This document shows, piece by piece, positions 1 through 64,000 of a DNA stretch of 64,000 bases (positions within the stretch are counted from its first letter, which is position 1; every line of letters starts with the position of its first letter). The notes below the pieces were generated by a model that had not been told where the DNA came from, made no database searches, and was given only the letters and a program-made list of their open reading frames with translations. A program made the position numbers and the translations under genes. Origin of the DNA: a virus. The stretch covers positions 62,001-126,000 of IMG/VR virus record IMGVR_UViG_3300032224_000970; one strand, 5' to 3'.

Positions 1-54
1 TTCATCGCTGCTCGTTCTAGCATTGCCTTTAGCGAAATTGGTGGTGGTCAATAA
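1..54 (+). CDS. 18: Tail sheath protein, C-terminal end (partial)
   Basis: The first 17 codons are open and end at TAA (52-54), reading FIAARSSIAFSEIGGGQ. This is the extreme C-terminus of a gene that starts before the window. Its place directly upstream of the tail tube gene and the FxARSxIxF-type ending fit the contractile sheath protein gp18, which surrounds the gp19 tube in T4-like phages. The call rests mostly on gene order because so little of the protein is visible. Confidence 0.6.
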   Translation, partial: FIAARSSIAFSEIGGGQ

Positions 55-58
55 TCAC

Positions 59-66
59 GATAAATA
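59..66 (+). promoter_or_regulatory. Putative late promoter for gene 19
   Basis: GATAAATA differs from the T4 late consensus TATAAATA at one base. It is followed by the SD AAAGGAG and the gene 19 start 18 bases further on. It would be read by host RNA polymerase with gp55, which is encoded in this window. Confidence 0.5.
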
Positions 67-84
67 GGATAAAGGAGATAACAA

Positions 85-684
85 ATGGCAAATATTGCTG
101 ACTTTAAAGCCCAGATGATTGGTGGCGGTGCTCGCCCTAATCAATTCCGAGTTGAACTATCATTCCCATCATTTGTTACTGGTGGTATTCTAGCAGGACA
201 ACAGGCTCAGTTCCTGTGCAAGTCTGCTCAGCTACCAGCTTCCACTTTAGAGAACATCTCTGTTCTTTATCGTGGTCGCCCAGTTAACTTTGCTGGCGAG
301 CGTACTTTCCAACCATGGACAATTACAATTTACAACGACACTACTTTCTCAATCCGTAATGCGATTGAACAGTGGCAAGCTGGTATTCAGAACTATTCTG
401 CAACTACTGGTCGTGTAAATCCACGTGATTATCAGGTTGACATGAACGTACACCAACTAGATCGTAATGGTGCATCTGTTAAGATCTACAAATTCGTTGA
501 TGCTTACCCAACTACTATTGGCGCAATTGCTCTTGACTATGAGCAACAAAACCAAATTGAAACATTTGACGTAGAATTCCAATACAACTTCTTTACTAGC
601 AATAGCACTGAAGGTAACAGCTTTGGTGTTAACGTCGCTGTTAATACTCCAATCGGTACGTTCCCAATTCCAATTGGTACTTAA
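85..684 (+). CDS. 19: Tail tube protein gp19
   Basis: This 199-residue protein matches the gp19 tail tube family, whose stacked hexamers form the inner conduit of the contractile tail. T4 gp19 is 163 residues, so this one is somewhat longer. The N-terminal half has the typical FRVELSFPSF, then FLCKSAQLPAS and RGRPVNFAGERTF blocks. The C-terminal half has the FVDAYPTTIGAIALDYE strand pattern seen in tube proteins. It lies between the gp18 end and the portal gene, the standard T4-like order, with SD AAAGGAG about 8 bases upstream. A shorter relative of the same fold follows gene 23 in this window. Confidence 0.9.
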   Translation: MANIADFKAQMIGGGARPNQFRVELSFPSFVTGGILAGQQAQFLCKSAQLPASTLENISVLYRGRPVNFAGERTFQPWTITIYNDTTFSIRNAIEQWQAGIQNYSATTGRVNPRDYQVDMNVHQLDRNGASVKIYKFVDAYPTTIGAIALDYEQQNQIETFDVEFQYNFFTSNSTEGNSFGVNVAVNTPIGTFPIPIGT

Positions 685-709
685 TCGATAAAAAGGGTTT
701 AATTTAATT

Positions 710-2284
710 ATGCAGATTTTTGGATTTGAGTTAAAGAGAAAAAAAGCTGGGTTGGATGTAGGGAGTGTTGTAACTCCCTCATCCGACGATGGCTCTACAG
801 TTGTAGCCAGTGCTAGTGCTTATTATGGCATGGTTATGGACGTCGAAGGTGTCGTTAAGAATGAGAATGATTTAATTCGCAGATATCGCGAGGCAGCACA
901 ATATGCTGACTGTGATGCAGCTATTGAAGATATTGTTAACGAAACGATTGTTACTGATGGTAATGATCAACCAGTAAAAATTAATCTTGATAAACTAAAG
1001 GTTGGCGAACCTATCAAGAAAAAGATACGTGAAGAATTTGATAATGTCTTGAGACTTTATAATTTTGATTACAAAGGTCATGACATTTTCCGCTCATGGT
1101 ATATTGACGGACGTCTCTACTACCAAATTTTGATTGATGACAATAACCCAAAAGCAGGTATTGTCGAGATGCGTTACATTGATCCTCGCAAAATTCGTAG
1201 GATTAAAAATGTAACAAAGGAAAGAACTCCATCAGGTGTGGAGGTTATAAAGGCAATAGAAGAGTATTTCCTTTATAACGATAAAGGTATTATGGAGCAA
1301 ACAACGCAGGGTGTGAAACTACCGATTGATTCTGTAGTATTTTGCAACTCTGGTTTAATGGATGCTAATACTGGAATGACACTTTCTGCATTGCATAAAG
1401 CAATCAAACCAGTTAACCAGTTAAAGATGATTGAGGATGCGGTAGTTATCTATCGTATTTCACGTGCTCCAGAACGTAGAGTGTTCTACGTTGACGTAGG
1501 TAACCTTCCAAAGTTGAAGGCTGAGCAATACGTTAATGATATGATGAACAAGTTTAGAAATAAAATTGTTTATGATGCAGTAACTGGTGAAGTACGTGAC
1601 AATAAGAAGCATCTATCAATGATGGAAGACTTCTGGATGCCACGTCGTGAAGGTGGCAAAGGTACTGAGATTACTACACTTCCAGGTGGACAGAATTTAG
1701 GTGATATTCAAGATATCGAATATTTCCAAAGAAAATTATACATGGCATTAAACGTGCCTATCTCGAGAATGATTCCATCGCAAGGTTTTAGCCTTGGACG
1801 TACTCAAGAGATTACTCGAGATGAAATTAAGTTTAACAAGTTTATTGTAAGACAACGTAAAAAGTTTGCAGCACTGTTTTCACATACGTTGCGTGTTCAG
1901 CTGGCATTGAAAGGTATTATTCGTGCAGATGAGTGGGAAGATATGGAACACTACATCGAGTATGATTATAACCAAGACAATCACTTCACTGAATTAAAAG
2001 ATAATGAATTGATGCAGACTAGGGTTTCTATGCTGCAGTTAGTTGATCCTTATGTTGGTAAGTATTATTCATCTAAGTGGGTTCGTAAGAATATCCTACA
2101 ACAGACTGATGAAGATATGGCTGAGATGGATAAAGATATGGATCAAGATAGGAAGAATCAAGTTGAACAAGCAGATCATGAAGGAATGATAGCTGGTGTT
2201 ACACAAACTGCTCAGCAAAATTATTTGCAGCAAAATGCGCCACCAGAAACACAAGAAGCACCTACAAGTAAACAGGAGAAATAA
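710..2284 (+). CDS. 20: Portal vertex protein gp20
   Basis: The product is 524 residues, the same length as T4 gp20. It forms the dodecameric portal at one head vertex, nucleates prohead assembly and carries DNA during packaging. Supporting sequence includes the central WYIDGRLYYQILID and MRYIDPRKIRRIKN segments, EDAVVIYRISRAPERRVFYVDVGNLP, and the crown-proximal NVPISRMIPSQGF segment, all typical of the family. The C-terminus is Gln/Glu-rich and low in complexity. It is followed after 2 bases by the prohead core genes, so they are probably translated together. Confidence 0.95.
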   Translation: MQIFGFELKRKKAGLDVGSVVTPSSDDGSTVVASASAYYGMVMDVEGVVKNENDLIRRYREAAQYADCDAAIEDIVNETIVTDGNDQPVKINLDKLKVGEPIKKKIREEFDNVLRLYNFDYKGHDIFRSWYIDGRLYYQILIDDNNPKAGIVEMRYIDPRKIRRIKNVTKERTPSGVEVIKAIEEYFLYNDKGIMEQTTQGVKLPIDSVVFCNSGLMDANTGMTLSALHKAIKPVNQLKMIEDAVVIYRISRAPERRVFYVDVGNLPKLKAEQYVNDMMNKFRNKIVYDAVTGEVRDNKKHLSMMEDFWMPRREGGKGTEITTLPGGQNLGDIQDIEYFQRKLYMALNVPISRMIPSQGFSLGRTQEITRDEIKFNKFIVRQRKKFAALFSHTLRVQLALKGIIRADEWEDMEHYIEYDYNQDNHFTELKDNELMQTRVSMLQLVDPYVGKYYSSKWVRKNILQQTDEDMAEMDKDMDQDRKNQVEQADHEGMIAGVTQTAQQNYLQQNAPPETQEAPTSKQEK

Positions 2285-2286
2285 TT

Positions 2287-2475
2287 ATGAGTGAAGTTAG
2301 AAACTTAATCGATGCTATTAGCACTGGTGATGCAGTTGGAACTGAAGAGTCTTTCGGTGCTGCCATGGCAGAAAAGATTTCCGCAAAACTTGACGATATG
2401 CGTCAAGCGATTGCACAAACAATGTTCAATCATGCTGCAGAAGCTGATAACATTGAAACAGAAACTCAGGAGTAA
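2287..2475 (+). CDS. 67: Prohead core protein, gp67-like
   Basis: This is a 62-residue helical protein directly after the portal gene, where T4 carries gene 67. The N-terminal pattern LIDAISTGDAVGTEESFGAA parallels T4 gp67 (an EAIKSNDLVAARKLF-type segment), followed by a KISAKLDDMRQAIAQ helix and an acidic tail. gp67 is a core component that fixes head shape and is degraded by the gp21 protease. The gene ends 4 bases before the next start and its last codons contain the SD (AGGAG) for that gene. The function comes from gene order and weak sequence similarity. Confidence 0.7.
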   Translation: MSEVRNLIDAISTGDAVGTEESFGAAMAEKISAKLDDMRQAIAQTMFNHAAEADNIETETQE

Positions 2476-2479
2476 TTAA

Positions 2480-3055
2480 ATGTCAGATCTAATTAACGCT
2501 GTCGTTAAAGCATTGGACAATGCTCCAAGCACTTCAAATCAGTTCTCAGAAAACTGGGGTGCTGCGATGGGTGCAATGGCAGCTGCCCAGCATGCTAACT
2601 CTAAAGAAGAGAAAAAAGAAAAGAAGAAAGACGATGAGTCTAAAGAGATGAAAGAGGAAGACGAGTCTAAAGAAAAGAAAAAAGACGATGAGTCTAAAGA
2701 AAAGAAAAAAGACGATGAAGACGAAGAAGAGTTAAGTGAGGAAGAGATTCTTTCTACTATTTCTGAAATGTCTATTGAAGAATTGACTCAACTTACTGAA
2801 GAAGAGCAATCAATCGTTCTTGAAGTTGTAAAACTATACGGTAAAACTGGACCAGGAGAAACTGAAAAGCGTTTCCCTGCAAAACGTGAAGGTGGTCTAC
2901 ACACTGCAACTACTCAGGCGCATCGTGACACTACTGCACAAATTGCTAAAGCTGCTCGTAAAGCGAGACGTGCTGCTGGTAAGTCTGGCGTGATTCCAAA
3001 GAATCGTGAAGCCAGTGGCGCCAACAAAAGCATGTCTGTAACAAGATTCAAATAA
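2480..3055 (+). CDS. Putative prohead core protein with K/E/D-rich tract
   Basis: This 191-residue protein begins much like the preceding gp67-like protein (MSDLINAVVKALD and FSENWGAAMGAM against MSEVRNLIDAIS and FGAAMAEK), suggesting a duplicated core-protein head. Residues about 40-85 are a highly charged K/E/D/S tract built on a 9-residue repeat. A helical LSEEEILSTISEMSIEELTQL segment follows, then a basic C-terminus (KAARKARRAAGKSG). It sits among prohead core genes, so an internal scaffold component is the likely role. I cannot name a precise T4 equivalent. Confidence 0.6.
   Translation: MSDLINAVVKALDNAPSTSNQFSENWGAAMGAMAAAQHANSKEEKKEKKKDDESKEMKEEDESKEKKKDDESKEKKKDDEDEEELSEEEILSTISEMSIEELTQLTEEEQSIVLEVVKLYGKTGPGETEKRFPAKREGGLHTATTQAHRDTTAQIAKAARKARRAAGKSGVIPKNREASGANKSMSVTRFK
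2663..2718 (+). repeat. Tandem 27-bp repeat coding for DESKEKKKD
   Basis: Two near-exact copies with a 27-base period (2663-2691 and 2690-2718) lie in the charged tract of the prohead core gene. A degenerate copy lies just upstream at about 2636-2662. The period equals 9 codons, so length changes would keep the frame. Confidence 0.8.
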
Positions 3056-3056
3056 T

Positions 3057-3611
3057 ATGTACTTCGGACAGTTTTCAAAATCAATAAACAAGTCTATGGG
3101 TGTAGATCTCGTAGAGAGTATCTACTCCTATGGACATTTGATTCAGAGAACTGCTGATGATAAAATTCTAGTTGACAAAACTGAGACAGAGTTTAAGACT
3201 TTAGAAGAGGCAAGAACATTTATCAAGAATAAAAATTATTCAGATATACTAGAAGAAGAAGTCACGAAAGAACTATACGAAGATATAACTGATACACGTA
3301 TTGCTAATATCATTAAAGAATATCATAATGTCAAAGTAACAGATACTTTAATAGAAACATATATCGATCTTGCCTCTTCTAAAATCTTCACAGTTGATCC
3401 AGTAGTCCAAGAAATTCGTGCGTTAAATAAATCGGATAAAATTGTTGAGGGTAAGTTACACTACGAATTAAATGATGGTTGTGTAGTCGCAATAAATGAA
3501 GCTACACAAATTACACTAAATAATTTGTTACAGGGTCAACAAGAAATTATTGGGTACATGAGAGAGTCGAAAGATAACTTCCTTCATGTGCTTGAAAGAA
3601 TAGAGGAATAA
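3057..3611 (+). CDS. Conserved prohead-region protein, possibly gp68-like
   Basis: This 184-residue protein starts with MYFGQFSKSINKSMGVDLVESIYSYG, a VES motif near the N-terminus, followed by a mixed charged helical body. It lies between the gp67-like genes and the gp21 protease gene. T4 has gene 68 (a prohead core protein) in that interval, so this may be a distant gp68. No catalytic motif is visible. The start is one base after the previous stop. Confidence 0.5.
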   Translation: MYFGQFSKSINKSMGVDLVESIYSYGHLIQRTADDKILVDKTETEFKTLEEARTFIKNKNYSDILEEEVTKELYEDITDTRIANIIKEYHNVKVTDTLIETYIDLASSKIFTVDPVVQEIRALNKSDKIVEGKLHYELNDGCVVAINEATQITLNNLLQGQQEIIGYMRESKDNFLHVLERIEE

Positions 3612-3612
3612 A

Positions 3613-4074
3613 ATGGCTGTCACTAAAACCGTAATGAAAAATACGAACCAAGAGACCATTGTAAAAGTTACTGGTACTGCAGCTGCAGCTACTATTACTT
3701 TGAACAGTGATTGTTTGGCATCTACTCAGGCATTAACTGCAGGTGGAACTCCTACTGCAAACATCGTTGGAGTTATGGTAACTGGACTATTGAGTAGTTC
3801 TGTAACTATCGCAAGAAACAGCGCAACAGTTTTGTCATTCGCAGCAGAAAATGCTAGTAACTTTAATTTTGAAGGTAATGGGTTTGTTGAAACTACAGCA
3901 AATACATCTGACATTGTAGTTACTATTGCTGGCGCAGAAGCAACAGCTTACGTAACTATTCGCAAAATTGCTGGTTACTCTAGCAAGGTTGAAACTGCTG
4001 TTTATGGTGCTTATGATGATGTTACTCGTGTTGGTGCTTCTACCACATTGAGTGGTTCTCCAGATAAGGTATAA
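3613..4074 (+). CDS. Virion structural protein (beta-rich, Ala/Thr-rich)
   Basis: The 153-residue protein is rich in Ala, Thr and Val. It has strand-like alternation (IVKVTGTAAAATITLNSDCL, SSSVTIARNSATVLSF, DIVVTIAGAEATAYVTIRKI) and no catalytic signature. It looks like a small beta-sandwich virion protein, perhaps a head decoration protein. It is inserted between prohead core and protease genes, which T4 itself does not have but other aquatic T4-like phages do. SD GAGG lies upstream, overlapping the previous stop. Confidence 0.5.
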   Translation: MAVTKTVMKNTNQETIVKVTGTAAAATITLNSDCLASTQALTAGGTPTANIVGVMVTGLLSSSVTIARNSATVLSFAAENASNFNFEGNGFVETTANTSDIVVTIAGAEATAYVTIRKIAGYSSKVETAVYGAYDDVTRVGASTTLSGSPDKV

Positions 4075-4077
4075 GCC

Positions 4078-4734
4078 ATGAGACTAATCAGAGAAGTTAA
4101 CGAATCTACTCAGTTTATTGTTGAGAAAGATCTCAGCGGTAAAGGTAAGAACTATTTTATTGAAGGTGTATTCCTTCAATCAGAATTACAAAATCGTAAT
4201 GGTCGCATGTATCCAGAAAAAGTTATGGATAAAGAAGTTGCTCGTTACATGAAAGAGAATGTAGATAATAATCGTGCATACGGAGAGTTGGGTCATCCTG
4301 ATACTCCATCGATTAATCTAGATCGTGTGTCCCACATGATTACCTCTTTGAAAAAAGAAGGTACAAACTATGTAGGTCGTGCAAAGATTTTAGAAACTCC
4401 AATGGGTATGATTGCTCGTGGTCTTTTAGATGGTGGAGCGAATCTTGGAGTTTCTAGTAGAGCACTTGGATCACTGAAGTCTAACAACGAAGGTGTTCAA
4501 ATTGTTCAAGACGATTTTATGCTGTCCACTGCAGCTGACATCGTTGCCGACCCTTCTGCCCCTGATGCTTACGTACGTGGTATTATGGAGGGCAAAGAGT
4601 GGGTTTTCGTTGATGGAAAGTTTGTGGAAAGACATATTGAAGAAGCAAAATCTTTTATTAGAAAGACTTCTTCACGTAACTTAGAAGAAGCGAAGGTTCT
4701 CGCTTTTCAAAGATTTCTGAGTAAAATCAGATAA
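4078..4734 (+). CDS. 21: Prohead core protease gp21
   Basis: This 218-residue serine protease belongs to the T4 gp21 / herpes-assemblin-like family. Visible signatures are AYGELGHPDTPSINLDRVSH with candidate catalytic His73, and LGVSSRALG with candidate nucleophile Ser127. It cleaves core and capsid proteins after L/I-x-E. The C-terminus contains HIEEA and NLEEA, which fit that consensus and may be self-cleavage sites. The gene is placed directly before the scaffold gene 22 as in T4. Confidence 0.93.
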   Translation: MRLIREVNESTQFIVEKDLSGKGKNYFIEGVFLQSELQNRNGRMYPEKVMDKEVARYMKENVDNNRAYGELGHPDTPSINLDRVSHMITSLKKEGTNYVGRAKILETPMGMIARGLLDGGANLGVSSRALGSLKSNNEGVQIVQDDFMLSTAADIVADPSAPDAYVRGIMEGKEWVFVDGKFVERHIEEAKSFIRKTSSRNLEEAKVLAFQRFLSKIR

Positions 4735-4737
4735 ATA
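4730..4737 (+). promoter_or_regulatory. Putative late promoter for genes 22-23
   Basis: GATAAATA overlaps the stop of gene 21 and is followed by further AATAAATAAT sequence. It lies 37 bases before the gene 22 start, which has the SD TAGGAG. It matches the late-box pattern seen elsewhere in the window. Confidence 0.45.
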
Positions 4738-4774
4738 ATAAATAATATAGAACTTATCCAGTTAGGAGAAAACG

Positions 4775-5809
4775 ATGTCAATCGAACAAAAAATCGCTGA
4801 AATGCTTGCCGAGTCTCGTGCGAAAGAATTAGACGAAGCTAAATTTGCTGGTGCCGAAGGTGGTCAAGATTCTGGTAAAGATGGTGCACAGGCTGGAGAT
4901 AAAACTCCAATCCGTAGTTCATCAAACAATGTTCCAGCATCTAACCCAGAAGCAAATCCAGCTAACGCAAAGAATAACGTCCAAGATGAAGATGAAGCTG
5001 CAAATGCTACATCGAAGAAAGGAAACCCTGCTACTGCTTCCTCTGCAGCTGGAGATCAAACTCCAATTCGCAAAGGTGATGCTGTAAAAGGTGTTAAAGA
5101 AGATATTGATGCACTTATGAATGGCGAAGAACTTTCTGAGGAATTCCGTCAGAAAGCTACTACTATTTTTGAAGCTGCAGTAATGACACGTGTTAATGAA
5201 GAATTAGCACGTATCGAAGAAGAATTCGATTCCAGATTGCAAGAGGCAATCGAAAAGAATAAAGAGGGTCTTGTTGAACAGGTTGATGGATATCTCGACT
5301 ACGTTGTCGAGCAGTGGATTGCACAGAATGAACTTGCCCTTGAGCGTGGTATGAAGTCTGAAATTGTTGAAGGTTTCATCAGTGGTTTGAAAGGTCTCTT
5401 CCAAGAGCACTATATCGATATTCCTGAAGAGAAATTCGATGTACTTGGTGCACTAGAAGAACAAGTCGCTACTCTTGAAGAGAAACTAAACGAACAAGTC
5501 GCTGTTAACGTCGAGATGAATAAAACACTTGGCGCACTAAAGCGTTCTGAAATCGTTTCTGAGATTAGCGAAGGTCTAGCTGACACTGAAGTTGAAAAAC
5601 TAAAAGGTCTAGCAGAAGAACTTTCATACGAAGATGAAGAATCTTTCAAAGTTAAAGTTCAAACTATTCGTGAGAACTACTTCACTACTAAAGCACAAGC
5701 AGATATTAAATCTGTTGTAACTGATGCTCCTGTTGACCAATTGACTGAAGAGGTAAAACTCGATCCAGCGATGGCTGCATACACTAGCATCCTTAACCGC
5801 AACAAATAA
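4775..5809 (+). CDS. 22: Prohead core scaffold protein gp22
   Basis: This 344-residue, highly charged, helical protein is located between the gp21 protease and the major capsid protein, the T4 gene 22 position. Residues about 30-100 form a low-complexity Ala/Asn/Gly/Asp linker. Residues about 105-310 are coiled-coil-like (ATLEEKLNEQVAVNVEMNK and similar). L/I-x-E sites (EMLAES, ELDEA) near the N-terminus suit degradation by gp21 during maturation. It has a strong SD (AGGAG) 7 bases upstream. Confidence 0.88.
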   Translation: MSIEQKIAEMLAESRAKELDEAKFAGAEGGQDSGKDGAQAGDKTPIRSSSNNVPASNPEANPANAKNNVQDEDEAANATSKKGNPATASSAAGDQTPIRKGDAVKGVKEDIDALMNGEELSEEFRQKATTIFEAAVMTRVNEELARIEEEFDSRLQEAIEKNKEGLVEQVDGYLDYVVEQWIAQNELALERGMKSEIVEGFISGLKGLFQEHYIDIPEEKFDVLGALEEQVATLEEKLNEQVAVNVEMNKTLGALKRSEIVSEISEGLADTEVEKLKGLAEELSYEDEESFKVKVQTIRENYFTTKAQADIKSVVTDAPVDQLTEEVKLDPAMAAYTSILNRNK

Positions 5810-5824
5810 TTAAAAGGAAATAAA

Positions 5825-7117
5825 ATGACAATTCGTCAAGATCTAGTTAAAAAATGGGCACCTGTGCTTGAGCACGAAGGCGCAGCCCCAATCAAAGATC
5901 AGTATCGTAAAGAAGTTACTGCTGTTCTTTTGGAAAACCAAGAACGTGAAATGCGCAAGCAAACTGAAGCTCTTTTCGAAGCTGCTCCAGCTAACGCTGT
6001 TGGTTCTTATGGCGACACTGGCGGTTTCGCTAAGTTTGATCCAGTATTGATCAGCTTGGTTCGCCGTGCAATGCCACAACTTATTGCGTATGACATCGCT
6101 GGCGTTCAGCCAATGACTCAGCCTACTGGCTTAATCTTCGCAATGAAGTCACGTTATTCAACACAAGGTGGTACTGAAGCATTGTTCAACGAAGCTGACT
6201 CTGCATTCTCAGGTACTGGTACTCAAACAACTCCATTTGACTTCGGTGGTTCAGAGACTACTGGTACTGGTGTTACTACTGCTGCAGGTGAGCGTCTTGG
6301 TCAAGGTGGCGTGGGTGATGGTTCTTTCGGTGCTATGGCTTTCTCAATCGAGAAAACTAGCGTAACTGCTAAGACTCGTGCTCTAAAGGCTGAGTACTCA
6401 ATCGAATTGGCACAAGACATGAAGTCTGTTCATGGTCTTGACGCTGAAGGCGAATTGAGCAACATCCTTTCAACAGAGATCCTTGCTGAGATCAATCGTG
6501 AAGTTGTTCGTACTGTATATGCAACTGCTAAGGCAGGTGCTGCTGTTGGTACTACTACTGCTGGTACTTTTGACCTAGACACTGACTCTAATGGTCGTTG
6601 GTCTGTTGAGAAATTCAAAGGTCTATTGTTCCAAATCGAACGTGAAGCCAATGCGATTGGTCAACAAACTCGTCGTGGTCGTGGTAACTTCATCATCACT
6701 TCAGCTGACGTTGCGTCTGCTCTAGCGATGGCTGGTGTTCTTGACTATGCTCCAGCATTGTCAACTAGCCTAAATGTTGATGATACTTCTACTACTTTCG
6801 CAGGTGTTCTAAATGGTAAGTACAAAGTGTATGTTGACCCATATACTTCAAACGTAAGCGCAACTCAGTATTTTGTTTGCGGATACAAAGGTACTTCAGC
6901 ATTTGACGCTGGTCTATTCTACTGCCCATACGTTCCACTACAATTGGTTCGTGCAGTTGATCCTAACAGCTTCCAACCAAAGATTGGTTTCAAGACTCGT
7001 TACGGTCTAGTTGCTAACCCATTCGTTAACTTGGACGATGGTACTAGCGGTGAGGATAACCTAACTGTTAATGCAAACTACTACTACCGTCGTGTTAAGG
7101 TTACTAACCTAATGTAA
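5825..7117 (+). CDS. 23: Major capsid protein gp23
   Basis: The 430-residue product is an HK97-fold capsid protein of the T4 gp23 family. Diagnostic stretches are SLVRRAMPQLIAYDIAGVQP, MTQPTGLIFAMKSRYS, ALKAEYSIELAQDMKSVHGLD and the C-terminal RYGLVANPFVNL. The likely maturation site is LFE52/A53 in EALFEAAPAN, matching the gp21 consensus and giving a short N-terminal propeptide. It is shorter than T4 gp23 (521 residues), as in many marine relatives. SD AAAGGA precedes the start, and a very strong terminator follows the gene. Confidence 0.97.
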   Translation: MTIRQDLVKKWAPVLEHEGAAPIKDQYRKEVTAVLLENQEREMRKQTEALFEAAPANAVGSYGDTGGFAKFDPVLISLVRRAMPQLIAYDIAGVQPMTQPTGLIFAMKSRYSTQGGTEALFNEADSAFSGTGTQTTPFDFGGSETTGTGVTTAAGERLGQGGVGDGSFGAMAFSIEKTSVTAKTRALKAEYSIELAQDMKSVHGLDAEGELSNILSTEILAEINREVVRTVYATAKAGAAVGTTTAGTFDLDTDSNGRWSVEKFKGLLFQIEREANAIGQQTRRGRGNFIITSADVASALAMAGVLDYAPALSTSLNVDDTSTTFAGVLNGKYKVYVDPYTSNVSATQYFVCGYKGTSAFDAGLFYCPYVPLQLVRAVDPNSFQPKIGFKTRYGLVANPFVNLDDGTSGEDNLTVNANYYYRRVKVTNLM

Positions 7118-7160
7118 TCGTTAGGTTGGCTACTAAGCCGACATAGAAGCGGTACTTTAA

Positions 7161-7186
7161 TGGGGATCTTCGGATCCCCATTTTTT
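7161..7186 (+). terminator. Strong rho-independent terminator after gene 23
   Basis: A perfect 8-bp GC-rich stem (TGGGGATC / GATCCCCA) closes a TTCG tetraloop and is followed by six T residues. It should end the capsid transcript. An ORF reading through it could start at 7160, but the true start of the next gene is more likely 7205. Confidence 0.93.
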
Positions 7187-7192
7187 ATTCGA

Positions 7193-7199
7193 CTAAATA
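7193..7199 (+). promoter_or_regulatory. Putative late promoter just upstream of the gp19-like gene
   Basis: CTAAATA directly follows the gene 23 terminator and ends only 5 bases before the ATG at 7205. By T4 late-promoter geometry, transcription would begin at about the start codon, giving a leaderless mRNA. Confidence 0.5.
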
Positions 7200-7204
7200 A
7201 TCTT

Positions 7205-7738
7205 ATGGCTAATACACTTTCTTGTCCGATTCCAGATAACATCAACCCACTATCTCCGAATGGGTTTAATTTTGCTATACAGAAATTACCTGAGATGAGT
7301 TACTTCTGTCAGCAAGTAAACTTACCTGGAATTATTTTGGGTGAGCCAACTATCGCTAACCCATTTACAACACAACCACTTCCTGGCGAACACTTAACCT
7401 ATGATTCTCTGAATGTGCAGTTTTTGGTTGATGAGAATATGGCAAACTATAAAGCAATCTATAACTGGATTATTGCTTTAGGTTTCCCTAACAACTACGA
7501 TCAGTATATAAATTTTATCAATGCAGACCAACGTGGTCTAACTTCTGAATTAGCAAAGAACTATTCAGATGCATCTCTTGAGATACTTGGGTCAAATAAT
7601 CTTGCAGTGCAAACTGTTCAGTTTGTTGACATGTTTCCAACAACTCTCGATTCAATCGTATTTCAATCTACAAACAATGACGTAAATTACCTAGTAGGGA
7701 ATGCAACATTCCGCTACGGTTACTACAAATTTATTTGA
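7205..7738 (+). CDS. Second tail-tube-like virion protein
   Basis: This 177-residue protein shares gp19-like features: FAIQKLPEMSYFCQQVNLPGI near the N-terminus and FVDMFPTTLDSIVFQ near the C-terminus. Compare FLCKSAQLPAS and FVDAYPTTIGAIAL in gp19. It is probably a tail tube or tube-initiator/baseplate-hub protein that polymerises or caps the tube; gp54-like and gp48-like roles cannot be separated by eye. The start at 7205 is chosen over 7160 because the latter lies inside the terminator. No good SD is visible. Confidence 0.65.
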   Translation: MANTLSCPIPDNINPLSPNGFNFAIQKLPEMSYFCQQVNLPGIILGEPTIANPFTTQPLPGEHLTYDSLNVQFLVDENMANYKAIYNWIIALGFPNNYDQYINFINADQRGLTSELAKNYSDASLEILGSNNLAVQTVQFVDMFPTTLDSIVFQSTNNDVNYLVGNATFRYGYYKFI

Positions 7739-7763
7739 CTTTTTTGCCAATTTGTAGTATAAT
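7735..7763 (+). promoter_or_regulatory. Sigma70-type promoter for uvsY-uvsW
   Basis: TTGACT, a 17-base spacer, then TATAAT with the extended GTAG context. It overlaps the end of the preceding virion gene and lies 25 bases before uvsY. It matches the class A host-type promoters found before replication genes. Confidence 0.8.
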
Positions 7764-7787
7764 GTATACTACGAAAGTGAGGATATT

Positions 7788-8225
7788 ATGACGCTAGATG
7801 AAATTCAACAAGAGTGGGACAACGATTGCCAGATAGATGATAACTATCTCGGTGAGCAATCTACTGCTACTCCCAAACTGCATGCCAAGTACGTTAAGCT
7901 ACTTGTGAATGCTAAACTCAAACATACCAAACTTTCTGCTGATTACAGCATCCTACGTAAGAACAAGTTTCGTTACTATCGTGGCGAACTCTCACGTGAT
8001 GAGTTAACACAACTTGGCTGGGATCAGTGGCAAGGTATTAAACCAATCAAGAATGAAATGGATGAATTCCTAAAGGGAGATGACGATCTGCTTGTAATAG
8101 AGCAAAGAGTTTCATATCTCGAGACTATGATATATCTTCTTGAATCTATTCTTGGACAAATCAAAGCACGTGACTGGCAGATTAAAACTGGAGTCGAGTG
8201 GAAGAAGTTTCTAGCAGGGATGTAA
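7788..8225 (+). CDS. uvsY: Recombination mediator UvsY
   Basis: This 145-residue protein loads UvsX recombinase onto gp32-coated single-stranded DNA in T4-type recombination. The N-terminal MTLDEIQQEWDNDCQID resembles the T4 MRLEDLQEELKKD start. The FRYYRGELSRDEL segment corresponds to T4 ARLDYYSGRGDGDEF. The C-terminal LLESILGQIKARDWQIKTGVEW helix corresponds to the T4 LDFCSGALDAIKSRGFAIKH region. It overlaps uvsW by one base (TAATG). Confidence 0.9.
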   Translation: MTLDEIQQEWDNDCQIDDNYLGEQSTATPKLHAKYVKLLVNAKLKHTKLSADYSILRKNKFRYYRGELSRDELTQLGWDQWQGIKPIKNEMDEFLKGDDDLLVIEQRVSYLETMIYLLESILGQIKARDWQIKTGVEWKKFLAGM

Positions 8226-9703
8226 TGGTAACGATAGAAAAATTAGATGAAGTATACATGCGAGTATTCAGCGACTCTAGTATTGAACAAGAACTTGCTG
8301 ACTTCTTTACGTATGAATATCCTGGAGCAAGGTTCACTCCGCAGTATAGAGCAAGACTTTGGGATGGTAAAGTACGTTTGTATGATCAAGTAAGAAAAAC
8401 TCTTTACGTTGGTTTATACAATTACGTACTAGAATTTTGCTCACGAAATAATTATGAAGTACAATTTAAATCGCAAATTGTATTCAGTAATGACATAACA
8501 AATGATATAGTTGAAAACTTTGCCAGATCTCTTGAACCACATGGTCGTGGTAAACCAATCGAGATACGTGACTATCAAATAGATGCAGTAACAACTGCTC
8601 TCGATAAAGAGAGAACATTACTTCTATCTCCAACTGCTTCTGGTAAATCATTTATCATATACACAACGATGCGTTGGCATCTTGACAAGGGGCGTAAGTG
8701 TATTATCATTGTTCCTACTACATCTCTCGTAGAGCAACTCTTCGCAGACTTTGAAGACTACTCATCGGTTAATGGTTGGAATACAGATTCTCACTGTCAG
8801 AAACTCTACTCTGGGTTTACAAAAGAATTTACACGTGATGTATTGATTACAACTTGGCAATCAGTATACCTGCAACCTAAAGCATGGTTCAAACAATTTA
8901 ATGTAATCTTCGGTGATGAGGCACACCAGTTTAAAGCCAAGTCTCTGACTACCGTAATGGAAAAGATGGATAATATTCGTTATCGCATCGGCACTACAGG
9001 AACTCTTGACAATAAGAAAGTGCATCGTCTAGTTCTTGAAGGTATGTTTGGTCCAGTGCATAAGGTAACTACTACCAAAGCATTGATGGACTCAGGAAGA
9101 CTCTCAACACTAAATATAACGTGCCTCATATTAAAATACTCTGAGGAGATTCGTAAAGCACAAAAGAACATGACCTACCAAGATGAAATGGATTTTATCG
9201 TATCCAATGAGGCACGAAACAAATTCATACGCAATCTGGCGGTGAAATCTAAAGGAAATACGCTAGTTCTTTTTCAATACGTTGAAAAGCATGGCAAAGT
9301 GCTATACGAACTAATCAAAAATAAAGCGCATGATGAACGTAAAATTTTCTTCGTATATGGTGGAACTGATACAACTGATCGAGAAGCAGTGCGTCATATC
9401 ACAGAAGGAGAGAGCGATGCTATTATCATTGCGTCGTTCGGGACATTTTCGACTGGTATCAATATACCTTCGATTGAGAATGTTATCTTTGCGTCTCCTT
9501 CAAAAAGTAAGATTCGCAATCTACAAAGTATTGGTCGTGGTCTAAGATTGAAGGATGGTAAGACTGCTTGCAATCTTTATGACATTGCAGATGATCTGCA
9601 CTGGAAGTCATGGAAGAACCATACTCTAAATCATGCAGCTGAACGCTACAAAACTTATGCCGAAGAGCAGTTTGAAATAAAATTAGTGGAGGTTACTTTA
9701 TGA
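8225..9703 (+). CDS. uvsW: DNA/RNA helicase UvsW
   Basis: This 492-residue superfamily 2 helicase remodels branched DNA and R-loops and helps switch replication from origins to recombination. The N-terminal domain holds EYPGARFTPQYRARLWDGKVRLYD, then Walker A SPTASGKSF, DEAH box (GDEAHQFK), TTGTLDN motif III, and motif VI QSIGRGLRLKDGK. T4 UvsW is 503 residues. The start at 8225 overlaps the uvsY stop; an upstream in-frame ATG at 8198 would lie inside uvsY and is less likely. Confidence 0.95.
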   Translation: MVTIEKLDEVYMRVFSDSSIEQELADFFTYEYPGARFTPQYRARLWDGKVRLYDQVRKTLYVGLYNYVLEFCSRNNYEVQFKSQIVFSNDITNDIVENFARSLEPHGRGKPIEIRDYQIDAVTTALDKERTLLLSPTASGKSFIIYTTMRWHLDKGRKCIIIVPTTSLVEQLFADFEDYSSVNGWNTDSHCQKLYSGFTKEFTRDVLITTWQSVYLQPKAWFKQFNVIFGDEAHQFKAKSLTTVMEKMDNIRYRIGTTGTLDNKKVHRLVLEGMFGPVHKVTTTKALMDSGRLSTLNITCLILKYSEEIRKAQKNMTYQDEMDFIVSNEARNKFIRNLAVKSKGNTLVLFQYVEKHGKVLYELIKNKAHDERKIFFVYGGTDTTDREAVRHITEGESDAIIIASFGTFSTGINIPSIENVIFASPSKSKIRNLQSIGRGLRLKDGKTACNLYDIADDLHWKSWKNHTLNHAAERYKTYAEEQFEIKLVEVTL

Positions 9704-10200
9704 TTAATACAGAAGGAAACTTTGTAATCATAAAACTTGTTTCTGGTGAACAGATTATGGCAACATTGACCAATGAAGATGATGCAATGATACAAATTGA
9801 CTATCCAATGCTCATTAGGCTAGTCCCATTTATGCAGGGTGGTAAAACACATGAACATGTGACTGCGTCGCCACTGTGTCAATTTTCTGAAGATAAACAC
9901 TTCAGTATCCCAAAAAGCACTGTTATATTTGTCAAGAAACTCCATCAAATGATCGTGCCACATTATACACGTTTAGTAGACGAACATGAAGCATCTGTTC
10001 TTGTGAGAAAAGAAGAGGATGGCTCCGTAAGTCAAATATCATTGAAGCCAGTGGAAGAGGAAGAAGAACCGATTACTGTGGAGGAAATTCGCAGAAGGAT
10101 TGATATGCTGGAAGCAATCGCTAATGCTCCCACTGTAAGAACCGAGGAAGAGAAAGAAGGTTATCGTTATTACATCGAAGGAAACGATACACTTAATTGA
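9700..10200 (+). CDS. Sm-like (Lsm-fold) protein
   Basis: The first ~85 residues (NFVIIKLVSGEQIMATLTNED then IQIDYPMLIRLVP) look like an Sm/Lsm beta-barrel of the kind conserved in aquatic T4-like phages. The remainder is acidic and helical (EEEEEPITVEEIRRRIDMLEAIAN). A role in RNA binding, by analogy with Hfq, is possible but unproved for these phage proteins. It overlaps uvsW by ATGA. A second Sm-like protein is encoded at 25261. Confidence 0.6.
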   Translation: MINTEGNFVIIKLVSGEQIMATLTNEDDAMIQIDYPMLIRLVPFMQGGKTHEHVTASPLCQFSEDKHFSIPKSTVIFVKKLHQMIVPHYTRLVDEHEASVLVRKEEDGSVSQISLKPVEEEEEPITVEEIRRRIDMLEAIANAPTVRTEEEKEGYRYYIEGNDTLN

Positions 10201-10291
10201 ATTTCTCATCAACCCTAACACTGTAAGTTTACTCGCTTGTCAAATAAAAGTAAAATAAATTTACACTTGCAAAAATGCAATAAAAATATAT

Positions 10292-10320
10292 TTGCTTTTT
10301 AATCAGTTATGTAGTATAAT
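10292..10320 (+). promoter_or_regulatory. Sigma70-type promoter for gene 55
   Basis: TTGCTT, a 17-base spacer, then TATAAT in a GTAGTATAAT context, in the 150-base gap between the Sm-like gene and gene 55. The gap holds AT-rich sequence and no other recognisable element. Confidence 0.8.
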
Positions 10321-10350
10321 GAATTTTGTTATTTGAAAGGATTGAATCTT

Positions 10351-10893
10351 GTGGCTCATTACGTAGACAATAAAGAATTTTTAAAAGCGATCACTGAACA
10401 TCGAGCGAAGGTGATGGATGCAAAGGAGAAAGGTTTACCCTTACCCCAAGTACCAAATTATCTCGGCGACTGCATTCTTAAGATAGCAACACACCTATCT
10501 TACAAACCCAACTTCATAAACTATTCATACCGAGAAGAGATGATCTCTGATGGCATTGAAAACTGTTTACAATATTTCAATAACTTTGATCCTGCAAAAT
10601 CTTCAAATCCTTTCGCATACTTCACGCAAATTATCTACTATGCATTCTTGCGTAGGATAGCTACTGAGAAGAAACAAACATACGTTAAAGGTAAGCTGAT
10701 TCAAGACATGCCATTCGATGCTTTTGAGTTACAAGAGCATGACGAAGATGGACAATATCAAAATGCTTATCTTGACTTCATGCAAAACAATCAGAACTTT
10801 GATGACTTTATTGAACGTAAGAAAGAAAAGCGTAAGAAGAAAAAAGAGCAATCTACCCTTGATGAATTTATTGGATTGAAAGATGAACAATGA
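10351..10893 (+). CDS. 55: Late-transcription sigma factor gp55
   Basis: The 180-residue protein aligns with T4 gp55: HYVDNKEFLKAI (T4 YNYVNNKELLQAI), SYREEMISDGIENCLQYFNNFDP (T4 SWKQEMIADGIEAS then LHNFD) and NPFAYFTQIIYYAFLRRIATEKK. It redirects host RNA polymerase to late TATAAATA-type promoters. The C-terminus QSTLDEFIGL resembles the T4 gp55 SPSLDFLYE clamp-binding tail, so gp45-dependent activation is probably conserved. There is no in-frame ATG near the start; GTG at 10351 with AAAGGA nine bases upstream is the best start, and TTG at 10333 is possible. Confidence 0.92.
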   Translation: MAHYVDNKEFLKAITEHRAKVMDAKEKGLPLPQVPNYLGDCILKIATHLSYKPNFINYSYREEMISDGIENCLQYFNNFDPAKSSNPFAYFTQIIYYAFLRRIATEKKQTYVKGKLIQDMPFDAFELQEHDEDGQYQNAYLDFMQNNQNFDDFIERKKEKRKKKKEQSTLDEFIGLKDEQ

Positions 10894-12071
10894 GTTTTGA
10901 TTTACGTGATTATATAACTACATTAAGAAATGCGCCAGCTTTGCGTAGAACAAAACCAGCGACAGCATCCCGAAAAAGAAGAGCTAAAAGATTATTGCGT
11001 AAACATGTGTGGCACCCTTCTGATAATGTTTTTAATTTGAAAGAGATTATGAGTAATAATGACAATAAAATTTTCCTTGGTGTGTCAGATACTGAAGATC
11101 TGATCACTGCTGAGATTATGAAATTACGTGCAGACGAAAACAAAACAACAGTGCAAAGAGAGACCACTGTTCTTTGTAATCGTGCTCGCTGGGCTGACTG
11201 GGCAGAGAATCATTACATAGATTATCTGTATGTGCAGCACAACTCTTCTGCAGGTATGATTATCGATAAGAAAAATAACAGTCTCAACTTTATTAAGTTT
11301 GATGTTAACAGCAACTCAACTACAGTACGTGCATATGGCGATGTAGATTTTTGTGAAGAACAAATTGAAATCGTTGAAGATAACTTTGATGTTGTATCAT
11401 CTTATGTTGAATGGGTTTATACTTCTGATGGTAACTCTGTCAATGTCCCACTGAATCGTGATCGTCTTCCAGTTGCAGAGATGTATCCATTCCTTAAAGA
11501 CGAAAGTCTTGAGGACTACTACGATCGTTATATGGCATCGTCAGCAAATATTCTTTTGTTGATTGGACCTCCAGGAACTGGTAAGACTACTTTCATTCGT
11601 GGTCTACTTGCACATCGCAATTGCTCTGCGATCGTTACCTATGACGCAGGCATCCTTGAGAAAGATTCTTTCTTTGCTAAATTCATTGAAGATGATTCCG
11701 AAGTTATGGTGCTTGAAGATAGCGATGCTTTCCTGAAGTCTCGTAGCGATGGTAATACAATGATGCACCGATTCCTAAATGTAGGTGATGGTCTTGTTAC
11801 AACTAAAGGTAAGAAGATGATTTTCTCTACCAATCTTCCAAGCATTCGTGATATTGATTCTGCTCTTATTCGTCCAGGACGTTGCTTTGATATTGTTGAA
11901 TTCAAACCACTGTCTCTGTTTGACGCTAAGAAATTGGCAGATAAACTTGATGCTAAACTACCAGTACGCAATGGTGGTGAAGTTGTTGAGTACTCTATTG
12001 CTGAGGTATTCAATCAGCAGTCTGAGCAAAGTAAACAAACACAAGCAAATAGAAGGATGGGGTTTGTATGA
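10890..12071 (+). CDS. AAA+ ATPase
   Basis: This 393-residue protein has a basic N-terminus (RRTKPATASRKRRAKRLLRK) and an N-terminal domain of unknown fold. A C-terminal AAA+ module starts at about residue 225: Walker A GPPGTGKTT, Walker B-like VMVLEDSDAF, sensor 1 IFSTN and RPGRCFD. The BCS1-like arrangement suggests a remodelling ATPase. Homologues are widespread in T4-like phages, but I know of no defined substrate. It overlaps gene 55 by ATGA and is followed by a small ORF and gene 47. Confidence 0.8.
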   Translation: MSFDLRDYITTLRNAPALRRTKPATASRKRRAKRLLRKHVWHPSDNVFNLKEIMSNNDNKIFLGVSDTEDLITAEIMKLRADENKTTVQRETTVLCNRARWADWAENHYIDYLYVQHNSSAGMIIDKKNNSLNFIKFDVNSNSTTVRAYGDVDFCEEQIEIVEDNFDVVSSYVEWVYTSDGNSVNVPLNRDRLPVAEMYPFLKDESLEDYYDRYMASSANILLLIGPPGTGKTTFIRGLLAHRNCSAIVTYDAGILEKDSFFAKFIEDDSEVMVLEDSDAFLKSRSDGNTMMHRFLNVGDGLVTTKGKKMIFSTNLPSIRDIDSALIRPGRCFDIVEFKPLSLFDAKKLADKLDAKLPVRNGGEVVEYSIAEVFNQQSEQSKQTQANRRMGFV

Positions 12072-12220
12072 TCACCATACGTTTAACAAATGAAGATGGA
12101 ACTTTTGTTGAACATCATTTTGCAAACTTTGACGATGCTGTAGCATTTTACAAAGATAACTTCGAGTTAGTTTATAAGGCAGAGGTACTAGAAATAAATG
12201 AAAATTGCGATCATCACTGA
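12068..12220 (+). CDS. Small hypothetical protein
   Basis: A 50-codon ORF starts in an ATGA overlap with the AAA+ gene and runs 23 bases into gene 47. The product begins MITIRLTNEDGTFVEHHF, then DDAVAFYKDNFELVYKAEV, a short beta-alpha pattern with no recognisable motif. The position and overlap style match the other real genes here, so it is likely translated. Confidence 0.55.
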   Translation: MITIRLTNEDGTFVEHHFANFDDAVAFYKDNFELVYKAEVLEINENCDHH

Positions 12221-13253
12221 CCAACACTTTGGTGCTAGGAATGACAGTATAGCATTCCTAGATTTTTTTGAAAGGTTCTACAATGATATATTCTTTAGTA
12301 ATCTGGACGCTAATAATATTGAACATCTTCTTATCCTTGGTGATACTTTTGACAGACGAAAATATGTAAACTTCTATTCGCTGCAACGTGCGAAAGAAAT
12401 GTTCTTTGATAAACTTGAAGAACGTGGTATCACTGTTCATATGCTCGCTGGCAATCATGACACTTACTATAAGAATACCAATGATGTAAACTCACCTGAT
12501 CTTCTTCTACGTGAGTATGCAAACATTACAGTTATTGATACACCACAGACCATCACAATTGATGGAACGAAAATCTGTATGATGCCATGGATCTGTCCAG
12601 AGAACTATCAAGAATCATTGGATCATATTCAAACTACCGATGCCGAAATTTGTATGGGGCATTTTGAGATTGCTGGCTTCGCAATGTATAGAGGGATGGA
12701 ATCACATGATGGTTTATCTAAAGATCTTTTTAATAAGTTTGATCTCGTATTTTCTGGGCATTATCACCATCGCTCTAGTGATAAACACATTCATTATCTC
12801 GGAAACCCATATGAACTTACTTGGCAAGATTTTAATGATCCCCGAGGATTCCATCTGTTCGATCTATCAACAAGAGAACTTGGATTCATTCAAAATCCTT
12901 ATACAATGTTCTGTAGAATCGAATACGACGATAAAGAGCAAGAGCCACTTGATCTAGACACACTTGACCTAAAGAACATGTATGTTAAGTTGATTGTAGT
13001 CAACAAAACTGACTATTATAAATTTGACAAATTCATTCAGAAGCTGTATAATAAGGGAAGTCACGAGATCAAGATTGTTGAGAATCTATCTGAGTTTGAG
13101 GATGGTGAAGTCGGTGAAGAAATCAATCTTGAAGATACACTAAGTGTTCTTTCAAACTATATCGACTCTGTACAAACTGATGTTGATAAAGAACAAGTTA
13201 AAACATATATGAAGTCTCTATACACTGAGGCAGTTAACGTAGAGGTGGTATAA
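12198..13253 (+). CDS. 47: Recombination nuclease subunit gp47 (Mre11/SbcD family)
   Basis: This 351-residue calcineurin-like phosphoesterase supplies the nuclease half of the gp46/47 complex. That complex resects DNA ends for recombination-dependent replication. Metal-binding motifs are visible in order: ITDQHFG, GDTFDRR, AGNHDTYY, GHFE and SGHYHH. T4 gp47 is 339 residues. It forms an operon with gp46, separated by one small gene. Confidence 0.95.
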   Translation: MKIAIITDQHFGARNDSIAFLDFFERFYNDIFFSNLDANNIEHLLILGDTFDRRKYVNFYSLQRAKEMFFDKLEERGITVHMLAGNHDTYYKNTNDVNSPDLLLREYANITVIDTPQTITIDGTKICMMPWICPENYQESLDHIQTTDAEICMGHFEIAGFAMYRGMESHDGLSKDLFNKFDLVFSGHYHHRSSDKHIHYLGNPYELTWQDFNDPRGFHLFDLSTRELGFIQNPYTMFCRIEYDDKEQEPLDLDTLDLKNMYVKLIVVNKTDYYKFDKFIQKLYNKGSHEIKIVENLSEFEDGEVGEEINLEDTLSVLSNYIDSVQTDVDKEQVKTYMKSLYTEAVNVEVV

Positions 13254-13573
13254 TGCAACAGCTAGAGATTAAATTCTTTTGGCCATTGACAGAACAGATT
13301 CCGCTGGACTTGGATTTTAAACCAAGCGAAGATTATGAAGATGAGAAAAGAGCAGTTAGGTATTGGGCAAACAATACCATCGCTTCAGGAATTTATCTTC
13401 TCTCGAATGGTGGTACTGGTGGTACCTGGACAACTATCTCAAAAGATCTTGGTGAACCATCATTTACTATTGATGTTGACTATACACCAATTACTATTAA
13501 GTCAAAAGAAAAACCAAACTTTATTAAAAGATACATCTACAAAATGTTGGGTATGAAATGGAAGGCTAAATGA
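13253..13573 (+). CDS. Conserved hypothetical protein between genes 47 and 46
   Basis: This 106-residue protein has no recognised domain. It begins MQQLEIKFFWPLTEQIPLDLDF, has a GGTGGTWTTISKDLGEPSF turn-rich centre, and a basic C-terminus (FIKRYIYKMLGMKWKAK). It overlaps gene 47 by one base and gene 46 by ATGA, so it is translated in the same unit. A link to the nuclease complex is only inferred from position. Confidence 0.65.
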   Translation: MQQLEIKFFWPLTEQIPLDLDFKPSEDYEDEKRAVRYWANNTIASGIYLLSNGGTGGTWTTISKDLGEPSFTIDVDYTPITIKSKEKPNFIKRYIYKMLGMKWKAK

Positions 13574-15285
13574 TCATTTTCAAATCTGTTGAGTGGAAGA
13601 ATTTCCTATCAACTGGTAATTCACCAAATAAAGTATTACTGGATAAATCATCAACTACGTTAATCATCGGCAAGAATGGTGAAGGTAAAAGTACAATCTT
13701 AGATGCATTGTGCTTCTCGTTGTTTGGTAAACCTTTCCGTAACATCAACAAGAATCAACTTATCAACAGTATCAATGGTAAGGGGTGTCTAGTCACAATT
13801 GAATTTTCTATAGGATCAAAAGATTATAAAATTGTACGTGGAATAAAACCAAATTTGTTTGAGATTTACTGTGATGGTGAGATGTTGAATCAAGAAGCAG
13901 CAAGTCGTGACTATCAAAAGGTTCTCGAGCAACAGATCCTACGTCTCAACTATAAGACATTCACGCAGGTAGTTATCCTTGGCTCTGCTTCCTTTGTTCC
14001 TTTTATGCAGCTGCCTTCTGGACAACGCAGAGAAGTTATCGAAGACATCCTTGACATTCGTATCTTCTCTACAATGAATACGATATTAAAAGATAAAGCG
14101 CAGGAAACTAAAGATGCTATTGCCAAAATCGAAAATGAAATCTCCGCTGCAAAGACGAAGGTCGACTCACAACAAGCGATCATTAAAACAATTGCTGAAG
14201 CGAAAACGAATGCCATCGAAAATATCAGAGCGAAAATTTCTGCAAACACTGCTGAGATTTTATCTGGTGAGATCGAGATATCTACCATCTTGGAGGAGAT
14301 CGATACTCTTAAAGCAAGCATCAATGACAAGGAAACTGTTGCTGAAGACATCGACAAAGCAAAGTCGTTCAGAAGTAAATTTCTCCAGCAAATTGAAACA
14401 TGTGAGCATAACTCAGAATTCTTTAACTCACATGATGTTTGCCCTTCATGTAGACAAGGTATACCTGAGGAACATAAATCGAACATTGTCGAAGATCTTA
14501 ATTCGCAGTTGGTGGAACAGAACAGAAAAGTTGGTGAACTCGAAACAGTTCTCTCCCGCCTTAATGAAAATCTACGTAAGATTACTGAAATCCAATCAAA
14601 GATTACCGAAAAGAATATTGAATTATCGACTAAAAACTCTGCGATCTCCTTACTCAATAAACAGATAAAAACTTTACAAGAGGAAGTTGAAAGCGCAAAG
14701 AATGACACAGCAAATCTTGACGAAGAGAAAGCAAAGTTAAAAGATCTTGCTACTGAAGCGATTAATAAGATTCACACAAAATCATCATTACTTGATCAAC
14801 GTAACTTGGAAGAAGTTGCTTCGGTATTGCTCAAGGATACTGGTATCAAGACAGCTATCATACGTGAGTATCTACCAGTGATGAACAAACTCATCAACAA
14901 GTATTTGAATGCAATGGATGCTTACATACACTTTGAGTTAGATGAGTCTTTCAATGAAGTAGTCAAGTCTCGTTATCGTGATGAGTTTACGTATGCGTCT
15001 TTCTCTGAAGGTGAGAAGATGCGTATTGACTTAGCGATTCTGTTTACTTGGCGTCAGATTGCAAAGATGAAGAACAGCGTGAACACAAACCTTCTGTTGC
15101 TTGATGAAATTTTTGATTCGTCACTTGACAATGCAGGAACTGACTACTTCCTTAACCTGATGAATCAGTTTGGCGAGAAGAGCAACATCTTTGTTATCTC
15201 CCACAAAGGCGACCAGCTGTTTGATAAGTTTAGGTCAGTCATCAAATTTGAGAAGCGCAACGACTTCTCTGTCATCGTACCCTAG
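13570..15285 (+). CDS. 46: Recombination nuclease subunit gp46 (Rad50/SbcC family)
   Basis: This 571-residue SMC-like ATPase pairs with gp47. Walker A (GKNGEGKST) lies at about residue 35, and a coiled coil spans about 180-430. It is interrupted by a zinc hook CPSC at about residue 290. The signature FSEGEKMRIDLA lies at about residue 480 and Walker B LLLLDEIFD at about 510. Length is close to T4 gp46 (560). A 252-codon minus-strand ORF over the coiled coil is a compositional shadow. Confidence 0.96.
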   Translation: MIIFKSVEWKNFLSTGNSPNKVLLDKSSTTLIIGKNGEGKSTILDALCFSLFGKPFRNINKNQLINSINGKGCLVTIEFSIGSKDYKIVRGIKPNLFEIYCDGEMLNQEAASRDYQKVLEQQILRLNYKTFTQVVILGSASFVPFMQLPSGQRREVIEDILDIRIFSTMNTILKDKAQETKDAIAKIENEISAAKTKVDSQQAIIKTIAEAKTNAIENIRAKISANTAEILSGEIEISTILEEIDTLKASINDKETVAEDIDKAKSFRSKFLQQIETCEHNSEFFNSHDVCPSCRQGIPEEHKSNIVEDLNSQLVEQNRKVGELETVLSRLNENLRKITEIQSKITEKNIELSTKNSAISLLNKQIKTLQEEVESAKNDTANLDEEKAKLKDLATEAINKIHTKSSLLDQRNLEEVASVLLKDTGIKTAIIREYLPVMNKLINKYLNAMDAYIHFELDESFNEVVKSRYRDEFTYASFSEGEKMRIDLAILFTWRQIAKMKNSVNTNLLLLDEIFDSSLDNAGTDYFLNLMNQFGEKSNIFVISHKGDQLFDKFRSVIKFEKRNDFSVIVP

Positions 15286-15292
15286 GAAAAAA

Positions 15293-15315
15293 TCCTTTAA
15301 AATCAATGACTTACG
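15293..15315 (+). repeat. Copy 1 of a 23-bp intergenic element
   Basis: The element beginning TCCTTTAAAATCAATGACTT recurs exactly at 17829-17851. It also occurs inverted with one mismatch at 25593-25615, plus a half copy at 25559-25573. Each copy lies just upstream of a class B promoter. Its function is unknown; an operator or transcript-end signal is possible. Confidence 0.8.
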
Positions 15316-15316
15316 C

Positions 15317-15341
15317 ATTCCCCTACCCTCTGTAGGGGAAT
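15317..15341 (+). terminator. Hairpin after gene 46
   Basis: A perfect 10-bp stem ATTCCCCTAC / GTAGGGGAAT has a 5-base loop, immediately after the repeated element and directly before the -35 box of the next promoter. There is no T tract, so it may act as an insulator or processing site rather than an intrinsic terminator. Confidence 0.55.
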
Positions 15342-15344
15342 CGC

Positions 15345-15373
15345 TTTACTTTAATTCAACTTTAGGGCATAAT
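15345..15373 (+). promoter_or_regulatory. Class B sigma70-type promoter
   Basis: TTTACT, a 17-base spacer, then CATAAT. The box is embedded in GCTTTACTTTAATTC, which is shared with promoters at 17858, 25668 and 41887. It drives the 64-residue gene at 15407. Confidence 0.7.
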
Positions 15374-15406
15374 TCCTGTATCGACTAAGAAAACGAAAGG
15401 GAAATT

Positions 15407-15601
15407 ATGTGGGACGACTTTAGCGACTACGAGCTAGTCGAGTTGGCTGGCTCTTATGGTCTTGAAGATTCAGTGGTCTTTGCAAACGATTTGAGTCTTG
15501 CAAACCGAGCCGAAGTAGAGAAGTTGTTGACTCTCGCTGAATATGACCTTGCCTTCCCGATTGAAATACTTGACAATAATTCAGAAGTAGAGTATAATTG
15601 A
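15407..15601 (+). CDS. Small acidic hypothetical protein
   Basis: A 64-residue acidic protein (MWDDFSDYELVELAGSYGLE, then NRAEVEKLLTLAEYDLAF) with predicted helices and no known motif. SD AAAGGG is 6 bases upstream, and the gene lies behind its own promoter. Its 3' end carries a consensus promoter for the VWA gene. Confidence 0.65.
   Translation: MWDDFSDYELVELAGSYGLEDSVVFANDLSLANRAEVEKLLTLAEYDLAFPIEILDNNSEVEYN
15570..15598 (+). promoter_or_regulatory. Perfect consensus promoter inside the 64-residue gene
   Basis: TTGACA, 17 bases, TATAAT: an exact sigma70 consensus located within coding sequence, 26 bases before the VWA gene. The surrounding GTAGAGTATAAT resembles the other class A promoters. 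Confidence 0.8.
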
Positions 15602-15623
15602 GTTATACACAAAGGACTATATT

Positions 15624-17813
15624 ATGAAAATGAATTCAGTTGACCTCGCTGCAAAACTTCTTGCAAACGAAAACATCACTGTGGTGCGTGCGAATGTTAG
15701 TACCGCATCCTTTGACATCAAATCCCGTGTTCTCACACTTCCGCAATGGAAGGACATGACTCCCGAACAAGAGCAGATGCTTGTCGGTCATGAAGTTGGA
15801 CACGCACTCTACACAACCGAAGAATATAGCGATAGCGTTAAAGAACAAATGTCGCTAATGGGTTACCTCAATGTGATCGAAGATGTACGCATCGAGAAAC
15901 TTATGAAGCGAGAGTATCCTGGTATCCGTAAGGTGATGGCTGAGGGTTATCGTCAGCTGAATGAAAAAGACTTTTTTGGTATCTCTAAAATTCCAGATCT
16001 GTCCTCACTCAATCTGATCGACCGCATCAACCTATACTTCAAAGCTGGTTATCAGTGTGGTGTTCGATTCACTGCTGAAGAGAAAGTGCTTGTAGATGCA
16101 GTTGAACGTACCGAATCTGTAGAAGAAGTTATTGACCTTGCGAAGAAGGTATATGACTTCTCGAAGGCATCTGCCGAGAAGAAAATGAGTGAGCGTAAAC
16201 TCAACATCACTGCAGAAGATCTACAAGAACAAGAAGATGAATTTGATGAATTTAATGACAATCTTGATTATGAAGATTTGATTGCTGATGGTGAGATCGA
16301 TCCTGATCTTGATGCGGAAGACGATTACAATCGTACACCATCTATCGGTCGTGATATGCGCACTCCCGAACAGAAAGAAGCTGATAGCAAAGCACAAGAA
16401 GAAAAACAAATAGAGAAAGAGTTGGAGTCTATCACCGAAAAAACATTCCAAGAAAAATTGGAAGCACTTGCTGATACTGATACTGAATACTTCTACTACA
16501 ACTTAGAAGAGAACTACAAGTTTGATCCTATCGTTGACTACAAACGTATTTTGCGTGAGACTGTTTTAGTAGAAGACCAGCTGAAAGGAAATGCAGCTGC
16601 TAAAGAAAAATTGGAACAGTTTAAGGTTGACTCTTCACGTATTGTGAGTTACTTAATCAAAGAATTTGAGATGCGTAAGAGTGCGACTCTTTACAAACGT
16701 GCTCAGGTCTCTAAGAGTGGTTCTCTGGATATGACCAAAGTTTGGTCTTACAAATTGAATGAGGATTTGTTCAAACGTGTAACTACCATCCCTCAGGGTA
16801 AAAACCATGGTATGGTTTTCTTGCTTGACTGGTCTGGTTCTATGGATTATGTTTTGAATGACACTATGAAACAGGTAATTAGTCTTGCGATGTTCTGCCA
16901 TCGTGCGCAAATTCCTTATCAGGTTCTTGCATTCTCATCACAGTACTCAATCTTTGGTGATGATACTGGTTACAAGATGAATGATCTTAGACGTGAGTTC
17001 TACCATTCAAACAAAGATGAAAAATTGAATTCCAAAATTTCAAAACTTGGTAATGCTGTAAATGCATTCGCACTGTTGGAATTGTTCTCTAGCAAAATGA
17101 GTAACGTAGAATTCAATACAATGATGCGTCGTTTCATTGACCCATATATGCTGCGTTACATTCCAGGTAACCAGTATACAACTGGTGGTACACCATTGAA
17201 CGAAGCACTCGGTTATATGGTGTCTTACTTGCCGAAGTTTGCCAAAACTAACAACGTGGAAAAAATGTCACTGATTACATTGACAGATGGCGAAGGTCAT
17301 ATGCTTGACACTGATAATGGTACTCGATTCAAGAGTTTTGGATATAACAATGACTACAGCAAGAAAAGAAATATGCGTCACTTCTTGCAAGATCCGCAAA
17401 CGAAAAAGACATATGAGGTTGCTGATAATGGTTTCAGTCAAACCGAATCGATTATCCGTATGATGAAAGATCGTTATAACATTAACATCATTGGCTTCTA
17501 TATCTGCGAGAATGGTCGTCGTGCACTGGGTAATGCTATTCGTGCAAACATTCCAGGCTATGCTGGTAGCGTTGATGTGTTGGTTGACATCTGGCGTAAC
17601 CAATTTCGTGACTATGGTTTTGCTTCAGTCAAGAGCAGTGGACGTGATGACCTGTTTATTGTTCCTATGAACAAACTCAAAGTTGAGGATGGTGAAATGG
17701 AAGTTGCGGAGAAGCAAACTGCAAAACAGATTGCAAGGTCTTTCACCAAACACCTGACTGGACGCAAGACTTCTCGAGTCCTGTTGAACCAGTTTATCGG
17801 CTACGTAGCGTAG
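15624..17813 (+). CDS. Zincin-like domain plus VWA domain protein (CobT-like)
   Basis: The N-terminal part of this 729-residue protein carries VGHEVGHALYTTEE at about residue 53. Its HExxH metal site is followed by NVIEDVRIEKLMKREYPG, which could supply a third ligand. A long acidic segment (about 200-280) follows. A VWA domain starts at about residue 400 with MIDAS LDWSGSMDYV and later SLITLTDGEGH. Such proteins partner with MoxR/CobS AAA+ ATPases, and one is encoded next. CobT naming comes from cobaltochelatase relatives; phage copies probably work in protein remodelling or maturation, which is inference. SD AAAGGA is 8 bases upstream. Confidence 0.8.
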   Translation: MKMNSVDLAAKLLANENITVVRANVSTASFDIKSRVLTLPQWKDMTPEQEQMLVGHEVGHALYTTEEYSDSVKEQMSLMGYLNVIEDVRIEKLMKREYPGIRKVMAEGYRQLNEKDFFGISKIPDLSSLNLIDRINLYFKAGYQCGVRFTAEEKVLVDAVERTESVEEVIDLAKKVYDFSKASAEKKMSERKLNITAEDLQEQEDEFDEFNDNLDYEDLIADGEIDPDLDAEDDYNRTPSIGRDMRTPEQKEADSKAQEEKQIEKELESITEKTFQEKLEALADTDTEYFYYNLEENYKFDPIVDYKRILRETVLVEDQLKGNAAAKEKLEQFKVDSSRIVSYLIKEFEMRKSATLYKRAQVSKSGSLDMTKVWSYKLNEDLFKRVTTIPQGKNHGMVFLLDWSGSMDYVLNDTMKQVISLAMFCHRAQIPYQVLAFSSQYSIFGDDTGYKMNDLRREFYHSNKDEKLNSKISKLGNAVNAFALLELFSSKMSNVEFNTMMRRFIDPYMLRYIPGNQYTTGGTPLNEALGYMVSYLPKFAKTNNVEKMSLITLTDGEGHMLDTDNGTRFKSFGYNNDYSKKRNMRHFLQDPQTKKTYEVADNGFSQTESIIRMMKDRYNINIIGFYICENGRRALGNAIRANIPGYAGSVDVLVDIWRNQFRDYGFASVKSSGRDDLFIVPMNKLKVEDGEMEVAEKQTAKQIARSFTKHLTGRKTSRVLLNQFIGYVA

Positions 17814-17828
17814 AGAGGGCTAAAAAAG

Positions 17829-17851
17829 TCCTTTAAAATCAATGACTTACG
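17829..17851 (+). repeat. Copy 2 of the 23-bp intergenic element
   Basis: It is identical to the copy at 15293-15315 and again sits between a gene end and a class B promoter. The -35 box of the next promoter begins 7 bases further on. Confidence 0.8.
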
Positions 17852-17857
17852 GAGTGC

Positions 17858-17886
17858 TTTACTTTAATTCAGAACTAGGGTATAAT
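17858..17886 (+). promoter_or_regulatory. Class B sigma70-type promoter for the cobS-like gene
   Basis: TTTACT, 17 bases, TATAAT within GTGCTTTACTTTAATTC and TAGGGTATAAT contexts. It lies 50 bases before the ATPase start. Confidence 0.8.
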
Positions 17887-17935
17887 TCTCTTGTAGGCTT
17901 GTGAAATGTTGTTAACTTTATGATGGAGAAAATTG

Positions 17936-19093
17936 ATGGCTAAAATTACCGAAGGTCAGAAGGCAGTTTTTGAAGAGAAACTCTTTGCAAAATTTCCTGA
18001 TGTCAAAACCACTAAGACTGTGACACGTAAACAGTTGCTTGAGATTCGTGAGGAAATGGGTAACCAGTTCCATCCTTTGTGGCTCATGCAAAATGTTATC
18101 GGTCGTGGCTTGTATGCAATCGATGGTGGTGCAGCTACCCCTGTCGTTATCGGCAATACCGTAACTAAACCTGTACAGAAAGCAGAATCATTCGTGGTTG
18201 ATTATACTGATATTGATGCGTTGATCCCGAAGAAGGATTCAAATTTTGTTCCTTTCGGTAACTTTTCTGATGTTGAAAACATTATCAAGGCAGGTATTTT
18301 TTATCCTTCCTACATCAGTGGTCCTACTGGGAATGGTAAGTCAACGATGATTGAGCAGATCTGTGCCAAGCACAAGAAGCCACTCATTCGTGTTAACCTG
18401 AATATGATGACTGACGAAGAACAGCTGATCGGTTCAAAAACACTGATCGAAGGTAACGTGCAGATCGTTGAGGGTCCAGTCCTGATTGCAATGCGCACTG
18501 GTTGCACTTTGCTGCTTGACGAAATTGACGCTGGCTCTGCAAATACTTTGCTGTGCTTGCAACCGATTCTTGAGGGTAAGCCATATTACTTCAAACTCAA
18601 GAATGAAATGATTGTTCCTGCTGCTGGTTTCAATATCATTGCAACTGCGAACACTAAGGGTAAAGGTTCAGACGATGGTCGTTACATCGGTACCAACGTG
18701 CTGAACGAAGCATTCTTGGAACGATTTGCTGTTACATTCGAACAAGAATATCCGAATGCCAAAGTTGAAGTTAAGATTATCAAGAATCTGATGGAAACTT
18801 ATGCATGTGTTGACGAAGAGTTTGCAAATACCCTTGTTAAGTGGGCTGAAGCAATTCGTCGCACCTTTGATGATGGTGGTGTGGATGAGACGATCACGAC
18901 TCGTCGTATGACTCATATCGTTCGTGCCTTTGCAATCTTCAAAGACCGTAAGAAGGCAGTTGAACTTTGCTGCAATCGTTTTGACTCTGCAACGAAACTT
19001 GCATTCCAGGATCTGTTTGAGAAGGTATCAAACCCTGTGGTCGAGCCAGTTGCAGCACCTCAACCGACTGCAACAGATGAAGTGCCATTTTAA
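17936..19093 (+). CDS. cobS: MoxR/CobS-type AAA+ ATPase
   Basis: This 385-residue protein resembles the CobS-like ATPases common in T4-like cyanophages and relatives. Residues 1-75 form a small domain ending in LWLMQNVIGRGLY, which recurs as a separate protein in the next gene. The ATPase has Walker A GPTGNGKST at about residue 128, Walker B LLLDEIDA at about 192, sensor IIATANTKGKGS and FLERFAVTFEQEYP. It likely works with the upstream VWA protein as a MoxR-VWA chaperone pair. Real cobalt chelation is doubtful because other cobalamin genes are absent. ATG 17936 follows GGAG by 7 bases. Confidence 0.85.
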   Translation: MAKITEGQKAVFEEKLFAKFPDVKTTKTVTRKQLLEIREEMGNQFHPLWLMQNVIGRGLYAIDGGAATPVVIGNTVTKPVQKAESFVVDYTDIDALIPKKDSNFVPFGNFSDVENIIKAGIFYPSYISGPTGNGKSTMIEQICAKHKKPLIRVNLNMMTDEEQLIGSKTLIEGNVQIVEGPVLIAMRTGCTLLLDEIDAGSANTLLCLQPILEGKPYYFKLKNEMIVPAAGFNIIATANTKGKGSDDGRYIGTNVLNEAFLERFAVTFEQEYPNAKVEVKIIKNLMETYACVDEEFANTLVKWAEAIRRTFDDGGVDETITTRRMTHIVRAFAIFKDRKKAVELCCNRFDSATKLAFQDLFEKVSNPVVEPVAAPQPTATDEVPF

Positions 19094-19095
19094 AT

Positions 19096-19124
19096 TTGAC
19101 ATTTATTCAAAAGTGTAGTATACT
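19096..19124 (+). promoter_or_regulatory. Sigma70-type promoter
   Basis: TTGACA, 17 bases, TATACT in a GTAGTATACT context, directly after the cobS-like stop. It serves the gene at 19155. Confidence 0.75.
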
Positions 19125-19154
19125 TCTATTGTTAACTTGATAAAGGAATTGATT

Positions 19155-19637
19155 ATGAAAAAATTTGCTGACCTGTCCAAAGCCCAGAAACAATTTTGCG
19201 TGCGTATTTTGGATGTATGTCCTCAATACCGTAAGCAGAAAGATCTGACATGGAAGGAACTGCTTGCTGGTTACTTCTTGCTGAAAGACCAACGTAAGCA
19301 AACTGGCGAGAAGATTGGTTTCCCGATGTGGCTTCAGAAAACTAATATCGTGGGACGTGGTACTTATCAAATGCCATGGCCAACTGATAAAGAACTTTCT
19401 GACTACGTCGCAGCCAAGACTGCACCTAAAGCTGTTAAGCAGCCGAAGGTTGCCAAAGTCAAGGTAGCCAAAGTTAAAGCAACTAAGACTGTAGCAAAAT
19501 CTAAACCTGCTGCACCTGTTGCTGATACGGATCTCGGTAAGTCTCGTTTGCAATCTATCATCGATGACTCAGTGTCTCATGATGCAGACGAAGAAGACTT
19601 TAACCAGATCCTGCGTGAGAATGGTATCGAAGTCTAA
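19155..19637 (+). CDS. Stand-alone CobS N-terminal-like domain with basic tail
   Basis: The first ~75 residues of this 160-residue protein mirror the N-terminus of the preceding ATPase (KAQKQFCVRILDVCPQYRK, PMWLQKTNIVGRGTYQMP). A Lys/Ala/Val-rich low-complexity tail (KVAKVKVAKVKATKTVAKSK) and an acidic C-terminus follow. It may be a decoy, adaptor or DNA/substrate-recruiting form of the CobS domain. ATG 19155 follows SD AAAGGA by 7 bases; a TTG at 19137 is rejected. Confidence 0.7.
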   Translation: MKKFADLSKAQKQFCVRILDVCPQYRKQKDLTWKELLAGYFLLKDQRKQTGEKIGFPMWLQKTNIVGRGTYQMPWPTDKELSDYVAAKTAPKAVKQPKVAKVKVAKVKATKTVAKSKPAAPVADTDLGKSRLQSIIDDSVSHDADEEDFNQILRENGIEV

Positions 19638-19652
19638 TTTTAGATTTCTCTA

Positions 19653-19695
19653 ATCGGGTAGAGGGAAAGCCATCCCCTCTCCCGATCTTTTTATT
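19653..19695 (+). terminator. Rho-independent terminator
   Basis: ATCGGG and AGAGGG on the left pair with CCCTCT and CCCGAT on the right, making a long, nearly perfect stem followed by CTTTTTATTT. Confidence 0.88.
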
Positions 19696-19725
19696 TTGAT
19701 GGCGTGTTAATTATGGAGACATTAT

Positions 19726-19995
19726 ATGTCCAAACAAGCAAAGTTGTTGTCTTATTTGCAGTCTGGTAATGAAGTGACTGTTAAACAGATTTCTGGTGTG
19801 TTCGGTATCGCTCACCCAGCATCTGCAATTCGTAACCTACGTGAGCAAGGCTACTGCGTTTACACTAACGCTGCTAAACTCTCTGATGGTACTCGTACTA
19901 CTAAGTACCGTATCGGTGCTCCAAGCAAGCGTATGATTCGTCTCGTGAATCTTATCGCTGGTGCATCTGCTTTTACCGCACAGCGTAAAGGCTAA
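19726..19995 (+). CDS. Winged-helix (HTH) protein
   Basis: This 89-residue basic protein has a helix-turn-helix: KQAKLLSYLQSGNEVTVKQI, then FGIAHPASAIRNLREQGYCV, then a wing (TNAAKLSDGTRTTKYRIG). This matches small winged-helix proteins common in tailed phages, likely DNA-binding regulators. It lies between two terminators and so forms a single-gene unit; no promoter of the two recognised classes is visible, so low-level readthrough may express it. Confidence 0.7.
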   Translation: MSKQAKLLSYLQSGNEVTVKQISGVFGIAHPASAIRNLREQGYCVYTNAAKLSDGTRTTKYRIGAPSKRMIRLVNLIAGASAFTAQRKG

Positions 19996-20004
19996 TTGAG
20001 TAAC

Positions 20005-20040
20005 TGAGTCTGGGTATCTCTAGGTACTCAGACTCATTTT
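20005..20040 (+). terminator. Rho-independent terminator
   Basis: TGAGTCTG pairs with CAGACTCA across a 16-base inner region that can partly pair, followed by TTTT. Confidence 0.8.
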
Positions 20041-20053
20041 ATTATGGGATACT

Positions 20054-20392
20054 ATGGTAACTAAACAAGAAATAGAGAAGTCCCAAACAGCTACGACTGG
20101 TGGGCGAAAATTTGATGGTAACAAACTTGAATATGGTTTGTTACCTCCACTTGCATTGAAAGCAACAGTAGAGATTCTGACTTTCGGTGCACAAAAATAT
20201 GAACGGGACAACTGGATACGTGTTCCCGATTCAAAGCGTAGATACTTTGACGCAATGCAAAGACATCTATGGGCATGGAAAGAGGGAGAACAAAACGATC
20301 CCGAGACTGGTAAGAATCACTTGGCGCATGCAATGTGCTGCCTAATGTTCTTGTATGAGCATGATGTAAAGTATTCAAAGGATGAAAAATGA
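20054..20392 (+). CDS. dATP/dGTP diphosphohydrolase-like protein (DUF5664)
   Basis: This 112-residue protein has the pattern GGRKFDGNKLEYGLLPPLAL, then EILTFGAQKYERDNW, RYFDAMQRHLWAWKEGE and DPETGKNHLAHAMCCLMFL. This matches the helical MazG-related family annotated as dATP/dGTP diphosphohydrolase N-terminal domain. The metal-coordinating E/H/D residues are spread over the helices. It may trim the nucleotide pool. It overlaps the next gene by ATGA. Confidence 0.8.
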   Translation: MVTKQEIEKSQTATTGGRKFDGNKLEYGLLPPLALKATVEILTFGAQKYERDNWIRVPDSKRRYFDAMQRHLWAWKEGEQNDPETGKNHLAHAMCCLMFLYEHDVKYSKDEK

Positions 20393-20790
20393 TTGAGTGC
20401 ATCATAGCAGGTGATAGTATCGCAGTCGGCATTGCTAATGTTCGTAAAGAATGTGTTGCGTATGCAAAGGGTGGTATCAACTCAAAGAACTGGTTGAACA
20501 GCAATATTCAAAACACACCATTGGTCGCTAAGCATGTTATCATCTCTCTTGGATCTAATGACCACAAAGGAATCAAGACAGAAGAAGAACTGCGTACGAT
20601 TCGCAAACTAACAAATGCTGATAGAGTATTTTGGGTTATGCCTAGCACCAAGTTTCCAATTCAAAGAGAAGCAATCGTGAAGATTGCCAATGAATATCAC
20701 GATACTGTTTTGAGAACAGAAAGAATGCAAGAAGATAATGTCCATCCTTCTTGGGCAGGATATAAAGAAATTGCCAAAGCAACTGAATAA
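20389..20790 (+). CDS. SGNH-hydrolase-like protein
   Basis: The 133-residue protein shows the SGNH blocks in order: GDSIAVG (nucleophile Ser), a Gly in AKGG, GSND (Asn) and DNVHPSWAGY (Asp and His). These define the GDSL/SGNH esterase fold. It is short for the family and lacks a signal peptide, so it is cytoplasmic. The substrate is unknown; cell-wall, exopolysaccharide or RNA/lipid esters are all possible. It is co-translated with the dNTP hydrolase-like protein. Confidence 0.75.
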   Translation: MIECIIAGDSIAVGIANVRKECVAYAKGGINSKNWLNSNIQNTPLVAKHVIISLGSNDHKGIKTEEELRTIRKLTNADRVFWVMPSTKFPIQREAIVKIANEYHDTVLRTERMQEDNVHPSWAGYKEIAKATE

Positions 20791-20792
20791 AT

Positions 20793-20821
20793 TTTACTTA
20801 TACTCAAATCTGGAGTATAAT
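20793..20821 (+). promoter_or_regulatory. Sigma70-type promoter for the clamp operon
   Basis: TTTACT, 17 bases, TATAAT (GGAGTATAAT context). It lies 42 bases before the clamp start and likely drives gene 45. Confidence 0.78.
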
Positions 20822-20862
20822 AATTTATACATAGTAATGTGTTTAATTGAATGGAGAATCAA

Positions 20863-21525
20863 ATGAAATTAAGTAAAGATACGGTATCACTTTTTAAGAA
20901 CTTTGCTGGAATCAATAGCAACTTGTTGTTGAAGCATGGTAATAAACTTGCCACCATCTCATCTCAAAAGAATGTTATGTCCGATACAGTCGTGACTGAA
21001 ACATTCCCCATCGACTTCGGTATCTATGATCTGAATGAGTTTCTTGGAGCAATGTCCTTGTTCGAAGATCCTGAGTTGGATTTTGGTGAGAAGTTTGTTA
21101 CCATCAAAGAAGGTAACTCTAGCATTAAGTATTTCGCTGCAGACCCAAGCGTACTTACTGCACCACAGAAAGCAATCACATTCCCCAATGCAGATATCGA
21201 CTTCACGATGACATCTACAATGTTGAATATGATTCAGAAGACCGCATCTGTTCTTCGTGCAACTGATCTTATCATTGTTGGTGATGGTAGCAAGATGGTT
21301 ATCCAAGTTGGCGACAAGAAGAATGCCACTGGTAATACTTACAATGCTCAGGTAGGTAACACAGATAAGACTTTCAAAGTATTTGTGAAAGTAGAAAACC
21401 TAAAGATGCTTCCTGGCGATTATCTTGTCAGCATCTCAAGTAAGAAGATCTCTCGCTTCAAAGCAACATCTAGCGACTTGGTTTACTACGTCGCAGTTGA
21501 AGCAGATTCAACATTTGAGTTTTGA
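20863..21525 (+). CDS. 45: Sliding clamp gp45
   Basis: The 220-residue protein aligns end to end with T4 gp45: MKLSKDTVSLFKNFAGINSN (T4 MKLSKDTTALLKNFATINSG), IYDLNEFLGAMSLF and the C-terminal YYVAVEADSTFEF (T4 NYVVALEADSTHDF). It is the trimeric processivity ring for gp43 and, in T4, the activator of late transcription through gp55. The start at 20863 is set by the T4 match and by GGAG five bases upstream; the ATG at 20851 overlaps that SD. Confidence 0.96.
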   Translation: MKLSKDTVSLFKNFAGINSNLLLKHGNKLATISSQKNVMSDTVVTETFPIDFGIYDLNEFLGAMSLFEDPELDFGEKFVTIKEGNSSIKYFAADPSVLTAPQKAITFPNADIDFTMTSTMLNMIQKTASVLRATDLIIVGDGSKMVIQVGDKKNATGNTYNAQVGNTDKTFKVFVKVENLKMLPGDYLVSISSKKISRFKATSSDLVYYVAVEADSTFEF

Positions 21526-21530
21526 TTATG

Positions 21531-21549
21531 ACAGGGGTGACTCCCCTGT
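21531..21549 (+). terminator. Hairpin after gene 45 (possible attenuator)
   Basis: ACAGGGG and CCCCTGT form a perfect 7-bp stem with a 5-base loop. The T tract is weak (TCCCTTTATTA), so it may only attenuate. That would give the clamp higher expression than the loader genes downstream. Confidence 0.6.
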
Positions 21550-21575
21550 TCCCTTTATTATGCTTGGAGTGATAT

Positions 21576-22526
21576 ATGATTGATAGTCGTAATGAGATGT
21601 TCCTGTGGGTTGAGAAGTATCGCCCACAGAAGATTGATGATTGTGTCCTACCTGAATCCCTGAAGAAAACTTTCCATGAGTATATTGCTCAAGGAGAGTT
21701 ACCTACATTCTTGTTTTGTGGAACCGCAGGTGTAGGTAAGACTACTGTTGCCAAGGCACTGTGTAACGAGATCGGTGCTGAGTATATGTTCATCAATGGT
21801 TCAGAAGAATCAGGTATCGATGTTCTGCGAACCAAAATCAAATCCTTTGCTTCTTCAGTTTCCCTAACTGATGCAAAGAAAGTTGTCATCCTTGACGAAG
21901 CGGACTATCTCAATCCCAATTCAACTCAACCAGCGTTGCGAGCATTCATCGAAGAGTTCTCTGCCAACTGTCGTTTCATCTTTACATGTAACTTTAAGAA
22001 TCGTATCATTGAACCATTGCACTCACGATGTGCAGTTATTGACTTCAAGATCGAGAACAAAGACAAGCAGGAAACTGCAGCTGCATTCTACAAACGTGCA
22101 GCACAGATTCTGAAGCAAGAAAATGTTGAGTTTGATCCAAAGGTTGTCGTTGAAGTTGTTATGAAACACTTCCCTGACTATCGTCGCATTCTAAATGAAC
22201 TTCAGCGTTACTCTGTGTCAGGTAAGATTGACTCAGGTATCCTTGTCAATGTAAGTCAAGAATCATTTAAAGACTTGGTTAAATTGATGAGCCAGAAAGA
22301 GTTTAACGAAGTGCGTAAGTGGGTCGGTAAGAACTCTGACATGGATTCAGTTGCTCTGTTCAGAGAACTATATGATTCCGCAAATACTTTACTTGAACCA
22401 GCAAGCATACCACAGATGGTAATTACACTTGCAGAGTATCAGTACAAGGCTGCATTCGTAGCAGACCATGAACTAAATACTATGGCAGCATTAACCGAAA
22501 TAATGGCTAACTGCAAATTCAAGTAA
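21576..22526 (+). CDS. 44: Clamp loader large subunit gp44
   Basis: This 316-residue AAA+ clamp loader ATPase (T4: 319) opens gp45. Signatures: FLWVEKYRPQKIDDCVLP, Walker A GTAGVGKTT, Walker B VVILDEADYL, sensor 1 FTCNFKNRI and the SRC motif (LHSRCAVIDF) containing the arginine finger. SD GGAG is 8 bases before ATG. It is followed by small genes and the gp62 subunit. Confidence 0.96.
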   Translation: MIDSRNEMFLWVEKYRPQKIDDCVLPESLKKTFHEYIAQGELPTFLFCGTAGVGKTTVAKALCNEIGAEYMFINGSEESGIDVLRTKIKSFASSVSLTDAKKVVILDEADYLNPNSTQPALRAFIEEFSANCRFIFTCNFKNRIIEPLHSRCAVIDFKIENKDKQETAAAFYKRAAQILKQENVEFDPKVVVEVVMKHFPDYRRILNELQRYSVSGKIDSGILVNVSQESFKDLVKLMSQKEFNEVRKWVGKNSDMDSVALFRELYDSANTLLEPASIPQMVITLAEYQYKAAFVADHELNTMAALTEIMANCKFK

Positions 22527-22535
22527 GGAATTAAA

Positions 22536-22850
22536 ATGGAACTAATCATTTTAGTTGTTGCCGTAATTATTGCATATAAAATTGGTTGGATAGCACGAGA
22601 GTATCATGCGAGAGCTACTATCGATAATTTTGTGCAATATATGGAAGCAAAACAAGAAGAAGCCACTGAAGGTTTGATTCCTATCATAATCGAAAAGGTT
22701 GATGGTGTGTTCTACGTATACAGTGGACAAGATAATACATTTATGGCACAGGGTAAAAATCGTAGGGATCTTGAAGATGCACTAGATAAAAGATACCCAG
22801 GAAAGAAGTTTGCAGCATTACCCTCCAATTTAAAAGAGGTTGGATTATGA
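22536..22850 (+). CDS. Small membrane-anchored hypothetical protein
   Basis: This 104-residue protein has one N-terminal membrane segment (MELIILVVAVIIAYKIGWIA). A soluble domain contains IIIEKVDGVFYVYSGQDNTFMA and a GKNRRDLEDALDKRYPGK helix. It lies inside the clamp-loader operon. No family function is known to me. Confidence 0.65.
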   Translation: MELIILVVAVIIAYKIGWIAREYHARATIDNFVQYMEAKQEEATEGLIPIIIEKVDGVFYVYSGQDNTFMAQGKNRRDLEDALDKRYPGKKFAALPSNLKEVGL

Positions 22851-23029
22851 TGATAAGCGAATATACAGAAGGTATGCGTAATGCTAAAGTTTTGAGGATG
22901 GAAAGAGGACACTATATTGTTATGGTTTGGGATGCCGATCGTGAGATTGATGAGCACAAAACATTCGATAACTTAGACTCTGCCGAGGATTTTGCTGAGA
23001 ATTGGGTGCTCAAACATGTCCCCCTTTGA
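22847..23029 (+). CDS. Small hypothetical protein
   Basis: A 60-residue protein begins in an ATGA-type overlap with the preceding gene (a second ATG follows at 22850). It contains RMERGHYIVMVWDADREI and a DSAEDFAENW helix, a short beta-beta-alpha pattern. It overlaps the beginning of gene 62 by 14 bases. Confidence 0.6.
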   Translation: MMISEYTEGMRNAKVLRMERGHYIVMVWDADREIDEHKTFDNLDSAEDFAENWVLKHVPL

Positions 23030-23396
23030 TTTTATTAATGCAATAAACACCACCAAACAGAATCTCTTCGAGGATCCACAGGCAGATAAGGATTATTCTG
23101 CCTTCATGGTCAATCGTGGTCTGTCGTATTTTCCCGATACGGTTCTATATGCCAATGAGATGAATAGATATCCTTCTTTACCGAAGGAATGGCAATTTTC
23201 GTTTTTCCTAAATACTATATCTAAGAAGAAAAGATTTAGTAAGTGGGCTAAGAAAGACAACGAAACTAAGTCTATTCAACTTGTCAAGGAATACTATGGG
23301 TATTCTACGGAGAAGGCGAAAGAAGCACTATCGGTTCTTTCGCCAGAGCATTTGAACATGATAGAAGAAAAATTATATAAAGGTGGAAAATCATGA
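23016..23396 (+). CDS. 62: Clamp loader small subunit gp62
   Basis: This 126-residue protein completes the gp44/62 loader. [18 protein letters not shown] and [28 protein letters not shown] match the T4 block [47 protein letters not shown] matches T4 YLMAAVPRGKRYGKWAK. It is shorter than T4 gp62 (187). An upstream TTG at 22992 is rejected in favour of ATG 23016. It overlaps regA by ATGA. Confidence 0.9.
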   Translation: [126 protein letters not shown]

Positions 23397-23812
23397 CTGT
23401 TGAAATGATTTATTACGACTGGACGCCAGAGTCCATGCTTGAAGTGACCTTGCCAGAACCAGACAATTTTTTGAAGGTTCGTGAGACACTTACCCGCATC
23501 GGCATCGCATCCAGAAAAGAACAGAAGTTATACCAATCCTGCCATATCCTACATAAGCAGGGAAGGTACTTCATCGTTCACTTTAAGGAACTGTTTGCAC
23601 TAGATGGTAAAGAGTCGAACATCACTTCAGGTGACATTGAACGTAGGAATGCCATCGCTGGCTTATTGCAAGACTGGGATCTATTGAAGATTCTTGTTCC
23701 TGCTAAGGCAGATCCAAAAGCATCTCTATCTCAGATTAAGGTTGTATCCTATAAAGAGAAAGAGGAATGGGAACTTGTTCCTAAATATAACATTGGTAAA
23801 AAGTCTAAATAA
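23393..23812 (+). CDS. regA: Translational repressor RegA
   Basis: This 139-residue protein (T4 RegA 122) is an mRNA-binding repressor of early phage genes. The motifs PDNFLKVRETLTRIGIASRK, LYQSCHILHKQGRYFIVHFKELFALDGK and ERRNAIAGLLQDWDLLKIL match the family closely. It sits directly after gp62 as in T4, in an ATGA overlap. Confidence 0.95.
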   Translation: MTVEMIYYDWTPESMLEVTLPEPDNFLKVRETLTRIGIASRKEQKLYQSCHILHKQGRYFIVHFKELFALDGKESNITSGDIERRNAIAGLLQDWDLLKILVPAKADPKASLSQIKVVSYKEKEEWELVPKYNIGKKSK

Positions 23813-23824
23813 TAGGAAACTGAA

Positions 23825-24013
23825 ATGATTAAACTTGAATTGAGTGTAGATGACGTAAATATGATTCTTCGTACTTTAGGGAAACATCCCTTTGAAGAGG
23901 TTGTTAGACTTATCGAAAATATTAAATCACAGGGAGATCCTCAGGTTGAGGTTCTTGTGAAAAAGATGCAAGAAGAACAGGCAGCTGCACAAGCTGAGTT
24001 GCCACAAGTATAA
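23825..24013 (+). CDS. Small hypothetical protein after regA
   Basis: A 62-residue protein starting MIKLELSVDDVNMILRTLGK with an all-helical prediction and a Gln/Ala-rich end (QEEQAAAQAELPQ). Small genes of this type follow regA in other T4-like phages, and no function is assigned. Its stop codon lies inside the late promoter TATAAATA. Confidence 0.65.
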   Translation: MIKLELSVDDVNMILRTLGKHPFEEVVRLIENIKSQGDPQVEVLVKKMQEEQAAAQAELPQV

Positions 24014-24016
24014 ATA
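24009..24016 (+). promoter_or_regulatory. Perfect T4-type late promoter TATAAATA
   Basis: This is an exact match to the T4 late consensus, overlapping the stop codon of the preceding gene. Transcription would begin at about 24022, exactly where a chain of hairpins begins. Confidence 0.7.
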
Positions 24017-24021
24017 GAATT

Positions 24022-24163
24022 GTCCCATCGGGATGGGAACGTATTGGCTTCACCTTAGGACCGCTAAGAAACGAAGCGTAATAAAGCGGATGCGACGTAC
24101 GGCATCGCTGGATCTCGTAACCAGCAAACCCTCTGTGCTCAATTTTGAGGCAGAGTTTATTTA
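24022..24163 (+). ncRNA. Candidate structured non-coding RNA or leader
   Basis: Five hairpins can be drawn in about 135 bases: TCCCAT/ATGGGA (24023-24038), CTTAG/CTAAG (24054-24068), GATGC/GCATC (24089-24106), GCTGG/CCAGC (24107-24125), and a final compound stem CTCTG..CTCAA/TTGAG..CAGAG (24131-24155) followed by TTTATTTAAT. A perfect late promoter precedes it. No ORF of use occupies it and no tRNA cloverleaf fits. It could be a phage small RNA or the leader of the phasin-like and Hsp20 genes. Confidence 0.5.
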
Positions 24164-24190
24164 ATCAATCTCGCTTAATAGGAGAACTAT

Positions 24191-24415
24191 ATGTTACAAG
24201 CTATCAACACATCAATCGACACCATTTCTGGTGCAAAGACTCAATTCGTTAAGACATTCGTTCAAAACGAAGAAGTCAAAAAACAACTCCAAACTTACAT
24301 CGATGCTCAGCAGTCATTCGCTAAGACTGTTGCTAAGTCCACTGTAGATTTCTTTACTACAGTTGGTACATCAGCAACTTCGTTTGACACTAAAAAAGCA
24401 TTCGTATCTAAGTAA
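24191..24415 (+). CDS. Small helical protein, phasin-like
   Basis: The 74-residue protein is entirely helical (TQFVKTFVQNEEVKKQLQTY, AQQSFAKTVAKSTVDFFTTV). It resembles the amphipathic helix pattern of phasins, which coat polyhydroxyalkanoate granules. The resemblance is in pattern only. SD TAGGAG lies 6 bases upstream. It forms a unit with the Hsp20 gene. Confidence 0.5.
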   Translation: MLQAINTSIDTISGAKTQFVKTFVQNEEVKKQLQTYIDAQQSFAKTVAKSTVDFFTTVGTSATSFDTKKAFVSK

Positions 24416-24426
24416 GGAGAACAATC

Positions 24427-24936
24427 ATGGTCAGTAAATTTCTACCTGATGCTATGCTGCACCCACAATTCAAGGACTTCGAAAAGTTCTTTGTAGGGTT
24501 TGATGATCAATTCACACGTATGGCAAAGTTCCATGAGGATGTTACTAAGAACATTCCTAACTACCCACCATACAATATCAAGAAAAATGATGACAACCAT
24601 TACACCATTGAGATCGCTGTAGCTGGCTTTGGTCAGCAAGACATCGATATTGAAATGGCTGATGGTAAGTTAATCGTTCGTGGTAATGTGAAAACTGAAG
24701 AAGACCAAGACAACTTCTTGTTCAAAGGAATCGCAAATCGTGCCTTCACTCGTTCATTTGTTTTGAATGACGAAGTAGTAGTGAACGATGCTGAGATGCT
24801 CAACGGTATGTTGAAGATCTTCTTGGAACGTCTGATTCCAGAACACAAGCAACCAAAGAAAATCGCTATTAAATCCAAAGGTGAAAAACAACTATTAACC
24901 GAAGGAGAAAAAGATGCGATTGCTGAAACTTTGTAA
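24427..24936 (+). CDS. hsp20: Small heat-shock protein (Hsp20/IbpA family)
   Basis: This 169-residue alpha-crystallin-domain chaperone is common in T4-like cyanophages and relatives. PPYNIKKNDDNHYTIEIAVAGFGQQDIDIEM begins the domain, followed by GKLIVRGNV, FLFKGIANRAFTRSFVLNDEV and the C-terminal NGMLKIFLERLIPE. It likely holds unfolded phage or host proteins during infection. SD AAGGAG is 6 bases upstream. Confidence 0.9.
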   Translation: MVSKFLPDAMLHPQFKDFEKFFVGFDDQFTRMAKFHEDVTKNIPNYPPYNIKKNDDNHYTIEIAVAGFGQQDIDIEMADGKLIVRGNVKTEEDQDNFLFKGIANRAFTRSFVLNDEVVVNDAEMLNGMLKIFLERLIPEHKQPKKIAIKSKGEKQLLTEGEKDAIAETL

Positions 24937-25006
24937 GGAACTGTTCATCGGTCTAGGTAATGGTATCCATGCATTTAAGACTTACAAAAAAGGTAAAGTG
25001 AAGTAG
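24914..25006 (+). CDS. Very small basic hypothetical protein
   Basis: A 30-codon ORF (MRLLKLCKELFIGLGNGIHA, then a KTYKKGKVK tail) overlaps the end of hsp20 in another frame. It has an excellent SD (GAAGGAG, 6-base spacing) that has no other gene to serve. It looks amphipathic and basic. Supported only by the SD and position. Confidence 0.4.
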   Translation: MRLLKLCKELFIGLGNGIHAFKTYKKGKVK

Positions 25007-25007
25007 T

Positions 25008-25054
25008 CATACAAAACTTAGGGGGACTTCGTGTTCCCCTAAATACTTTGTATG
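25008..25054 (+). promoter_or_regulatory. Long hairpin containing a late box and a start codon
   Basis: CATACAAA (25008-25015) pairs with TTTGTATG (25047-25054), and TTAGGGGGA pairs with TCCCCTAA inside. The right arm contains both CTAAATA (25039-25045) and the ATG at 25052. Transcripts reading in from hsp20 would fold here and hide the ATG; it may also terminate. Confidence 0.55.
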
Positions 25055-25264
25055 AAAGCAAAACTATCACCCAATCTTGTATCCTTCATCACGATACGTC
25101 GTGGGAACTGGATCATGAAGATCTCTGTATACAAACACAGAGAGGTTATGGTTATTGCTCAACATTATTTTGATAACGATCGTTTCGAGATTCGACACTT
25201 TGGTGATCAAGAAGCAGCAGCAGACTTTATAGAATTTTTAGTGACTAATGAGGACAGTTTATGA
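25052..25264 (+). CDS. Small hypothetical protein
   Basis: A protein of up to 70 residues with an IMKISVYKHREVMVIAQHYF segment and an acidic helical end. The start at 25052 lies in a hairpin 6 bases after a late box; an alternative ATG at 25115 would give 49 residues. It overlaps the next gene by ATGA. No domain is recognised. Confidence 0.5.
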   Translation: MKAKLSPNLVSFITIRRGNWIMKISVYKHREVMVIAQHYFDNDRFEIRHFGDQEAAADFIEFLVTNEDSL

Positions 25265-25563
25265 TTAAAGTATTCAAGATGATCAATGGTGAAGAATTGA
25301 TAAGTGAGTCTGAACCAGCAGGTGTTGGTTACACACTTGAGAATCCTGCATCAATTGTTATGCAGCAAACAGAAAAAGGTATGGGTGTAGCAATTGCACC
25401 TTATATGCCATACGCACAAGGCAGAGTTACCTTATACGCTACAGCAATCGCAGCTGAAGCTGAACCCGATGACAAAATGAAGAACGAATACAACCGAATC
25501 TTTGGTTCGGGCATTCAGGTCGTTCCAGCGTCCGCTCTACCCCGATCCCCCATCATCACGTAA
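25261..25563 (+). CDS. Second Sm-like protein
   Basis: This 100-residue protein begins MIKVFKMINGEELISE, the same start pattern as the Sm-like protein at 9700 (FVIIKLVSGEQIMA). ENPASIVMQQ and a beta-rich YMPYAQGRVTLYATAI end follow, with a variable C-terminus. This fits an Lsm-fold phage protein; any RNA-binding role is inferred. Confidence 0.55.
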   Translation: MIKVFKMINGEELISESEPAGVGYTLENPASIVMQQTEKGMGVAIAPYMPYAQGRVTLYATAIAAEAEPDDKMKNEYNRIFGSGIQVVPASALPRSPIIT

Positions 25564-25615
25564 GTCATTGATTCCAGAGGAGTTTTTCCTCTCGTAAGTC
25601 GTTGATTTTAAAGGA
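25559..25615 (-). repeat. Inverted copies of the 23-bp element around a small hairpin
   Basis: A partial copy (25559-25573) and a full copy with one mismatch (25593-25615) of the element found at 15293 and 17829 lie here on the opposite strand. Between them is AGAGGA/TCCTCT with a GTTTT loop (25576-25592). The remaining gap to the promoter at 25668 shows nothing recognisable. Confidence 0.7.
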
Positions 25616-25667
25616 CTTTTCACACCCAAAATAACCCTACACTCTGCCTGGGATTGCAACAAAGTGC

Positions 25668-25696
25668 TTTACTTTAATTCAGGTTTCCTGTATAAT
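25668..25696 (+). promoter_or_regulatory. Class B sigma70-type promoter
   Basis: TTTACT, 17 bases, TATAAT with AAAGTGCTTTACTTTAATTC context. AAAGT and ACTTT form a small inverted repeat over the -35 box. It drives the gene at 25727. Confidence 0.78.
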
Positions 25697-25726
25697 TATA
25701 TTATGATGATGAGAAAGGGTTCTGAA

Positions 25727-26104
25727 ATGGAAGACTTCAAAAGCTGGGACGAGATGTCTGATCTGGAACAAGCCCAATGCCAGTACTGGGATATGTATAA
25801 GGATGCCTACGGTGTCCGTCCTCGTGGTATCGACACCAGTGCTTGGACGCTGGAGCAGTTCGATGCTGAATTCAAAGTACTCGGTCGTGCGATCGAGGAA
25901 TCAGAAAATCAGCGCAAGGCTGATGAAGCAGAAGCGATCGTTCGCTTCGAAGATCGTGTCCTTAACCTGATGCACACTGGCACGAATCGTGAACGTGTCA
26001 TCGCATGGTTGATGGATGCTGAAGGTGCTAATGGCGACTTCGAGTACTTCTGCTTTACGCAGGGTCTTCCTTATGGTTATTTCAACGTGAAAGAGGTGGT
26101 ATGA
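25727..26104 (+). CDS. Conserved hypothetical protein
   Basis: A 125-residue acidic protein (SWDEMSDLEQAQCQYWDMYK, then RGIDTSAWTLEQFDAEF, then a helical EESENQRKADEAEAI and FEYFCFTQGLPYGYF). Related proteins occur in many tailed phages without assigned function. ATG 25727 with SD GAAAGGG is chosen; ATGs at 25703-25709 lie at the probable transcription start. Confidence 0.6.
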   Translation: MEDFKSWDEMSDLEQAQCQYWDMYKDAYGVRPRGIDTSAWTLEQFDAEFKVLGRAIEESENQRKADEAEAIVRFEDRVLNLMHTGTNRERVIAWLMDAEGANGDFEYFCFTQGLPYGYFNVKEVV

Positions 26105-26307
26105 TGAATGTTATCTACAAAAGCAAATCGCAAATCCGCAAAGAAACCGAAGCAGCTGTCAAGAAATTCTTGAAGACTGGTGGCTCGATTGAAGTTGTGA
26201 AAGCACGCAAAGCACCAAAACAAAAGATGCGTGTCAAGAGTTCTCGTGGTTTTGTTTCTGGCACTTCTGGTTTTGCAACAGGGTTTCCTAGCCAAACATT
26301 GGCTTGA
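26101..26307 (+). CDS. Small basic hypothetical protein
   Basis: A 68-residue Lys/Arg-rich protein (KSKSQIRKETEAAVKKFLKT, then KARKAPKQKMRVKSSRG) that may bind nucleic acid. It begins in an ATGATGA overlap with the previous stop, with start at 26101 or 26104. The -35 box of the next promoter begins at 26304, inside the last codons. Confidence 0.55.
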   Translation: MMNVIYKSKSQIRKETEAAVKKFLKTGGSIEVVKARKAPKQKMRVKSSRGFVSGTSGFATGFPSQTLA

Positions 26308-26332
26308 CTTGCAATAAATTCTGGAGTATAAT
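26304..26332 (+). promoter_or_regulatory. Sigma70-type promoter for the SWIM-ligase operon
   Basis: TTGACT, 17 bases, TATAAT (GGAGTATAAT context). The downstream TATAATTATATTATGATG is identical to the stretch after the promoter at 25668. The expected start point falls at about the ATG at 26339, so this mRNA may be leaderless. Confidence 0.78.
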
Positions 26333-26338
26333 TATATT

Positions 26339-26692
26339 ATGATGCTTGTGAAAGAAATTACAAAGTGGGAAGGTGTGAGTCGCCAGCCGAATCATACCTA
26401 CCTTATCTCCGAGGACTACTCAAAAATCTTTGGTTACTTTAAGTGGGACACCAAAGATTTTCAGATGTTCAAGAAGGCGATAAGGTTTGATTCTCGCTAC
26501 CGTAAATTTAAAGTAATAAAGACAGACCTGTACTTCAAAGGCGAGAAGCCCACAAACAAACAGTGGAAGATTGCAGGTAGCAAAGGTAATGTCTACGTGG
26601 TTGAAGAAAGTGCAAATGGACTTACCTGCAGTTGTGTTGGATTCAAATTCCATGGCAAGTGCAAACATATTGATGAGGTAACTACACGATGA
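26339..26692 (+). CDS. SWIM zinc-finger protein
   Basis: This 117-residue protein ends in a SWIM-type zinc site, CSCVGFKFHGKCKHID (CxCx-n-CxH), preceded by NVYVVEESANGLT. SWIM fingers bind nucleic acid or protein and often accompany recombination factors. The N-terminal half (HTYLISEDYSKIFGYFKWD) is of unknown fold. It overlaps the ligase gene by ATGA, hinting at a joint repair role. Confidence 0.75.
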   Translation: MMLVKEITKWEGVSRQPNHTYLISEDYSKIFGYFKWDTKDFQMFKKAIRFDSRYRKFKVIKTDLYFKGEKPTNKQWKIAGSKGNVYVVEESANGLTCSCVGFKFHGKCKHIDEVTTR

Positions 26693-28005
26693 ATATCAAT
26701 TCCTTTCTCGAGAGTCTTGCGGACAACAGTTCTCGCAACTTCAAAATCGATCAATTGAACGCAAACTGCGATAACGAAGTGTTGCGTGAAGTTGTTCGCT
26801 TGGCTCTCGACCCTTTCACGCAGTTCTACCAGCGCAAGATTCCCGACTACGAATATGTTGGTGAAGACTCTGAGCATCAAACAACGCTAGAGATGGCTAT
26901 CGAAAATCTCTACTACCTATCCAGTCGTGAAGTCACTGGTAATGCAGCGATTGCTCATCTGCGTGCAATCCTTTCTGGACTTTCATCTGATGATGCCAAG
27001 GTTATCGAACGTATCATTCAAAAGGATCTCAAATGCGGAGTACAAGTGTCAACTGCCAATGCCGTTTGGTCTGGTCTAATAAAAGAGTACCCAGTGATGT
27101 TGTGCAGTGGTTACGAACAGAAACTCGTAGACAAAGTAAAGTATCCTGCATATGCTCAGTTAAAAATGGACGGGATGCGTTTCAACGCTATCGTCAGAGA
27201 TGGTAAGGTTGAATTCCGTAGCCGAAATGGTAAGGAACTAAACCTACTCGGTAATCTTGAGAAAGAGTTTGCTGCACTGGCTGGTGATGTAGACTGTGTG
27301 TTTGATGGCGAACTGCTAATTATGGATCCAGATGACTATCAATTTATGGATCGTCAGACTGGTAATGGCATTCTTTCTAAAGCCAATAAGGGAACTATCA
27401 GTGCTAAAGAAGCAGCAATGGTTCATGCTACTGTATGGGATGTGATTCCTTATGCTTACTTTATTGATGGTTATTGTCCGACACCATACTCAACTCGTTT
27501 CTCGTCTTTAGAAGTTTTGGTTAATAGACAAGTTATAAAAGAAAAGAAAATCTGGTTGGTTACAAGTAACATCGTCCAGAATCTGGATGAAGCAAAGGTT
27601 CTATTTGAGGGATATCTTGCAGATGGTCTTGAGGGTCTCATCCTTAAAGATGGTAGTGGTGTTTGGGAAGACAAACGTGCAAAGCACCAGATCAAATTCA
27701 AAGGTGAGTTGGAATGTGATCTGAAGATTGTTGATGTTGAAGATGGTACTGGTAAGTACGAAGGTATGCTTGGTGCTATCGTCTGCGAATCGTCTGATGG
27801 TATTGTCAAAGTTAATGTAGGGAGTGGCTTCAATGATGCGCATCGTAAATCGCTTACGAAGAAAGATCTTCTGGGCAAGATTGTGGCTGTCAAGTACAAT
27901 GCTCGTATTAAGAATAAACTGGGAGATGAAAGTCTATTCCTTCCTATCTTCATTGAGGTACGTGAAGATAAAGATGTCGCAGATAGCAGCAAGGAAATAA
28001 AATGA
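26689..28005 (+). CDS. 30: ATP-dependent DNA ligase gp30
   Basis: The 438-residue ligase (T4: 487) seals nicks in Okazaki fragments and repair intermediates. The adenylation motif is QLKMDGMRFN with Lys159, followed by EFRSRNGKELN (motif Ia/III region), CVFDGELLI, EGLILKDGSGVW and HQIKFKGELECDLKIVD (motif V). The N-terminal helical domain is conserved (FLESLADNSSRNFKIDQL). The C-terminus lacks an obvious clamp motif. Confidence 0.94.
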   Translation: MNINSFLESLADNSSRNFKIDQLNANCDNEVLREVVRLALDPFTQFYQRKIPDYEYVGEDSEHQTTLEMAIENLYYLSSREVTGNAAIAHLRAILSGLSSDDAKVIERIIQKDLKCGVQVSTANAVWSGLIKEYPVMLCSGYEQKLVDKVKYPAYAQLKMDGMRFNAIVRDGKVEFRSRNGKELNLLGNLEKEFAALAGDVDCVFDGELLIMDPDDYQFMDRQTGNGILSKANKGTISAKEAAMVHATVWDVIPYAYFIDGYCPTPYSTRFSSLEVLVNRQVIKEKKIWLVTSNIVQNLDEAKVLFEGYLADGLEGLILKDGSGVWEDKRAKHQIKFKGELECDLKIVDVEDGTGKYEGMLGAIVCESSDGIVKVNVGSGFNDAHRKSLTKKDLLGKIVAVKYNARIKNKLGDESLFLPIFIEVREDKDVADSSKEIK

Positions 28006-28574
28006 ATGTAAAACCAACTGAGTGGGTACGTCTCACAGACTTTCCAAGTGCAGGCAGCTACAACAGTTTAACTGATACTTGCATTTCTTGGTGGAAACAA
28101 TATACAGATGGTGCTCATTCAGGTGTGTATCAGGTATCGTTGAGTAAACCGAAGAACATTGTCGATAAAGATATATGTTACATTGGTGAATCAAACTGCT
28201 TACCTAAACGTATAAGTGACTTGCGCTCTAGCGCAGGGCAGGGAAACAAAGTTACACATCATATGTGTGGAGTTTTTATTCGTGAAGAAAAGATTGACAT
28301 TGAAAGTGTATTTGTTCGGTGCTTGATTGACGAAGATAAGAAGTCACTTGAAGACTGGTTGCATACTCAACATAAAGTTAAGTTTGGTTATATCATGGGT
28401 TATGCATGGCAAGAAGCATCGGGTGGTCATAAATCCGCAAGGATAAACATTCAGTCAAGTATTAAGCGTCTGAATTCATTGGAAGCTGTCGAGAAAATAC
28501 AGGCTGCACTAAATGAACATAAGGCATATTTAAAAAGAAATGCAAAGGCTACACTAACCGAATGGATACTATGA
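28002..28574 (+). CDS. GIY-YIG-like nuclease-fold protein
   Basis: This 190-residue protein has GVYQVSLSKPK and DICYIGESNCLPKRISDLRS, matching the two-strand GIY and YIG motifs with the following basic Arg. A helical C-terminus (INIQSSIKRLNSLEAVEKIQ) follows. It could be a repair-type or homing nuclease. It overlaps ligase by ATGA, and SD AAGGA lies in the ligase end. The catalytic Glu cannot be assigned confidently. Confidence 0.6.
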   Translation: MNVKPTEWVRLTDFPSAGSYNSLTDTCISWWKQYTDGAHSGVYQVSLSKPKNIVDKDICYIGESNCLPKRISDLRSSAGQGNKVTHHMCGVFIREEKIDIESVFVRCLIDEDKKSLEDWLHTQHKVKFGYIMGYAWQEASGGHKSARINIQSSIKRLNSLEAVEKIQAALNEHKAYLKRNAKATLTEWIL

Positions 28575-28575
28575 G

Positions 28576-28779
28576 ATGATACTTGAGACCTTTGTTAAAC
28601 AGAAGAGGTTCTTCAATGTTAACAATAAGAAAGATGTTGAGGTGTTTAGGAGTTTCCTTATGACACATGCTTGGGGAAAGGATGGGTGTCCATTCATACT
28701 TGAGTTTCCATATATGACGATTCCTGATATGATACGTGATAAGTTAATTCATAAAATTTTAAAGGTGGAAAAAATATGA
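28576..28779 (+). CDS. Small hypothetical protein
   Basis: A 67-residue protein (MILETFVKQKRFFNVNNKKD, then MTHAWGKDGCPFILEFPYM) with mixed alpha/beta character. It begins two bases after the previous stop (28574) and overlaps the next gene by ATGA. Confidence 0.55.
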   Translation: MILETFVKQKRFFNVNNKKDVEVFRSFLMTHAWGKDGCPFILEFPYMTIPDMIRDKLIHKILKVEKI

Positions 28780-29201
28780 AAGTAGTAATAAACAAGTGTC
28801 ATGGTGGGTTTGGTCTGAGCCACGAAGCAATCCTGCGATACTTTGAGATCAAAGGCATCAAAGTATATCCAGAACAAGGCAAAGATTCTTGGGGATTCTG
28901 GACTTACTGGACAGTTAAGCCAGAAGATCGTGTTGAAGTTAAAGAAGGTGATGCCTTCTACGAAATGTCTCAGGCTGAACGTCGTGAACATAATAAAAAA
29001 ATATCTGAACAAAGTGTTCAAGAACGTGATATCCAACGACACGATCCAGCACTGGTTCAAACAGTTGAAGAAATGGGTGATGAAGCCAATGGTTCTTACG
29101 CTGAGTTGAAAGTTGTTGATATTCCTGATGATGTTGACTATGTCGTTGAGGAATATGATGGTATGGAACACATTGCTGAAGCACATAGGACTTGGTCATG
29201 A
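28776..29201 (+). CDS. Conserved phage hypothetical protein
   Basis: This 141-residue protein begins MKVVINKCHGGFGLSHEAIL, a start frequent in tailed-phage proteins of unknown function. It ends with a VVDIPDDVDYVVEEYDGMEHI segment, also typical. It has no catalytic motif that I recognise. It overlaps both neighbours by 4 bases. Confidence 0.65.
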   Translation: MKVVINKCHGGFGLSHEAILRYFEIKGIKVYPEQGKDSWGFWTYWTVKPEDRVEVKEGDAFYEMSQAERREHNKKISEQSVQERDIQRHDPALVQTVEEMGDEANGSYAELKVVDIPDDVDYVVEEYDGMEHIAEAHRTWS

Positions 29202-29425
29202 AAAATTTAGAAATTCCTTTCGAAGTAGCCGATGGTATTACTAAGGCTAATCTAATTGATGCTCGAGACTATCTACAGTCTGAATTGGATCAGTGGCAAA
29301 CAAATCCAAAAAATGAAACGAATCCCAATGGATATTGGTTACACCCTGAAGATTTGGCTCTCAACATGCAGTTGATTAAAGCCATGACATTAATTATTAA
29401 CTACTATGGTGGTGAAAATGCGTGA
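29198..29425 (+). CDS. Small hypothetical protein
   Basis: A 75-residue mostly helical protein (GITKANLIDARDYLQSELDQ, then LALNMQLIKAMTLIINYYGG). The ATG at 29198 lies in an ATGA overlap; an earlier TTG is unlikely. Confidence 0.55.
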   Translation: MKNLEIPFEVADGITKANLIDARDYLQSELDQWQTNPKNETNPNGYWLHPEDLALNMQLIKAMTLIINYYGGENA

Positions 29426-30002
29426 AGAACTAGACAAACTGTTGTGCGAACGCTATCCTAAGATGATGGTAAATCGTAATAAATCAATGCAAGAAACTGC
29501 AATGTGTTGGGGTTTCTCTTGTGGTGATGGGTGGTTTAACATTCTCAATGAATTGATGAGTAACATTCAACATCATATTGATTGGAAAAATCAAACTCGC
29601 ACGAGAGATATCGCATTCAATCAGGCAATTATTGATGCACGTAGACAACCTGCCGACTGGACTAAGTTTAATGAAATCCATCCACGGGATAATTCATGGA
29701 CTGATGAGTTGCGTGAAGATATTATCAATGGCACTTTAGAGTTACGTAACATTGAACCTGAAGTAGAACAGGTAACACTCGATCAAGTAAAAGAGAAGTT
29801 TGGTACATTGCGTTTCTACTATACTGGTGGTGATGATTATGTTCGTGGTCTTGTTAGTATGGCAGAAAGCATGAGTAGTGTTACCTGTGAGGAATGTGGT
29901 AATCCTGGAGAGACACACCATGGTGGTTGGATTCGTACTTTGTGTGATACACACGAAGCTGAAAGGCAAGCAAAAATGAAAGAAAGGTTCGGCGATGAGT
30001 AA
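29418..30002 (+). CDS. Hypothetical protein with C-terminal zinc-binding site
   Basis: This 194-residue protein contains QVKEKFGTLRFYYTGGDDYV, common in phage proteins. It ends with SVTCEECGNPGETHHGGW and LCDTH, a likely treble-clef or ribbon zinc site (CxxC then C and H). It starts within the end of the previous gene (ATGCGTGA). The role is unknown. Confidence 0.6.
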   Translation: MREELDKLLCERYPKMMVNRNKSMQETAMCWGFSCGDGWFNILNELMSNIQHHIDWKNQTRTRDIAFNQAIIDARRQPADWTKFNEIHPRDNSWTDELREDIINGTLELRNIEPEVEQVTLDQVKEKFGTLRFYYTGGDDYVRGLVSMAESMSSVTCEECGNPGETHHGGWIRTLCDTHEAERQAKMKERFGDE

Positions 30003-30306
30003 ATTTATTTTGGTTGATACTATTTCCCAATACCGCATGCGTTATGTTATCGAAGTACCTGATGATCATAACGAACGTGAGTATCCTTGCAGTGCTGAGA
30101 CATGGGCAGCAGACACAGTTACCTCTGAAGAGATGCGAGAGTTTTCTCAACTTTGGATTGGCGAGTCTATCCTTAGCACTCGTGAGATTACAAAGGAAGA
30201 AGTTATCACAATGTGTGATAAAGAAAATGAGTACTGTTCTTCATGGTCAGATGAACAAAAGATGGATGTCTTTGTGACTGAAATCGGATATAAGAGGGAC
30301 TGGTAA
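29995..30306 (+). CDS. Hypothetical protein
   Basis: A 103-residue acidic protein starting MSKFILVDTISQYRMRYVIEVPDD, with a beta-rich N-terminus and helical C-terminus. No family is recognised. It overlaps the previous gene by 8 bases and dexA by one base (TAATG). Confidence 0.55.
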   Translation: MSKFILVDTISQYRMRYVIEVPDDHNEREYPCSAETWAADTVTSEEMREFSQLWIGESILSTREITKEEVITMCDKENEYCSSWSDEQKMDVFVTEIGYKRDW

Positions 30307-30878
30307 TGTTTATTTTTGATGTGGAAACACTTGGAGTTGAATCTAACGCTGTCATTCTATCGGCAGCGTTAATTCATTTTGACCCAGAGAAGCGTCCTAC
30401 TTATCAGGATCTACTTGATAATGCATGCTTTGTTAAACTAAAAGCCAAAGATCAGGGTACTCGTTTGGGAAGATCTGTTGATATTGAAACAATCGAGTGG
30501 TGGAAAAATCAGCATGAGTATGTACGCAGTGTTTCATTGGATCCTAACTCAACCGATGTTCCTGCTGAAGATGCAATTACAATCTTGCATAATTATATGA
30601 ACAAGTTTCCAAATGCGCAAAAGCAAACTATGTGGGCACGTGGTTCAATGGATCAGATGGTTATTGACAGCTTGTGTGTTAAACTTGACATGCAAAAGAT
30701 CACAGGGTATAATATGTGGAGGGATGTAAGAACAGCTGTTGATATTTTATATGGTACAACGAATGGCTATGTAGAAGTCGATCATCCTTTGTTTGAGCGA
30801 GCATCAGTTATCAAACACCACCCAGTCCACGACTGCGCACTTGACGCAATGCAACTAATGTATGGAAAACAAACTTAA
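30306..30878 (+). CDS. dexA: 3'-5' exonuclease DexA
   Basis: This 190-residue DEDDh-type exonuclease is related to T4 DexA. It has FDVETLG (Asp and Glu metal ligands), VDIETIEWWKNQ (T4 STIEWWKNQS), MWARGSMDQMVID and HPVHDCALDAMQL (final His and Asp). It degrades single-stranded DNA, probably host DNA fragments. A perfect consensus promoter for gene 43 lies inside it at 30685. Confidence 0.88.
   Translation: MFIFDVETLGVESNAVILSAALIHFDPEKRPTYQDLLDNACFVKLKAKDQGTRLGRSVDIETIEWWKNQHEYVRSVSLDPNSTDVPAEDAITILHNYMNKFPNAQKQTMWARGSMDQMVIDSLCVKLDMQKITGYNMWRDVRTAVDILYGTTNGYVEVDHPLFERASVIKHHPVHDCALDAMQLMYGKQT
30685..30713 (+). promoter_or_regulatory. Perfect consensus promoter inside dexA, for gene 43
   Basis: TTGACA, 17 bases, TATAAT with CAGGGTATAAT context, inside coding sequence 165 bases before the DNA polymerase start. 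The spacing equals that of all other class A promoters. Confidence 0.7.
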
Positions 30879-33364
30879 TGCAATTTTATACTAACGTATT
30901 TCCCTTTGGCGATAAGATGTTCGTCAGAGGTTACGATAATGGGAGAGCATTCAATCGTAAGATTGACTTCTTCCCAACCCTTTATGTACCTTCCAAGAAA
31001 GACTCCGCATGGCGTACCTTGGAGGGTACAGTCATAGATGAGATTAAGCCAGGAACAGTTAAAGAGACACGTGAGTTTGTCAAACGATATGAAGGTGTTG
31101 ATGGTTTCGATATCTTCGGTAACACAAATTATGTGTGCCAGTATCTGAGCGATACATATGAAAGCGATATTCGTTTTGATATGGAACACATTCGTGTGTT
31201 CTCGATTGACATTGAGACTGCCACTGAAGATGGTTTCCCAGATATCAAAGCAGCGAATGAGGAAGTGCTTCTTATCACTATCAAAGACAGTCAATCAAAA
31301 CAGATCGTTACGTTTGGCTCACGTCCATTTGAAAACAAGCGTAGTGATGTAAAGTATATTCATTGCAAAGATGAACTACATCTACTGAAAGAGTTTGTCA
31401 TCTTCTGGCAACAGAACTATCCTGATGTTATCACAGGATGGAACACTGAATTCTTTGACATTCCTTATTTGGTTAAACGTATTGATCGAGAACTCGGTGA
31501 GTTGTTCTCAAAGAAACTTTCACCATGGGGATATATCAATGAGCGTAAGACCTTTATCAAAGGTAACGAAGAAATTCACTATGACATTCATGGTATCGCA
31601 CACCTAGACTATCTTGCTCTCTACAAAAAGTTTACCTACCAGAAGCAAGAATCTTATCGTTTGGATTATATCGCCAAAGAAGAACTTGGTGATGCAAAGA
31701 AACTAAATCCAGAAGATAACTTCAAAGATTTTTATACTAACTACTGGCAACAGTTTGTTGAGTATAACATTCATGACACTGAACTTGTTGATCGTCTTGA
31801 AGATAAGATGCGTCTGATCGAACTGTGTTTGACTATGGCGTATAATGCCAAGATTAACTATGAGGATGTGTTCAGTCAGGTACGTATGTGGGATGCGATT
31901 ATCTACAATCATCTACGCAAAAAGAAGATCGCCATTCCTGCAAAGTCTGGCTCTGGTAAAGACGCACAGTTTGAAGGTGCGTATGTTAAAGATCCTCTTG
32001 TTGGTTTACATAAGTGGGTTGCTTCCTTTGACTTGAACAGTCTGTATCCTCACCTGATCATGCAGTATAACATCAGTCCTGAAACATTGACACAGGAAAA
32101 GATTCCCTGCACAGTTGAGAAGTTACTTAACCAAGAAGTTGATACTGATTATGCTAAGCGTAGAGATCTATCACTGACTGCCAATGGCTGGTGTTATCGC
32201 AGAGATATCAAAGGGTTCATGCCTGAGTTGATGGAAAAGATGTATACCGACCGAAGCAAATTCAAGAAGCAGATGTTGAAAGCTGAACAGGAATATCAGA
32301 ACGATAAGACAAAGACTCAACTACTTAAAGAGATCTCTCGTTTAAACAATCTACAAATGGCAATGAAGATTGCGTTGAACTCTGCTTATGGTGCGATGGG
32401 TAATCAGTACTTCCGCTACTTCGATCTGCGTATGGCTGAAGGTATTACGACCAGTGGTCAGCTGAGTATTCGTTGGATGGCAAACAAGTTGAATGCTTTT
32501 CTTAATCGAACACTCAAGACAGAAGATAAAGACTACATCATTGCGATTGACACTGACTCAATCTACCTTACTCTTGAAACTCTTGTCGAGAAAACCTGCG
32601 AAGGTAAAACCGATGAGCAGAAGATTAAGTATATGGATAAAATATGTGAAGACATCTTCCAACCATTCATCGATAAAGGTTATCAAGAACTTGCTGACTA
32701 TATGAATGCCTACTCGCAGAAGATGCAAATGAAGCGAGAGGTGTTGGCTGATAAAGCAATCTGGACAGCCAAGAAGCGTTATGTGCTTAACGTGCATAAC
32801 TCTGAGGGTGTTCAGTATGCGAAACCAAAGATGAAAGTGATGGGTCTTGAGATGGTCAAGTCTTCAACACCTGCAGTCATTCGTGATAAGCTGAAAGATT
32901 CTTTGACAGTTATTCTTGAAGGTAAGCAATCAAACCTGCATACATATATTGCAAAGTTTCGTGAAGAGTTTAAACAACTGCCGATTGAAGAGATTGCTTT
33001 CCCACGTGGTGTGAATGGCATGCGACAGTATGCAGGTTCACCGATCTACGCAAAGGGTACACCGATCCATGTTCGTGGTTCTCTCTTGTATAATCACTAT
33101 GTGAAGCGCAAGGGTCTTGATAAGAAGTATCAACCGATTCGTGATGGTGATAAGATTCGTTTCGTATATGTACGTAGACCGAATCCTTTTGAGGAAGATG
33201 TGATTGCATTCCCACAAGAGTTGCCGAAAGAGTTTGGACTACATCAATACATAGATTATGACAAGCAGTTTGAAAAGACTTTCCTTGATGCCTTGCAGGG
33301 TGTTATCGATCCTCTTGGCTGGAAGGTAGAAGAACAATCATCGTTGGAGGACTTCTTTGGCTAA
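30878..33364 (+). CDS. 43: DNA polymerase gp43 (family B)
   Basis: The 828-residue replicative polymerase has a 3'-5' exonuclease domain (FSIDIETATEDGFP, WNTEFFDIPYLVKR, YNIHDTELVDRLE). Polymerase motifs are A (FDLNSLYPHLI), B (KIALNSAYGAMGN) and C (IDTDSIYLT), plus KKRYVLNVHNSEGV. It is slightly shorter than T4 gp43 (898). The C-terminus QSSLEDFFG is the clamp-binding tail and resembles the ends of gp55 and the TET/JBP protein here. Its 3' end carries the SD (GGAGG) for the next gene. Confidence 0.98.
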   Translation: MQFYTNVFPFGDKMFVRGYDNGRAFNRKIDFFPTLYVPSKKDSAWRTLEGTVIDEIKPGTVKETREFVKRYEGVDGFDIFGNTNYVCQYLSDTYESDIRFDMEHIRVFSIDIETATEDGFPDIKAANEEVLLITIKDSQSKQIVTFGSRPFENKRSDVKYIHCKDELHLLKEFVIFWQQNYPDVITGWNTEFFDIPYLVKRIDRELGELFSKKLSPWGYINERKTFIKGNEEIHYDIHGIAHLDYLALYKKFTYQKQESYRLDYIAKEELGDAKKLNPEDNFKDFYTNYWQQFVEYNIHDTELVDRLEDKMRLIELCLTMAYNAKINYEDVFSQVRMWDAIIYNHLRKKKIAIPAKSGSGKDAQFEGAYVKDPLVGLHKWVASFDLNSLYPHLIMQYNISPETLTQEKIPCTVEKLLNQEVDTDYAKRRDLSLTANGWCYRRDIKGFMPELMEKMYTDRSKFKKQMLKAEQEYQNDKTKTQLLKEISRLNNLQMAMKIALNSAYGAMGNQYFRYFDLRMAEGITTSGQLSIRWMANKLNAFLNRTLKTEDKDYIIAIDTDSIYLTLETLVEKTCEGKTDEQKIKYMDKICEDIFQPFIDKGYQELADYMNAYSQKMQMKREVLADKAIWTAKKRYVLNVHNSEGVQYAKPKMKVMGLEMVKSSTPAVIRDKLKDSLTVILEGKQSNLHTYIAKFREEFKQLPIEEIAFPRGVNGMRQYAGSPIYAKGTPIHVRGSLLYNHYVKRKGLDKKYQPIRDGDKIRFVYVRRPNPFEEDVIAFPQELPKEFGLHQYIDYDKQFEKTFLDALQGVIDPLGWKVEEQSSLEDFFG

Positions 33365-33908
33365 CATCAAAGTTATCAGAACTGGAATCAATGTCTCAAA
33401 GATATTGAAGCAGTTGGAACAACACCCAGAAGATTGGGGTGGACAGAAAAGCATTGAGGGAACTGCATCCTTACTTGACAAAGGTTACTTGGATGTTCCC
33501 ATCGGTGTATTGCAACTGATTATGGGTGGAGTTGAAACCGAAGATCAGTTTGTTGGAGACACAGAGATATGCATCGTTACACCTGCATATCGCAAACACA
33601 CAGAGATAGTTGGATTTATGAAGAGACATTTCCGTAGCCATAGTCGTTGCGGATTCTTGTCTCTTCCAGTTGGTGGCACAGTAGGACTACATATTGATGA
33701 GGGAACTTACTATCAAACAAAAGATAGGTATCATCTCTCAATACAAGGAACGTATAACTATTATTGCGGAGAAGAGATGGTTGTTGTAGAGCCAGGAACT
33801 TTGTTGTGGTTCAACAATAAATTACCGCATGGTACTGAGAATGTTGGAGATTGCACAAGAATTACTTTTGTATTTGATGTGCCACATTCAAAGTGGAACC
33901 CAAAATAA
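33357..33908 (+). CDS. 2OG-Fe(II) oxygenase (Asp/Asn hydroxylase-like)
   Basis: This 183-residue protein has a jelly-roll oxygenase signature: HIDEGTYYQTKDRYHLSIQG (Fe ligands His112 and Asp114), LPHGTEN (His158) and a 2-oxoglutarate-binding Arg168 (DCTRITFVFDV). Such genes are common in T4-like cyanophages. The only plausible start is TTG at 33357, 6 bases after GGAGG in the end of gene 43; no in-frame ATG occurs for 50 codons. The substrate may be a protein or nucleic acid. Confidence 0.8.
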   Translation: MANIKVIRTGINVSKILKQLEQHPEDWGGQKSIEGTASLLDKGYLDVPIGVLQLIMGGVETEDQFVGDTEICIVTPAYRKHTEIVGFMKRHFRSHSRCGFLSLPVGGTVGLHIDEGTYYQTKDRYHLSIQGTYNYYCGEEMVVVEPGTLLWFNNKLPHGTENVGDCTRITFVFDVPHSKWNPK

Positions 33909-33910
33909 AT

Positions 33911-33939
33911 TTGACTGCAAATAAAGATTGTAGTATAAT
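33911..33939 (+). promoter_or_regulatory. Sigma70-type promoter for thioredoxin-uvsX-41
   Basis: TTGACT, 17 bases, TATAAT in GTAGTATAAT context, lying wholly in the 49-base gap before the thioredoxin gene. Confidence 0.82.
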
Positions 33940-33957
33940 TATACCTGGAGATAAAAA

Positions 33958-34209
33958 ATGAAAGCAATTAAATTTTACGCTGATTGGTGTGGACCATGCA
34001 AAGGTCTTAGCCAAGTTATTAAGAACGCAGGTGACAAAGTCACAGTCCCTATCGAGGAAATGAATATCGATAATGAGATTATGACTTCTGTTGAATACAA
34101 TGTTCGTTCAGTACCCACAATGATTCTTCTCAACGATCAGGGCGCAGAGATCAAGCGCAAAGTTGGAACAATGAACGAAGAACAACTACTAGAATTTTTG
34201 AAAGGTTAA
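33958..34209 (+). CDS. Thioredoxin-like protein
   Basis: The 83-residue protein has the active site YADWCGPCKG at its N-terminus, the VRSVPTMIL cis-Pro loop and a GTMNEEQLLEFLKG C-terminal helix. It is a short thioredoxin that could reduce the phage NrdA, whose C-terminal cysteine pair is present. SD TGGAG is 8 bases upstream. Confidence 0.88.
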   Translation: MKAIKFYADWCGPCKGLSQVIKNAGDKVTVPIEEMNIDNEIMTSVEYNVRSVPTMILLNDQGAEIKRKVGTMNEEQLLEFLKG

Positions 34210-34210
34210 T

Positions 34211-35281
34211 ATGGGTATTCTTGACAAAATTAAAAAGAACAGCACGATCAAAGACTCAGCTGTTCTATCACAATCAAAATTCTTCACGAAGAAGGATATG
34301 ATTCCTACCACAGTACCAGCAATCAACATTGCTTTGTCTGGTCGTCTTGATGGTGGTCTTACTCCAGGATTGACAATGTGGGCTGGTCCAAGTAAGCATT
34401 TCAAAACAGCATTCAGTCTGCTAATGGCAAAATCTTATCTGGACAAGTATGAAGACGCAGCACTCTTATTCTACGATTCTGAGTTTGGTACTCCTCAATC
34501 TTATTTCGATACTTTTGGTATTGACACAAGCAGGGTGCTCCATACTCCTCTTACAGATGTTGAACAACTCAAATTCGACATCATGCAACAACTGTCAACA
34601 GTCGAAAGAGGTGACCACCTTATCATCGTCATCGACTCAATCGGAAACCTTGCTTCAAAGAAAGAAGTAGAGGATGCGATGGAAGGTAAGTCTGTTGCTG
34701 ACATGAGTCGTGCGAAACAGATGAAGTCTTTGTTCCGTATGGTAACTCCACACTTGAACCTAAAGGACATTCCTTTGGTTGTTGTGAACCATACGTATAT
34801 GGAAATTGGTATGTTCCCGAAAGCAATCGTTGGTGGTGGCACTGGTTCATACTATTCAGCTGATAATATCTTTATTATCGGTCGTCAACAAGAGAAAGAA
34901 GGAACTGAGATTATCGGTTACAACTTTATTATCAATGTAGAAAAATCAAGGTACGTGCGTGAAAAATCTAAAATTCCTGTTACTGTATATCATGATGGTG
35001 GTATTAGCCGTTGGTCAGGCTTACTTGATATTGCACTTGAATCTGGACATGTCATCAAGCCATCCAATGGATGGTATAGCAAAGTGGACTTGGAGACTGG
35101 AGAAGTAGAAGATAAGAAGTATCGTCTTAAAGATACAGACACCAAAGAATTCTGGATGCCAGTTCTTATGCAAAAATCTTTTGTAGAGTTTGTGAAGAAC
35201 AAGTATCAGGTTGGTGCTTCTGATATCCTTAAGGATGAGGACATCTCTACTGAACTAGAATTGATTGACGTAGATGAGTGA
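34211..35281 (+). CDS. uvsX: Recombinase UvsX (RecA family)
   Basis: This 356-residue strand-exchange protein (T4: 391) has Walker A GPSKHFKT (residues 59-66), LLFYDSEFGTP with the catalytic Glu, Walker B LIIVIDSIGNL and the GGGTGSYYSADNIFIIGRQ loop 2 region. It pairs with UvsY encoded at 7788. The gene starts one base after the thioredoxin stop and overlaps the next gene by 8 bases. Confidence 0.96.
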   Translation: MGILDKIKKNSTIKDSAVLSQSKFFTKKDMIPTTVPAINIALSGRLDGGLTPGLTMWAGPSKHFKTAFSLLMAKSYLDKYEDAALLFYDSEFGTPQSYFDTFGIDTSRVLHTPLTDVEQLKFDIMQQLSTVERGDHLIIVIDSIGNLASKKEVEDAMEGKSVADMSRAKQMKSLFRMVTPHLNLKDIPLVVVNHTYMEIGMFPKAIVGGGTGSYYSADNIFIIGRQQEKEGTEIIGYNFIINVEKSRYVREKSKIPVTVYHDGGISRWSGLLDIALESGHVIKPSNGWYSKVDLETGEVEDKKYRLKDTDTKEFWMPVLMQKSFVEFVKNKYQVGASDILKDEDISTELELIDVDE

Positions 35282-35570
35282 TATCAAATACACTACTGTA
35301 AAGGGAAAGTTTAGCAACCTAGATGCAATTAAGTTGCTAGAGTATCCCTATGAGAATGTTATCTTCTCCTACGGTAAGGTGTCGTTCGAACCAGATGAAG
35401 CCAATGACAAATTGATTCTACAGTTTGAATATGATATCCATGACTACGCAGGAAAAGGTTTTGATGAGTCTATCTTTGAAAGCTACATTGGAGATCTTCT
35501 TAAGGAACTTATCCAAGAAGGTATCAAAGAAAATAATTTAACTTATACAGGTGGTGTTGATGAGGATTGA
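35274..35570 (+). CDS. Hypothetical protein between uvsX and 41
   Basis: A 98-residue acidic protein (MSDIKYTTVKGKFSNLDAIK, then QFEYDIHDYAGKGFDESIFE), alpha/beta, conserved in position in related phages as far as I know. No functional motif. Confidence 0.6.
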   Translation: MSDIKYTTVKGKFSNLDAIKLLEYPYENVIFSYGKVSFEPDEANDKLILQFEYDIHDYAGKGFDESIFESYIGDLLKELIQEGIKENNLTYTGGVDED

Positions 35571-36951
35571 ACAGGCGATATTGTCGAACCTGATTCACAA
35601 TGAGGAATACTGTCGAAAGGTGGTTCCTCATTTAAAGAAGGAATATTTCTTAGACCGCAAAGAGGCAACTATCGCCTCTTTGTTAATTTCGTTCTTTGAA
35701 AAGTACAACAAACCAGCCACACCTGAAGTGTTGGCTATTGAGGTTGGCAACATAAAGGGATTTACTGATAAAGAGATTCCCGAGATGCAAGAGATGATCA
35801 AGGAACTCACTCATTCTGAACCTAATCAGGATTGGTTGATTGAGCAAAGTGAAAAATTTTGTAAGGACAAGGCAGTCTATAATGCAATTCTTAAATCTAT
35901 CCAAATTATCGATGGTCGTGACAAAGTACATCAGCAGGATGCTATTCCTACCATACTTTCTGATGCACTTGGCGTTTGCTTTGATAATCATGTTGGTCAT
36001 GATTACATTCAAGATGCTAATGATCGCTTTGATTTTTATCACAGGGTGGAAGAGAAGATTAGTTTCGACCTTGAGATGTTCAACAAAATCACCAAAGGTG
36101 GACTCAGCAAGAAAACTTTGAACATTGCTTTGGCTGGCACAGGTGTTGGTAAGTCGTTGTTTATGTGTCACGTTGCTGCAGGTGTTTTGATGCAGGGCAA
36201 AAATGTTCTGTATATCACGATGGAGATGGCAGAGGAACGCATCGCTGAACGTATTGATGCGAACTTACTTAACCTTACAATGGATGAACTGAAGGTAGTT
36301 GACAAAGATATATTTGACTCACGTCTTGAGAAGATTGCGAAGAAAACACAGGGCACTCTTATCGTCAAAGAGTATCCGACTGCCAGTGCTCACGCAGGGC
36401 ACTTTCGTGCATTGCTTGAAGAACTTAAACTCAAGAAAGAGTTTGCACCAGATATCGTGATGATCGACTATCTGAATATCTGTGCGAGTCAGCGTTTGAA
36501 GATGGGTGCGAATGTAAATTCTTATACATATGTTAAGACGATTGCTGAAGAACTTCGTGGCTTGGCTGTTGAATATAATGTACCGATTGTGTCAGCTACT
36601 CAAACAACTCGTTCAGGATTTACCAACTCGGATCCAGGACTTGAGGATACTTCAGAATCGTTTGGTTTGCCAGCCACTGCCGACTTTATGTTTGCACTTG
36701 TAAGTAATGAAGAACTTGAACAACTGAATCAGATTATCGTTAAGCAGTTGAAGAATCGTTACAATGATCCAAACTACTACAAGAGGTTTGTCATTGGTAT
36801 TGATAGAGCAAAGATGAAGTTATATGATGTTGAAGTATCAGCACAAGAAGGACTATCAGATGCTGGTTCGAAAGATGATAAACCATTATTTGATAAAAGT
36901 GACTTTGGTAAACGAATACATAATGAAGGATTTAATGGTTTTAAGTTTTAA
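35560..36951 (+). CDS. 41: Replicative DNA helicase gp41 (DnaB family)
   Basis: The 463-residue protein (T4: 475) unwinds the fork and partners with primase gp61. It has an N-terminal helical domain, Walker A GTGVGKS at about residue 195, YITMEMAEERIAERID, Walker B DIVMIDYLNI, PIVSATQTTRSG and a C-terminal RFVIGIDRAKMKLYDVE. ATG 35560 overlaps the preceding gene end (GATGAGGATTGA); the ATG at 35551 lacks family support. Confidence 0.96.
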   Translation: MRIEQAILSNLIHNEEYCRKVVPHLKKEYFLDRKEATIASLLISFFEKYNKPATPEVLAIEVGNIKGFTDKEIPEMQEMIKELTHSEPNQDWLIEQSEKFCKDKAVYNAILKSIQIIDGRDKVHQQDAIPTILSDALGVCFDNHVGHDYIQDANDRFDFYHRVEEKISFDLEMFNKITKGGLSKKTLNIALAGTGVGKSLFMCHVAAGVLMQGKNVLYITMEMAEERIAERIDANLLNLTMDELKVVDKDIFDSRLEKIAKKTQGTLIVKEYPTASAHAGHFRALLEELKLKKEFAPDIVMIDYLNICASQRLKMGANVNSYTYVKTIAEELRGLAVEYNVPIVSATQTTRSGFTNSDPGLEDTSESFGLPATADFMFALVSNEELEQLNQIIVKQLKNRYNDPNYYKRFVIGIDRAKMKLYDVEVSAQEGLSDAGSKDDKPLFDKSDFGKRIHNEGFNGFKF

Positions 36952-36962
36952 GGAGAATAGAA

Positions 36963-38273
36963 ATGGTTAAAGTTATTGTTGCTGAAAAGAAATATGATTG
37001 CACACATATGTTGGGTCAGTTCCCAACAGAGAATGACTACGATTTTCTTATTGAAGAAGATTGCGATGTTTATATGCCAGCTAGTACTATGGGCGACTCA
37101 GACGATAATCTTGAGAATAGGATTGTTCTGAAGTTTCGTAAAAACTTTTTCAGCAAAGAACTTCAAGACGCAGCGTATGCTGGATTGAGAGATGCTGCAA
37201 CTGAATCTCAGAATCGTGGATTGGCAGCTGGACCACGTCAGGGAACTCTTGGTAATCGTGAATGGGTTACTGACTATGAGTATGAGGTCTTGGATCAGTT
37301 GTTGAAGCCAGCGCAAAATCTTTTCGGTGAAGATCCTATCGAAGAGATTCGCAAGAAACACAAAGAACGTAAGAGCACTGCATCTAATCGTGCACGTGTT
37401 TGGTCTATCGAACGTGTGAAGAAAGAGAACTTCAAGTTTGATGAGTGGGTTGACAGCCTAAAGAATTTACCTGAGGATGAAGTACGAGGTAAGGCTGAGT
37501 ATGTTGCTGAGAAGTTAATCTGTGCAACTACCTATGCGAACTCTGTTCATTCTGGTATCGCTGGTTGGTTCGATCGCTATCCACGTATCCCTTATGGTCG
37601 TGCGACTTCTTATACTCGTGATCACTTGGAGAAGTTTAAATTGTCATACCCATTCCTACAGTATCTATCAAAGGGATTTGAACAACTGCTGCCATGGCGA
37701 TATGAGAATCAAATGGCTGCTGCCAGAAAGATTGATCCAGGATATCTTGTTCCAGGAACTCCCTTCACAACTATCACTGTGAATAAATCTTTCCGCACTG
37801 CTTGTCACTTTGACGCAGGTGATTTGAATAGTGGCTTATCAAATTTATTGACACTTTCAAACAATGGTAACTACAAAGGTTGTTATCTTGTTGCACCTGA
37901 GTATCGTGTTGCAGTTAATCCACGTCCAGGAGATTTGCTTCTGATCAACAATCACGAAGTTATGCATGGCAACACTCAGATTGAATTGCTTGATGATGAA
38001 GCAGAGCGTATCTCTTTGGTATGTTACTTCCGTGAAAAGATGATGGAACTTGGTAGCAAAGAGTATGAAGATACTCGCTATCAGTTTGTTGAAGATCGTC
38101 GTCACAACAAAGAGCACCCTGAACAGCGTCCACTTTGGAATGGTGTTTCTGAAGGTATGTGGTTATCAGATGAATGGTATGAGTATCTGGAAAAGAAACT
38201 TGGTACCGAGCAGTTGCATAAGTACCACCCAGAATCAGTTAAGTCTGGTTCTCTTGATGAATTTTTTGCGTAA
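36963..38273 (+). CDS. TET/JBP-family 2OG-Fe(II) DNA base oxygenase
   Basis: The core of this 436-residue protein, FTTITVNKSFRTACHFDAGD with LSNLLTLSNNG, YRVAVNPRPGDLLLINNHEV and MHGN, matches the TET/JBP double-stranded beta-helix. Fe ligands would be His282, Asp284 and His335; Arg349 (ERISLVCYF) fits the 2-oxoglutarate contact. Known phage members oxidise the methyl group of 5mC or thymine in DNA. The N-terminal ~200 residues are family-specific. The C-terminus SGSLDEFFA is strikingly like the clamp-binding ends of gp43 and gp55. A glycosyltransferase gene follows. No C5-methyltransferase is in the window, so the substrate base is uncertain. SD AAGGAG is present. Confidence 0.8.
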   Translation: MVKVIVAEKKYDCTHMLGQFPTENDYDFLIEEDCDVYMPASTMGDSDDNLENRIVLKFRKNFFSKELQDAAYAGLRDAATESQNRGLAAGPRQGTLGNREWVTDYEYEVLDQLLKPAQNLFGEDPIEEIRKKHKERKSTASNRARVWSIERVKKENFKFDEWVDSLKNLPEDEVRGKAEYVAEKLICATTYANSVHSGIAGWFDRYPRIPYGRATSYTRDHLEKFKLSYPFLQYLSKGFEQLLPWRYENQMAAARKIDPGYLVPGTPFTTITVNKSFRTACHFDAGDLNSGLSNLLTLSNNGNYKGCYLVAPEYRVAVNPRPGDLLLINNHEVMHGNTQIELLDDEAERISLVCYFREKMMELGSKEYEDTRYQFVEDRRHNKEHPEQRPLWNGVSEGMWLSDEWYEYLEKKLGTEQLHKYHPESVKSGSLDEFFA

Positions 38274-38281
38274 GGGTTATT

Positions 38282-39289
38282 ATGTCTCTACATGAGTTTC
38301 TCGGTGAAGAAAGGTTACTAGAGTGGTTCTATTCAAGCAATTCTAGTAATACTGGAAAAACTATTGGTTATCGAAGAGTGTCTGGTAAGATTGGCTTAAC
38401 GAACAAAGAGAATGGTGTTCGTGGCGCATGGGTAGAGAAACGTGTTGCTCTATTCAAAAATCTTATGATTCTCAATGGGTATAGAATCATTCCACTTTCA
38501 GAAGCCACTGATGCAACAAAGGATGATGGGTTTGAAACATTCTCAGAGTATCAACCCTGTGATATCCTTATGCTTGAGTTTGGTGGAACTAACCTACAGT
38601 TCTATCAGAAGTATTGGGATAAGACTGTTGAAATGATTAAGGCACACAAAGGTCGCATCATCTTTTTGAATGATGACCCAGACCTACCTTTCCTGTGGGA
38701 ACTGTTGCCTGATGAAGATTGGTCACGTTGGACTATTGCTGCCAATGCAGTCAACTGCGATGAAGTTGCAAAGGTTCTAAAGTGTCCAGAAGGTTCACGC
38801 ACTGTTGACTTACCAATGGCTTCTGGTATGGAAGGTGAGAGCTTTCATGCTGGTGAGGTAGAAGCGATTGTCTATATCGGCAGACCTAATGGTCGCACGA
38901 AATACTTCAAGGAATTTACCAAGTCAAGAGAACTTAAGATTGCTGGTAAGGAAGCTGAGTGGGAAGATTATTCAGGACTAGAGATAATGGAAAATCCACA
39001 GCAAAGAGATCGTAGGAAATTCTATCAGAAGTTTGCTGGTTGTCTTGCTGTCTTTGACGACAAGCATAAGAACACTGGCTGGAGAACTGGTCGTGCCTAC
39101 CATGCTCTCTATGCTGGTATCCCTGTTTGTGCACCAAGAGGTAATGCTGGACTTGGCTGGTGTTTCCCTGTAGATACTGCAGCTGACATTTCAATGTTTG
39201 CAAAGTTGTCTGCCGAGAAGCGTCAGAAGATCTGGGAGAAGCAGGTAGAACTTGCTATTGATACCATTATCAATCCAATTACTCTATGA
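38282..39289 (+). CDS. GT-B glycosyltransferase, T4 BGT-like
   Basis: The layout of this 335-residue protein parallels T4 beta-glucosyltransferase. There is an N-terminal Rossmann half (CDILMLEFGGTNLQFYQK, GRIIFLNDDPDLPFLWELL), then the donor-binding half (EAIVYIGRPNGRTKYFKEFT, FAGCLAVFDDKHKNTGWRTG, RAYHALYAGIPVCAPRGN). It lies directly after the TET/JBP gene. It would therefore glycosylate the hydroxymethyl group made there. The N-terminal MSLHEFLGEE also resembles clamp-binding peptides; T4 alpha-glucosyltransferase is known to bind gp45. Donor sugar unknown. Confidence 0.68.
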   Translation: MSLHEFLGEERLLEWFYSSNSSNTGKTIGYRRVSGKIGLTNKENGVRGAWVEKRVALFKNLMILNGYRIIPLSEATDATKDDGFETFSEYQPCDILMLEFGGTNLQFYQKYWDKTVEMIKAHKGRIIFLNDDPDLPFLWELLPDEDWSRWTIAANAVNCDEVAKVLKCPEGSRTVDLPMASGMEGESFHAGEVEAIVYIGRPNGRTKYFKEFTKSRELKIAGKEAEWEDYSGLEIMENPQQRDRRKFYQKFAGCLAVFDDKHKNTGWRTGRAYHALYAGIPVCAPRGNAGLGWCFPVDTAADISMFAKLSAEKRQKIWEKQVELAIDTIINPITL

Positions 39290-39735
39290 AAGTATCCTAC
39301 GATATCGATGGAGTACTGGCTGCTCAGCCACCTGCCAATGACAAGAAGTGGGGTCATATGGATGGGGCTGAGCGCAGAGCCAGAAAGGAATTCCTCTATG
39401 ACTGGTATGCCAATGCCGAGAAGTTGATCGAGCCAGTGGAGCAGGAATTCTACGCTATTTCTGCAAGAAAACGAGAGCCAAGGATTCATACAATTACAAA
39501 TGACTGGTTGAATAAATACTATAGTAAGAGAGTCTTGGCATTCTATTTACTTGGAACTTCTAGAACAGTTGAGAACGTCGTCCGATTCAAGTCTGAAACA
39601 GTCCTTGAGTTGGGCGTCCAACGACATTATGAAGATAACAAGAAGGTTTTGAGAGGGATGCGAAAAATACTTCCTCCCGAAGTTGAGTTGTATTTTTGGG
39701 AAAGGGGAATGGACCAACCAATACCGTTTAAGTAA
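39286..39735 (+). CDS. HAD-superfamily hydrolase
   Basis: This 149-residue protein has HAD motifs: I SYDIDGVLA (nucleophile and acid/base Asp), II YAISARK, a Lys in VVRFKSETV, and IV HYEDNKKVL. It is a small capless phosphatase, perhaps acting on nucleotides or DNA ends, or on a sugar phosphate for the modification pathway. It overlaps the glycosyltransferase gene by ATGA, which hints at a link. The insert after motif I is unusual. Confidence 0.72.
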   Translation: MKVSYDIDGVLAAQPPANDKKWGHMDGAERRARKEFLYDWYANAEKLIEPVEQEFYAISARKREPRIHTITNDWLNKYYSKRVLAFYLLGTSRTVENVVRFKSETVLELGVQRHYEDNKKVLRGMRKILPPEVELYFWERGMDQPIPFK

Positions 39736-39744
39736 GGACTAATA

Positions 39745-40443
39745 ATGAAATACATACAGAGTCTTAACTTTGATTGGATAGAAATCCTCAACTTTTATGA
39801 ACGACCATTCAGAGCCAAATTCATCCCAGCCAAAATCTGGGGTGAATTAGACAATTACAAAAACGATCCACAGGGACTTAGCAACTACGTTAAGAAGTGG
39901 CGTACTAAGATAGTTTGGAAGAAAGAACTTTCCAAAGCAAAGACCTATCAAAACTATATCGCTATCGGTGGCGAGTATGATCCCGAGAAAAGACAGTCGA
40001 CTCTTTTCATGTGCACCGACAATTACAAACACTTTCAATTTACCCAAGATTCATGGGATAAGTTTAAGTACCGCATCATCCAAACTCTAATGCATGAGAT
40101 TATTCACTGCTCTCAGTTTATGAAGAGAGGTGATGAGTGGAGTAACTATGTTCTTCCTTACAAGAAAGTTGGTAAGGTGAAGATTGATAGAGAGCGTCGC
40201 TACTACTCAGAGTTTGATGAGATTCAAGCATATGCTCACTGCGTATACCTAGACCTTAAAGTCGGCAAGCCAACCATCGAAGTCCCAATCCTATTGAATC
40301 GTTGCAAGAAATATAGAGACTCTAAGACTCTACACTTCTTCCTTAAAGCATTCGACTACGACTTCAAAAACAACTTTGCACCAAAGAAAATTCTACAACA
40401 TGTAGCCAAGTGGGATCGCAAATATAATAGATACGTAGCCTAA
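39745..40443 (+). CDS. Putative zinc metalloprotease-like protein
   Basis: This 232-residue protein carries TLMHEIIHCSQFMKRG, an HExxH zincin motif at about residue 115. SEFDEIQAYAHCVY is a candidate third ligand about 40 residues later. The C-terminus is basic. Such proteins recur in aquatic T4-like phages, but I know of no demonstrated substrate. It is translated after the HAD gene (9-base gap). Confidence 0.6.
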   Translation: MKYIQSLNFDWIEILNFYERPFRAKFIPAKIWGELDNYKNDPQGLSNYVKKWRTKIVWKKELSKAKTYQNYIAIGGEYDPEKRQSTLFMCTDNYKHFQFTQDSWDKFKYRIIQTLMHEIIHCSQFMKRGDEWSNYVLPYKKVGKVKIDRERRYYSEFDEIQAYAHCVYLDLKVGKPTIEVPILLNRCKKYRDSKTLHFFLKAFDYDFKNNFAPKKILQHVAKWDRKYNRYVA

Positions 40444-40446
40444 ATA
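40440..40446 (+). promoter_or_regulatory. Putative late promoter
   Basis: CTAAATA overlaps the stop of the zincin gene and marks the change from replication genes to virion genes. The next start is 25 bases downstream. Confidence 0.55.
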
Positions 40447-40470
40447 GTCTATCATTTATTGAGGATTACT

Positions 40471-41850
40471 ATGGCTGGATATAATTACGATAAACTTGGT
40501 GTTACTGCCAAAAAGATAACTGAGTACTTAACGAAGAAGGGTGTTAAAGCATCCGTCAAAGTATCACGTTATCAAAAAGAAATCAAGGCAGTTGAAGTCG
40601 CAGCACCTGTTCCCTTAGAGACATTCTTAAAAGATAATGCCATCGCAGGCAAGATAACAGATCTAACATCTGTTGAAGAGAAGTCTATCTCTGGTAAGTA
40701 TAAAGCAAAACTGGTTACAATCACTACTGCTAACACTGCAGTTGCTAAAGGTGAAATGTTCTTTCTCGTTAATACCTATACAGAGAAAGGTAGCCTGAAG
40801 ACAAAAGATCTGGCACCAGAAAAGTTTAATCTTACAACAAGTAAATTCTCAACTGCAGTTGAGTTTGATAATGCAGTTACCAAAGGCATCAAGGGAAATA
40901 ATACACTTCCCCTTGATATCAAAAATACAATCACAGAGTTATATAAAAGTGTAGCTGCGAATACAGCTACAAAAGATCTAGTCCCATTCAATGCTGCTGC
41001 AAAGAAAGCGATGGCTCTTGTTAAGCCACAAGATAAACAAGCCATCGGTAAAGACTTCGGTGAAATTCTTTCGATGCGTTGGTATATCACACAGTCATGG
41101 GCATCTACTTGGAAAGAATGTTTCTTCTCACAGATCAGTAACGAAGCATTGGTAGACTTCGTTGTAATGAAGAAGGAAGGTAAAGAGATAGTCAAGAAAG
41201 ATATCTCTGCCAAATTTGAAGCAGGTGCTGCACCATCTATCGGTGCGATCGTTGGTAAAATTGACGAAGTCTATAAAGCACCACTTGCCAATGAGAAAGT
41301 TGCTATCGGAGTGTTACAAGCATTGGCTGCTGATGGAGCAAACACTTCAACTAAAATTCTCGCTGCGATGAAGACTATCAACCATCCAGCATATAAAGTC
41401 CTACAAAAAATTGTTGGTAAGAAAACAGCTTTCACCATACAGGATATTTCTGAACATATTGCTGCGATTGCTAAAGCAGGAAAGACTGCTGATGCCAGAA
41501 TCAAACTATTCAAGACTGCCTATAAAGAATACTATGATGTTCTCGGTAAGAATGCCAGTGAGGATTCTATCTCTGTTGTTTTCTCAGCACCAACATTCAA
41601 AAAATATTATTCATTGGTCATGGCACCGATGGGTTATGCGTTAGTTGATTATATGAATAAACAGGCAGTTTATCAGGATATTCTGAATAAGATTAGCCAG
41701 CAAATGAAGACCGAGCAGGTTTACCTGGACTTTATTGGCGAGAATATGAGGTTCACCAAGAAACTATTCTCCAAAGCCAGCTTTAAATTCGCCTACGGAG
41801 CCAACGCCAAGGACTCGGACAATACAGGCATTAAATTCTCTATGTTATAA
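40471..41850 (+). CDS. Large virion or internal protein of unknown function
   Basis: The 459-residue protein begins AGYNYDKLGVTAKKITEYLT, is Lys/Ala-rich with many helices, and includes FGEILSMRWYITQSWASTWKECFF. I see no catalytic motif. The late promoter and location ahead of the internal-protein cluster suggest a virion component. ATG 40471 follows TGAGG by 6 bases; an ATA codon precedes it, and an ATG 12 bases upstream is less likely. Confidence 0.55.
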   Translation: MAGYNYDKLGVTAKKITEYLTKKGVKASVKVSRYQKEIKAVEVAAPVPLETFLKDNAIAGKITDLTSVEEKSISGKYKAKLVTITTANTAVAKGEMFFLVNTYTEKGSLKTKDLAPEKFNLTTSKFSTAVEFDNAVTKGIKGNNTLPLDIKNTITELYKSVAANTATKDLVPFNAAAKKAMALVKPQDKQAIGKDFGEILSMRWYITQSWASTWKECFFSQISNEALVDFVVMKKEGKEIVKKDISAKFEAGAAPSIGAIVGKIDEVYKAPLANEKVAIGVLQALAADGANTSTKILAAMKTINHPAYKVLQKIVGKKTAFTIQDISEHIAAIAKAGKTADARIKLFKTAYKEYYDVLGKNASEDSISVVFSAPTFKKYYSLVMAPMGYALVDYMNKQAVYQDILNKISQQMKTEQVYLDFIGENMRFTKKLFSKASFKFAYGANAKDSDNTGIKFSML

Positions 41851-41853
41851 TAA

Positions 41854-41874
41854 CCCTACTGGCAGTAGGGTTTT
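41854..41874 (+). terminator. Rho-independent terminator
   Basis: CCCTACT / AGTAGGG, a perfect 7-bp stem with GGC loop, followed by TTTT. Confidence 0.88.
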
Positions 41875-41886
41875 GCAATAAAGTGC

Positions 41887-41915
41887 TTTACTTTAATTGC
41901 AAAATAGGGTATAAT
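41887..41915 (+). promoter_or_regulatory. Class B sigma70-type promoter before the internal-protein cluster
   Basis: TTTACT, 17 bases, TATAAT in AAAGTGCTTTACTTTAATT and TAGGGTATAAT contexts. It lies between a terminator and a late box, so the cluster may be made both early and late. Confidence 0.75.
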
Positions 41916-41937
41916 AGGTGTGTAGTTAGGGGGAAAC

Positions 41938-41944
41938 CTAAATA
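41938..41944 (+). promoter_or_regulatory. Putative late promoter
   Basis: CTAAATA lies 26 bases before the next gene, which has SD AGAGGAG. It is in tandem with the class B promoter. Confidence 0.55.
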
Positions 41945-41969
41945 ATAGATCTAGTAAGAGGAGACGGAC

Positions 41970-43208
41970 ATGAAGTCGTTTAAGGGTTATTTACTCGAAG
42001 CCAAAGATGCCCAAGGGCATGGCTCCGATAGCGAAGGTGATAAGTTAAAGCATATTCACCATGCCGAAGATCGTCCATTGATGCATGGTCACGAAGGTTT
42101 TGAACATGCACATGGTGCGTTGAGCCAAGCCCATGAACATATGAAGGCTGGTCAAAAGAATTCAAACCTGACAATGAAGTATGATGGATCGCCATCAGTT
42201 GTGTTTGGTCATCATCCAAAGTCTGGTAAATTTTTCGTTGCTTCAAAATCCGCATTCAATAAAGATCCAAAATTAAATTATAGTCAAGCTGACATTCAAA
42301 AGAATCATGGTCATGCTCCAGGACTTGTTCAGAAACTTGGTGCTGCTCTACAACATCTTCCAAAAGTTGCTCCAAAGAAAGGTGTTTATCAAGGTGACTT
42401 GATGCACTCGCATGATGATGTAAAGCATGATAAGAAAACAGGTAAGGCTACCTTTACACCAAACACTATTACGTATACTGCTTCTGGTGATGAAGCAAAG
42501 AAACGTGCTCAATCTAAAGTAGGTGTTGTTGTTCATCAGAAATACGAGCATGGTAAAGATAATGAGTTGCACAATATGCATGCTACTCCGCATCCTGATA
42601 CTCACAACTTCGGTTCACATAGTGATGTTCATTTGCAATCAGCTGAGCATGACACCAGCAAGGTAAAGTATTCTGATAAAGATCAGAAAGAATTTCATGG
42701 TCATATGAAAGCTGCACAAGATATTCACAGTAAGCATGGTTCAAAAATGTATGGTGCTATTCATCCTACGCATGCTGGTGAAGGTGGTCATCTTGGCACT
42801 TACATTAACTCAACTGTTCGCACTGGTGAAACGCCATCTGCAAAAGGTTTCCAACAGCATATGACTGGTCAATTTGAGAAAGGTGCACAGAAGTTGAAGT
42901 CTGAAGCAGGTCAGACTAAGAAACGTGCTGAAGGTGCTTCGCATGTTGCACATATTGAAAAGAATAAACAACACTATGAGAATCTACTAAAGATGCATGG
43001 TCATCTAGGTAAAGCAAAGGATACATTAGTTCGCAATTTGAATCAGCATTCAGGTGGACTTGAACATCATATCGATAACAATAAAACAGATCCAGAAGGT
43101 TTCGTTATTAACCATACTCGCAATGGTAAGACTGAACCAACTAAACTTGTAAATCGTGCAGAGTTTAGTAAAGCGAATCTGTTAAAAGTAAAGGCATGGA
43201 AGAAATGA
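41970..43208 (+). CDS. DUF6267-like protein, possible ligase/nucleotidyltransferase in capsid
   Basis: This 412-residue, His- and Lys-rich protein begins MKSFKGYLLEAKDAQGHG. That closely resembles the capsid-targeting peptide of T4 internal proteins (MKTYQEFIAEA), with LLE/A as a gp21 site. SNLTMKYDGSPSVVFGHH is a KxDG motif followed by a conserved FFVASKSAFNK, like motifs I and Ia-III of ATP-dependent ligases. KKGVYQGDLMHS and FVINHTRNGKTEPTKLV could be later motifs. A packaged polynucleotide ligase is an attractive but unproven reading. Confidence 0.6.
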   Translation: MKSFKGYLLEAKDAQGHGSDSEGDKLKHIHHAEDRPLMHGHEGFEHAHGALSQAHEHMKAGQKNSNLTMKYDGSPSVVFGHHPKSGKFFVASKSAFNKDPKLNYSQADIQKNHGHAPGLVQKLGAALQHLPKVAPKKGVYQGDLMHSHDDVKHDKKTGKATFTPNTITYTASGDEAKKRAQSKVGVVVHQKYEHGKDNELHNMHATPHPDTHNFGSHSDVHLQSAEHDTSKVKYSDKDQKEFHGHMKAAQDIHSKHGSKMYGAIHPTHAGEGGHLGTYINSTVRTGETPSAKGFQQHMTGQFEKGAQKLKSEAGQTKKRAEGASHVAHIEKNKQHYENLLKMHGHLGKAKDTLVRNLNQHSGGLEHHIDNNKTDPEGFVINHTRNGKTEPTKLVNRAEFSKANLLKVKAWKK

Positions 43209-43870
43209 TATCATTCAAAGATTATATAAAAGAAGGTAAGCGTGGCTTGTGGGATAACATTCACGCTAAGAGAGAAAGAATTAAAAATGGTTCAGGTGAG
43301 CGTATGCGTAAACCTGGAAGCAAAGGTGCTCCCACTGCTGCTGACTTTAAAGCATCTCAAGAATCTTTTGAACAAACATTAAGTATGTTAGAAGAAGCAG
43401 CAAAAGCAATTGATAGTGGTGAGTATGATTACGAAGGTCAAATGGCTCGCACTCAACTTCAAACTATCTTGCGCAATTCCAAAGATTTAATTGATATGTT
43501 ATCTGATGAAGATAACATGCCAGAGTGGGTTCAGTCAAAGATTACCTTGGCTCAAGACTATATTACTTGCGTAAGAGATTATCTTCAGTCTAAAGAAGAA
43601 CTTGGTGAAGCAGCTACTGCAGATGCAAAAGGTTACAAGAGTGCTACTGGTGGTTTGACGCAGAAGGGTCGTGATCACTACAACAACACAGAAGGTGGAA
43701 ACCTTAAAGCACCAGTTACTACACCACCAAGCAAACTAAAGGCTGGTAGTAAAGCTGCTAATCGTCGTAAGTCTTTCTGTGCCAGAATGTCTGGTGTAGA
43801 TGGTCCAATGGAGAAACCAAATGGCGAGCCAACAAGAAAGGCACTCGCACTAAGAAAGTGGAACTGCTAA
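43205..43870 (+). CDS. Putative internal head protein (DUF6321-like C-terminus)
   Basis: This 221-residue protein starts MISFKDYIKEGKRG, another capsid-targeting-like N-terminus (IKE/G). A GLWDNIHAKRERIKNGSGER block, a helical central domain and a basic C-terminal domain follow. The latter has GGLTQKGRDHYNNTEGGNLK and RRKSFCARMSGVDGP, a widely distributed phage domain of unknown function. It contains further L-x-E/A sites (MLEEAAK, ELGEAAT). It overlaps the previous gene by ATGA. Confidence 0.6.
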   Translation: MISFKDYIKEGKRGLWDNIHAKRERIKNGSGERMRKPGSKGAPTAADFKASQESFEQTLSMLEEAAKAIDSGEYDYEGQMARTQLQTILRNSKDLIDMLSDEDNMPEWVQSKITLAQDYITCVRDYLQSKEELGEAATADAKGYKSATGGLTQKGRDHYNNTEGGNLKAPVTTPPSKLKAGSKAANRRKSFCARMSGVDGPMEKPNGEPTRKALALRKWNC

Positions 43871-44502
43871 TGAAATCATTTACCACGTTTATAAAAGAAG
43901 CTAAAGATGCCCAAGGGCATGGCTCAGAGAAGCATGGAGTAATGGCATTTGGACGTATGAATCCTCCAACTGCAGGACATGAACAAGTTGTTAACAAGAT
44001 GCATGAGGTTGCCAAGAAACATGGTGCAGATCACAATCTAGTTCTATCTGGCTCACATGATGCAAAGAAAAATCCACTGTCTCCAGAATCAAAAGTAAAG
44101 CATGCAAAGAATGCTTTCCCAGGAACTAATATCTCCTCTGCTAAAAAAGGAGAAACACCACTACATGCTGCTGCTAAAATGCATGCCTCAGGTGTTCAAC
44201 ATTTACACGTAGTTGCTGGTTCAGATCGTCAAAAATCAACACATGATCTACTTCACAAATATAACAATGTGAAGTCTGCGCATGGTCACTATAACTTCAA
44301 ATCCATTACTGTTCATTCATCTGGTGATCGTGATCCAGATTCAGATGAGGGAACTGCTGGTGTCTCTGGTACTAAGATGCGTGAACATGCTTCAACTGGT
44401 AACAAGAAAGACTTCCATAAAAACTTACCATCGAAAATGAAGCCAGAGCATAGGGATGCTTTGTATCATGACCTACGTAGTTCTATGGGACATAAAGATT
44501 AA
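43870..44502 (+). CDS. Nucleotidyltransferase (cytidylyltransferase-like) with capsid-targeting N-terminus
   Basis: The N-terminus of this 210-residue protein, MKSFTTFIKEAKDAQGHGSE, is almost the same as that of the gene two upstream. The body has AFGRMNPPTAGHEQVVNKM, the (H/T)xGH nucleotide-binding motif, then KHAKNAFPG, VVAGSDRQ and VSGTKMREHA, the ISGTxxR motif of NMN/nicotinate/cytidylyl transferases. Likely reaction: NMP transfer onto a phosphorylated substrate. TAATG overlap sets the start. Confidence 0.78.
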   Translation: MKSFTTFIKEAKDAQGHGSEKHGVMAFGRMNPPTAGHEQVVNKMHEVAKKHGADHNLVLSGSHDAKKNPLSPESKVKHAKNAFPGTNISSAKKGETPLHAAAKMHASGVQHLHVVAGSDRQKSTHDLLHKYNNVKSAHGHYNFKSITVHSSGDRDPDSDEGTAGVSGTKMREHASTGNKKDFHKNLPSKMKPEHRDALYHDLRSSMGHKD

Positions 44503-45305
44503 TGAGCGAACTAAGTGACTTCCTTAAACTTATTGCAGAGGGTAAGAAAACAGATCCAGTTGCAGTAAAGGCGAAAGAACAACGAGAGTATATACAAGAA
44601 GTTGTTAAGGAAGATCTCGGATCATTGTTTAGTCAATTAGCGACACTTAAGAACAAACAAAAAGAAGTACAGGTTCAAGCACCAATCGTTGAAGAGGTGT
44701 TGATAGAAAGAATCTATACAGAACCACCAACTGAACCTATTCCCGCTGCACAGGTTCACTCTACTTCTGAGATCGATAAGTATCTCACTACAAAATCTTT
44801 TCAACAACCAAACCCAGATAAAGTTTCTCCAGAGTTAAAGGCACTTACTGAGAAAGTTAAATTCTTAGAGCAAGCAATCGGACGTATTGCTGCAACTGGT
44901 CCAGGATCTGGTGAAGTAAACCTTCGTTGGTTAGATGATGTAAAGCGTGACACTATCTCAGATGGTCGTTGGTTAAAGTATGATGATTCTCTTAAAAAAT
45001 TCGTATTCGATGAAATCAATCCTTACGAAGTAGTATATAATACAACTCATGTTACAACTCCAACCTATACTGTTCAGGATAATGACTTTTATATTGGAGT
45101 CGACTACGCTGGTCCAGTAACCATAAATCTACCAGTATCTGCAAATTCTGGTCGTATGTTGATCATCAAAGATGAAGATGGCGACGCAGAAACAAACCCT
45201 ATTACTGTCCTCGGCACTGTTGATAATGATGCTGGTGGATTCATAATTCAAATTGATAATGGAGCTATTCAATTGCTCTACAGAAATGGCTGGAGAATAG
45301 TATGA
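44502..45305 (+). CDS. Virion structural protein, fibre-like C-terminus
   Basis: The N-terminus of this 267-residue protein (MSELSDFLKLIAEGKKTD) has an IAE/G protease-type site. The middle is charged and helical, and the C-terminal 130 residues are beta-rich (GSGEVNLRWLDDVKRD, GPVTINLPVSANSGRMLIIK), like tail fibre or neck-associated virion proteins. The role is inferred. Confidence 0.6.
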   Translation: MSELSDFLKLIAEGKKTDPVAVKAKEQREYIQEVVKEDLGSLFSQLATLKNKQKEVQVQAPIVEEVLIERIYTEPPTEPIPAAQVHSTSEIDKYLTTKSFQQPNPDKVSPELKALTEKVKFLEQAIGRIAATGPGSGEVNLRWLDDVKRDTISDGRWLKYDDSLKKFVFDEINPYEVVYNTTHVTTPTYTVQDNDFYIGVDYAGPVTINLPVSANSGRMLIIKDEDGDAETNPITVLGTVDNDAGGFIIQIDNGAIQLLYRNGWRIV

Positions 45306-45913
45306 CATATTTGTTTACAAACAATCAAGAAGTTAAAAATGATATCGGTAATCCAATACCAGTTAGTGGTAATGTAAATGCTACAATCACTGATGTCATT
45401 ACAGTAATTGCTGAAGAACCAGCTGGTAGTCTATACTCATTTAATAATCATGCTACCAATGCTAGTCGTGGTTGGACATTGGACAACACAATGCGTCCTG
45501 TAGTTAGTTTTCAAAATGGTAGTTCCAGTGCTACAGACTTTATTGAAATTCTAGAATACGAAATAGGCAACAACAATGCTAATCAAAGTACTATTGTTTA
45601 TGAGTGGTATGAAGGTCCATTGACCATTGCAGGCGCAGCTATACCTTCTTGGACCACGTTTGGTGTACACAGTCAATATCGTGTTTATCAAGATGTATAC
45701 TCTAGTAATCAAGGTAACACCTTTACTGTTCCTGGTGGCACATACATGAGACATAGTGGCATTATTATTGGGAAAAACACTAGTGGGGATGAAGGTCCAG
45801 CTAGTATGTATGGTGGAGGAAGTCGAAATATGCTTACTCTTTGTATGAAACGAGTTGACAATGCTACCAAACTAGATGTGTGGTTTGCATTTACAATTAA
45901 AGAGCTAACATAA
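45302..45913 (+). CDS. Beta-rich virion protein
   Basis: The 203-residue protein is rich in Asn, Ser, Thr and Gly with beta-strand alternation (TDVITVIAEEPAGSLYSF, GNTFTVPGGTYMRHSGIII). It looks like a surface or fibre virion protein. It overlaps the preceding gene by ATGA, and a late promoter follows it. Confidence 0.5.
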   Translation: MTYLFTNNQEVKNDIGNPIPVSGNVNATITDVITVIAEEPAGSLYSFNNHATNASRGWTLDNTMRPVVSFQNGSSSATDFIEILEYEIGNNNANQSTIVYEWYEGPLTIAGAAIPSWTTFGVHSQYRVYQDVYSSNQGNTFTVPGGTYMRHSGIIIGKNTSGDEGPASMYGGGSRNMLTLCMKRVDNATKLDVWFAFTIKELT

Positions 45914-45925
45914 AATATAAAATGA

Positions 45926-45932
45926 CTAAATA
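45926..45932 (+). promoter_or_regulatory. Putative late promoter
   Basis: CTAAATA (GACTAAATAATAG) in the 52-base gap before the next gene; it is the clearest signal in that gap. Confidence 0.5.
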
Positions 45933-45965
45933 ATAGGCTGGATTTTAATTTTATAGATGGGTCAT

Positions 45966-48158
45966 ATGAAGAACTACAGAGAACTAATAAAAGAGTTACC
46001 GTCAAATCGATTAGTCTGCACCTTTGGTGAGTTTCAACCACCCACAGCTGCTCACGAATTTCAGGTTAAGGCAGTTAAGAAACTTGCAGAAGAGTATCGT
46101 TCTGACTACCTAGTTCTAGTAACTTCATCATTAAAAGAAGATTATCTCCCAGCTGACAAAAAGGTTCAGTATATGAACCTGATGTTCCCAGTAACGAATA
46201 TCAAGATTACTGAAGGAACCATAGAACAATCCCTAAGAGAACTAAGCAGAAAATATAAAAACTTAGTTCTTGTCATCTCCGAAGATCTTACTGAGCACTA
46301 TCAGAAGATTGTCAAAAAAGCAAATCTCCCCTCTATTGAAATAATCTCCGCTGGCGATACAGACCCAGACTCGAACAAACTATGCGAGTCAGCCAAGAAA
46401 GGTGATTACACCAAATTCAAGAAGGGTTTACCTTCCAGCCTAAGAGAACTAGACAGTCGTCGCCTGATGAATGACCTTCGTCAGAACATGGGACTGGATA
46501 TGGTTAGAGAAGAAATTAAGTTTACAGTTGATGATGTTAGAGATAAGTATTTCAAAGGTGAGATATATCATATCGGAGAGATCGTTGAATCAGATGACAG
46601 CGTATATCAAATTATCAAACGTGGATCAAATCACTTACTATTGCAATCAGAAGATGGTTCCAAGGTTAGTAAGTGGATACAAGACGTTAAAACTTCTACG
46701 AGAGAATTTATGTTAAAAGAAGGCGTAATGCAACCAACAGGAACTGACCAAGTTATTCCCGCACCTACTGCTCCTGCAGTAAATGCGAATGGAGTTAAGT
46801 ATAAAGACTTCAAGAAAAAACTTGCAGGTAAAACACCAATGCCAGAGATCGATTTAGATGATCTTGATGGTGATGGAGAACACGATCCCGACCATCCTTC
46901 TGCGCAAGATCAGATGGCAGTTGCAGCGCAAACTTCTATCGATAAAGCAGAACCAATCAGAGTAGTTGGTGGTTTAATGCATAGCCCATTAAATGTTACC
47001 GATGATAACCATCGTCGTCGTAAGATCAACTATCATCTTGGCGAAGAAACTATTGATGAAGTATCTTCAGAATTACTTGATCGTTACAAAGAAAAAGCAA
47101 AGAAGTCTGCAGATGACTTAGCCAGCAAAGGACAATACAAGAAGTCTACCAATCGCTGGATGGGTGTAATGAAAGCAACTGGTAAGCAGATTGAAAAGAC
47201 AACTGCTAATATTAAAACCAGTTTGAATAAAGAAGAAACTGAACAGCTTGATGAAGTTAAATATGATAAAGAACATGTTCGTGATCATATTAGCACTATG
47301 CATCCAACAGTATTCAAGAAACTGTATGGTAAGTCTAAAGAAGAGATGAAACAAACTATCACTTCCGAAGAAAAGAATTATGAAGAAGAACCAACTAACC
47401 CAAATATCAAACTTCGTTCAGGTGCATTGAAGCATCATGAGAAGGGTGTTAAGTTAGATACTGAAGAGGGTTGGGAAGATCATAAAATGAAAGATCAGAA
47501 ACAACCAGTATGGGGAACAGGTACTAAACCTAAAGAACCATTAAAGGGTGTTGATAAAGTAAATGCTGCAGGACAAGAACCACACCCAGAAGAGTGGGAA
47601 GACTATAAAAAGAAACCTGTTAAAGAAGCACAAGAACAAAACTTTACAGATCAACAGGTAGAGCTGGATGATCTAAACGATGAAGAAATCAATCGTATGG
47701 TTGACTCTATCAAAGATGAGAACGATGTTATGGATGCATATGATGATGCCGAGTTCGGTATTGTTGATGACGAAAGTGGCGAAGAGATTCCTGAGGAAGA
47801 TAAAGCTGTCAAAGAAGAAACACTTAACGAAGTACTATCTCGTGCAGAGCGTATGCGTGCAAGAGTTCGTTTTGCAAAGAGTAGAGCCAAACGTGAACGT
47901 AGTGTAAAGTTGGCTTTGAAGAGATCTTCCAGCACACAAACTATTAACAAACGTGCACGTCGTCTTGCAATCGGTTTAATGAAACAGCGTCTACTACGTG
48001 GTAGAAATCCTTCTACTCTATCAGTTGGAGAGAAGGAACGTATTGAATCACAGATCGCAAAACGTAAAACTATTATTAATCGAATCGCCATGAAGTTGGC
48101 TCCAAGAGTTCGCCAGATTGAGAAGGCACGTCTTTCTCATAAGAAATATACACAATAA
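45966..48158 (+). CDS. Multi-domain virion protein with degenerate nucleotidyltransferase domain
   Basis: In this 730-residue protein, residues 1-180 resemble a cytidylyltransferase fold (VCTFGEFQPPTAAHEFQVKA) but with AAH in place of AGH and no clear SGTxxR. A small beta domain follows (YFKGEIYHIGEIVESDDSVY), then an EF-hand-like DLDGDGEHDPD. Helical segments are separated by EETIDEV, EQLDEV and ETLNEV sites, and a strongly basic C-terminal 110 residues (RARRLAIGLMKQRLLRGR) probably bind DNA. Likely an internal or neck virion protein. Start 45966 gives MKNYRELIKE; ATG 45957 is possible. Confidence 0.6.
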   Translation: MKNYRELIKELPSNRLVCTFGEFQPPTAAHEFQVKAVKKLAEEYRSDYLVLVTSSLKEDYLPADKKVQYMNLMFPVTNIKITEGTIEQSLRELSRKYKNLVLVISEDLTEHYQKIVKKANLPSIEIISAGDTDPDSNKLCESAKKGDYTKFKKGLPSSLRELDSRRLMNDLRQNMGLDMVREEIKFTVDDVRDKYFKGEIYHIGEIVESDDSVYQIIKRGSNHLLLQSEDGSKVSKWIQDVKTSTREFMLKEGVMQPTGTDQVIPAPTAPAVNANGVKYKDFKKKLAGKTPMPEIDLDDLDGDGEHDPDHPSAQDQMAVAAQTSIDKAEPIRVVGGLMHSPLNVTDDNHRRRKINYHLGEETIDEVSSELLDRYKEKAKKSADDLASKGQYKKSTNRWMGVMKATGKQIEKTTANIKTSLNKEETEQLDEVKYDKEHVRDHISTMHPTVFKKLYGKSKEEMKQTITSEEKNYEEEPTNPNIKLRSGALKHHEKGVKLDTEEGWEDHKMKDQKQPVWGTGTKPKEPLKGVDKVNAAGQEPHPEEWEDYKKKPVKEAQEQNFTDQQVELDDLNDEEINRMVDSIKDENDVMDAYDDAEFGIVDDESGEEIPEEDKAVKEETLNEVLSRAERMRARVRFAKSRAKRERSVKLALKRSSSTQTINKRARRLAIGLMKQRLLRGRNPSTLSVGEKERIESQIAKRKTIINRIAMKLAPRVRQIEKARLSHKKYTQ

Positions 48159-48173
48159 GAGTAGAGGGTTAAT

Positions 48174-48620
48174 ATGAATGAATTAGTAGCAGCAATGAGA
48201 ATCGTACTGGCGAATAATTTCGTCATGTACTTCAGAGCGCATTCCTACCACTGGAACGTAGAAGGTATTGAGTTTAGCCAATATCATGACTTCTTTGGAG
48301 ATCTATACAACGAACTTTTTGGTGCTGCAGATACAATAGCAGAAGAGATTCGTGCCCTAGATTCTTATGCTCCAATTAGCCTTATGGAAATGTATAACTA
48401 TAAGACTATCGAAGAGGATAGTACCAGAACTGTCCTAATCGCTGATATGTTGACCAAACTACAAGATTCTAACAATAAAGTTCTCGAAAGCCTAAATAAA
48501 GCATATGAGTTAGCAAATTCCGCAAAGGAATTGGGTCTCGCAAACTTTCTCCAGGATAGAATGGATAAACATAAGAAACATGGTTGGATGATTCGTGCCA
48601 GCCTAAAGAAGGTTGGATAA
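48174..48620 (+). CDS. Dps-like ferritin
   Basis: This 148-residue four-helix protein has YFRAHSYHWNVEGIEFSQYH and DFFGDLYNELFGAADTIAEE, the Dps/ferritin-like ferroxidase pattern with His, Asp and Glu ligands. Dps proteins bind DNA and detoxify iron and peroxide. Homologues occur in aquatic T4-like phages. Placement inside the internal-protein cluster suggests it may be packaged or needed late. SD AGAGGG is 7 bases upstream. Confidence 0.75.
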   Translation: MNELVAAMRIVLANNFVMYFRAHSYHWNVEGIEFSQYHDFFGDLYNELFGAADTIAEEIRALDSYAPISLMEMYNYKTIEEDSTRTVLIADMLTKLQDSNNKVLESLNKAYELANSAKELGLANFLQDRMDKHKKHGWMIRASLKKVG

Positions 48621-48621
48621 T

Positions 48622-51063
48622 ATGAATTTTAAACAATTTACTGCAAAACTTAATGAATCCGCTACGGAGTTGGACAAACATATATCTGATTTTTCTAAAG
48701 GTGTTAAGTCCTCAGCTGCAAAACACTCTACATACAAAAGTGGTGGTGGTAAGATTCATAACATGAAGCATGTTGAAACTGACTCTGATCATCAGAAAGT
48801 ATTTGACCATCTAAAGAAGATGGGTTATAAAAAGACTTCTGGATATGATCCAAAGCCAAATCAGTTTGATATGCATCACAATCGTGATTCAATGACTTCA
48901 AAGAGCGATCCTGTTCACCATTCATCTGGTGTTTCTGCTCATATTGAACAAGAACATGGTGGTAAAATGAAAGTCCACTTTACTCATCGTCATATGAAAG
49001 AAGAAGTAGAGTTAGACGAAGCAACTACTGGTGCTACTAAGTTGGTGCATACAAGAAAAGGTGCTGATGGTGCCAAGTATCACATTATGCAAGACTCTCC
49101 TACCGATTATTCTGTTCATAGAGAACATAAAGGTAAGACTACTCATATCGATACTTACAGTTCTTTACATAGAGCAAAGTCTGTTCTAGATAACGAAGTT
49201 AAAGAAGAAGTAGAGTTAGACGAAGCCACTGTTAATACTAAAAAGTATTCATGGGGAACTATGAAGACTGTGCATCATGGCGCTGACTTCTCAATTCCTT
49301 TACATCCTGAACATCACCAAGCTATCGCTAAGTTAAAAGATGAACAGGAACATCACTTCAAAGATGAAACAGGTCGTCATTGGACTGCTCGTCGTAAGGG
49401 TGAAGATGTTCATTTCCAAGGTGCTAATGGTGGTAGTTCTACTAAAGTCCCACATTCAACTATGTCCGAAGAAGTTGAATTGGATGAAGATATTTCTAAA
49501 ATGTCAACTGACAAGTTGAAAAAACATTGGGATACTCATAAAGATCAAACTGGTGCATCACCTGTTTTCGCAGCCCAACTTAAAAAAGTTGCTAAAGAGT
49601 TGGCGAAACGTAAAGCATTAAACAAAGAAGAAACAGAATTAGATGAGGTATTAAATCCATCTATGGGTGCTGGCGAATACATCAAAGATTTTCAAAAATC
49701 TGATGCACCTCAATTTAAAGGTAAATCAAAGGAGAAAAAACGTATGATGGGAATTGCCGCATACCTACAAGCCAAACGTGATATGAAAGAACAAGCACCT
49801 GTTGCTCCAACTATTGATAGAAAATATATCAAGGGAACTCCAGAGAACAAAGCGCATAAAGAAAAGAACAAACCGATCAATGGTCATCCAACCAATAAGA
49901 TGAAAGAAGAAGTTGAAATGGATGAAGCATTTATCAATGGTCGTGAGTATGCATCACATGGTTTAATGCACCCTGATCATGCTAAGATGGATATTCATCA
50001 GCCAGCTAATCGAGAAGTTGACTTCTATGCTAGTAAAACTGGCAACAAGATGTCTGGTAAAGTTATGAAGAATGATGGTAAACAAGTCCACATTCAAGCA
50101 CATAAGGAACTGGGAGATGGTAAATTGCATAAATTTAAAGTAACGCCACACTTACCAAAATCAACTAATGAAGAAGTTGATTATATTGAAGAACTGAATA
50201 GTTCTGATATTGCTAAAATCCATAGCGACGCAGCAGCGCATCATGCAGCTACCCTTGCAAAGAAACCTGAGCAAAAACCAAAAAGCATGTTGGACAAAGT
50301 TAAAGATACTTGGGCAAAAGCAGACCCAAAGAAATATAAGAAGTATTACGCCAACGAAGAAACTAAGAAGCAAGATGCTCCATTTGATGGACCATATAAA
50401 AAGACTCCAGGTTCTACTACCGACAAGTCTGGTGCTGTTCATACACCAATGTCACGTGCAAGACATCTAGCACGTATGGCTATGCAAAAGAAAATGAAAG
50501 AAGAGTTTGACGTAGAGATCGATGACGCATTAGCAGATTCATTGGTTGAAACTGTTCTTGATGAAAACATCTGGTTGGATGAAAATCTTGTTGGTGGTCA
50601 AAAGAAACTTGACAAAAACAACAATGGTAAACTAGATGCTGAAGATTTCAAGAAACTACGCAAAGAAGAAAAAGAATGTCCTGACTGCCACAAGCCAATG
50701 AGTAAGTGCGAGTGCAGTATGAATGAGTCAATTGACTTTGATGATGAAGGTAATTTGGTTGTAGAGAAAATTTCTTACTCCAACTTCATCAGAAATCTTC
50801 AAGAAATTAAACTATCCGATCTTCCAGTTCGTAAAGTAACTGGTCGTGCTTATGGCGGTGGCGCACAGAAAGATGCACCTGAGCATGATGAGGATGATGA
50901 CAAACCGAAAGCGAAACCAGAACCAGCTGAAAAGCGTGGTCGTGGTAGACCTGTTGGTTCTAAATCTGGCGCCAATCAAAAGGTAACGAGCGGAACTAAA
51001 CGCAGCGGTGTTGACTACACTGGTTACAAATTACATCTGCCAAACACAAATAAATCTTATTAA
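48622..51063 (+). CDS. Modular internal virion protein with repeated LDE sites
   Basis: The N-terminus of this 813-residue protein (MNFKQFTAKLNESATELDKH) fits the internal-protein pattern (LNE/S). Globular His/Lys-rich modules are separated by near-identical linkers: KEEVELDEATTG, KEEVELDEATVN, SEEVELDEDIS, KEETELDEVLN, KEEVEMDEAFI and EEVDYIEELN. Most contain L-x-E, the gp21 consensus, so cutting into separate peptides is plausible. An EF-hand-like loop (DKNNNGKLDAED) and a CPDCHKPMSKCEC zinc-type site lie near residues 675-710. The end is basic (KRGRGRPVGSKSG, AT-hook-like). Confidence 0.6.
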   Translation: MNFKQFTAKLNESATELDKHISDFSKGVKSSAAKHSTYKSGGGKIHNMKHVETDSDHQKVFDHLKKMGYKKTSGYDPKPNQFDMHHNRDSMTSKSDPVHHSSGVSAHIEQEHGGKMKVHFTHRHMKEEVELDEATTGATKLVHTRKGADGAKYHIMQDSPTDYSVHREHKGKTTHIDTYSSLHRAKSVLDNEVKEEVELDEATVNTKKYSWGTMKTVHHGADFSIPLHPEHHQAIAKLKDEQEHHFKDETGRHWTARRKGEDVHFQGANGGSSTKVPHSTMSEEVELDEDISKMSTDKLKKHWDTHKDQTGASPVFAAQLKKVAKELAKRKALNKEETELDEVLNPSMGAGEYIKDFQKSDAPQFKGKSKEKKRMMGIAAYLQAKRDMKEQAPVAPTIDRKYIKGTPENKAHKEKNKPINGHPTNKMKEEVEMDEAFINGREYASHGLMHPDHAKMDIHQPANREVDFYASKTGNKMSGKVMKNDGKQVHIQAHKELGDGKLHKFKVTPHLPKSTNEEVDYIEELNSSDIAKIHSDAAAHHAATLAKKPEQKPKSMLDKVKDTWAKADPKKYKKYYANEETKKQDAPFDGPYKKTPGSTTDKSGAVHTPMSRARHLARMAMQKKMKEEFDVEIDDALADSLVETVLDENIWLDENLVGGQKKLDKNNNGKLDAEDFKKLRKEEKECPDCHKPMSKCECSMNESIDFDDEGNLVVEKISYSNFIRNLQEIKLSDLPVRKVTGRAYGGGAQKDAPEHDEDDDKPKAKPEPAEKRGRGRPVGSKSGANQKVTSGTKRSGVDYTGYKLHLPNTNKSY

Positions 51064-51075
51064 GGAGAAACAAAA

Positions 51076-52350
51076 ATGGCATTATGGGGAAACAAAGATA
51101 GTAAGACTGCTTCTGGTACTGTAAGCATCGCATCAACTGGTGTCGTTACTGGGTCTAGCACTTCATTTCTATCTCAAGCAAGAATCGGTGATATTCTAAC
51201 AGCGAATAGCGTTGAATATCAAATCGTAACTATTACTAGCAATACTGTTGCTAAAGTAATTATGGGACGCAACAATGGTAATGGATCAGTTACTACTTGT
51301 TCTGCTCAATCCTATACTCTATCTGAAAAACCAACATTCGTTCCACACGAATCACGTTCTTCAAGCAGCGACTCTGGTGATTCAGCAGTAGTATATGGTG
51401 TTGACGCTACTGAAGCAACTGCTGGTGGCGATAACGTCTCTGCAGTTTCTGTTGGTACTATCGCTGGTACTCGTTACCTTGGTACTGCTCCAGCAGTAAC
51501 ATTCTCTGGTGGTGGTGGTTCTTCTGCTGCAGCTACTGCAACTATCTCTGGTGGTGCAGTTACAGCAATTACTGTTACTAACACTGGTACTTCTTATACT
51601 TCAGCACCAACTGTTACTGTTGCTAAACCTGCTCGTATTATTCCTACTTCTGGTATCACTATTGGTACTGATACTGTTGCTTACACTGCACACGGCTTAG
51701 TTGCTGGTGAAGCAGTTAAGTATAACAATGGTGGATCTACTACAGCTACTGGTTTAACTTCTGGTACAACTTACTATGTGGCTACTGCTGGTTTGACTGC
51801 TAACGCATTCGAAGTTAAAGCAGCAACAACTACTGGTACTCTTGCAGCTACTGTTGCTACTTCTGGTACTGCTGGTCAATTTACTTGCGGTGCTTCTACT
51901 CTTGCTGCTTCTGATCGTGTTACTATCACTGGTACAAATACTGGTACAGGTACTATCACTGGTTATGCATCTGGTACAACTTATAAAGTTTCTGCAGTTA
52001 CTGGTACTTCACCAAGCGTAACTGGTTTCACTTTAACAACTGAGGCTGGTTCTGCTTTAACTACTACTGCTGGTACTTTGGTTGGTTTGACTTATACAAC
52101 TGAAACAGTTATCGATATCTCTGGTACTGGTAACAATGCTCAGTACTTTGAAATCCAAGCTGCAGCTGATCAAGCAATCGCTACTGCTGCACTAGGTGAT
52201 GGTGCTGTTGGTGGTTCACAGCATGCTGGTTGGGTTCGTCGTACTGTTGGTACTGGTGGTCGTGCTGGTCGTGTTCAGTATGAAACTTTAGTTGCCATGG
52301 GTTCAATCACTGGTGACGCAGCTGACGATATCGCTTTCAAAGATAGTTAA
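51076..52350 (+). CDS. Virion structural protein, Thr/Gly-rich
   Basis: This 424-residue protein begins MALWGNKDSKTASGTVSIAS, a start common to structural proteins of aquatic T4-like phages. Low-complexity Thr/Gly/Ala-rich beta repeats follow (VTNTGTSYTSAPTVTVAK, HGLVAGEAVKYNNGG, SGTTYYVATAGLTANAF). The last ~60 residues are globular (GWVRRTVGTGGRAGRVQYET). Probably a head or fibre surface protein. SD AAGGAG. A terminator follows. Confidence 0.6.
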   Translation: MALWGNKDSKTASGTVSIASTGVVTGSSTSFLSQARIGDILTANSVEYQIVTITSNTVAKVIMGRNNGNGSVTTCSAQSYTLSEKPTFVPHESRSSSSDSGDSAVVYGVDATEATAGGDNVSAVSVGTIAGTRYLGTAPAVTFSGGGGSSAAATATISGGAVTAITVTNTGTSYTSAPTVTVAKPARIIPTSGITIGTDTVAYTAHGLVAGEAVKYNNGGSTTATGLTSGTTYYVATAGLTANAFEVKAATTTGTLAATVATSGTAGQFTCGASTLAASDRVTITGTNTGTGTITGYASGTTYKVSAVTGTSPSVTGFTLTTEAGSALTTTAGTLVGLTYTTETVIDISGTGNNAQYFEIQAAADQAIATAALGDGAVGGSQHAGWVRRTVGTGGRAGRVQYETLVAMGSITGDAADDIAFKDS

Positions 52351-52356
52351 TAAATA
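52349..52356 (+). promoter_or_regulatory. Possible late box before the terminator
   Basis: AATAAATA overlaps the preceding stop, but the strong terminator at 52364 lies immediately downstream, so its use is doubtful. Confidence 0.25.
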
Positions 52357-52363
52357 CTATGGA

Positions 52364-52391
52364 GAGGGGAGAAGTCCTCCCCTCATTTTTT
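52364..52391 (+). terminator. Strong rho-independent terminator
   Basis: GAGGGGAG / CTCCCCTC, a perfect 8-bp stem with a 5-base loop, followed by ATTTTTTT. Confidence 0.93.
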
Positions 52392-52407
52392 TACAATGGA
52401 GTGAATG

Positions 52408-52611
52408 ATGTTGGATGAAAATACTATTAATGTTGAGATAGATGCATTAAAGAAGGAACATAGCAAAAAGATGGATCTTCTTCAGCAATTACGTAACAGT
52501 ATTGCACAAACTGAAGCTGAGATTCATCATTTAAGTGGTGCTGTTGCTATGTGTGAAAAATTATTAAATATGACCAGTGATAAAGTTGACAATGCACGAA
52601 AAGTTAAATGA
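52408..52611 (+). CDS. Small coiled-coil protein
   Basis: A 67-residue protein with heptad-like LKKEHSKKMDLLQQLRNSIA and AEIHHLSGAVAMCEKLLN. It is entirely helical. ATG 52408 lies 6 bases after GGAG; ATG 52405 is the alternative. It follows a terminator without an obvious promoter. Function unknown. Confidence 0.6.
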   Translation: MLDENTINVEIDALKKEHSKKMDLLQQLRNSIAQTEAEIHHLSGAVAMCEKLLNMTSDKVDNARKVK

Positions 52612-52969
52612 GAATAATTTCTTAATCTATGCAATGCATCATTATGATAATCCGCAGTGTCATAGTCTCGAGGAATTTGAAGAAGATTTAAAGAAGTTTG
52701 TTTATCTGAAGAAACTTCTTTCTCGTTATAAAAAAGATAACGAGCTACGAGAACGATTGATACTGAATCATATTATAGTTTTATATAATGTGTTCGGAGA
52801 CGCTGCTACTAATATGATGTTTTATAAGATTGATGAATCGTGTTGGGATACTCTAATTACTTTTCTGGTGTACTTAGAAAGAATGCCAGAGGAACTTGCT
52901 GAATACTCAATCAAGTTATCAGATTATATGTTGGATGAACGAGTTATTTCTAGTCTAAGGAAAATATGA
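52592..52969 (+). CDS. Conserved T4-like phage protein
   Basis: This 125-residue helical protein starts HEKLNENNFLIYAMHHYDN and has SLEEFEEDLKKFVYLKKLLS, a pattern conserved in aquatic T4-like phages with no assigned role. It overlaps the previous gene by 20 bases and the next by ATGA. An upstream GTG at 52577 is less likely. Confidence 0.65.
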   Translation: MHEKLNENNFLIYAMHHYDNPQCHSLEEFEEDLKKFVYLKKLLSRYKKDNELRERLILNHIIVLYNVFGDAATNMMFYKIDESCWDTLITFLVYLERMPEELAEYSIKLSDYMLDERVISSLRKI

Positions 52970-53502
52970 GTCGCATTGTTGACAACTTAATTGCCTTTCG
53001 CATACTGCAGAAGTTAGTAAGACCATTCAAAGATACGGATGCTTACCGACTTGGCATTATCGATGATAAGGGAAAGAATCTCGTAAAGAGTAATACATTT
53101 ACAACATCCGATCAACGAGATGCGTATACTTACCTAGATCGTTTAGTGTTCAATGTAAAGAAACTAATCAATCGTCTTCCAGGTGGCGAGAGCAAGATGA
53201 AGAATCTTGTTGCTGCGCTTTGGTTGATAAAAGAATATTATGAGAAGAATGATAGAAGCACTTCTCTAATGGCAGAAAGATACACTAGGATCCTCGAGAA
53301 AATTGATGATGGTGTTGTCTTAGTTGAAGAAGAAATTACAGTAAAGAAATTTCTTCAAAGTTTAGAAGAAGATGGTGCAGTAGGTGGTGTTGCTAATGTA
53401 ACAGGCGCAGCAGTATCAACTGACCAACCAAAAATTGATAAGAAGAATATCAAGAAGTATCAAATGATGGCAAGGAGAAAACCAATAAATGTGGGTGCTT
53501 AG
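52966..53502 (+). CDS. Conserved virion-associated protein
   Basis: This 178-residue protein begins SRIVDNLIAFRILQKLVRPF and has RLVFNVKKLINRLPGGESKM, hallmarks of a family widely conserved in T4-like phages without a proven function. The SLEEDGAVGGVANVTGAAVS tail contains LEED. The gene overlaps the spanin gene by 14 bases. Confidence 0.65.
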   Translation: MSRIVDNLIAFRILQKLVRPFKDTDAYRLGIIDDKGKNLVKSNTFTTSDQRDAYTYLDRLVFNVKKLINRLPGGESKMKNLVAALWLIKEYYEKNDRSTSLMAERYTRILEKIDDGVVLVEEEITVKKFLQSLEEDGAVGGVANVTGAAVSTDQPKIDKKNIKKYQMMARRKPINVGA

Positions 53503-53938
53503 TTTCATACCCGATTCTCTTTTATATTTTGCAGTACTATCAATTTTATTTGCTGGTATTGCGCTTTATGCCGTAAGTTTCTTCACAAAATTTATACCTC
53601 CATTAATTCCATATTCAAGTGGTACCAGAATACTTGGTACCATTTTAACCATAGTTGGTGTATACTTCTATGGCAGTTACGCTACCGAAGAAGAGTGGCG
53701 TAGTAAAGTAAGCGAAGCACAGGCTAAAGTAGATGCTGCTGAAGCCGAATCTAAGAAGGTCAACACTGTTATTCAGACAAAGGTTGTTGAGAAGGTTAAG
53801 TTAGTCAAGGATGTTCAGGTTGTAATTCAAGAGAAGATCGTTGAGAAAGAAAAGATTATTGATGCTGAGTGTAAAGTTGTACCAGAAGCAATAGATTTAT
53901 TAAACGAAGCTGCGAAGCGACCAGAGGTTAAGAAATGA
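53489..53938 (+). CDS. Membrane protein with coiled coil, putative inner-membrane spanin
   Basis: This 149-residue protein has two N-terminal hydrophobic segments (about residues 8-35 and 45-65) and then a long charged coiled coil (EAQAKVDAAEAESKKVNTVI). It overlaps a lipoprotein gene by 4 bases. Inner-membrane coiled-coil protein plus overlapping lipoprotein is the classic Rz/Rz1 spanin arrangement, which fuses inner and outer membranes at lysis. Spanins usually have one membrane segment; two is unusual. Confidence 0.6.
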   Translation: MWVLSFIPDSLLYFAVLSILFAGIALYAVSFFTKFIPPLIPYSSGTRILGTILTIVGVYFYGSYATEEEWRSKVSEAQAKVDAAEAESKKVNTVIQTKVVEKVKLVKDVQVVIQEKIVEKEKIIDAECKVVPEAIDLLNEAAKRPEVKK

Positions 53939-54195
53939 AAAAACTTCTGCTAATCACTATTATGTTATTGGTTGGTTGCTCTACTGCACCAATCGTTCCA
54001 AAATTTCCAGATGTTCCGCAAGAGTTATTGACGGAATGTCCAGATTTAAAACAAACAGAGCCTACTACTAAGCTAAGTGATGTTGTGAAGGTTGTTGCTG
54101 ATAATTACGGTCGTTATCATGAGTGTCGTATTAAAGCTGAGGTGTGGACTGAATGGTATAAAACACAGAAAAAGATTTTCGAGGGTGTAAAGTAA
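53935..54195 (+). CDS. Lipoprotein, putative outer-membrane spanin
   Basis: This 86-residue protein has a signal peptide with lipobox (MKKLLLITIMLLVGCSTAPI, Cys15), a Pro-rich stretch (PIVPKFPDVPQ) and a helical end. It starts in ATGA overlap with the inner-membrane partner. Fits Rz1-type spanin and implies a Gram-negative host. Confidence 0.68.
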   Translation: MKKLLLITIMLLVGCSTAPIVPKFPDVPQELLTECPDLKQTEPTTKLSDVVKVVADNYGRYHECRIKAEVWTEWYKTQKKIFEGVK

Positions 54196-54530
54196 TGGCG
54201 ACACAAAGACTAGACATTGAGAGGATTGCTAAATTGGAAGCGCAAATGGAAGACCTAAAAACCGATGTTGCCGATGTCAAGCAAGACATTAAAGAATTGC
54301 ATTCTCGTATCACAACTGGTAATCGTGAGATCATGGACAAGATCGACACTACAGTTGCCACTCTTGCAACAGCAGACGAAGAACAACATAAACTCATTAC
54401 AAAGACTTTGAATGAAGTTAAAGAACGTGTAGATATTCTTGAGAAGTGGAGATTTATGATTGTTGGTGGTGCTATTGCACTTGGCTATCTAATGTCACAT
54501 TTGTCAATTTTCGAAAAATTTTTTAAATAA
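54195..54530 (+). CDS. Coiled-coil protein with C-terminal membrane anchor
   Basis: The coiled coil (about residues 5-85, including KLEAQMEDLKTDVADVKQDI) of this 111-residue protein ends in one membrane segment (RFMIVGGAIALGYLMS). This resembles XhlA-type lysis accessory proteins. It directly follows the spanin pair (TAATG overlap), so a lysis role is likely. No endolysin is seen in the window. Confidence 0.58.
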   Translation: MATQRLDIERIAKLEAQMEDLKTDVADVKQDIKELHSRITTGNREIMDKIDTTVATLATADEEQHKLITKTLNEVKERVDILEKWRFMIVGGAIALGYLMSHLSIFEKFFK

Positions 54531-54532
54531 AT

Positions 54533-54561
54533 TTGCTTTGCAATATGAAAAGGGGTATACT
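54533..54561 (+). promoter_or_regulatory. Sigma70-type promoter for primase gene 61
   Basis: TTGCTT, 17 bases, TATACT in the gap between the lysis genes and gene 61, marking the return to replication genes. Confidence 0.7.
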
Positions 54562-54591
54562 TACGGTGTAGCCCTTTGAGTGAGAGATATT

Positions 54592-55608
54592 ATGTTATAC
54601 ATTGATGCGAAGTATGCAAACATCTTGGGTAGTCGCCTAAGAAACTTCAAACAAAAGAATGATTATGTTTGGAACTATTCATGTCCAGTTTGCGGAGATA
54701 GTTCTAAGAACAAATTGAAAGCACGTGGATATATCTACCGTAAGAAGTCAGATCTATTCGTGAAGTGTCACAATTGTCAGTATGGCAGCAACATTGGCAA
54801 TCTTATTAAGCATGTTGATCCCGTCCTTTATAATGAGTATGTCTTGGAGCGTTATAAATCTGGCGCAACAAGATACAATGACCATAAAGACGTAGCAGAA
54901 ATTCTCCCCAAAGAAACCGAACTACTAGAGGATGATATTCTCAGTGGTTTGAAACGACTTGATCGTATGGATGAATCACACCCAGCAGTTAAGTATGTGA
55001 TTGACAGAAAGATACCGAAGGATAAGTGGTATCTTTTGTATTTTTCACCGAAGTTTAAAGCATTTACGAATACTGTCAATCCAAAGTTTCAAGAACCGAT
55101 CGAGGGTGACCATCCTCGTATGATCATTCCATACTTCACAGCTGCAGGTAAGTGTTTTGCTTTTGCTGCTCGAGCATATGGAAACGAAGAGCCTAAGTAT
55201 TACACAATCAAGGTAGATGAGACACAGGAGAAAATTTATGGTATGGATAGATTGGACTTTTCTAGAAGAATTTATGTGGTGGAAGGACCCATTGACTCGC
55301 TATGCATTCCAAATGCAATTGCTGTGTCAGGAGCAAGTTTTGATACCCCTACTATTCGCCAGTTGCTTACTAACGCAACGATTGTAATGGACAATGAACC
55401 TCGCAATAAAGACATAGTAAAACAACTTGCTAAGTATATCGATTTAGGGTATAATGTATTCTTATATCCAGATAATGTCAAAGAAAAAGATTTGAACGAG
55501 ATGATCCTATCTGGAACTACTCCGAACGAAATTTTAGAAATGATAAATACAAATACCTTCACAGGTATCGAAGCCAAATTGAAATTTAGTACATGGAGAA
55601 AAACGTGA
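54592..55608 (+). CDS. 61: DNA primase gp61
   Basis: The 338-residue primase (T4: 342) makes RNA primers with helicase gp41. An N-terminal zinc site CPVCGDSS and CHNCQYG flank a KARGYIYRKK strand region. The TOPRIM core has YVVEGPIDSLCIPNAIAVSG and IVMDNEPRNKD. ATG 54592 follows a GAGAG SD; a GTG at 54580 is less likely. It overlaps thyX by GTGA, and an internal promoter for thyX lies at 55427. Confidence 0.95.
   Translation: MLYIDAKYANILGSRLRNFKQKNDYVWNYSCPVCGDSSKNKLKARGYIYRKKSDLFVKCHNCQYGSNIGNLIKHVDPVLYNEYVLERYKSGATRYNDHKDVAEILPKETELLEDDILSGLKRLDRMDESHPAVKYVIDRKIPKDKWYLLYFSPKFKAFTNTVNPKFQEPIEGDHPRMIIPYFTAAGKCFAFAARAYGNEEPKYYTIKVDETQEKIYGMDRLDFSRRIYVVEGPIDSLCIPNAIAVSGASFDTPTIRQLLTNATIVMDNEPRNKDIVKQLAKYIDLGYNVFLYPDNVKEKDLNEMILSGTTPNEILEMINTNTFTGIEAKLKFSTWRKT
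55427..55455 (+). promoter_or_regulatory. Putative internal promoter for thyX-nrdAB
   Basis: TTGCTA, 17 bases, TATAAT with TAGGGTATAAT context, inside gene 61 about 150 bases before thyX. The spacing agrees with the other promoters; the position in coding sequence makes it less certain. Confidence 0.5.
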
Positions 55609-56279
55609 AAGTACAGTTAATAAGTTACAGCCAACCCGATACCTACTTCGTGGAGAACACCACAGAATTGATTGCGTTCTGTGCAAGAGTATCAAATCCC
55701 AGCAATCAAAATAACACAGATACATCAGAGAAGTTAATTCGCTATCTAATTAAAAACAAACACTGGTCACCACTAGAGATGGTTTCTATGTGTTTAGAGA
55801 TAGTAACTACTCGAGATATCGCAAGGCAGATCTTGCGCCATCGTTCTTTTTCATTTCAAGAGTTTAGTCAGCGTTATGCTGACCCAACCAAGGAACTAGA
55901 TTTTGTACTACGAGAAGCAAGATTACAAGACACAAAAAACAGACAGAATAGCGTAGAGTTAGACTACAGCAATGACGACCATCGTCGTCTAGCAGCACAG
56001 TGGGAAGTTTTACAAAATGAAATTATCCGACGTGCAAAAGAAGCATACTCATGGGCTATTGACAAGGGCATCGCCAAAGAACAAGCAAGAGCAGTATTAC
56101 CAGAGGGATTGACTGAAAGTCGTATATACATGAATGGTACGTTGCGTAGCTGGATTCATTTCATTGAACTCCGATCTGCAAATGGTACTCAAAAGGAACA
56201 TCAGTTAGTAGCACTAGAATGTGCAAAGGTTATTGCCACAGTATTCCCAATGGCAACTGAATTAGTAAATAAAGAATAA
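55605..56279 (+). CDS. thyX: Flavin-dependent thymidylate synthase ThyX
   Basis: This 224-residue enzyme makes dTMP from dUMP using FAD, NADPH and methylene-tetrahydrofolate. The signature RHRSFSFQEFSQRY matches RHRxxSxxxxSxRY. Other conserved blocks are HWSPLEMVSMCLEI, ARAVLPEGL and SWIHFIELRSANGTQKE. Best start is GTG 55605, six bases after GGAG and overlapping the gene 61 stop; ATG 55593 would lie before the SD. It forms a nucleotide operon with nrdAB. Confidence 0.95.
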   Translation: MKVQLISYSQPDTYFVENTTELIAFCARVSNPSNQNNTDTSEKLIRYLIKNKHWSPLEMVSMCLEIVTTRDIARQILRHRSFSFQEFSQRYADPTKELDFVLREARLQDTKNRQNSVELDYSNDDHRRLAAQWEVLQNEIIRRAKEAYSWAIDKGIAKEQARAVLPEGLTESRIYMNGTLRSWIHFIELRSANGTQKEHQLVALECAKVIATVFPMATELVNKE

Positions 56280-56295
56280 GAACATCGGAGTAAAA

Positions 56296-58104
56296 ATGGA
56301 AAGTATTGTGCATGGCATAAAGGTGGATTACACCCGAGACAGTTTGTTTGATGAATTAGGTAAGTTAAGATTAAAAGAAAGTTACATGAAGGATGAGGAA
56401 GTATCTCCTCAAGAAAGGTTCGCTTATGTTTCGATCACTTTTGGAAGCAATCCAGACCATGCTCAGCGTCTGTATAATTACTCCAGCAATCATTGGCTTA
56501 GTTATTCTACTCCAATTCTTTCTTTTGGTCGTTCTAAGCGTGGCATGCCTATATCATGTTTTCTTAACTACATTGAAGATACAGCAGAGGGTCTAGTTGA
56601 TAATCTATCTGAAACTAATTGGCTTAGTATGTTGGGTGGTGGTGTCGGTATCGGTTTTGGTATCAGGTCTGCTGATGACAAGTCAACTGGCGTCATGCCA
56701 CACCTCAAAATGTATGATGCGTCCTCGCTGGCTTACAGACAAGGTCGTACTCGCAGAGGCAGTTACGCTGCTTATCTTGACATATCTCATCCTGATATTA
56801 TCAATTTTCTAGAGATGCGCAAGCCAACAGGTGACCAGAATATGCGTTGCCTTAATTTACATCATGGGCTAAACATCACTGATGACTTCATGCAGATTAT
56901 TGAGAACTGTATGTTGGATCCAGAAGCAGACGATTCCTGGGAGTTGAAGGATCCACATAGTGGAGAGATTCGTGAAACTGTATTAGCAAAAGAACTGTGG
57001 CAACGTATCCTTGAGATGCGTATGCAAACTGGCGAACCATACCTACATTTCATTGATGAATCCAATCGTAAACTACCTCAGTGGTTGAAGGAAAAAGGTT
57101 TAAAGGTTCATCAATCAAATCTTTGCTCTGAAATTATTCTACCAACCAATGAAGAACGTACTGCTGTTTGTTGCTTGTCTTCGTTAAACTTGGAGTACTA
57201 TGATGAATGGAAATCAAATAAATTATTTTTGCGTGATGTGGCGGAAATGTTGGACAATGTTCTCAACTATTTTATTGACAATGCTCCTGATACTATCGCA
57301 AGAGCAAAGTATTCAGCAATGCGTGAGCGCAGTATTGGGATTGGTGCTTTGGGTTGGCATGCTCTACTACAACGTAAGAATATTCCATGGGAATCATCCC
57401 AAGCAGTTGGACTCAACAAACAAATCTTCAAACATATCAGAGAGGGATTAGATGACGCCAATAAAGTATTGGGAATGGAGAGAGGTGAGGCACCAGACGC
57501 TGAAGGTACTGGCAATCGTTTCAGCCATCTCATGGCAATTGCTCCCAATGCTTCTTCTTCCATCCTTATGGGCAATACCTCTCCTAGTATTGAACCTTAT
57601 AGGGCTAATGCATATCGCCAAGACACTTTGTCGGGTTCTCACTTAAACAAGAACAAGTGGCTTGATAAAGTTATTCAGAATCACTTGTCTAGCGATGGTG
57701 GAACCATATCGCAAAATGAGTATAATGATATCTGGTCTTCAATCATTGCTAATGATGGTAGCGTTCAACATCTAGATTGGATGGATGAATGGACAAAGGA
57801 TGTATTCAAGACTTCAATGGAGATTGACCAGCGTTGGGTTGTTCAGCATGCTGCTGATCGTCAAGAGTTTATCGACCAAGCCCAATCATTGAATGTTTTC
57901 TTTAGACCAGATAGCCACATCAAGTATATCCATGCTGTGCACTTCCAAGCATGGAAGCAGGGACTGAAGACAATGTACTACTGCCGTAGTGATAAGATTG
58001 CTAAAGCAGATAAAGTATCAAAGCGTATTGAACGAGAAGTAATTAAAGAGATTGATTTACATGCACTGACAGAAGGAAACGACTGCCTTGCTTGCGAAGG
58101 ATAA
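56296..58104 (+). CDS. nrdA: Ribonucleotide reductase large subunit NrdA
   Basis: The 602-residue class I alpha subunit has the active-site NLCSEI (Asn-x-Cys-x-Glu), SSLNLEYY, ERSIGIGALGWHALLQ, PNASSSILMGNTSPSIEP and a C-terminal redox pair CLACEG. It is much shorter than typical NrdA (about 750), because the N-terminal ATP-cone appears absent. It would therefore lack that form of allosteric activity control. It pairs with the NrdB that follows. Confidence 0.95.
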   Translation: MESIVHGIKVDYTRDSLFDELGKLRLKESYMKDEEVSPQERFAYVSITFGSNPDHAQRLYNYSSNHWLSYSTPILSFGRSKRGMPISCFLNYIEDTAEGLVDNLSETNWLSMLGGGVGIGFGIRSADDKSTGVMPHLKMYDASSLAYRQGRTRRGSYAAYLDISHPDIINFLEMRKPTGDQNMRCLNLHHGLNITDDFMQIIENCMLDPEADDSWELKDPHSGEIRETVLAKELWQRILEMRMQTGEPYLHFIDESNRKLPQWLKEKGLKVHQSNLCSEIILPTNEERTAVCCLSSLNLEYYDEWKSNKLFLRDVAEMLDNVLNYFIDNAPDTIARAKYSAMRERSIGIGALGWHALLQRKNIPWESSQAVGLNKQIFKHIREGLDDANKVLGMERGEAPDAEGTGNRFSHLMAIAPNASSSILMGNTSPSIEPYRANAYRQDTLSGSHLNKNKWLDKVIQNHLSSDGGTISQNEYNDIWSSIIANDGSVQHLDWMDEWTKDVFKTSMEIDQRWVVQHAADRQEFIDQAQSLNVFFRPDSHIKYIHAVHFQAWKQGLKTMYYCRSDKIAKADKVSKRIEREVIKEIDLHALTEGNDCLACEG

Positions 58105-58108
58105 AAGG

Positions 58109-59101
58109 ATGATAACGAAAACAAAAACCAAACTAACAGATCAACGTACTTATTTTAAACCATTCAACTATCCATGGGCATATGATGCATGGTTGAAACA
58201 TGAACAGGCACACTGGCTTCATACAGAAGTGCCGATGGCTGAAGATGTAAAAGACTGGAAGAAGAAACTTACTGCTGAGGAAAAGCAATTCCTTACAAAC
58301 ATCTTTCGTTTCTTCACACAGGGTGATATCGATGTAGCAGGTGGTTATGTAAATAACTATCTTCCATATTTCCCACAGCCAGAGATCCGTATGATGCTTA
58401 TGGGATTCGCTGCACGTGAAGCATTGCATATTGCAGCATATTCTCACCTGATTGAAACTTTAGGAATGCCCGAAGCCACTTATAATGAATTCCTTGAATA
58501 TCAAGAGATGAAGGATAAGCATGACTATGTTACCACACTCAGTTCGAAAAATGGCACTCTCGCCTCGACAGCTACCCACATCGCAGTCTTCTCTGCTTTT
58601 ACTGAGGGTATGCAGCTGTTTAGTTCTTTTATTATGCTACTTAATTTTCCAAGACATGGTATAATGAAAGGTATGGGGCAGATCGTTACTTGGTCTATCG
58701 TTGATGAAACAATGCATGCCGAGAATATGATTCGTCTATTCAAAGAGTTTATCAAAGAGAACAATGAGATCTGGAATGATGATCTGAAGAGCAAGATCTA
58801 TTCTATCGCTGAAAAGATGGTAGAGTTAGAAGATAAGTTTATTGACCTTTGCTACGCCAATGGTGATATGCGTGACTTGTCTGCAGCTGATGTAAAACAA
58901 TACATTCGTTACATTGCTGATCGCAGACTTATCTCTCTTGGTATGAAAGGTATTTTCAAAGTAAAGCGTAACCCACTACCATGGGTGGAAGAAATGATCA
59001 ATGCACCAGTGCATGGCAACTTCTTTGAGAATCGTGTAACTGACTACGCTAAGGGTGCGTTATCTGGATCATGGACTGATGTGTGGGGGAAAGCAGCATA
59101 A
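58109..59101 (+). CDS. nrdB: Ribonucleotide reductase small subunit NrdB
   Basis: The 330-residue radical-bearing subunit shows the di-iron and radical motif REALHIAAYSHLIETLG. Glu, His and the Tyr equivalent to the E. coli NrdB radical Tyr122 are spaced as expected. Later ligands are in FSAFTEGMQLFSSF and VDETMHAENM. The start is ATG 58109 with AAGGA upstream; TTG 58088 would overlap nrdA by 17 bases and is less likely. Confidence 0.94.
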   Translation: MITKTKTKLTDQRTYFKPFNYPWAYDAWLKHEQAHWLHTEVPMAEDVKDWKKKLTAEEKQFLTNIFRFFTQGDIDVAGGYVNNYLPYFPQPEIRMMLMGFAAREALHIAAYSHLIETLGMPEATYNEFLEYQEMKDKHDYVTTLSSKNGTLASTATHIAVFSAFTEGMQLFSSFIMLLNFPRHGIMKGMGQIVTWSIVDETMHAENMIRLFKEFIKENNEIWNDDLKSKIYSIAEKMVELEDKFIDLCYANGDMRDLSAADVKQYIRYIADRRLISLGMKGIFKVKRNPLPWVEEMINAPVHGNFFENRVTDYAKGALSGSWTDVWGKAA

Positions 59102-59250
59102 TGGCAATCAAATATTTTGAGTGTGCGGAGTGTGGAGCAGAAGGAAAGATTACAGTAAAGGGTAATGATATCCCAGTACAAGATATTGTATACTGTCCAG
59201 TCTGCTCTGCCGACATCTACGAAGAAGAGGAGTTCGACGAGGAAGAATAA
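59101..59250 (+). CDS. Small zinc-ribbon protein
   Basis: This 49-residue protein (MAIKYFECAECGAEGKITVK then IVYCPVCSADIYEEEE) has two CxxC pairs 24-25 residues apart, a complete zinc ribbon, and an acidic tail. It starts in TAATG overlap with nrdB. Too short to appear in a typical ORF list, but well supported. Confidence 0.75.
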   Translation: MAIKYFECAECGAEGKITVKGNDIPVQDIVYCPVCSADIYEEEEFDEEE

Positions 59251-59253
59251 ATA
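59246..59253 (+). promoter_or_regulatory. Putative late promoter overlapping a stop codon
   Basis: AATAAATA ends 7 bases before the ATG at 59261. A late transcript would have almost no leader. Confidence 0.45.
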
Positions 59254-59260
59254 GTCTTCT

Positions 59261-59686
59261 ATGTGGACTTATTTAAACAATATCGTTGAAGAATTACCAG
59301 AAGATTGTGTAGGTTTTGTATACCTAATCACCAACACAATCTCAAATCGCAAGTATGTAGGTAAGAAGTTAGCCAAGTTCTCAAAGACCACTTACAAGAT
59401 GGTCAAGTTAAAGAATGGCACTAAGAAGAAAAAGAAGATAAGATCCAAGATTGATTCCGACTGGCAGGATTACTATGGATCTAGTATTGAATTACAAAAA
59501 GACATAGAATCATTAGGCAAAGAAAACTTTGTAAGAGAAATTTTATATTTCTGTAAATCAAAAGCAGAGTGTTCTTACATAGAAGCCAGAGAACAATTTA
59601 CTAGAAGGGTACTAGAGAGCACTGAGTACTACAATAATAACATTATGTGTAGGATTCATGGCTCTCATATTATTAACAAGATATGA
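59261..59686 (+). CDS. GIY-YIG-like protein
   Basis: This 141-residue protein has GFVYLITNTISNRKYVGKKLA (GIY and YIG strands) and a Lys-rich insert (KNGTKKKKKIRSK). DYYGSSIELQKDIESLGKEN then CSYIEAREQF contain a candidate catalytic Glu. The length and arrangement resemble phage GIY-YIG proteins near nrd genes. Late promoter close to ATG; no SD seen. Confidence 0.65.
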   Translation: MWTYLNNIVEELPEDCVGFVYLITNTISNRKYVGKKLAKFSKTTYKMVKLKNGTKKKKKIRSKIDSDWQDYYGSSIELQKDIESLGKENFVREILYFCKSKAECSYIEAREQFTRRVLESTEYYNNNIMCRIHGSHIINKI

Positions 59687-60759
59687 AATACTTACTATTC
59701 CTAACAGCTTTATCGCTGTCAGCAACGGCAGCGTATTACTCCATCATGGGATTGGTAGCAATTTTTGCTGCAGCTGCTATCCCAATCTTTGTCATGGGTT
59801 CACTACTTGAAGTATCTAAACTTGTAGTAGCATCATGGCTATACCGAAATTGGAAAGAAATACCAATATTATTGAAGAGTTATTTCTCAGTAGCATTGGT
59901 AGTTCTTATGCTGTTAACTTCAATGGGTATCTTTGGCTATCTGTCAAAGGCACACTTGGATCAAGCAGTACCATCAGGTGATGTGCAGGCAAAACTTGCA
60001 TTAATAGATGAAAAAATTAAAACAGAAAAGGAGAACATAAATGCAAGTCGTAAAGAACTTTCTCAACTCGATGCTCAAGTTGATCAAACCATCAGTAGAA
60101 CAACCGAAGCCAGTGGAACAGACCGAGCCATTGCCATCCGTAGAGGACAGCAAAAAGATAGAGCCAGAATCCTCAACGAAATCGGTCAAGCGCAAGCCAA
60201 GATCGCAAAGTACAACGAAGAACGTGCGCCAATCGCCAGCGAAGTCCGCAAAGTCGAAGCCGAAGTCGGTCCGATCAAATACATCGCAGCGTTAATATAT
60301 GGAGATACTGCTGACCAAAATTTATTAGAGTCAGCAGTCCGTATTGTTATCCTGTTGATTGTATTTGTATTTGATCCACTTGCTGTGTTGATGTTGGTCG
60401 CTGCTAATTTGGAAATGGTGAAGGGTATGAAAAAAGATCCCGAACAAATTATAGAAGAACCAGCACCACAAGCACAACCAGATCCCGAACCAGTAGAACC
60501 ACCGAAACCTTTACCGAGTGAAGCAAAGAGTATAATCAAAGACTTCTTTACTGGTAATAAAACTGTAAAGGAAGAAGTGAAGGAAGAGGAAAAAGGTAAA
60601 GAGTGGGAAAAACAATTATACGATAGAGTTGAACCTAAGAAAAAGAGAGTTATAAGTTATGATACTCTTGGAAGAAGAATTACTCCACTTACTGAACAAG
60701 AATTGATTGAAATACAAGTAGAAGAATTACAAAGAGATACTCCGCATAAAGCATCTTGA
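59683..60759 (+). CDS. Inner-membrane protein with internal coiled coil
   Basis: This 358-residue protein has three N-terminal membrane segments (about 1-20, 22-52, 68-90), a coiled coil (about 95-195), a further membrane segment (about 212-240) and a Pro/Glu/Lys-rich cytoplasmic tail. YSIMGLVAIFAAAAIPIFVM and TSMGIFGYLSKAH are typical of a family found in aquatic T4-like phages. Function unknown, perhaps host membrane remodelling or superinfection control. Confidence 0.65.
   Translation: MKYLLFLTALSLSATAAYYSIMGLVAIFAAAAIPIFVMGSLLEVSKLVVASWLYRNWKEIPILLKSYFSVALVVLMLLTSMGIFGYLSKAHLDQAVPSGDVQAKLALIDEKIKTEKENINASRKELSQLDAQVDQTISRTTEASGTDRAIAIRRGQQKDRARILNEIGQAQAKIAKYNEERAPIASEVRKVEAEVGPIKYIAALIYGDTADQNLLESAVRIVILLIVFVFDPLAVLMLVAANLEMVKGMKKDPEQIIEEPAPQAQPDPEPVEPPKPLPSEAKSIIKDFFTGNKTVKEEVKEEEKGKEWEKQLYDRVEPKKKRVISYDTLGRRITPLTEQELIEIQVEELQRDTPHKAS
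60041..60295 (+). CDS. Possible nested (overprinted) small basic protein
   Basis: An 84-codon ORF in another frame lies inside the membrane protein gene. It has an unusually good SD (AAAAGGAGAACATAA before ATG). The product is Lys/Ser/Pro-rich and strongly basic toward its end. It may only be an accident of the coiled-coil codons, but the SD is better than that of many real genes here. Confidence 0.25.
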   Translation: MQVVKNFLNSMLKLIKPSVEQPKPVEQTEPLPSVEDSKKIEPESSTKSVKRKPRSQSTTKNVRQSPAKSAKSKPKSVRSNTSQR

Positions 60760-60772
60760 GACCTTGAAACCG

Positions 60773-60779
60773 CTAAATA
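60773..60779 (+). promoter_or_regulatory. Putative late promoter
   Basis: CTAAATA (CGCTAAATAG) in the short gap before the DUF4337-like gene, 25 bases before its first ATG. Confidence 0.5.
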
Positions 60780-60804
60780 GTTTTGGATCCCAATAACAAC
60801 TATA

Positions 60805-61374
60805 ATGGATTTAAAGATGGCACAAGAACAAACTCAAGCAAAACCTCTATCTCGTTCTGAAAGAGAAGCACTTATTAAAGATAAAGCAGGATGGGTTATT
60901 ACTATCCTTGCTGCTCTATTGGCAATTAATACTTATATGGGTGGTGGTAATAGTTCGAAGGTGTTGAATAATACCATTGAAGCCAACAATACATGGGCAT
61001 TCTATCAGGCAAAAAGCATTAAGCAAACATTAGCTGAGCAGTCTCAAGATGATGCTAAATTTCGTAATGACACGAAGAAAGTAGAATTTCTTCAGAAGAA
61101 AATTGATCGTTATGAATCTGATCCAGCAACTGGTGAGGGTAAAAAAGAATTGATGGAAAAAGCAAGAAAACTAGAAGCTGATCGTGCTGTTGCTAAATCA
61201 CGTGGACCATGGTATACATTCGCTGGAAGTTTATTCCAGATTGCTATTGTATTACTAACAGCATCTATTCTTGCGGTAAACAACAGATTATATAATGCCA
61301 GTCTTGGAGTTGGTGCGCTTGCAGCCATACTTATGTCACAAGCAATTTGGTTATGGTTACCACTAACAATCTAA
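60805..61374 (+). CDS. DUF4337-like membrane protein
   Basis: This 189-residue protein has membrane segment 1 (GWVITILAALLAINTYMG), then EANNTWAFYQAKSIKQTLAE, a soluble helical hairpin, and a C-terminal pair of membrane segments (FQIAIVLLTASILA, GVGALAAILMSQAIW). The NNTWAFYQAK motif is characteristic of DUF4337. Start 60805 or 60817; no clear SD. Confidence 0.7.
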   Translation: MDLKMAQEQTQAKPLSRSEREALIKDKAGWVITILAALLAINTYMGGGNSSKVLNNTIEANNTWAFYQAKSIKQTLAEQSQDDAKFRNDTKKVEFLQKKIDRYESDPATGEGKKELMEKARKLEADRAVAKSRGPWYTFAGSLFQIAIVLLTASILAVNNRLYNASLGVGALAAILMSQAIWLWLPLTI

Positions 61375-61386
61375 TAAGGGAACAAA

Positions 61387-61860
61387 ATGAACAGAAAGAT
61401 CGCTACAGCGGTGCTTTTTGTCATGGCTACATCACTTGCAATGGCAGATCCCATTGTAACCGACTCGACTAGTAGAAGCACAACAGACTCTACCTCAACA
61501 AGCACGACAACAGTAAAATCCCCACCTCCAACTGCGGTGGCTCCAGCAATCACAAGCATCAATAATGACTTATGTGCAGTAGGTGTATCTGGCGCAGCAC
61601 AAACACAAATTCTTGGTATCGCTATCGGTTCTACATTCGTAGATAAGAATTGCGAAAGATTAAAGTTATCCAAGACACTTTATGACATGGGTATGAAAGT
61701 AGCTGCAGTTGCTACTCTGTGTCAAGACGAACGTGTGTTTACTGCTATGATGAATGCAGGAACACCATGTCCTGTTGATGGAAAAATTGGTGAGTCTGCT
61801 AAAGCAATTTGGGACGCTGATCCATCTAGACAGCCACAGAAAATCAAGAGTAAAGACTAA
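61387..61860 (+). CDS. Secreted protein of unknown function
   Basis: This 157-residue protein has a signal peptide (MNRKIATAVLFVMATSLAMA, cleavage after Ala20) and a Ser/Thr-rich linker. A conserved domain follows with four Cys (NDLCAVGVSGAAQTQILGI, NCERLKLSKTLYDMGMKVAA, CQDERVFTAMMNAGTPCP). Similar exported proteins occur in aquatic T4-like phages. It is adjacent to a second exported protein (TAATG overlap), so they may act together in the periplasm. Confidence 0.68.
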   Translation: MNRKIATAVLFVMATSLAMADPIVTDSTSRSTTDSTSTSTTTVKSPPPTAVAPAITSINNDLCAVGVSGAAQTQILGIAIGSTFVDKNCERLKLSKTLYDMGMKVAAVATLCQDERVFTAMMNAGTPCPVDGKIGESAKAIWDADPSRQPQKIKSKD

Positions 61861-64000
61861 TGCGTTTCGCATTGGCATTTTTTCTAATGATAGTTTTGGC
61901 AGTGTTGCTGCCAAAGGCACGTGCACAATCCACCGTATCTAACAACATTTTAACTCCAACAGTCCCAGCATGGTCTGGTTCTGTCGCAGGACAAAATGGT
62001 GGTTACTCTGGTGGTGGTAATGGACCAGCATTTAATTCTACAACAAATACTTTAATCTTTGGATATACTAATGCAACTGCAACACAAAATATATCTGCCC
62101 AAGCATTTGCTATTCAACATGCACTAGATCTAGCAAACTCTGGTATTAAAATTCAGGGATATAACTACTCATGGCAGATTAATAACTCTGGTCAACAGTC
62201 AGGAACACTTACTGGTAAAGTTGATCTTCTTAGATCAGGTAGTGTGCTAGAGTCTTATACTTACAACTATAATGCACCAACAAATGGGTTTGAGTTAAAG
62301 ACTGGTACACAGAATTTTACGAATGAATATGATATGCTCTCTACAGATGCAATCAGATTATCATTTACTGGTAAGGATAGTAGATTCTGGTCAGGTTATT
62401 ATGGACCACAGGTTAGACAGCCATCTCTAACACTTAACTATACAACAGACCCATGTGCTGCTAATCCATTATATTCACCAAGTTGTCCAAACTACAATAA
62501 AGTACTGACTAGTCAAAACCTACTTGGGAATGAATATGGTATACAAAGTTATGCTATCAATCAAGCACTAGCATTATCTGGTTCAGGTGTGCAGATTAAT
62601 GGTTTCAAGTATGGTTATGACTTGTATGTTGGTGGTGATTGGTGTTATTTTGGATTTATAATTTGTTTTGATTGGAGACAATCTTCAATGGCAGTAGATG
62701 TTAATGTTACATCAGCTGCAGGAACAAATCTGTATACTGCAACACATGATCATACTCAACAAAATACATTCGGTAGTTACAGCTACAGTTATGTGTTCCC
62801 AACAAAACAACCATTGACATCGATGGGCAACTTCTCATTGTCTTCAAGACAATTTGGAACAGGTGCATTATACAGTAGCTGGAGTAACTGGCAGTATACA
62901 CCTGACCCATGCGTAGTAGATCCACTGTCATCTGCAACATGTCCAGGTTACGCAGTTGCTTATAAAACACAACAGTGTGCTGCCAATCCTTTATATGCAG
63001 CTGATTGTCCAGGATATGCTGCTGCTATGTTTACACAGCAATGTACTGCTAATGTTTTGTCAGACCCGACATGTCCAGGATATGCATCTGCTTATTTAAA
63101 CTATCAGTGCTCTATCAACCCTCTCTATTCAACAACTTGTGCTGGATATGAAACTGCATATTTCAGTCAGCAGTGCTCTATCAATCCTTTATACAACAGT
63201 AGATGTGATGGTTATGCAGTCGCTTACAAAGCACAACAGTGTTCACTAAATGCTCTTTATGCTACTGACTGTCCAGGATATGCTACAGCCTATAAATCTC
63301 AACAGTGTTCACTAAATGCTCTTTATGCTACTGACTGTCCAGGATATGCAGCTGCTTATAAAACACAGCAGTGTAATTCAGATGGATTATATGCAAGAGA
63401 CTGCCCAAACTATGCTGAAGCATATGCTAAGAAAAATGTTCTAAACATATCTTCAACAGGAACTACTACCACAACTACTGCACCGAAAACTACAACTACA
63501 GTTTCAACTACAGAACCAACACCAACAGTTTCGAGTAGTGGTAAGGTTACAACTGATGTTGCGATTGTAAGTGATAGTAATGTAAACACAGTTATCACTA
63601 GTAAGTCAACAAGTACTGATGCAGCTGCAACTTCTGCACCTGTTAACGTAACTAAACAAGAATCACCACAACAATCTCAACAAACACAACCAACAACTAC
63701 AGCATCTGCCCCACAGGACAAGAAAGCTGAGGAGAAAAAAGATGATGCTCCGAAAGGCACTGGAGGCAGTTCTTCGCCACAAAATACTGGTAATGCTACA
63801 GCGTCATCTGATACAAAGAACGAACCAAAAACTGCAAGACAAGAAATAGCAGAGAAGAGACAGGAAGCTGCCAGAGCAAAGGCAGTTGAGACTGGAAAGA
63901 ATCTCGCTAATGAAATGGGTAAAGCATCAAACATGGATCAACAGATTGCTGTTCAGAATGTAGTTATACAAGCAATGGGTTTCACTCCAGGATTTGATGC
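61860..64000 (+). CDS. Large secreted Cys-repeat protein (partial, runs off window)
   Basis: The frame is open from ATG 61860 to the window end (713 codons). A signal peptide (FALAFFLMIVLAVLLPKARA) leads into two beta-rich domains of similar plan (about 30-200 and 215-345), the second flanked by Cys. Eight tandem 22-residue repeats then lie at 62910-63437, with consensus CxxNxLYxxxCPGYAxAYxx. A Thr/Ser/Gln-rich stalk and a charged helical segment follow. Each repeat has two Cys that could form disulfides in the periplasm. Probably exported or envelope-associated. Confidence 0.75.
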   Translation, partial: MRFALAFFLMIVLAVLLPKARAQSTVSNNILTPTVPAWSGSVAGQNGGYSGGGNGPAFNSTTNTLIFGYTNATATQNISAQAFAIQHALDLANSGIKIQGYNYSWQINNSGQQSGTLTGKVDLLRSGSVLESYTYNYNAPTNGFELKTGTQNFTNEYDMLSTDAIRLSFTGKDSRFWSGYYGPQVRQPSLTLNYTTDPCAANPLYSPSCPNYNKVLTSQNLLGNEYGIQSYAINQALALSGSGVQINGFKYGYDLYVGGDWCYFGFIICFDWRQSSMAVDVNVTSAAGTNLYTATHDHTQQNTFGSYSYSYVFPTKQPLTSMGNFSLSSRQFGTGALYSSWSNWQYTPDPCVVDPLSSATCPGYAVAYKTQQCAANPLYAADCPGYAAAMFTQQCTANVLSDPTCPGYASAYLNYQCSINPLYSTTCAGYETAYFSQQCSINPLYNSRCDGYAVAYKAQQCSLNALYATDCPGYATAYKSQQCSLNALYATDCPGYAAAYKTQQCNSDGLYARDCPNYAEAYAKKNVLNISSTGTTTTTTAPKTTTTVSTTEPTPTVSSSGKVTTDVAIVSDSNVNTVITSKSTSTDAAATSAPVNVTKQESPQQSQQTQPTTTASAPQDKKAEEKKDDAPKGTGGSSSPQNTGNATASSDTKNEPKTARQEIAEKRQEAARAKAVETGKNLANEMGKASNMDQQIAVQNVVIQAMGFTPGFD
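62910..63437 (+). repeat. Eight tandem 66-bp repeats coding for Cys modules
   Basis: The period is 66 bases (22 codons). Units 6 and 7 share an exact 50-base stretch (63234-63283 and 63300-63349), pointing to recent duplication, while earlier units have diverged. An isolated related unit lies at about 62457. Confidence 0.9.

Follow-up and report, generated by a model that had tools for sequence, protein, structure and literature searches.

We conclude from sequence comparisons that small heat-shock genes of phages are preceded by what appears to be a ROSE-like leader, joined in the window (the whole 64,000-nucleotide stretch of viral DNA analyzed here) to a new modular RNA. The gap ahead of the chaperone operon in the window is probably the 5′ leader of a late operon, in which a hairpin over the Shine-Dalgarno (SD) sequence would likely act as a thermometer or chaperone switch and the structures at the 5′ end would be protective. 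The original prediction had offered three candidates for this gap, a phage small RNA, a leader regulating phasin-like and Hsp20 genes, and a RegA target. Among these, the leader fitted best, with conserved hairpins directly before hsp20 or its partner gene, and its “phasin-like” part had to be given up.

Marine T4-like phages commonly carry small heat-shock genes, and we found no account of how these genes are controlled. In the literature searched, no paper links RNA thermometers or ROSE elements to small heat-shock genes of phages, and the words “thermometer,” “untranslated,” and “upstream” are absent from the text of a paper on cyanophage sHSPs (PMC3827213). If our reading is right, a ROSE-like leader would tie the chaperone output of these phages to water temperature or to protein aggregation.

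Leader, promoter, and gap in the window

The 159,683-base virus record that contains the window has its replication genes in a T4-like order up to regA (23393-23812; PF01818), which lies two genes upstream. A 62-aa open reading frame (ORF) ends at 24013 and is followed by a gap of exactly 177 nt, which ranks fourth in size among the 83 gaps between retained ORFs. Downstream lie a 74-aa ORF, the first gene of the operon (24191..24415, plus strand), and hsp20, encoding a small heat-shock protein (24427..24936, plus strand; phrog_432). The Hsp20 assignment was borne out by a PF00011 match (E value, 2.9e-18). The 74-aa ORF has no significant match in Pfam, PHROGs, or NCBIfam, and the label “phasin-like” was dropped for that reason.

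The late-promoter-like TATAAATA is present at 24009..24016 (plus strand) as an exact match, and we assume from T4 late spacing a transcript start at about 24022. It is the single exact copy in the 64-kb window, with one other copy in the whole 159,683-base record. Since shuffled sequences give 3.2 copies per window by chance, the match alone is no evidence of a promoter. Relatives carry TATAAATA or CTAAATA at the same place in the leader, and both the box (TATAAATA or NTAAATA) and its place just before the predicted transcript start are those of a T4-type late promoter. Along similar lines, NATAAATA is given as a cyanophage late promoter in the available part of PMC2984593. In four relatives (L024, L025, L026, and L034), sigma-70-like TTGAC..TATAAT boxes lie upstream of the leader, before or in place of TATAAATA, suggesting that some relatives may transcribe it early as well as late. 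Upstream of hsp20, one of these contigs (L024:1-2387) carries a row of at least 12 tRNA genes.

The transcript is predicted to begin with a hairpin, TCCCAT-CGGG-ATGGGA (24023..24038, plus strand); relatives also have GGGATGGGA 5′ of other modules. For 24019-24168, the minimum-energy fold (−45.2 kcal/mol) contains the five consecutive hairpins of the original prediction, and the TTTATTT described behind the last of them is found at 24156..24162 (plus strand), a possible weak intrinsic terminator or single-stranded linker. With a z score of −2.15 and 5 of 200 shuffles folding as well, the region is, by energy alone, only modestly unusual. A simple terminator scan did not list the hairpin before TTTATTT. 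ARAGORN found no tRNA or tmRNA in the gap, as had been anticipated, and Rfam gave no match there at gathering thresholds. The claim that the gap holds no ORF stood only in part, given that a 43-codon ATG frame runs from 24033 to 24164, although in homologue L005 the same ATG meets a stop after three codons. A sixth hairpin, at 24170-24184 over the ribosome-binding site, had been overlooked.

Conservation of the Shine-Dalgarno hairpin

A search of viral contigs with Hsp20 yielded 80 loci. The gaps before the operon in these loci are nearly all structured, but their folds differ. The shared order is a promoter box, often a 5′ hairpin ending in GGGATGGGA, a variable middle, a hairpin, often a T-run, and then ACTCGCTTAATAGGAGAA before the start codon.

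The SD hairpin of the window (24170..24184, plus strand) reads CUC-G-CU/UAAU/AGGAG, that is, five pairs and one bulged G (24173) over the SD sequence. The SD pairing, with GCT in the opposite arm, was found in 69 of the 76 assessable Hsp20-selected loci, the exceptions being six with CTCGCG instead of CTCGCT and one without the hairpin. Variants in the loop keep the stem, and some lengthen it. Compensatory changes occur in named phages selected by protein (CAC/GTG in S-TIM5 and ATC/GAT in the podovirus HTVC103P), and the hairpin was also read in S-PM2, Syn1, S-CREM1, S-CRM01, S-CAM7, Melnitz, and the Sinorhizobium jumbo phage Phosso. The bulged G is present in all 244 parsed leaders, most of them collected by a pattern containing that G, and it is also present in loci chosen by protein alone. 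Because the SD itself is constrained, the pairs are mostly invariant and covariation is thin.

Across phages, this hairpin and the bulged-G hairpin described below stand directly before hsp20 or its upstream partner. A two-hairpin covariance model (R2) matched 16 of 20 whole phage records, several of its members coming from the same phages as these records; the best match was at the hsp20 leader each time, and only two further weak matches appeared across the 20 records. R2 missed Melnitz, S-TIM5, and HTVC103P, in which the SD hairpin was read by eye, as well as HTVC008M.

The isolated phage SD hairpin has a predicted stability of −1.4 kcal/mol at 37°C versus −4.1 for that of Escherichia coli, and the predicted melting temperatures of isolated phage hairpins are 44 to 55°C versus 67°C. 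In full-length folds, in which pseudoknots are unmodelled, the SD hairpin forms in ca. 35 to 55% of the ensemble and competes with pairing to the module; SD exposure in this pseudoknot-free calculation showed no clear rise from 4 to 50°C.

The bulged-G hairpin

The terminal hairpin of the window (24131..24155, plus strand) has a bulged G at 24137, between a U·G wobble and a C-G pair. Of 244 distinct leaders, for the most part gathered with a leader pattern, 234 have such a hairpin. Usually there is U·G or C-G outside the bulge and C-G inside it, while the loops vary (UUCG in 158). The four outer pairs of the stem change on both sides and stay paired in the 23 equal-length leaders; A3 and R2 were built on 23 of 24 such leaders, with one omitted.

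Outside the cyanophages, 122 of 181 leaders have at least four T's in a row after the hairpin; none of the 53 cyanophage leaders does. In the latter group, TAAATA sits 7 to 11 nt before the first (bulged-G) hairpin in 34 of 46 leaders, and 5 more have a TATAAT box just before it (control windows, 0/42). With these boxes in front of it, the hairpin probably forms the start of the mRNA in cyanophages, which supports the promoter of the original prediction and speaks against a primarily terminating role. A plain terminator was rejected as a general explanation, the T-run not being universal. The U-run behind the hairpin in the window's group suggests termination there. In P-HM1 (L412, 130072) and S-SRM01 (L420, 157104), the annotated hsp20 starts lie inside or at the bulged-G hairpin, so these starts have probably been placed too far upstream.

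A double-pseudoknot module

Between the 5′ hairpin and the terminal hairpin lies a module of 82 nt (class A; 24044..24125, plus strand) with four helices, P1 (24048-24051/24073-24076), P2 (24054-24058/24064-24068), P3 (24089-24093/24102-24106), and P4 (24107-24111/24121-24125), and two pseudoknots, PK1 (24077-24080/24094-24097) and PK2 (24086-24088/24116-24118), all on the plus strand. The pseudoknots join the linker with loop 3 and GCX with loop 4. A pattern search together with the Hsp20 loci gave at least 70 distinct class A sequences. In the alignment of 70 (A1), 97.6% of 1,815 cells are paired, and both sides have changed in 195 cells against a shuffle mean of 67, a value that none of 500 shuffles reached. 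The covariation score is 0.291 versus 0.111, and when partners were slid out of register, pairing dropped to 22 to 52%. Both pseudoknots covary; for instance, columns 47/76 hold GC in 33 sequences, UA in 32, and AU in 5. The number of further pair types (22 versus a shuffled mean of 23.7) goes against this trend. RNAalifold, which has no knowledge of pseudoknots, recovered P1, P3, P4, and part of P2. The original prediction had staked itself on covariation among homologues, and this was found in the class A module as well as in the bulged-G hairpin.

The members of A1 were picked by a pattern over columns 9 to 23 plus the 3′ strand of P4, and the counts for P2 and P4 therefore lean toward pairing, while those for P1, P3, and the pseudoknots are independent of it. 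Left out were 29 pattern matches without the expected 3′ end: ca. 19 represent a different RNA, 5 are class A-like (with GCCAG/CTGGC in P4), the end of P4 is altered in 4, and the remaining one is truncated where its contig stops. Pairing of the P2 loop with AAAGCGG was considered and discarded, there being no covariation and GACCAC occurring with both AAAGCGG and AAAGCTG. The different RNA, at ca. 19 loci (L103:101, L109, L107, L155, L195, and others), shares CACCTTAGGACCGCTA with class A and reads ...GGTGCGTGGCCGGCTGCTGGCC...GGATTCGCTACCC...AAAGTGAGCA, before various genes. In Rfam, nothing relevant matched seven loci that carry either this RNA or the class A-like variant. Phage RNAs may share the class A P1/P2 domain as a building block.

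A model of the module (R1) scored 84 to 99 bits in the window, itself a training sequence, and in 13 of the 80 Hsp20 loci, and 26 to 50 bits in 14 more. It matched 4 of the 20 whole phage records, none of them a named phage. The exact 20-base core of the module is absent from the species-genome collection, and within the scope of these searches the module seems restricted to viruses. No family of Rfam 15 matched it at either gathering or lax thresholds. As judged from its alignment, then, the double-pseudoknot module is a new, strongly covarying modular RNA absent from Rfam.

In other homologues, the middle of the leader is occupied by related modules (B, C, and E), by H-type pseudoknots, by stacked modules, or by nothing. 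A scan found H-type pseudoknots in 23 of 203 leaders (shuffle mean, 2.05; maximum, 4). Class C-like modules also occur away from the hsp20 leader (L042:1105-1164 and L054:3546-3638), indicating that modules are separable from the gene. With such exchangeable neighbors, the double-pseudoknot module is a good case in which to study the in-place swapping of structured RNAs.

Occurrence in bacterial genomes

A pattern scan of species genomes turned up 21 stretches, including 8 on hsp20-like genes. Several were close to cyanophage genes or, in metagenome bins, lay next to phage genes. In a betaproteobacterial metagenome bin (L436:1690-1738), a small heat-shock gene with both hairpins lies among bacterial genes; this leader is a possible donor or recipient. 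With R2, the two-hairpin leader was detected ahead of a small heat-shock gene in a single genome (G009, the same bin). Among 120 genomes drawn from the order of G009, there were two matches, G009 itself and a GC-rich one that looks like chance. The two-hairpin combination is thus rare in the bacteria searched, and a bacterial source for it was rejected on this draw. A contig labeled Nonlabens xiamenensis (L432; NZ_RMVE01000006.1; 188,235 bases) has an hsp20 whose product is 65% identical to the protein of cyanophage S-WAM1 and which carries a cyanophage-type leader; the contig may come from a phage whose genome ended up in a bacterial assembly.

Phage Hsp20 proteins

The best NCBIfam model for the Hsp20 of the window is IbpA (117 bits, below the cutoff of 212), and 508 phage records, mostly of cyanophages, match this protein. 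According to the available part of PMC10474464, IbpA represses its own mRNA through the 5′ untranslated region (5′ UTR), which requires Arg93 and an aromatic residue at position 34. The residue matching Arg93 is arginine in all 115 distinct phage Hsp20s (E. coli IbpB has Q), and the one matching Tyr34 is tyrosine, again in 115 of 115 (F in IbpB). The equivalent of Arg97 is also conserved, with Asn at this position in two named phages. At the position of Lys98, where E. coli needs a basic residue, none of the 115 phage proteins has one. Phage Hsp20s share Arg93 and the aromatic residue 34 with self-repressing IbpA and differ from it in the basic residue 98.

Proposed function and alternative explanations

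In the reading that we favor, RNA polymerase would start at about 24022, and the RNA would open with the 5′ hairpin, followed by the double-pseudoknot module, the bulged-G hairpin, the U-tract, and the hairpin that buries the SD. The last of these most likely holds translation of the chaperone operon low and would be opened by heat, or by a bound chaperone leaving for aggregated protein. We infer temperature sensing and chaperone binding because the parts are identical to those of a known system. The 5′ structures most likely protect the leader from RNases and let the SD hairpin fold independently. Like the start at 24022, this role of the module is a proposal; protection or spacing is a guess made because the module is replaceable, and it is the weakest step.

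The closest alternative is that the leader merely stabilizes the mRNA, its 5′-end hairpin and compact folds blocking RNases and the SD hairpin being incidental. The leader begins with a hairpin in both the window's group and the cyanophages, and the middle modules, H-type pseudoknots included, vary in sequence and are all compact. Stabilization leaves unexplained why the SD hairpin and its bulged G, equal to the bacterial ROSE stem, are the most tightly conserved elements, and we consider it unlikely. Nearly the same can be said, with slightly less in its favor, of a separate small RNA running from 24022 to the U-run at ca. 24162, a stable, trans-acting product of ca. 140 nt with hsp20 expressed by read-through only. 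Its own promoter-like box, the T-runs outside the cyanophages, and the class C-like modules found away from hsp20 would agree with this. However, all 53 cyanophage leaders lack the T-run and have the hairpin at the transcript start, the SD hairpin directly behind the bulged-G hairpin is conserved together with it, and a middle exchanged for unrelated folds is ill suited to a fixed target in trans. The small RNA of the original prediction could thus apply to the window's group and not to the cyanophages.

Less probable still is a riboswitch-like role, in which the double-pseudoknot module would form a metabolite-sensing domain that acts on the U-tract terminator or the SD hairpin. Highly conserved unpaired bases (CACCUUAGGACC, AAAGC, and GUAA) and two pseudoknots would befit such a domain, and manA, a candidate riboswitch of T4-like cyanophages, is reported before ibpA in the available part of PMC2864571. 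Yet neighboring phages have other folds in place of the module, or lack it, ahead of the same gene; the terminal hairpin, whose stem varies freely, showed no conserved alternative pairing with it; and no Rfam family matched. Finally, binding of the translational repressor RegA near the start codon has the nearby regA gene in its favor. HTVC103P, Phosso, and S-TIM5 all retain the SD hairpin and have no PF01818 match, so this candidate was set aside as highly improbable.

Beyond the ROSE-like late leader itself, we advance a wider proposal tentatively, with rather less confidence. Members of the Kyanoviridae, together with a podoviral pelagiphage and a jumbo phage of Sinorhizobium, may carry a self-contained chaperone circuit in which an IbpA-type Hsp20, equipped with the RNA-binding arginine, is paired with a ROSE-like leader of its own. 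Late in infection, the circuit would sense heat as well as the aggregation of virion protein. In the window's group, it would contain an exchangeable slot for compact 5′ RNA folds, including the new double-pseudoknot family, which may itself bind a ligand or protein.

Comparison with known RNAs

The leader of T4 gene 32 mRNA contains a pseudoknot that binds gp32; it and the window share pseudoknots in mRNA leaders of T4-type phages and differ in gene and sequence. The manA RNA (RF01745) is described as a pseudoknotted leader RNA of T4-like cyanophages, found before ibpA genes among others (PMC2864571, in part), and it differs from the window module in sequence and fold. Its model had no match in the window's record, and the 3 of 20 phage records above the cutoff had theirs elsewhere than at hsp20, so that an identity with manA was rejected. 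In S-CREM1 (L424), matches to the manA, wcaG, and abiF RNA families are packed among tRNA genes. As far as the excerpts of PMC4477652 and PMC4166951 go, the Synechocystis hsp17 thermometer resembles the window in its small SD hairpin on a small heat-shock gene; it has an internal 1×3 bulge between the start codon and RBS stems instead of a single bulged G with UYGCU (PMC4477652). The lambda cIII element is a known phage thermometer of another kind (PMC4166951, same excerpt).

In the available part of PMC3669281, the defining feature of ROSE-like elements is a U(U/C)GCU that blocks the SD within the 3′-proximal hairpin of sHSP leaders, and the bulged G is strictly conserved according to PMC9450479. 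The window has this arrangement in the 5′ UTR of a small heat-shock operon of which hsp20 is the second gene (in cyanophages, the leader is directly before hsp20), with UCGCU (24171-24175) pairing within 24180-24184 and a bulged G opposite the SD. RF00435 (ROSE) matched 0 of 1 leader, with silent controls, and RF01832 (ROSE_2) had 0 of 15 over the cutoff, none at a phage hsp20 leader, and 1 of 14 control genomes over it. Given these results, we use the term ROSE-like and do not claim family membership.

The E. coli ibpA leader, used as a control, gave a 100-bit ROSE_2 match and reads CUCGCUGAUUUCAGGAG. Like the window, it has the CUC-bulged G-CU/AGGAG stem, identical in both, before a small heat-shock gene, and further hairpins upstream. 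The window hairpin is shorter and weaker (five pairs, not six), its upstream hairpins are different, it stands behind a late-phage promoter-like box, and it has no Rfam model match. Two-hairpin ROSE-like versions are described in Pseudomonas (PMC3669281, as available). In these ibpA thermometers, as in the cyanophage leaders, a hairpin I precedes the 3′-proximal U(U/C)GCU hairpin on the SD. Compared with what that part of the source describes, the phage hairpin I has a conserved bulged G, and the window adds a 5′ hairpin and the double-pseudoknot module.

Follow-up and report, generated by a model that had tools for sequence, protein, structure and literature searches.

A conserved phage gene module of a TET/JBP oxygenase, a BGT-like glycosyltransferase and a HAD-fold protein: a candidate route to glycosylated thymine in DNA

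Thymine in DNA is hydroxylated to 5-hydroxymethyluracil (5hmU) by JBP1 and JBP2, and hypermodification based on 5hmdU is already known from phages. To our knowledge, base J has not been reported from a virus of bacteria. Among phages that hypermodify thymidine, 5hmdU is a common intermediate, and an amino acid:DNA transferase (ADDT) and 5hmdU kinase are genes of the pathway (PMC6449724). Hypermodification of cytosine by TET enzymes and glycosyltransferases (GTs) has also been described in phages, in work cited in PMC12730594.

The locus compared here with these systems lies in a window of 64,000 nt (positions 62,001 to 126,000 of the 159,683-bp IMG/VR virus record IMGVR_UViG_3300032224_000970), in which an earlier note, made from the sequence alone, had proposed a DNA hypermodification module.

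Gene content and enzyme classes of the locus

Three co-directional genes on the + strand, ORF1 (36963..38273), ORF2 (38282..39289) and ORF3 (39286..39735), were located just 3' of the gene for a gp41/DnaB-like replicative helicase (35551..36951, + strand; PHROG 19, 6.7e-127). The gap between ORF1 and ORF2 is 8 nt, and the stop of ORF2 overlaps the start of ORF3 as ATGA. As gp41 is the conserved upstream neighbour of TET, the module was placed in a replication operon.

ORF1 (436 aa) encodes a TET/JBP-family Fe(II)/2-oxoglutarate dioxygenase, as judged from Pfam, PHROG and invariant ligands. Its match to Pfam Tet_JBP (PF12851; E 3.9e-27) scored 94.9 bits against a curated cut-off of 34.9 and covered residues 213–358 (profile positions 18–164); PHROG 24024, annotated as unknown function, was matched at 1.1e-158. 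The ligands that the earlier note had read in a TET/JBP core, H282, D284 and H335 (HxD...H), were invariant in an alignment of 18 diverse homologues (31–79 % identical to the window protein), as was R349 at the position expected for the 2-oxoglutarate Arg. A profile of the homologues retrieved human TET2 structures at 4e-7, with the ligands aligned. Five residues beyond the first His, TET2 has Asn and the ORF1 homologues have Asp, Asn or Ser, and specificity for T or 5mC cannot be told from TET sequence alone. The label ‘SNF2 DNA repair’ carried by homologues in phages DLP6, Cr30 and S-CBWM1 was rejected, as these sequences align with the Tet_JBP protein. ORF1 is proposed as a candidate hydroxylase of the thymine C5-methyl group, with DNA as the substrate.

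ORF2 (335 aa) was assigned from an AlphaFold2 model and invariant residues to BGT-like GT-B glycosyltransferases, as an undescribed sequence family. At the sequence level it matched nothing in Pfam or PHROG, and searches of PDB sequences gave noise or nothing. The GT-B protein with T4 BGT-like layout that had been suspected was nevertheless borne out by the predicted structure: the model, built on an alignment of 27 sequences, has two domains (pLDDT 90.7, pTM 0.87), and T4 BGT was its top PDB match (1j39, with UDP-glucose, E 5.8e-9; 1bgt, TM 0.67, rmsd 4.3). GT113-type enzymes ranked next, and OtsA, T4 AGT (1y8z, E 1.8e-5) and a phage HY126 GT were also among the structural matches. Residues D100, G188, R191, R195 and R269 of T4 BGT aligned with D132, G200, R201, R205 and R271 of ORF2, all invariant in the 27 sequences; three MAFFT modes agreed on this correspondence, which is fragile at an identity of 13–14 %. 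We take D100 of BGT to be the catalytic base and R191, R195 and R269 to be phosphate-binding Arg residues that contact the donor. In ORF2, H274 and K53 stand in place of BGT E272 and E22, respectively. None of 18 ORF2-family members matched PF09198, the T4 BGT family, and sequence homology between the two families was not detectable by hhalign (probability 0.8 %, in a comparison of low power with an alignment Neff of about 2.4). Because profile homology with BGT was not detectable, ORF2 is regarded as a BGT-like enzyme outside the BGT sequence family, and it is proposed as a candidate DNA 5hmU glycosyltransferase.

The ORF2 family was found at 79 IMG/VR loci and in none of 50,697 phage records. 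Cellular data from 84,980 species yielded a single contig, with the ParB-like-GT-TET arrangement of phage locus L173, and a cellular origin of the GT was rejected on this ground; within the databases searched, the family is phage-specific. The gene after TET in phage C48C1 was also considered as a GT homologue and rejected (0.2 %, again at low power with Neff about 2.4).

ORF3 (149 aa) encodes a small HAD-fold phosphatase-like protein, identified by its HAD motifs and an AlphaFold2 model. No Pfam or PHROG family was matched, and PDB sequence search gave noise or nothing. All the HAD phosphatase motifs are present, namely I (D6xD8), II (S59), III (K102) and IV (E116-D117), and among 30 homologues D8, S59, K102, E116 and D117 were invariant and D6 nearly so. 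The model adopts a HAD fold (pLDDT 96.8), whose closest solved counterpart was the 3'-phosphatase domain of T4 polynucleotide kinase (2ia5, E 9e-4, with a modest TM of 0.57); Pnkp1 came lower among the matches. A HAD gene adjoining TET in S-CBWM1 (‘capsule biosynthesis phosphatase’) was rejected as an ORF3 homologue (hhalign 1 %, low power, Neff about 2.4).

Conservation of the triad and cassette exchange behind TET

Both TET and HAD were found within four genes of the GT in 29 of the 32 distinct GTs that were flanked on both sides. The triad was also present where gp41 does not adjoin the module (L155, L157, L160 and L164); at L159, L162, L167 and L175 the order was GT-HAD-TET and the TET was a short one from a different subfamily. 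The exceptions comprised GT-TET without HAD (L173 and likewise L200), GT alone (L177) and GT-HAD without TET (L183). Chance association was excluded because the triad recurs at most distinct GT loci. The module idea of the earlier note is supported, and the triad is kept in unrelated genome contexts and in reversed gene order. In the neighbourhood tables the HAD gene accompanied the GT and not TET, and none was seen in ADDT-type loci. The overlapping HAD gene, noted previously as an unusual third member, is no incidental neighbour but a conserved component of the module, linked to the GT.

T4-like loci had a nearly constant gene order, uvsX-(98 aa)-gp41-TET, which was seen in most loci, and the genes after TET were swapped. 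This slot held GT-HAD, or a set of glutamine amidotransferase, amidoligase-like, GNAT, ADDT (PF18724, 2e-23) and P-loop kinase (PF18751) genes, or TAGT (PF20691, 4.8e-19; L035, L037 and L039–L041). A SprT-like metallopeptidase-type ORF (39745..40443 in the window, + strand; weak SprT-like match, 0.015) comes after the slot whether the locus is of the GT, ADDT or TAGT type; it marks the downstream boundary and is not put forward as a pathway member. A tree of 103 TET sequences required at least seven cassette changes, and the same number was obtained after nodes with support <0.7 were collapsed. Different cassettes were found behind similar TETs, as exemplified by the window and L002 (79.5 % identical) and by L050 and L052 (85 %). 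Among 18 genomes or records, GT was present in nine and ADDT in six, with both together in none, counts whose independence is lowered by shared ancestry; the P-loop kinase was confined to genomes with ADDT. The cultured phage Cr30 carries TET and ADDT, and cultured DLP6 carries a TET of the same subfamily. Since near-identical TETs serve both ADDT and GT cassettes, the same hydroxymethyl base, 5hmU, would be expected to feed both.

Target base and proposed pathway

No C5-methyltransferase (PF00145) was found in any of 29 genomes or contigs, comprising the source record and 28 others, several of 140–168 kb; four are complete according to their records, being phage genomes from isolates or database deposits, controls were positive in 10 of 14, and the absence weighs less for those contigs that are fragments. 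The lack of such a gene in the window, pointed out previously, therefore extends to the whole source record, and of the two explanations then left standing the thymine substrate is favoured. ThyX, the flavin-dependent thymidylate synthase (55593..56279, + strand; PF02511, 1.1e-45), is accompanied in the record by dCMP deaminase and RNR; ThyX was also found in nine of 14 relatives, and ThyA in Cr30.

An independent line of evidence comes from L183 and L184, where GT-HAD has HMUDK_hel (PF18723, 9e-26) as a neighbour and also adjoins a thymidylate-synthase-like gene that is 36–41 % identical to the YuA and Bordetella dUMP hydroxymethylases, among its closest annotated relatives. Its product shares their GAN motif, in which Asn occupies the site that decides between dUMP and dCMP (PMC8670742). 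As no TET was found in the 47.7-kb contig, a dUMP-hydroxymethylase-like source of 5hmU is apparently able to replace TET in this gene set. The window's own record contained no ADDT, Ploopntkinase3 or thymidylate-synthase-type gene and, by phmmer, no homologue of the L183 HMUDK_hel protein; the idea that a kinase or dUMP hydroxymethylase lies hidden at another place in the record was rejected, none having been found.

Judged from gene content, the target base is most likely thymine rather than 5mC. This preference follows from the absence of C5-methyltransferase genes where dTMP synthases are common, from the exchange of GT-HAD with a 5hmdU-type ADDT/kinase cassette or TAGT behind a nearly fixed TET, from the mutual exclusion of GT and ADDT, and from the company that GT-HAD keeps at L183/L184, where dUMP-hydroxymethylase-like and 5hmdU-kinase-type genes stand in the absence of TET. 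Two points count against thymine: a host methylase could provide 5mC, and, as far as Burke et al. (2021) is cited in PMC12730594, the phage TETs characterised so far act solely on 5mC. A cytosine route, in which a methylase of the host or an unrecognised one puts 5mC into the phage DNA, TET converts this to 5hmC and the GT glycosylates the product, would match that activity and the phage systems of the same study, and 5hmC is the substrate of T4 BGT itself. It is nonetheless unlikely: besides the missing methyltransferase, reliance on a host mark is improbable for a module conserved across hosts, and both the swaps with ADDT/kinase cassettes and the dUMP-hydroxymethylase-like gene indicate 5hmU.

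Modification could alternatively take place at the nucleotide level, with the oxygenase acting on dTMP or dTTP, or with ThyX making 5hmdUMP, followed by incorporation of the modified dNTP and with the HAD protein as a pool-shaping dNMP phosphatase. Phages with dUMP hydroxymethylases act before replication and can have a 5'-deoxynucleotidase adjoining the synthase, ThyX, dCMP deaminase and RNR are all encoded in the record, and a Thy1 protein of phage SP-15 has been proposed as a 5hmdUMP synthase (PMC5977210), by analogy with which the ThyX here might itself be one. DNA, however, is the substrate both of characterised Tet_JBP enzymes and of ADDT-type partners, and the HAD protein has a nucleic-acid phosphatase domain as its closest solved fold and follows the GT instead of TET, which makes modification of nucleotides improbable. 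Least probable is a module unrelated to DNA, with an oxygenase for a protein or small molecule and a GT decorating a surface or protein. The GT-B fold is generic, and GT113-type protein glycosyltransferases and OtsA were among the structural matches, but the Tet_JBP score is far over its cut-off, the best structural match of the GT is a DNA glucosyltransferase, the module sits in a replication operon beside gp41, and its cassette is swapped with ADDT and TAGT.

We consider it probable that ORF1–ORF3 form a post-replicative, base J-like thymine-glycosylation module (T to 5hmU to glycosyl-5hmU). Replication would proceed with ordinary dTTP, for which the phage's own ThyX would supply dTMP; the TET/JBP enzyme would then hydroxylate thymine within the DNA at its 5-methyl group, yielding 5hmU, and the BGT-like enzyme would add a sugar, probably glucose from UDP-glucose, to the 5hmU hydroxyl, giving a base J-like nucleotide. 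The glycosylated base would be expected to protect the DNA against nucleases and against the glycosylases that remove 5hmU, and base J is not attacked by AlkA, Mug, hSMUG1 or TDG (PMC6449724).

In this pathway the HAD protein may be a phosphatase serving glycosylation, in the likeliest version by taking off a phosphate attached either to the product of sugar transfer or to the modified DNA; we regard all of this role as possible rather than expected. For this third gene alone, a role in healing DNA ends is a more doubtful alternative: the protein would strip 3'-phosphates left after host glycosylase/AP lyase excision of 5hmU or glycosylated thymine, by EndoVIII or Brig-type defences, and so enable repair of the phage DNA. 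The similarity of its fold to T4 polynucleotide kinase/phosphatase and Pnkp1 would suit such a function, hSMUG1 and EndoVIII cut phage DNA bearing 5hmU (PMC6449724), and modified thymine is a target of Brig2-type glycosylases (PMC13216743). The fold match is a modest one, however, and the gene pairs with the GT, none having been observed at ADDT-type loci, which would have the same need for repair of 5hmU.

Significance and relation to known systems

A thymine pathway driven by TET and decorated by a GT of this family, with a HAD protein alongside, would be a new variation on the known kinds of phage hypermodification; parts of its gene context may already figure in the 2013 survey of base-modification systems by Iyer et al. 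If confirmed, it would provide an extra route to 5hmU, by oxidation of thymine already in DNA, together with a family of DNA glycosyltransferases that neither Pfam nor PHROGs contains and a near-fixed third component, the phosphatase. It would also constitute a natural experiment, since sugar and amino-acid decorations can replace each other downstream of a single oxidase. The cultured phages Cr30 (TET and ADDT) and DLP6, of the same TET subfamily, bring the substrate question within direct reach, and a possible use of the enzymes lies in mapping or labelling T/5hmU. A broader view is a real possibility, if short of probable: a widespread group of T4-like phages would produce base J (glucosyl-5hmU), or a compound much like it, from thymine by means of a JBP-like hydroxylase, a BGT-like GT family that is new and a near-obligate phosphatase partner, would exchange sugar and amino acid cassettes freely behind a nearly fixed thymine oxidase, and would be the bacterial-virus counterpart, possibly the ancestor, of the kinetoplastid pathway.

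T4 BGT (PF09198) shares with ORF2 the GT-B fold and the invariant counterparts of D100, R191, R195 and R269, and differs in the two Glu replacements and the lack of a profile match; the partner of ORF2 is TET, whereas that of BGT is the dCMP hydroxymethylase of T4. TAGT, the TET-associated glycosyltransferase, occupies the same slot, but is a GT-A enzyme of another fold superfamily (PMC13216743), and TAGT loci are without a HAD partner. The phage systems that combine TET, C5-methyltransferase and GT (Burke et al., 2021, as far as cited in PMC12730594; Mycobacterium phage Cooper gp2 type) also couple Tet_JBP to glycosyltransferases, but here no C5-methyltransferase was found, the cassettes are of the 5hmdU pathway and the GT belongs to another family.

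The DNA of phage SP-15 likewise contains a glycosylated thymine derivative, which is built on dihydroxypentyluracil made before replication, with a teichuronic-type gene cluster and no TET reported (PMC5977210). In M6/YuA, ViI and phiW-14, which use a dUMP hydroxymethylase, a 5hmdU DNA kinase and an amino acid:DNA transferase, 5hmU is the common intermediate, and sister phages of the window hold ADDT, kinase and GNAT genes in the same slot; the 5hmU proposed here would come from TET acting on DNA, and the window type would add a sugar and not an amine or amino acid. A further parallel is kinetoplastid base J (JBP1/JBP2 thymine hydroxylases and JGT), in which a TET/JBP oxygenase is again coupled to a glycosyltransferase. 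In the phage operon no J-binding domain was seen, the GT is a BGT-like GT-B enzyme joined by a HAD protein, and the role would presumably be protection and not transcription termination; the gene content is compatible with the base J pathway, and the proposed product is the same, beta-D-glucosyl-5hmU.

Gene order around GT and TET

At the compared phage loci L183 (5995-9334) and, likewise, L184, GT-HAD was followed by genes for two further proteins, one helical and of 5hmdU-kinase type, the other resembling dUMP hydroxymethylases. TET was absent beside GT-HAD in this arrangement, the oxidase apparently having been swapped by non-orthologous replacement. At L173 (3423-5763) and L200 (7465-9805), a gene encoding a ParB-N domain protein, which is possibly a targeting factor for modification, lay immediately ahead of GT-TET; in L173, terminase genes were adjacent.

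Deposited annotations and Cr30

Tet_JBP homologues in phages DLP6 (L110), Cr30 (L111) and S-CBWM1 (L113) and in Pelagibacter phage HTVC112P carry the label 'SNF2 DNA repair protein' in their deposited records, which looks like a mis-annotation passed on from one record to another. Near the TET of Caulobacter phage Cr30, a 'hypothetical protein' (L111:18027-19256) was identified as an amino acid:DNA transferase (ADDT, 1.3e-52), and its gene was followed by one for myo-inositol-1-phosphate synthase.

Other genes of the record

The phage also encodes a ferritin-like protein (window 48174-48620; 3.4e-23) and an Hsp20 (window 24427-24936; 2.9e-18). A second glycosyltransferase, of family 2 and GT-A type, was located outside the window (L205:4594-5304, equivalent to G000 129594-130304), adjoined by genes for a calcineurin-like phosphoesterase and a BPL_N-type protein; it may possibly serve a further sugar step or a surface function.

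Interposed genes

In some phages (L081:6519-7634, L084 and L092), a putative SulP-type sulfate permease gene, so judged from its sequence, splits GT from HAD. Several loci (L029:7184-7777, L046, L054 and L021) have another 2OG-Fe(II) oxygenase-like gene, a small one, between TET and the exchangeable cassette behind it; the window's own 2OG/cupin-type ORF (33357-33908) differs from this gene.
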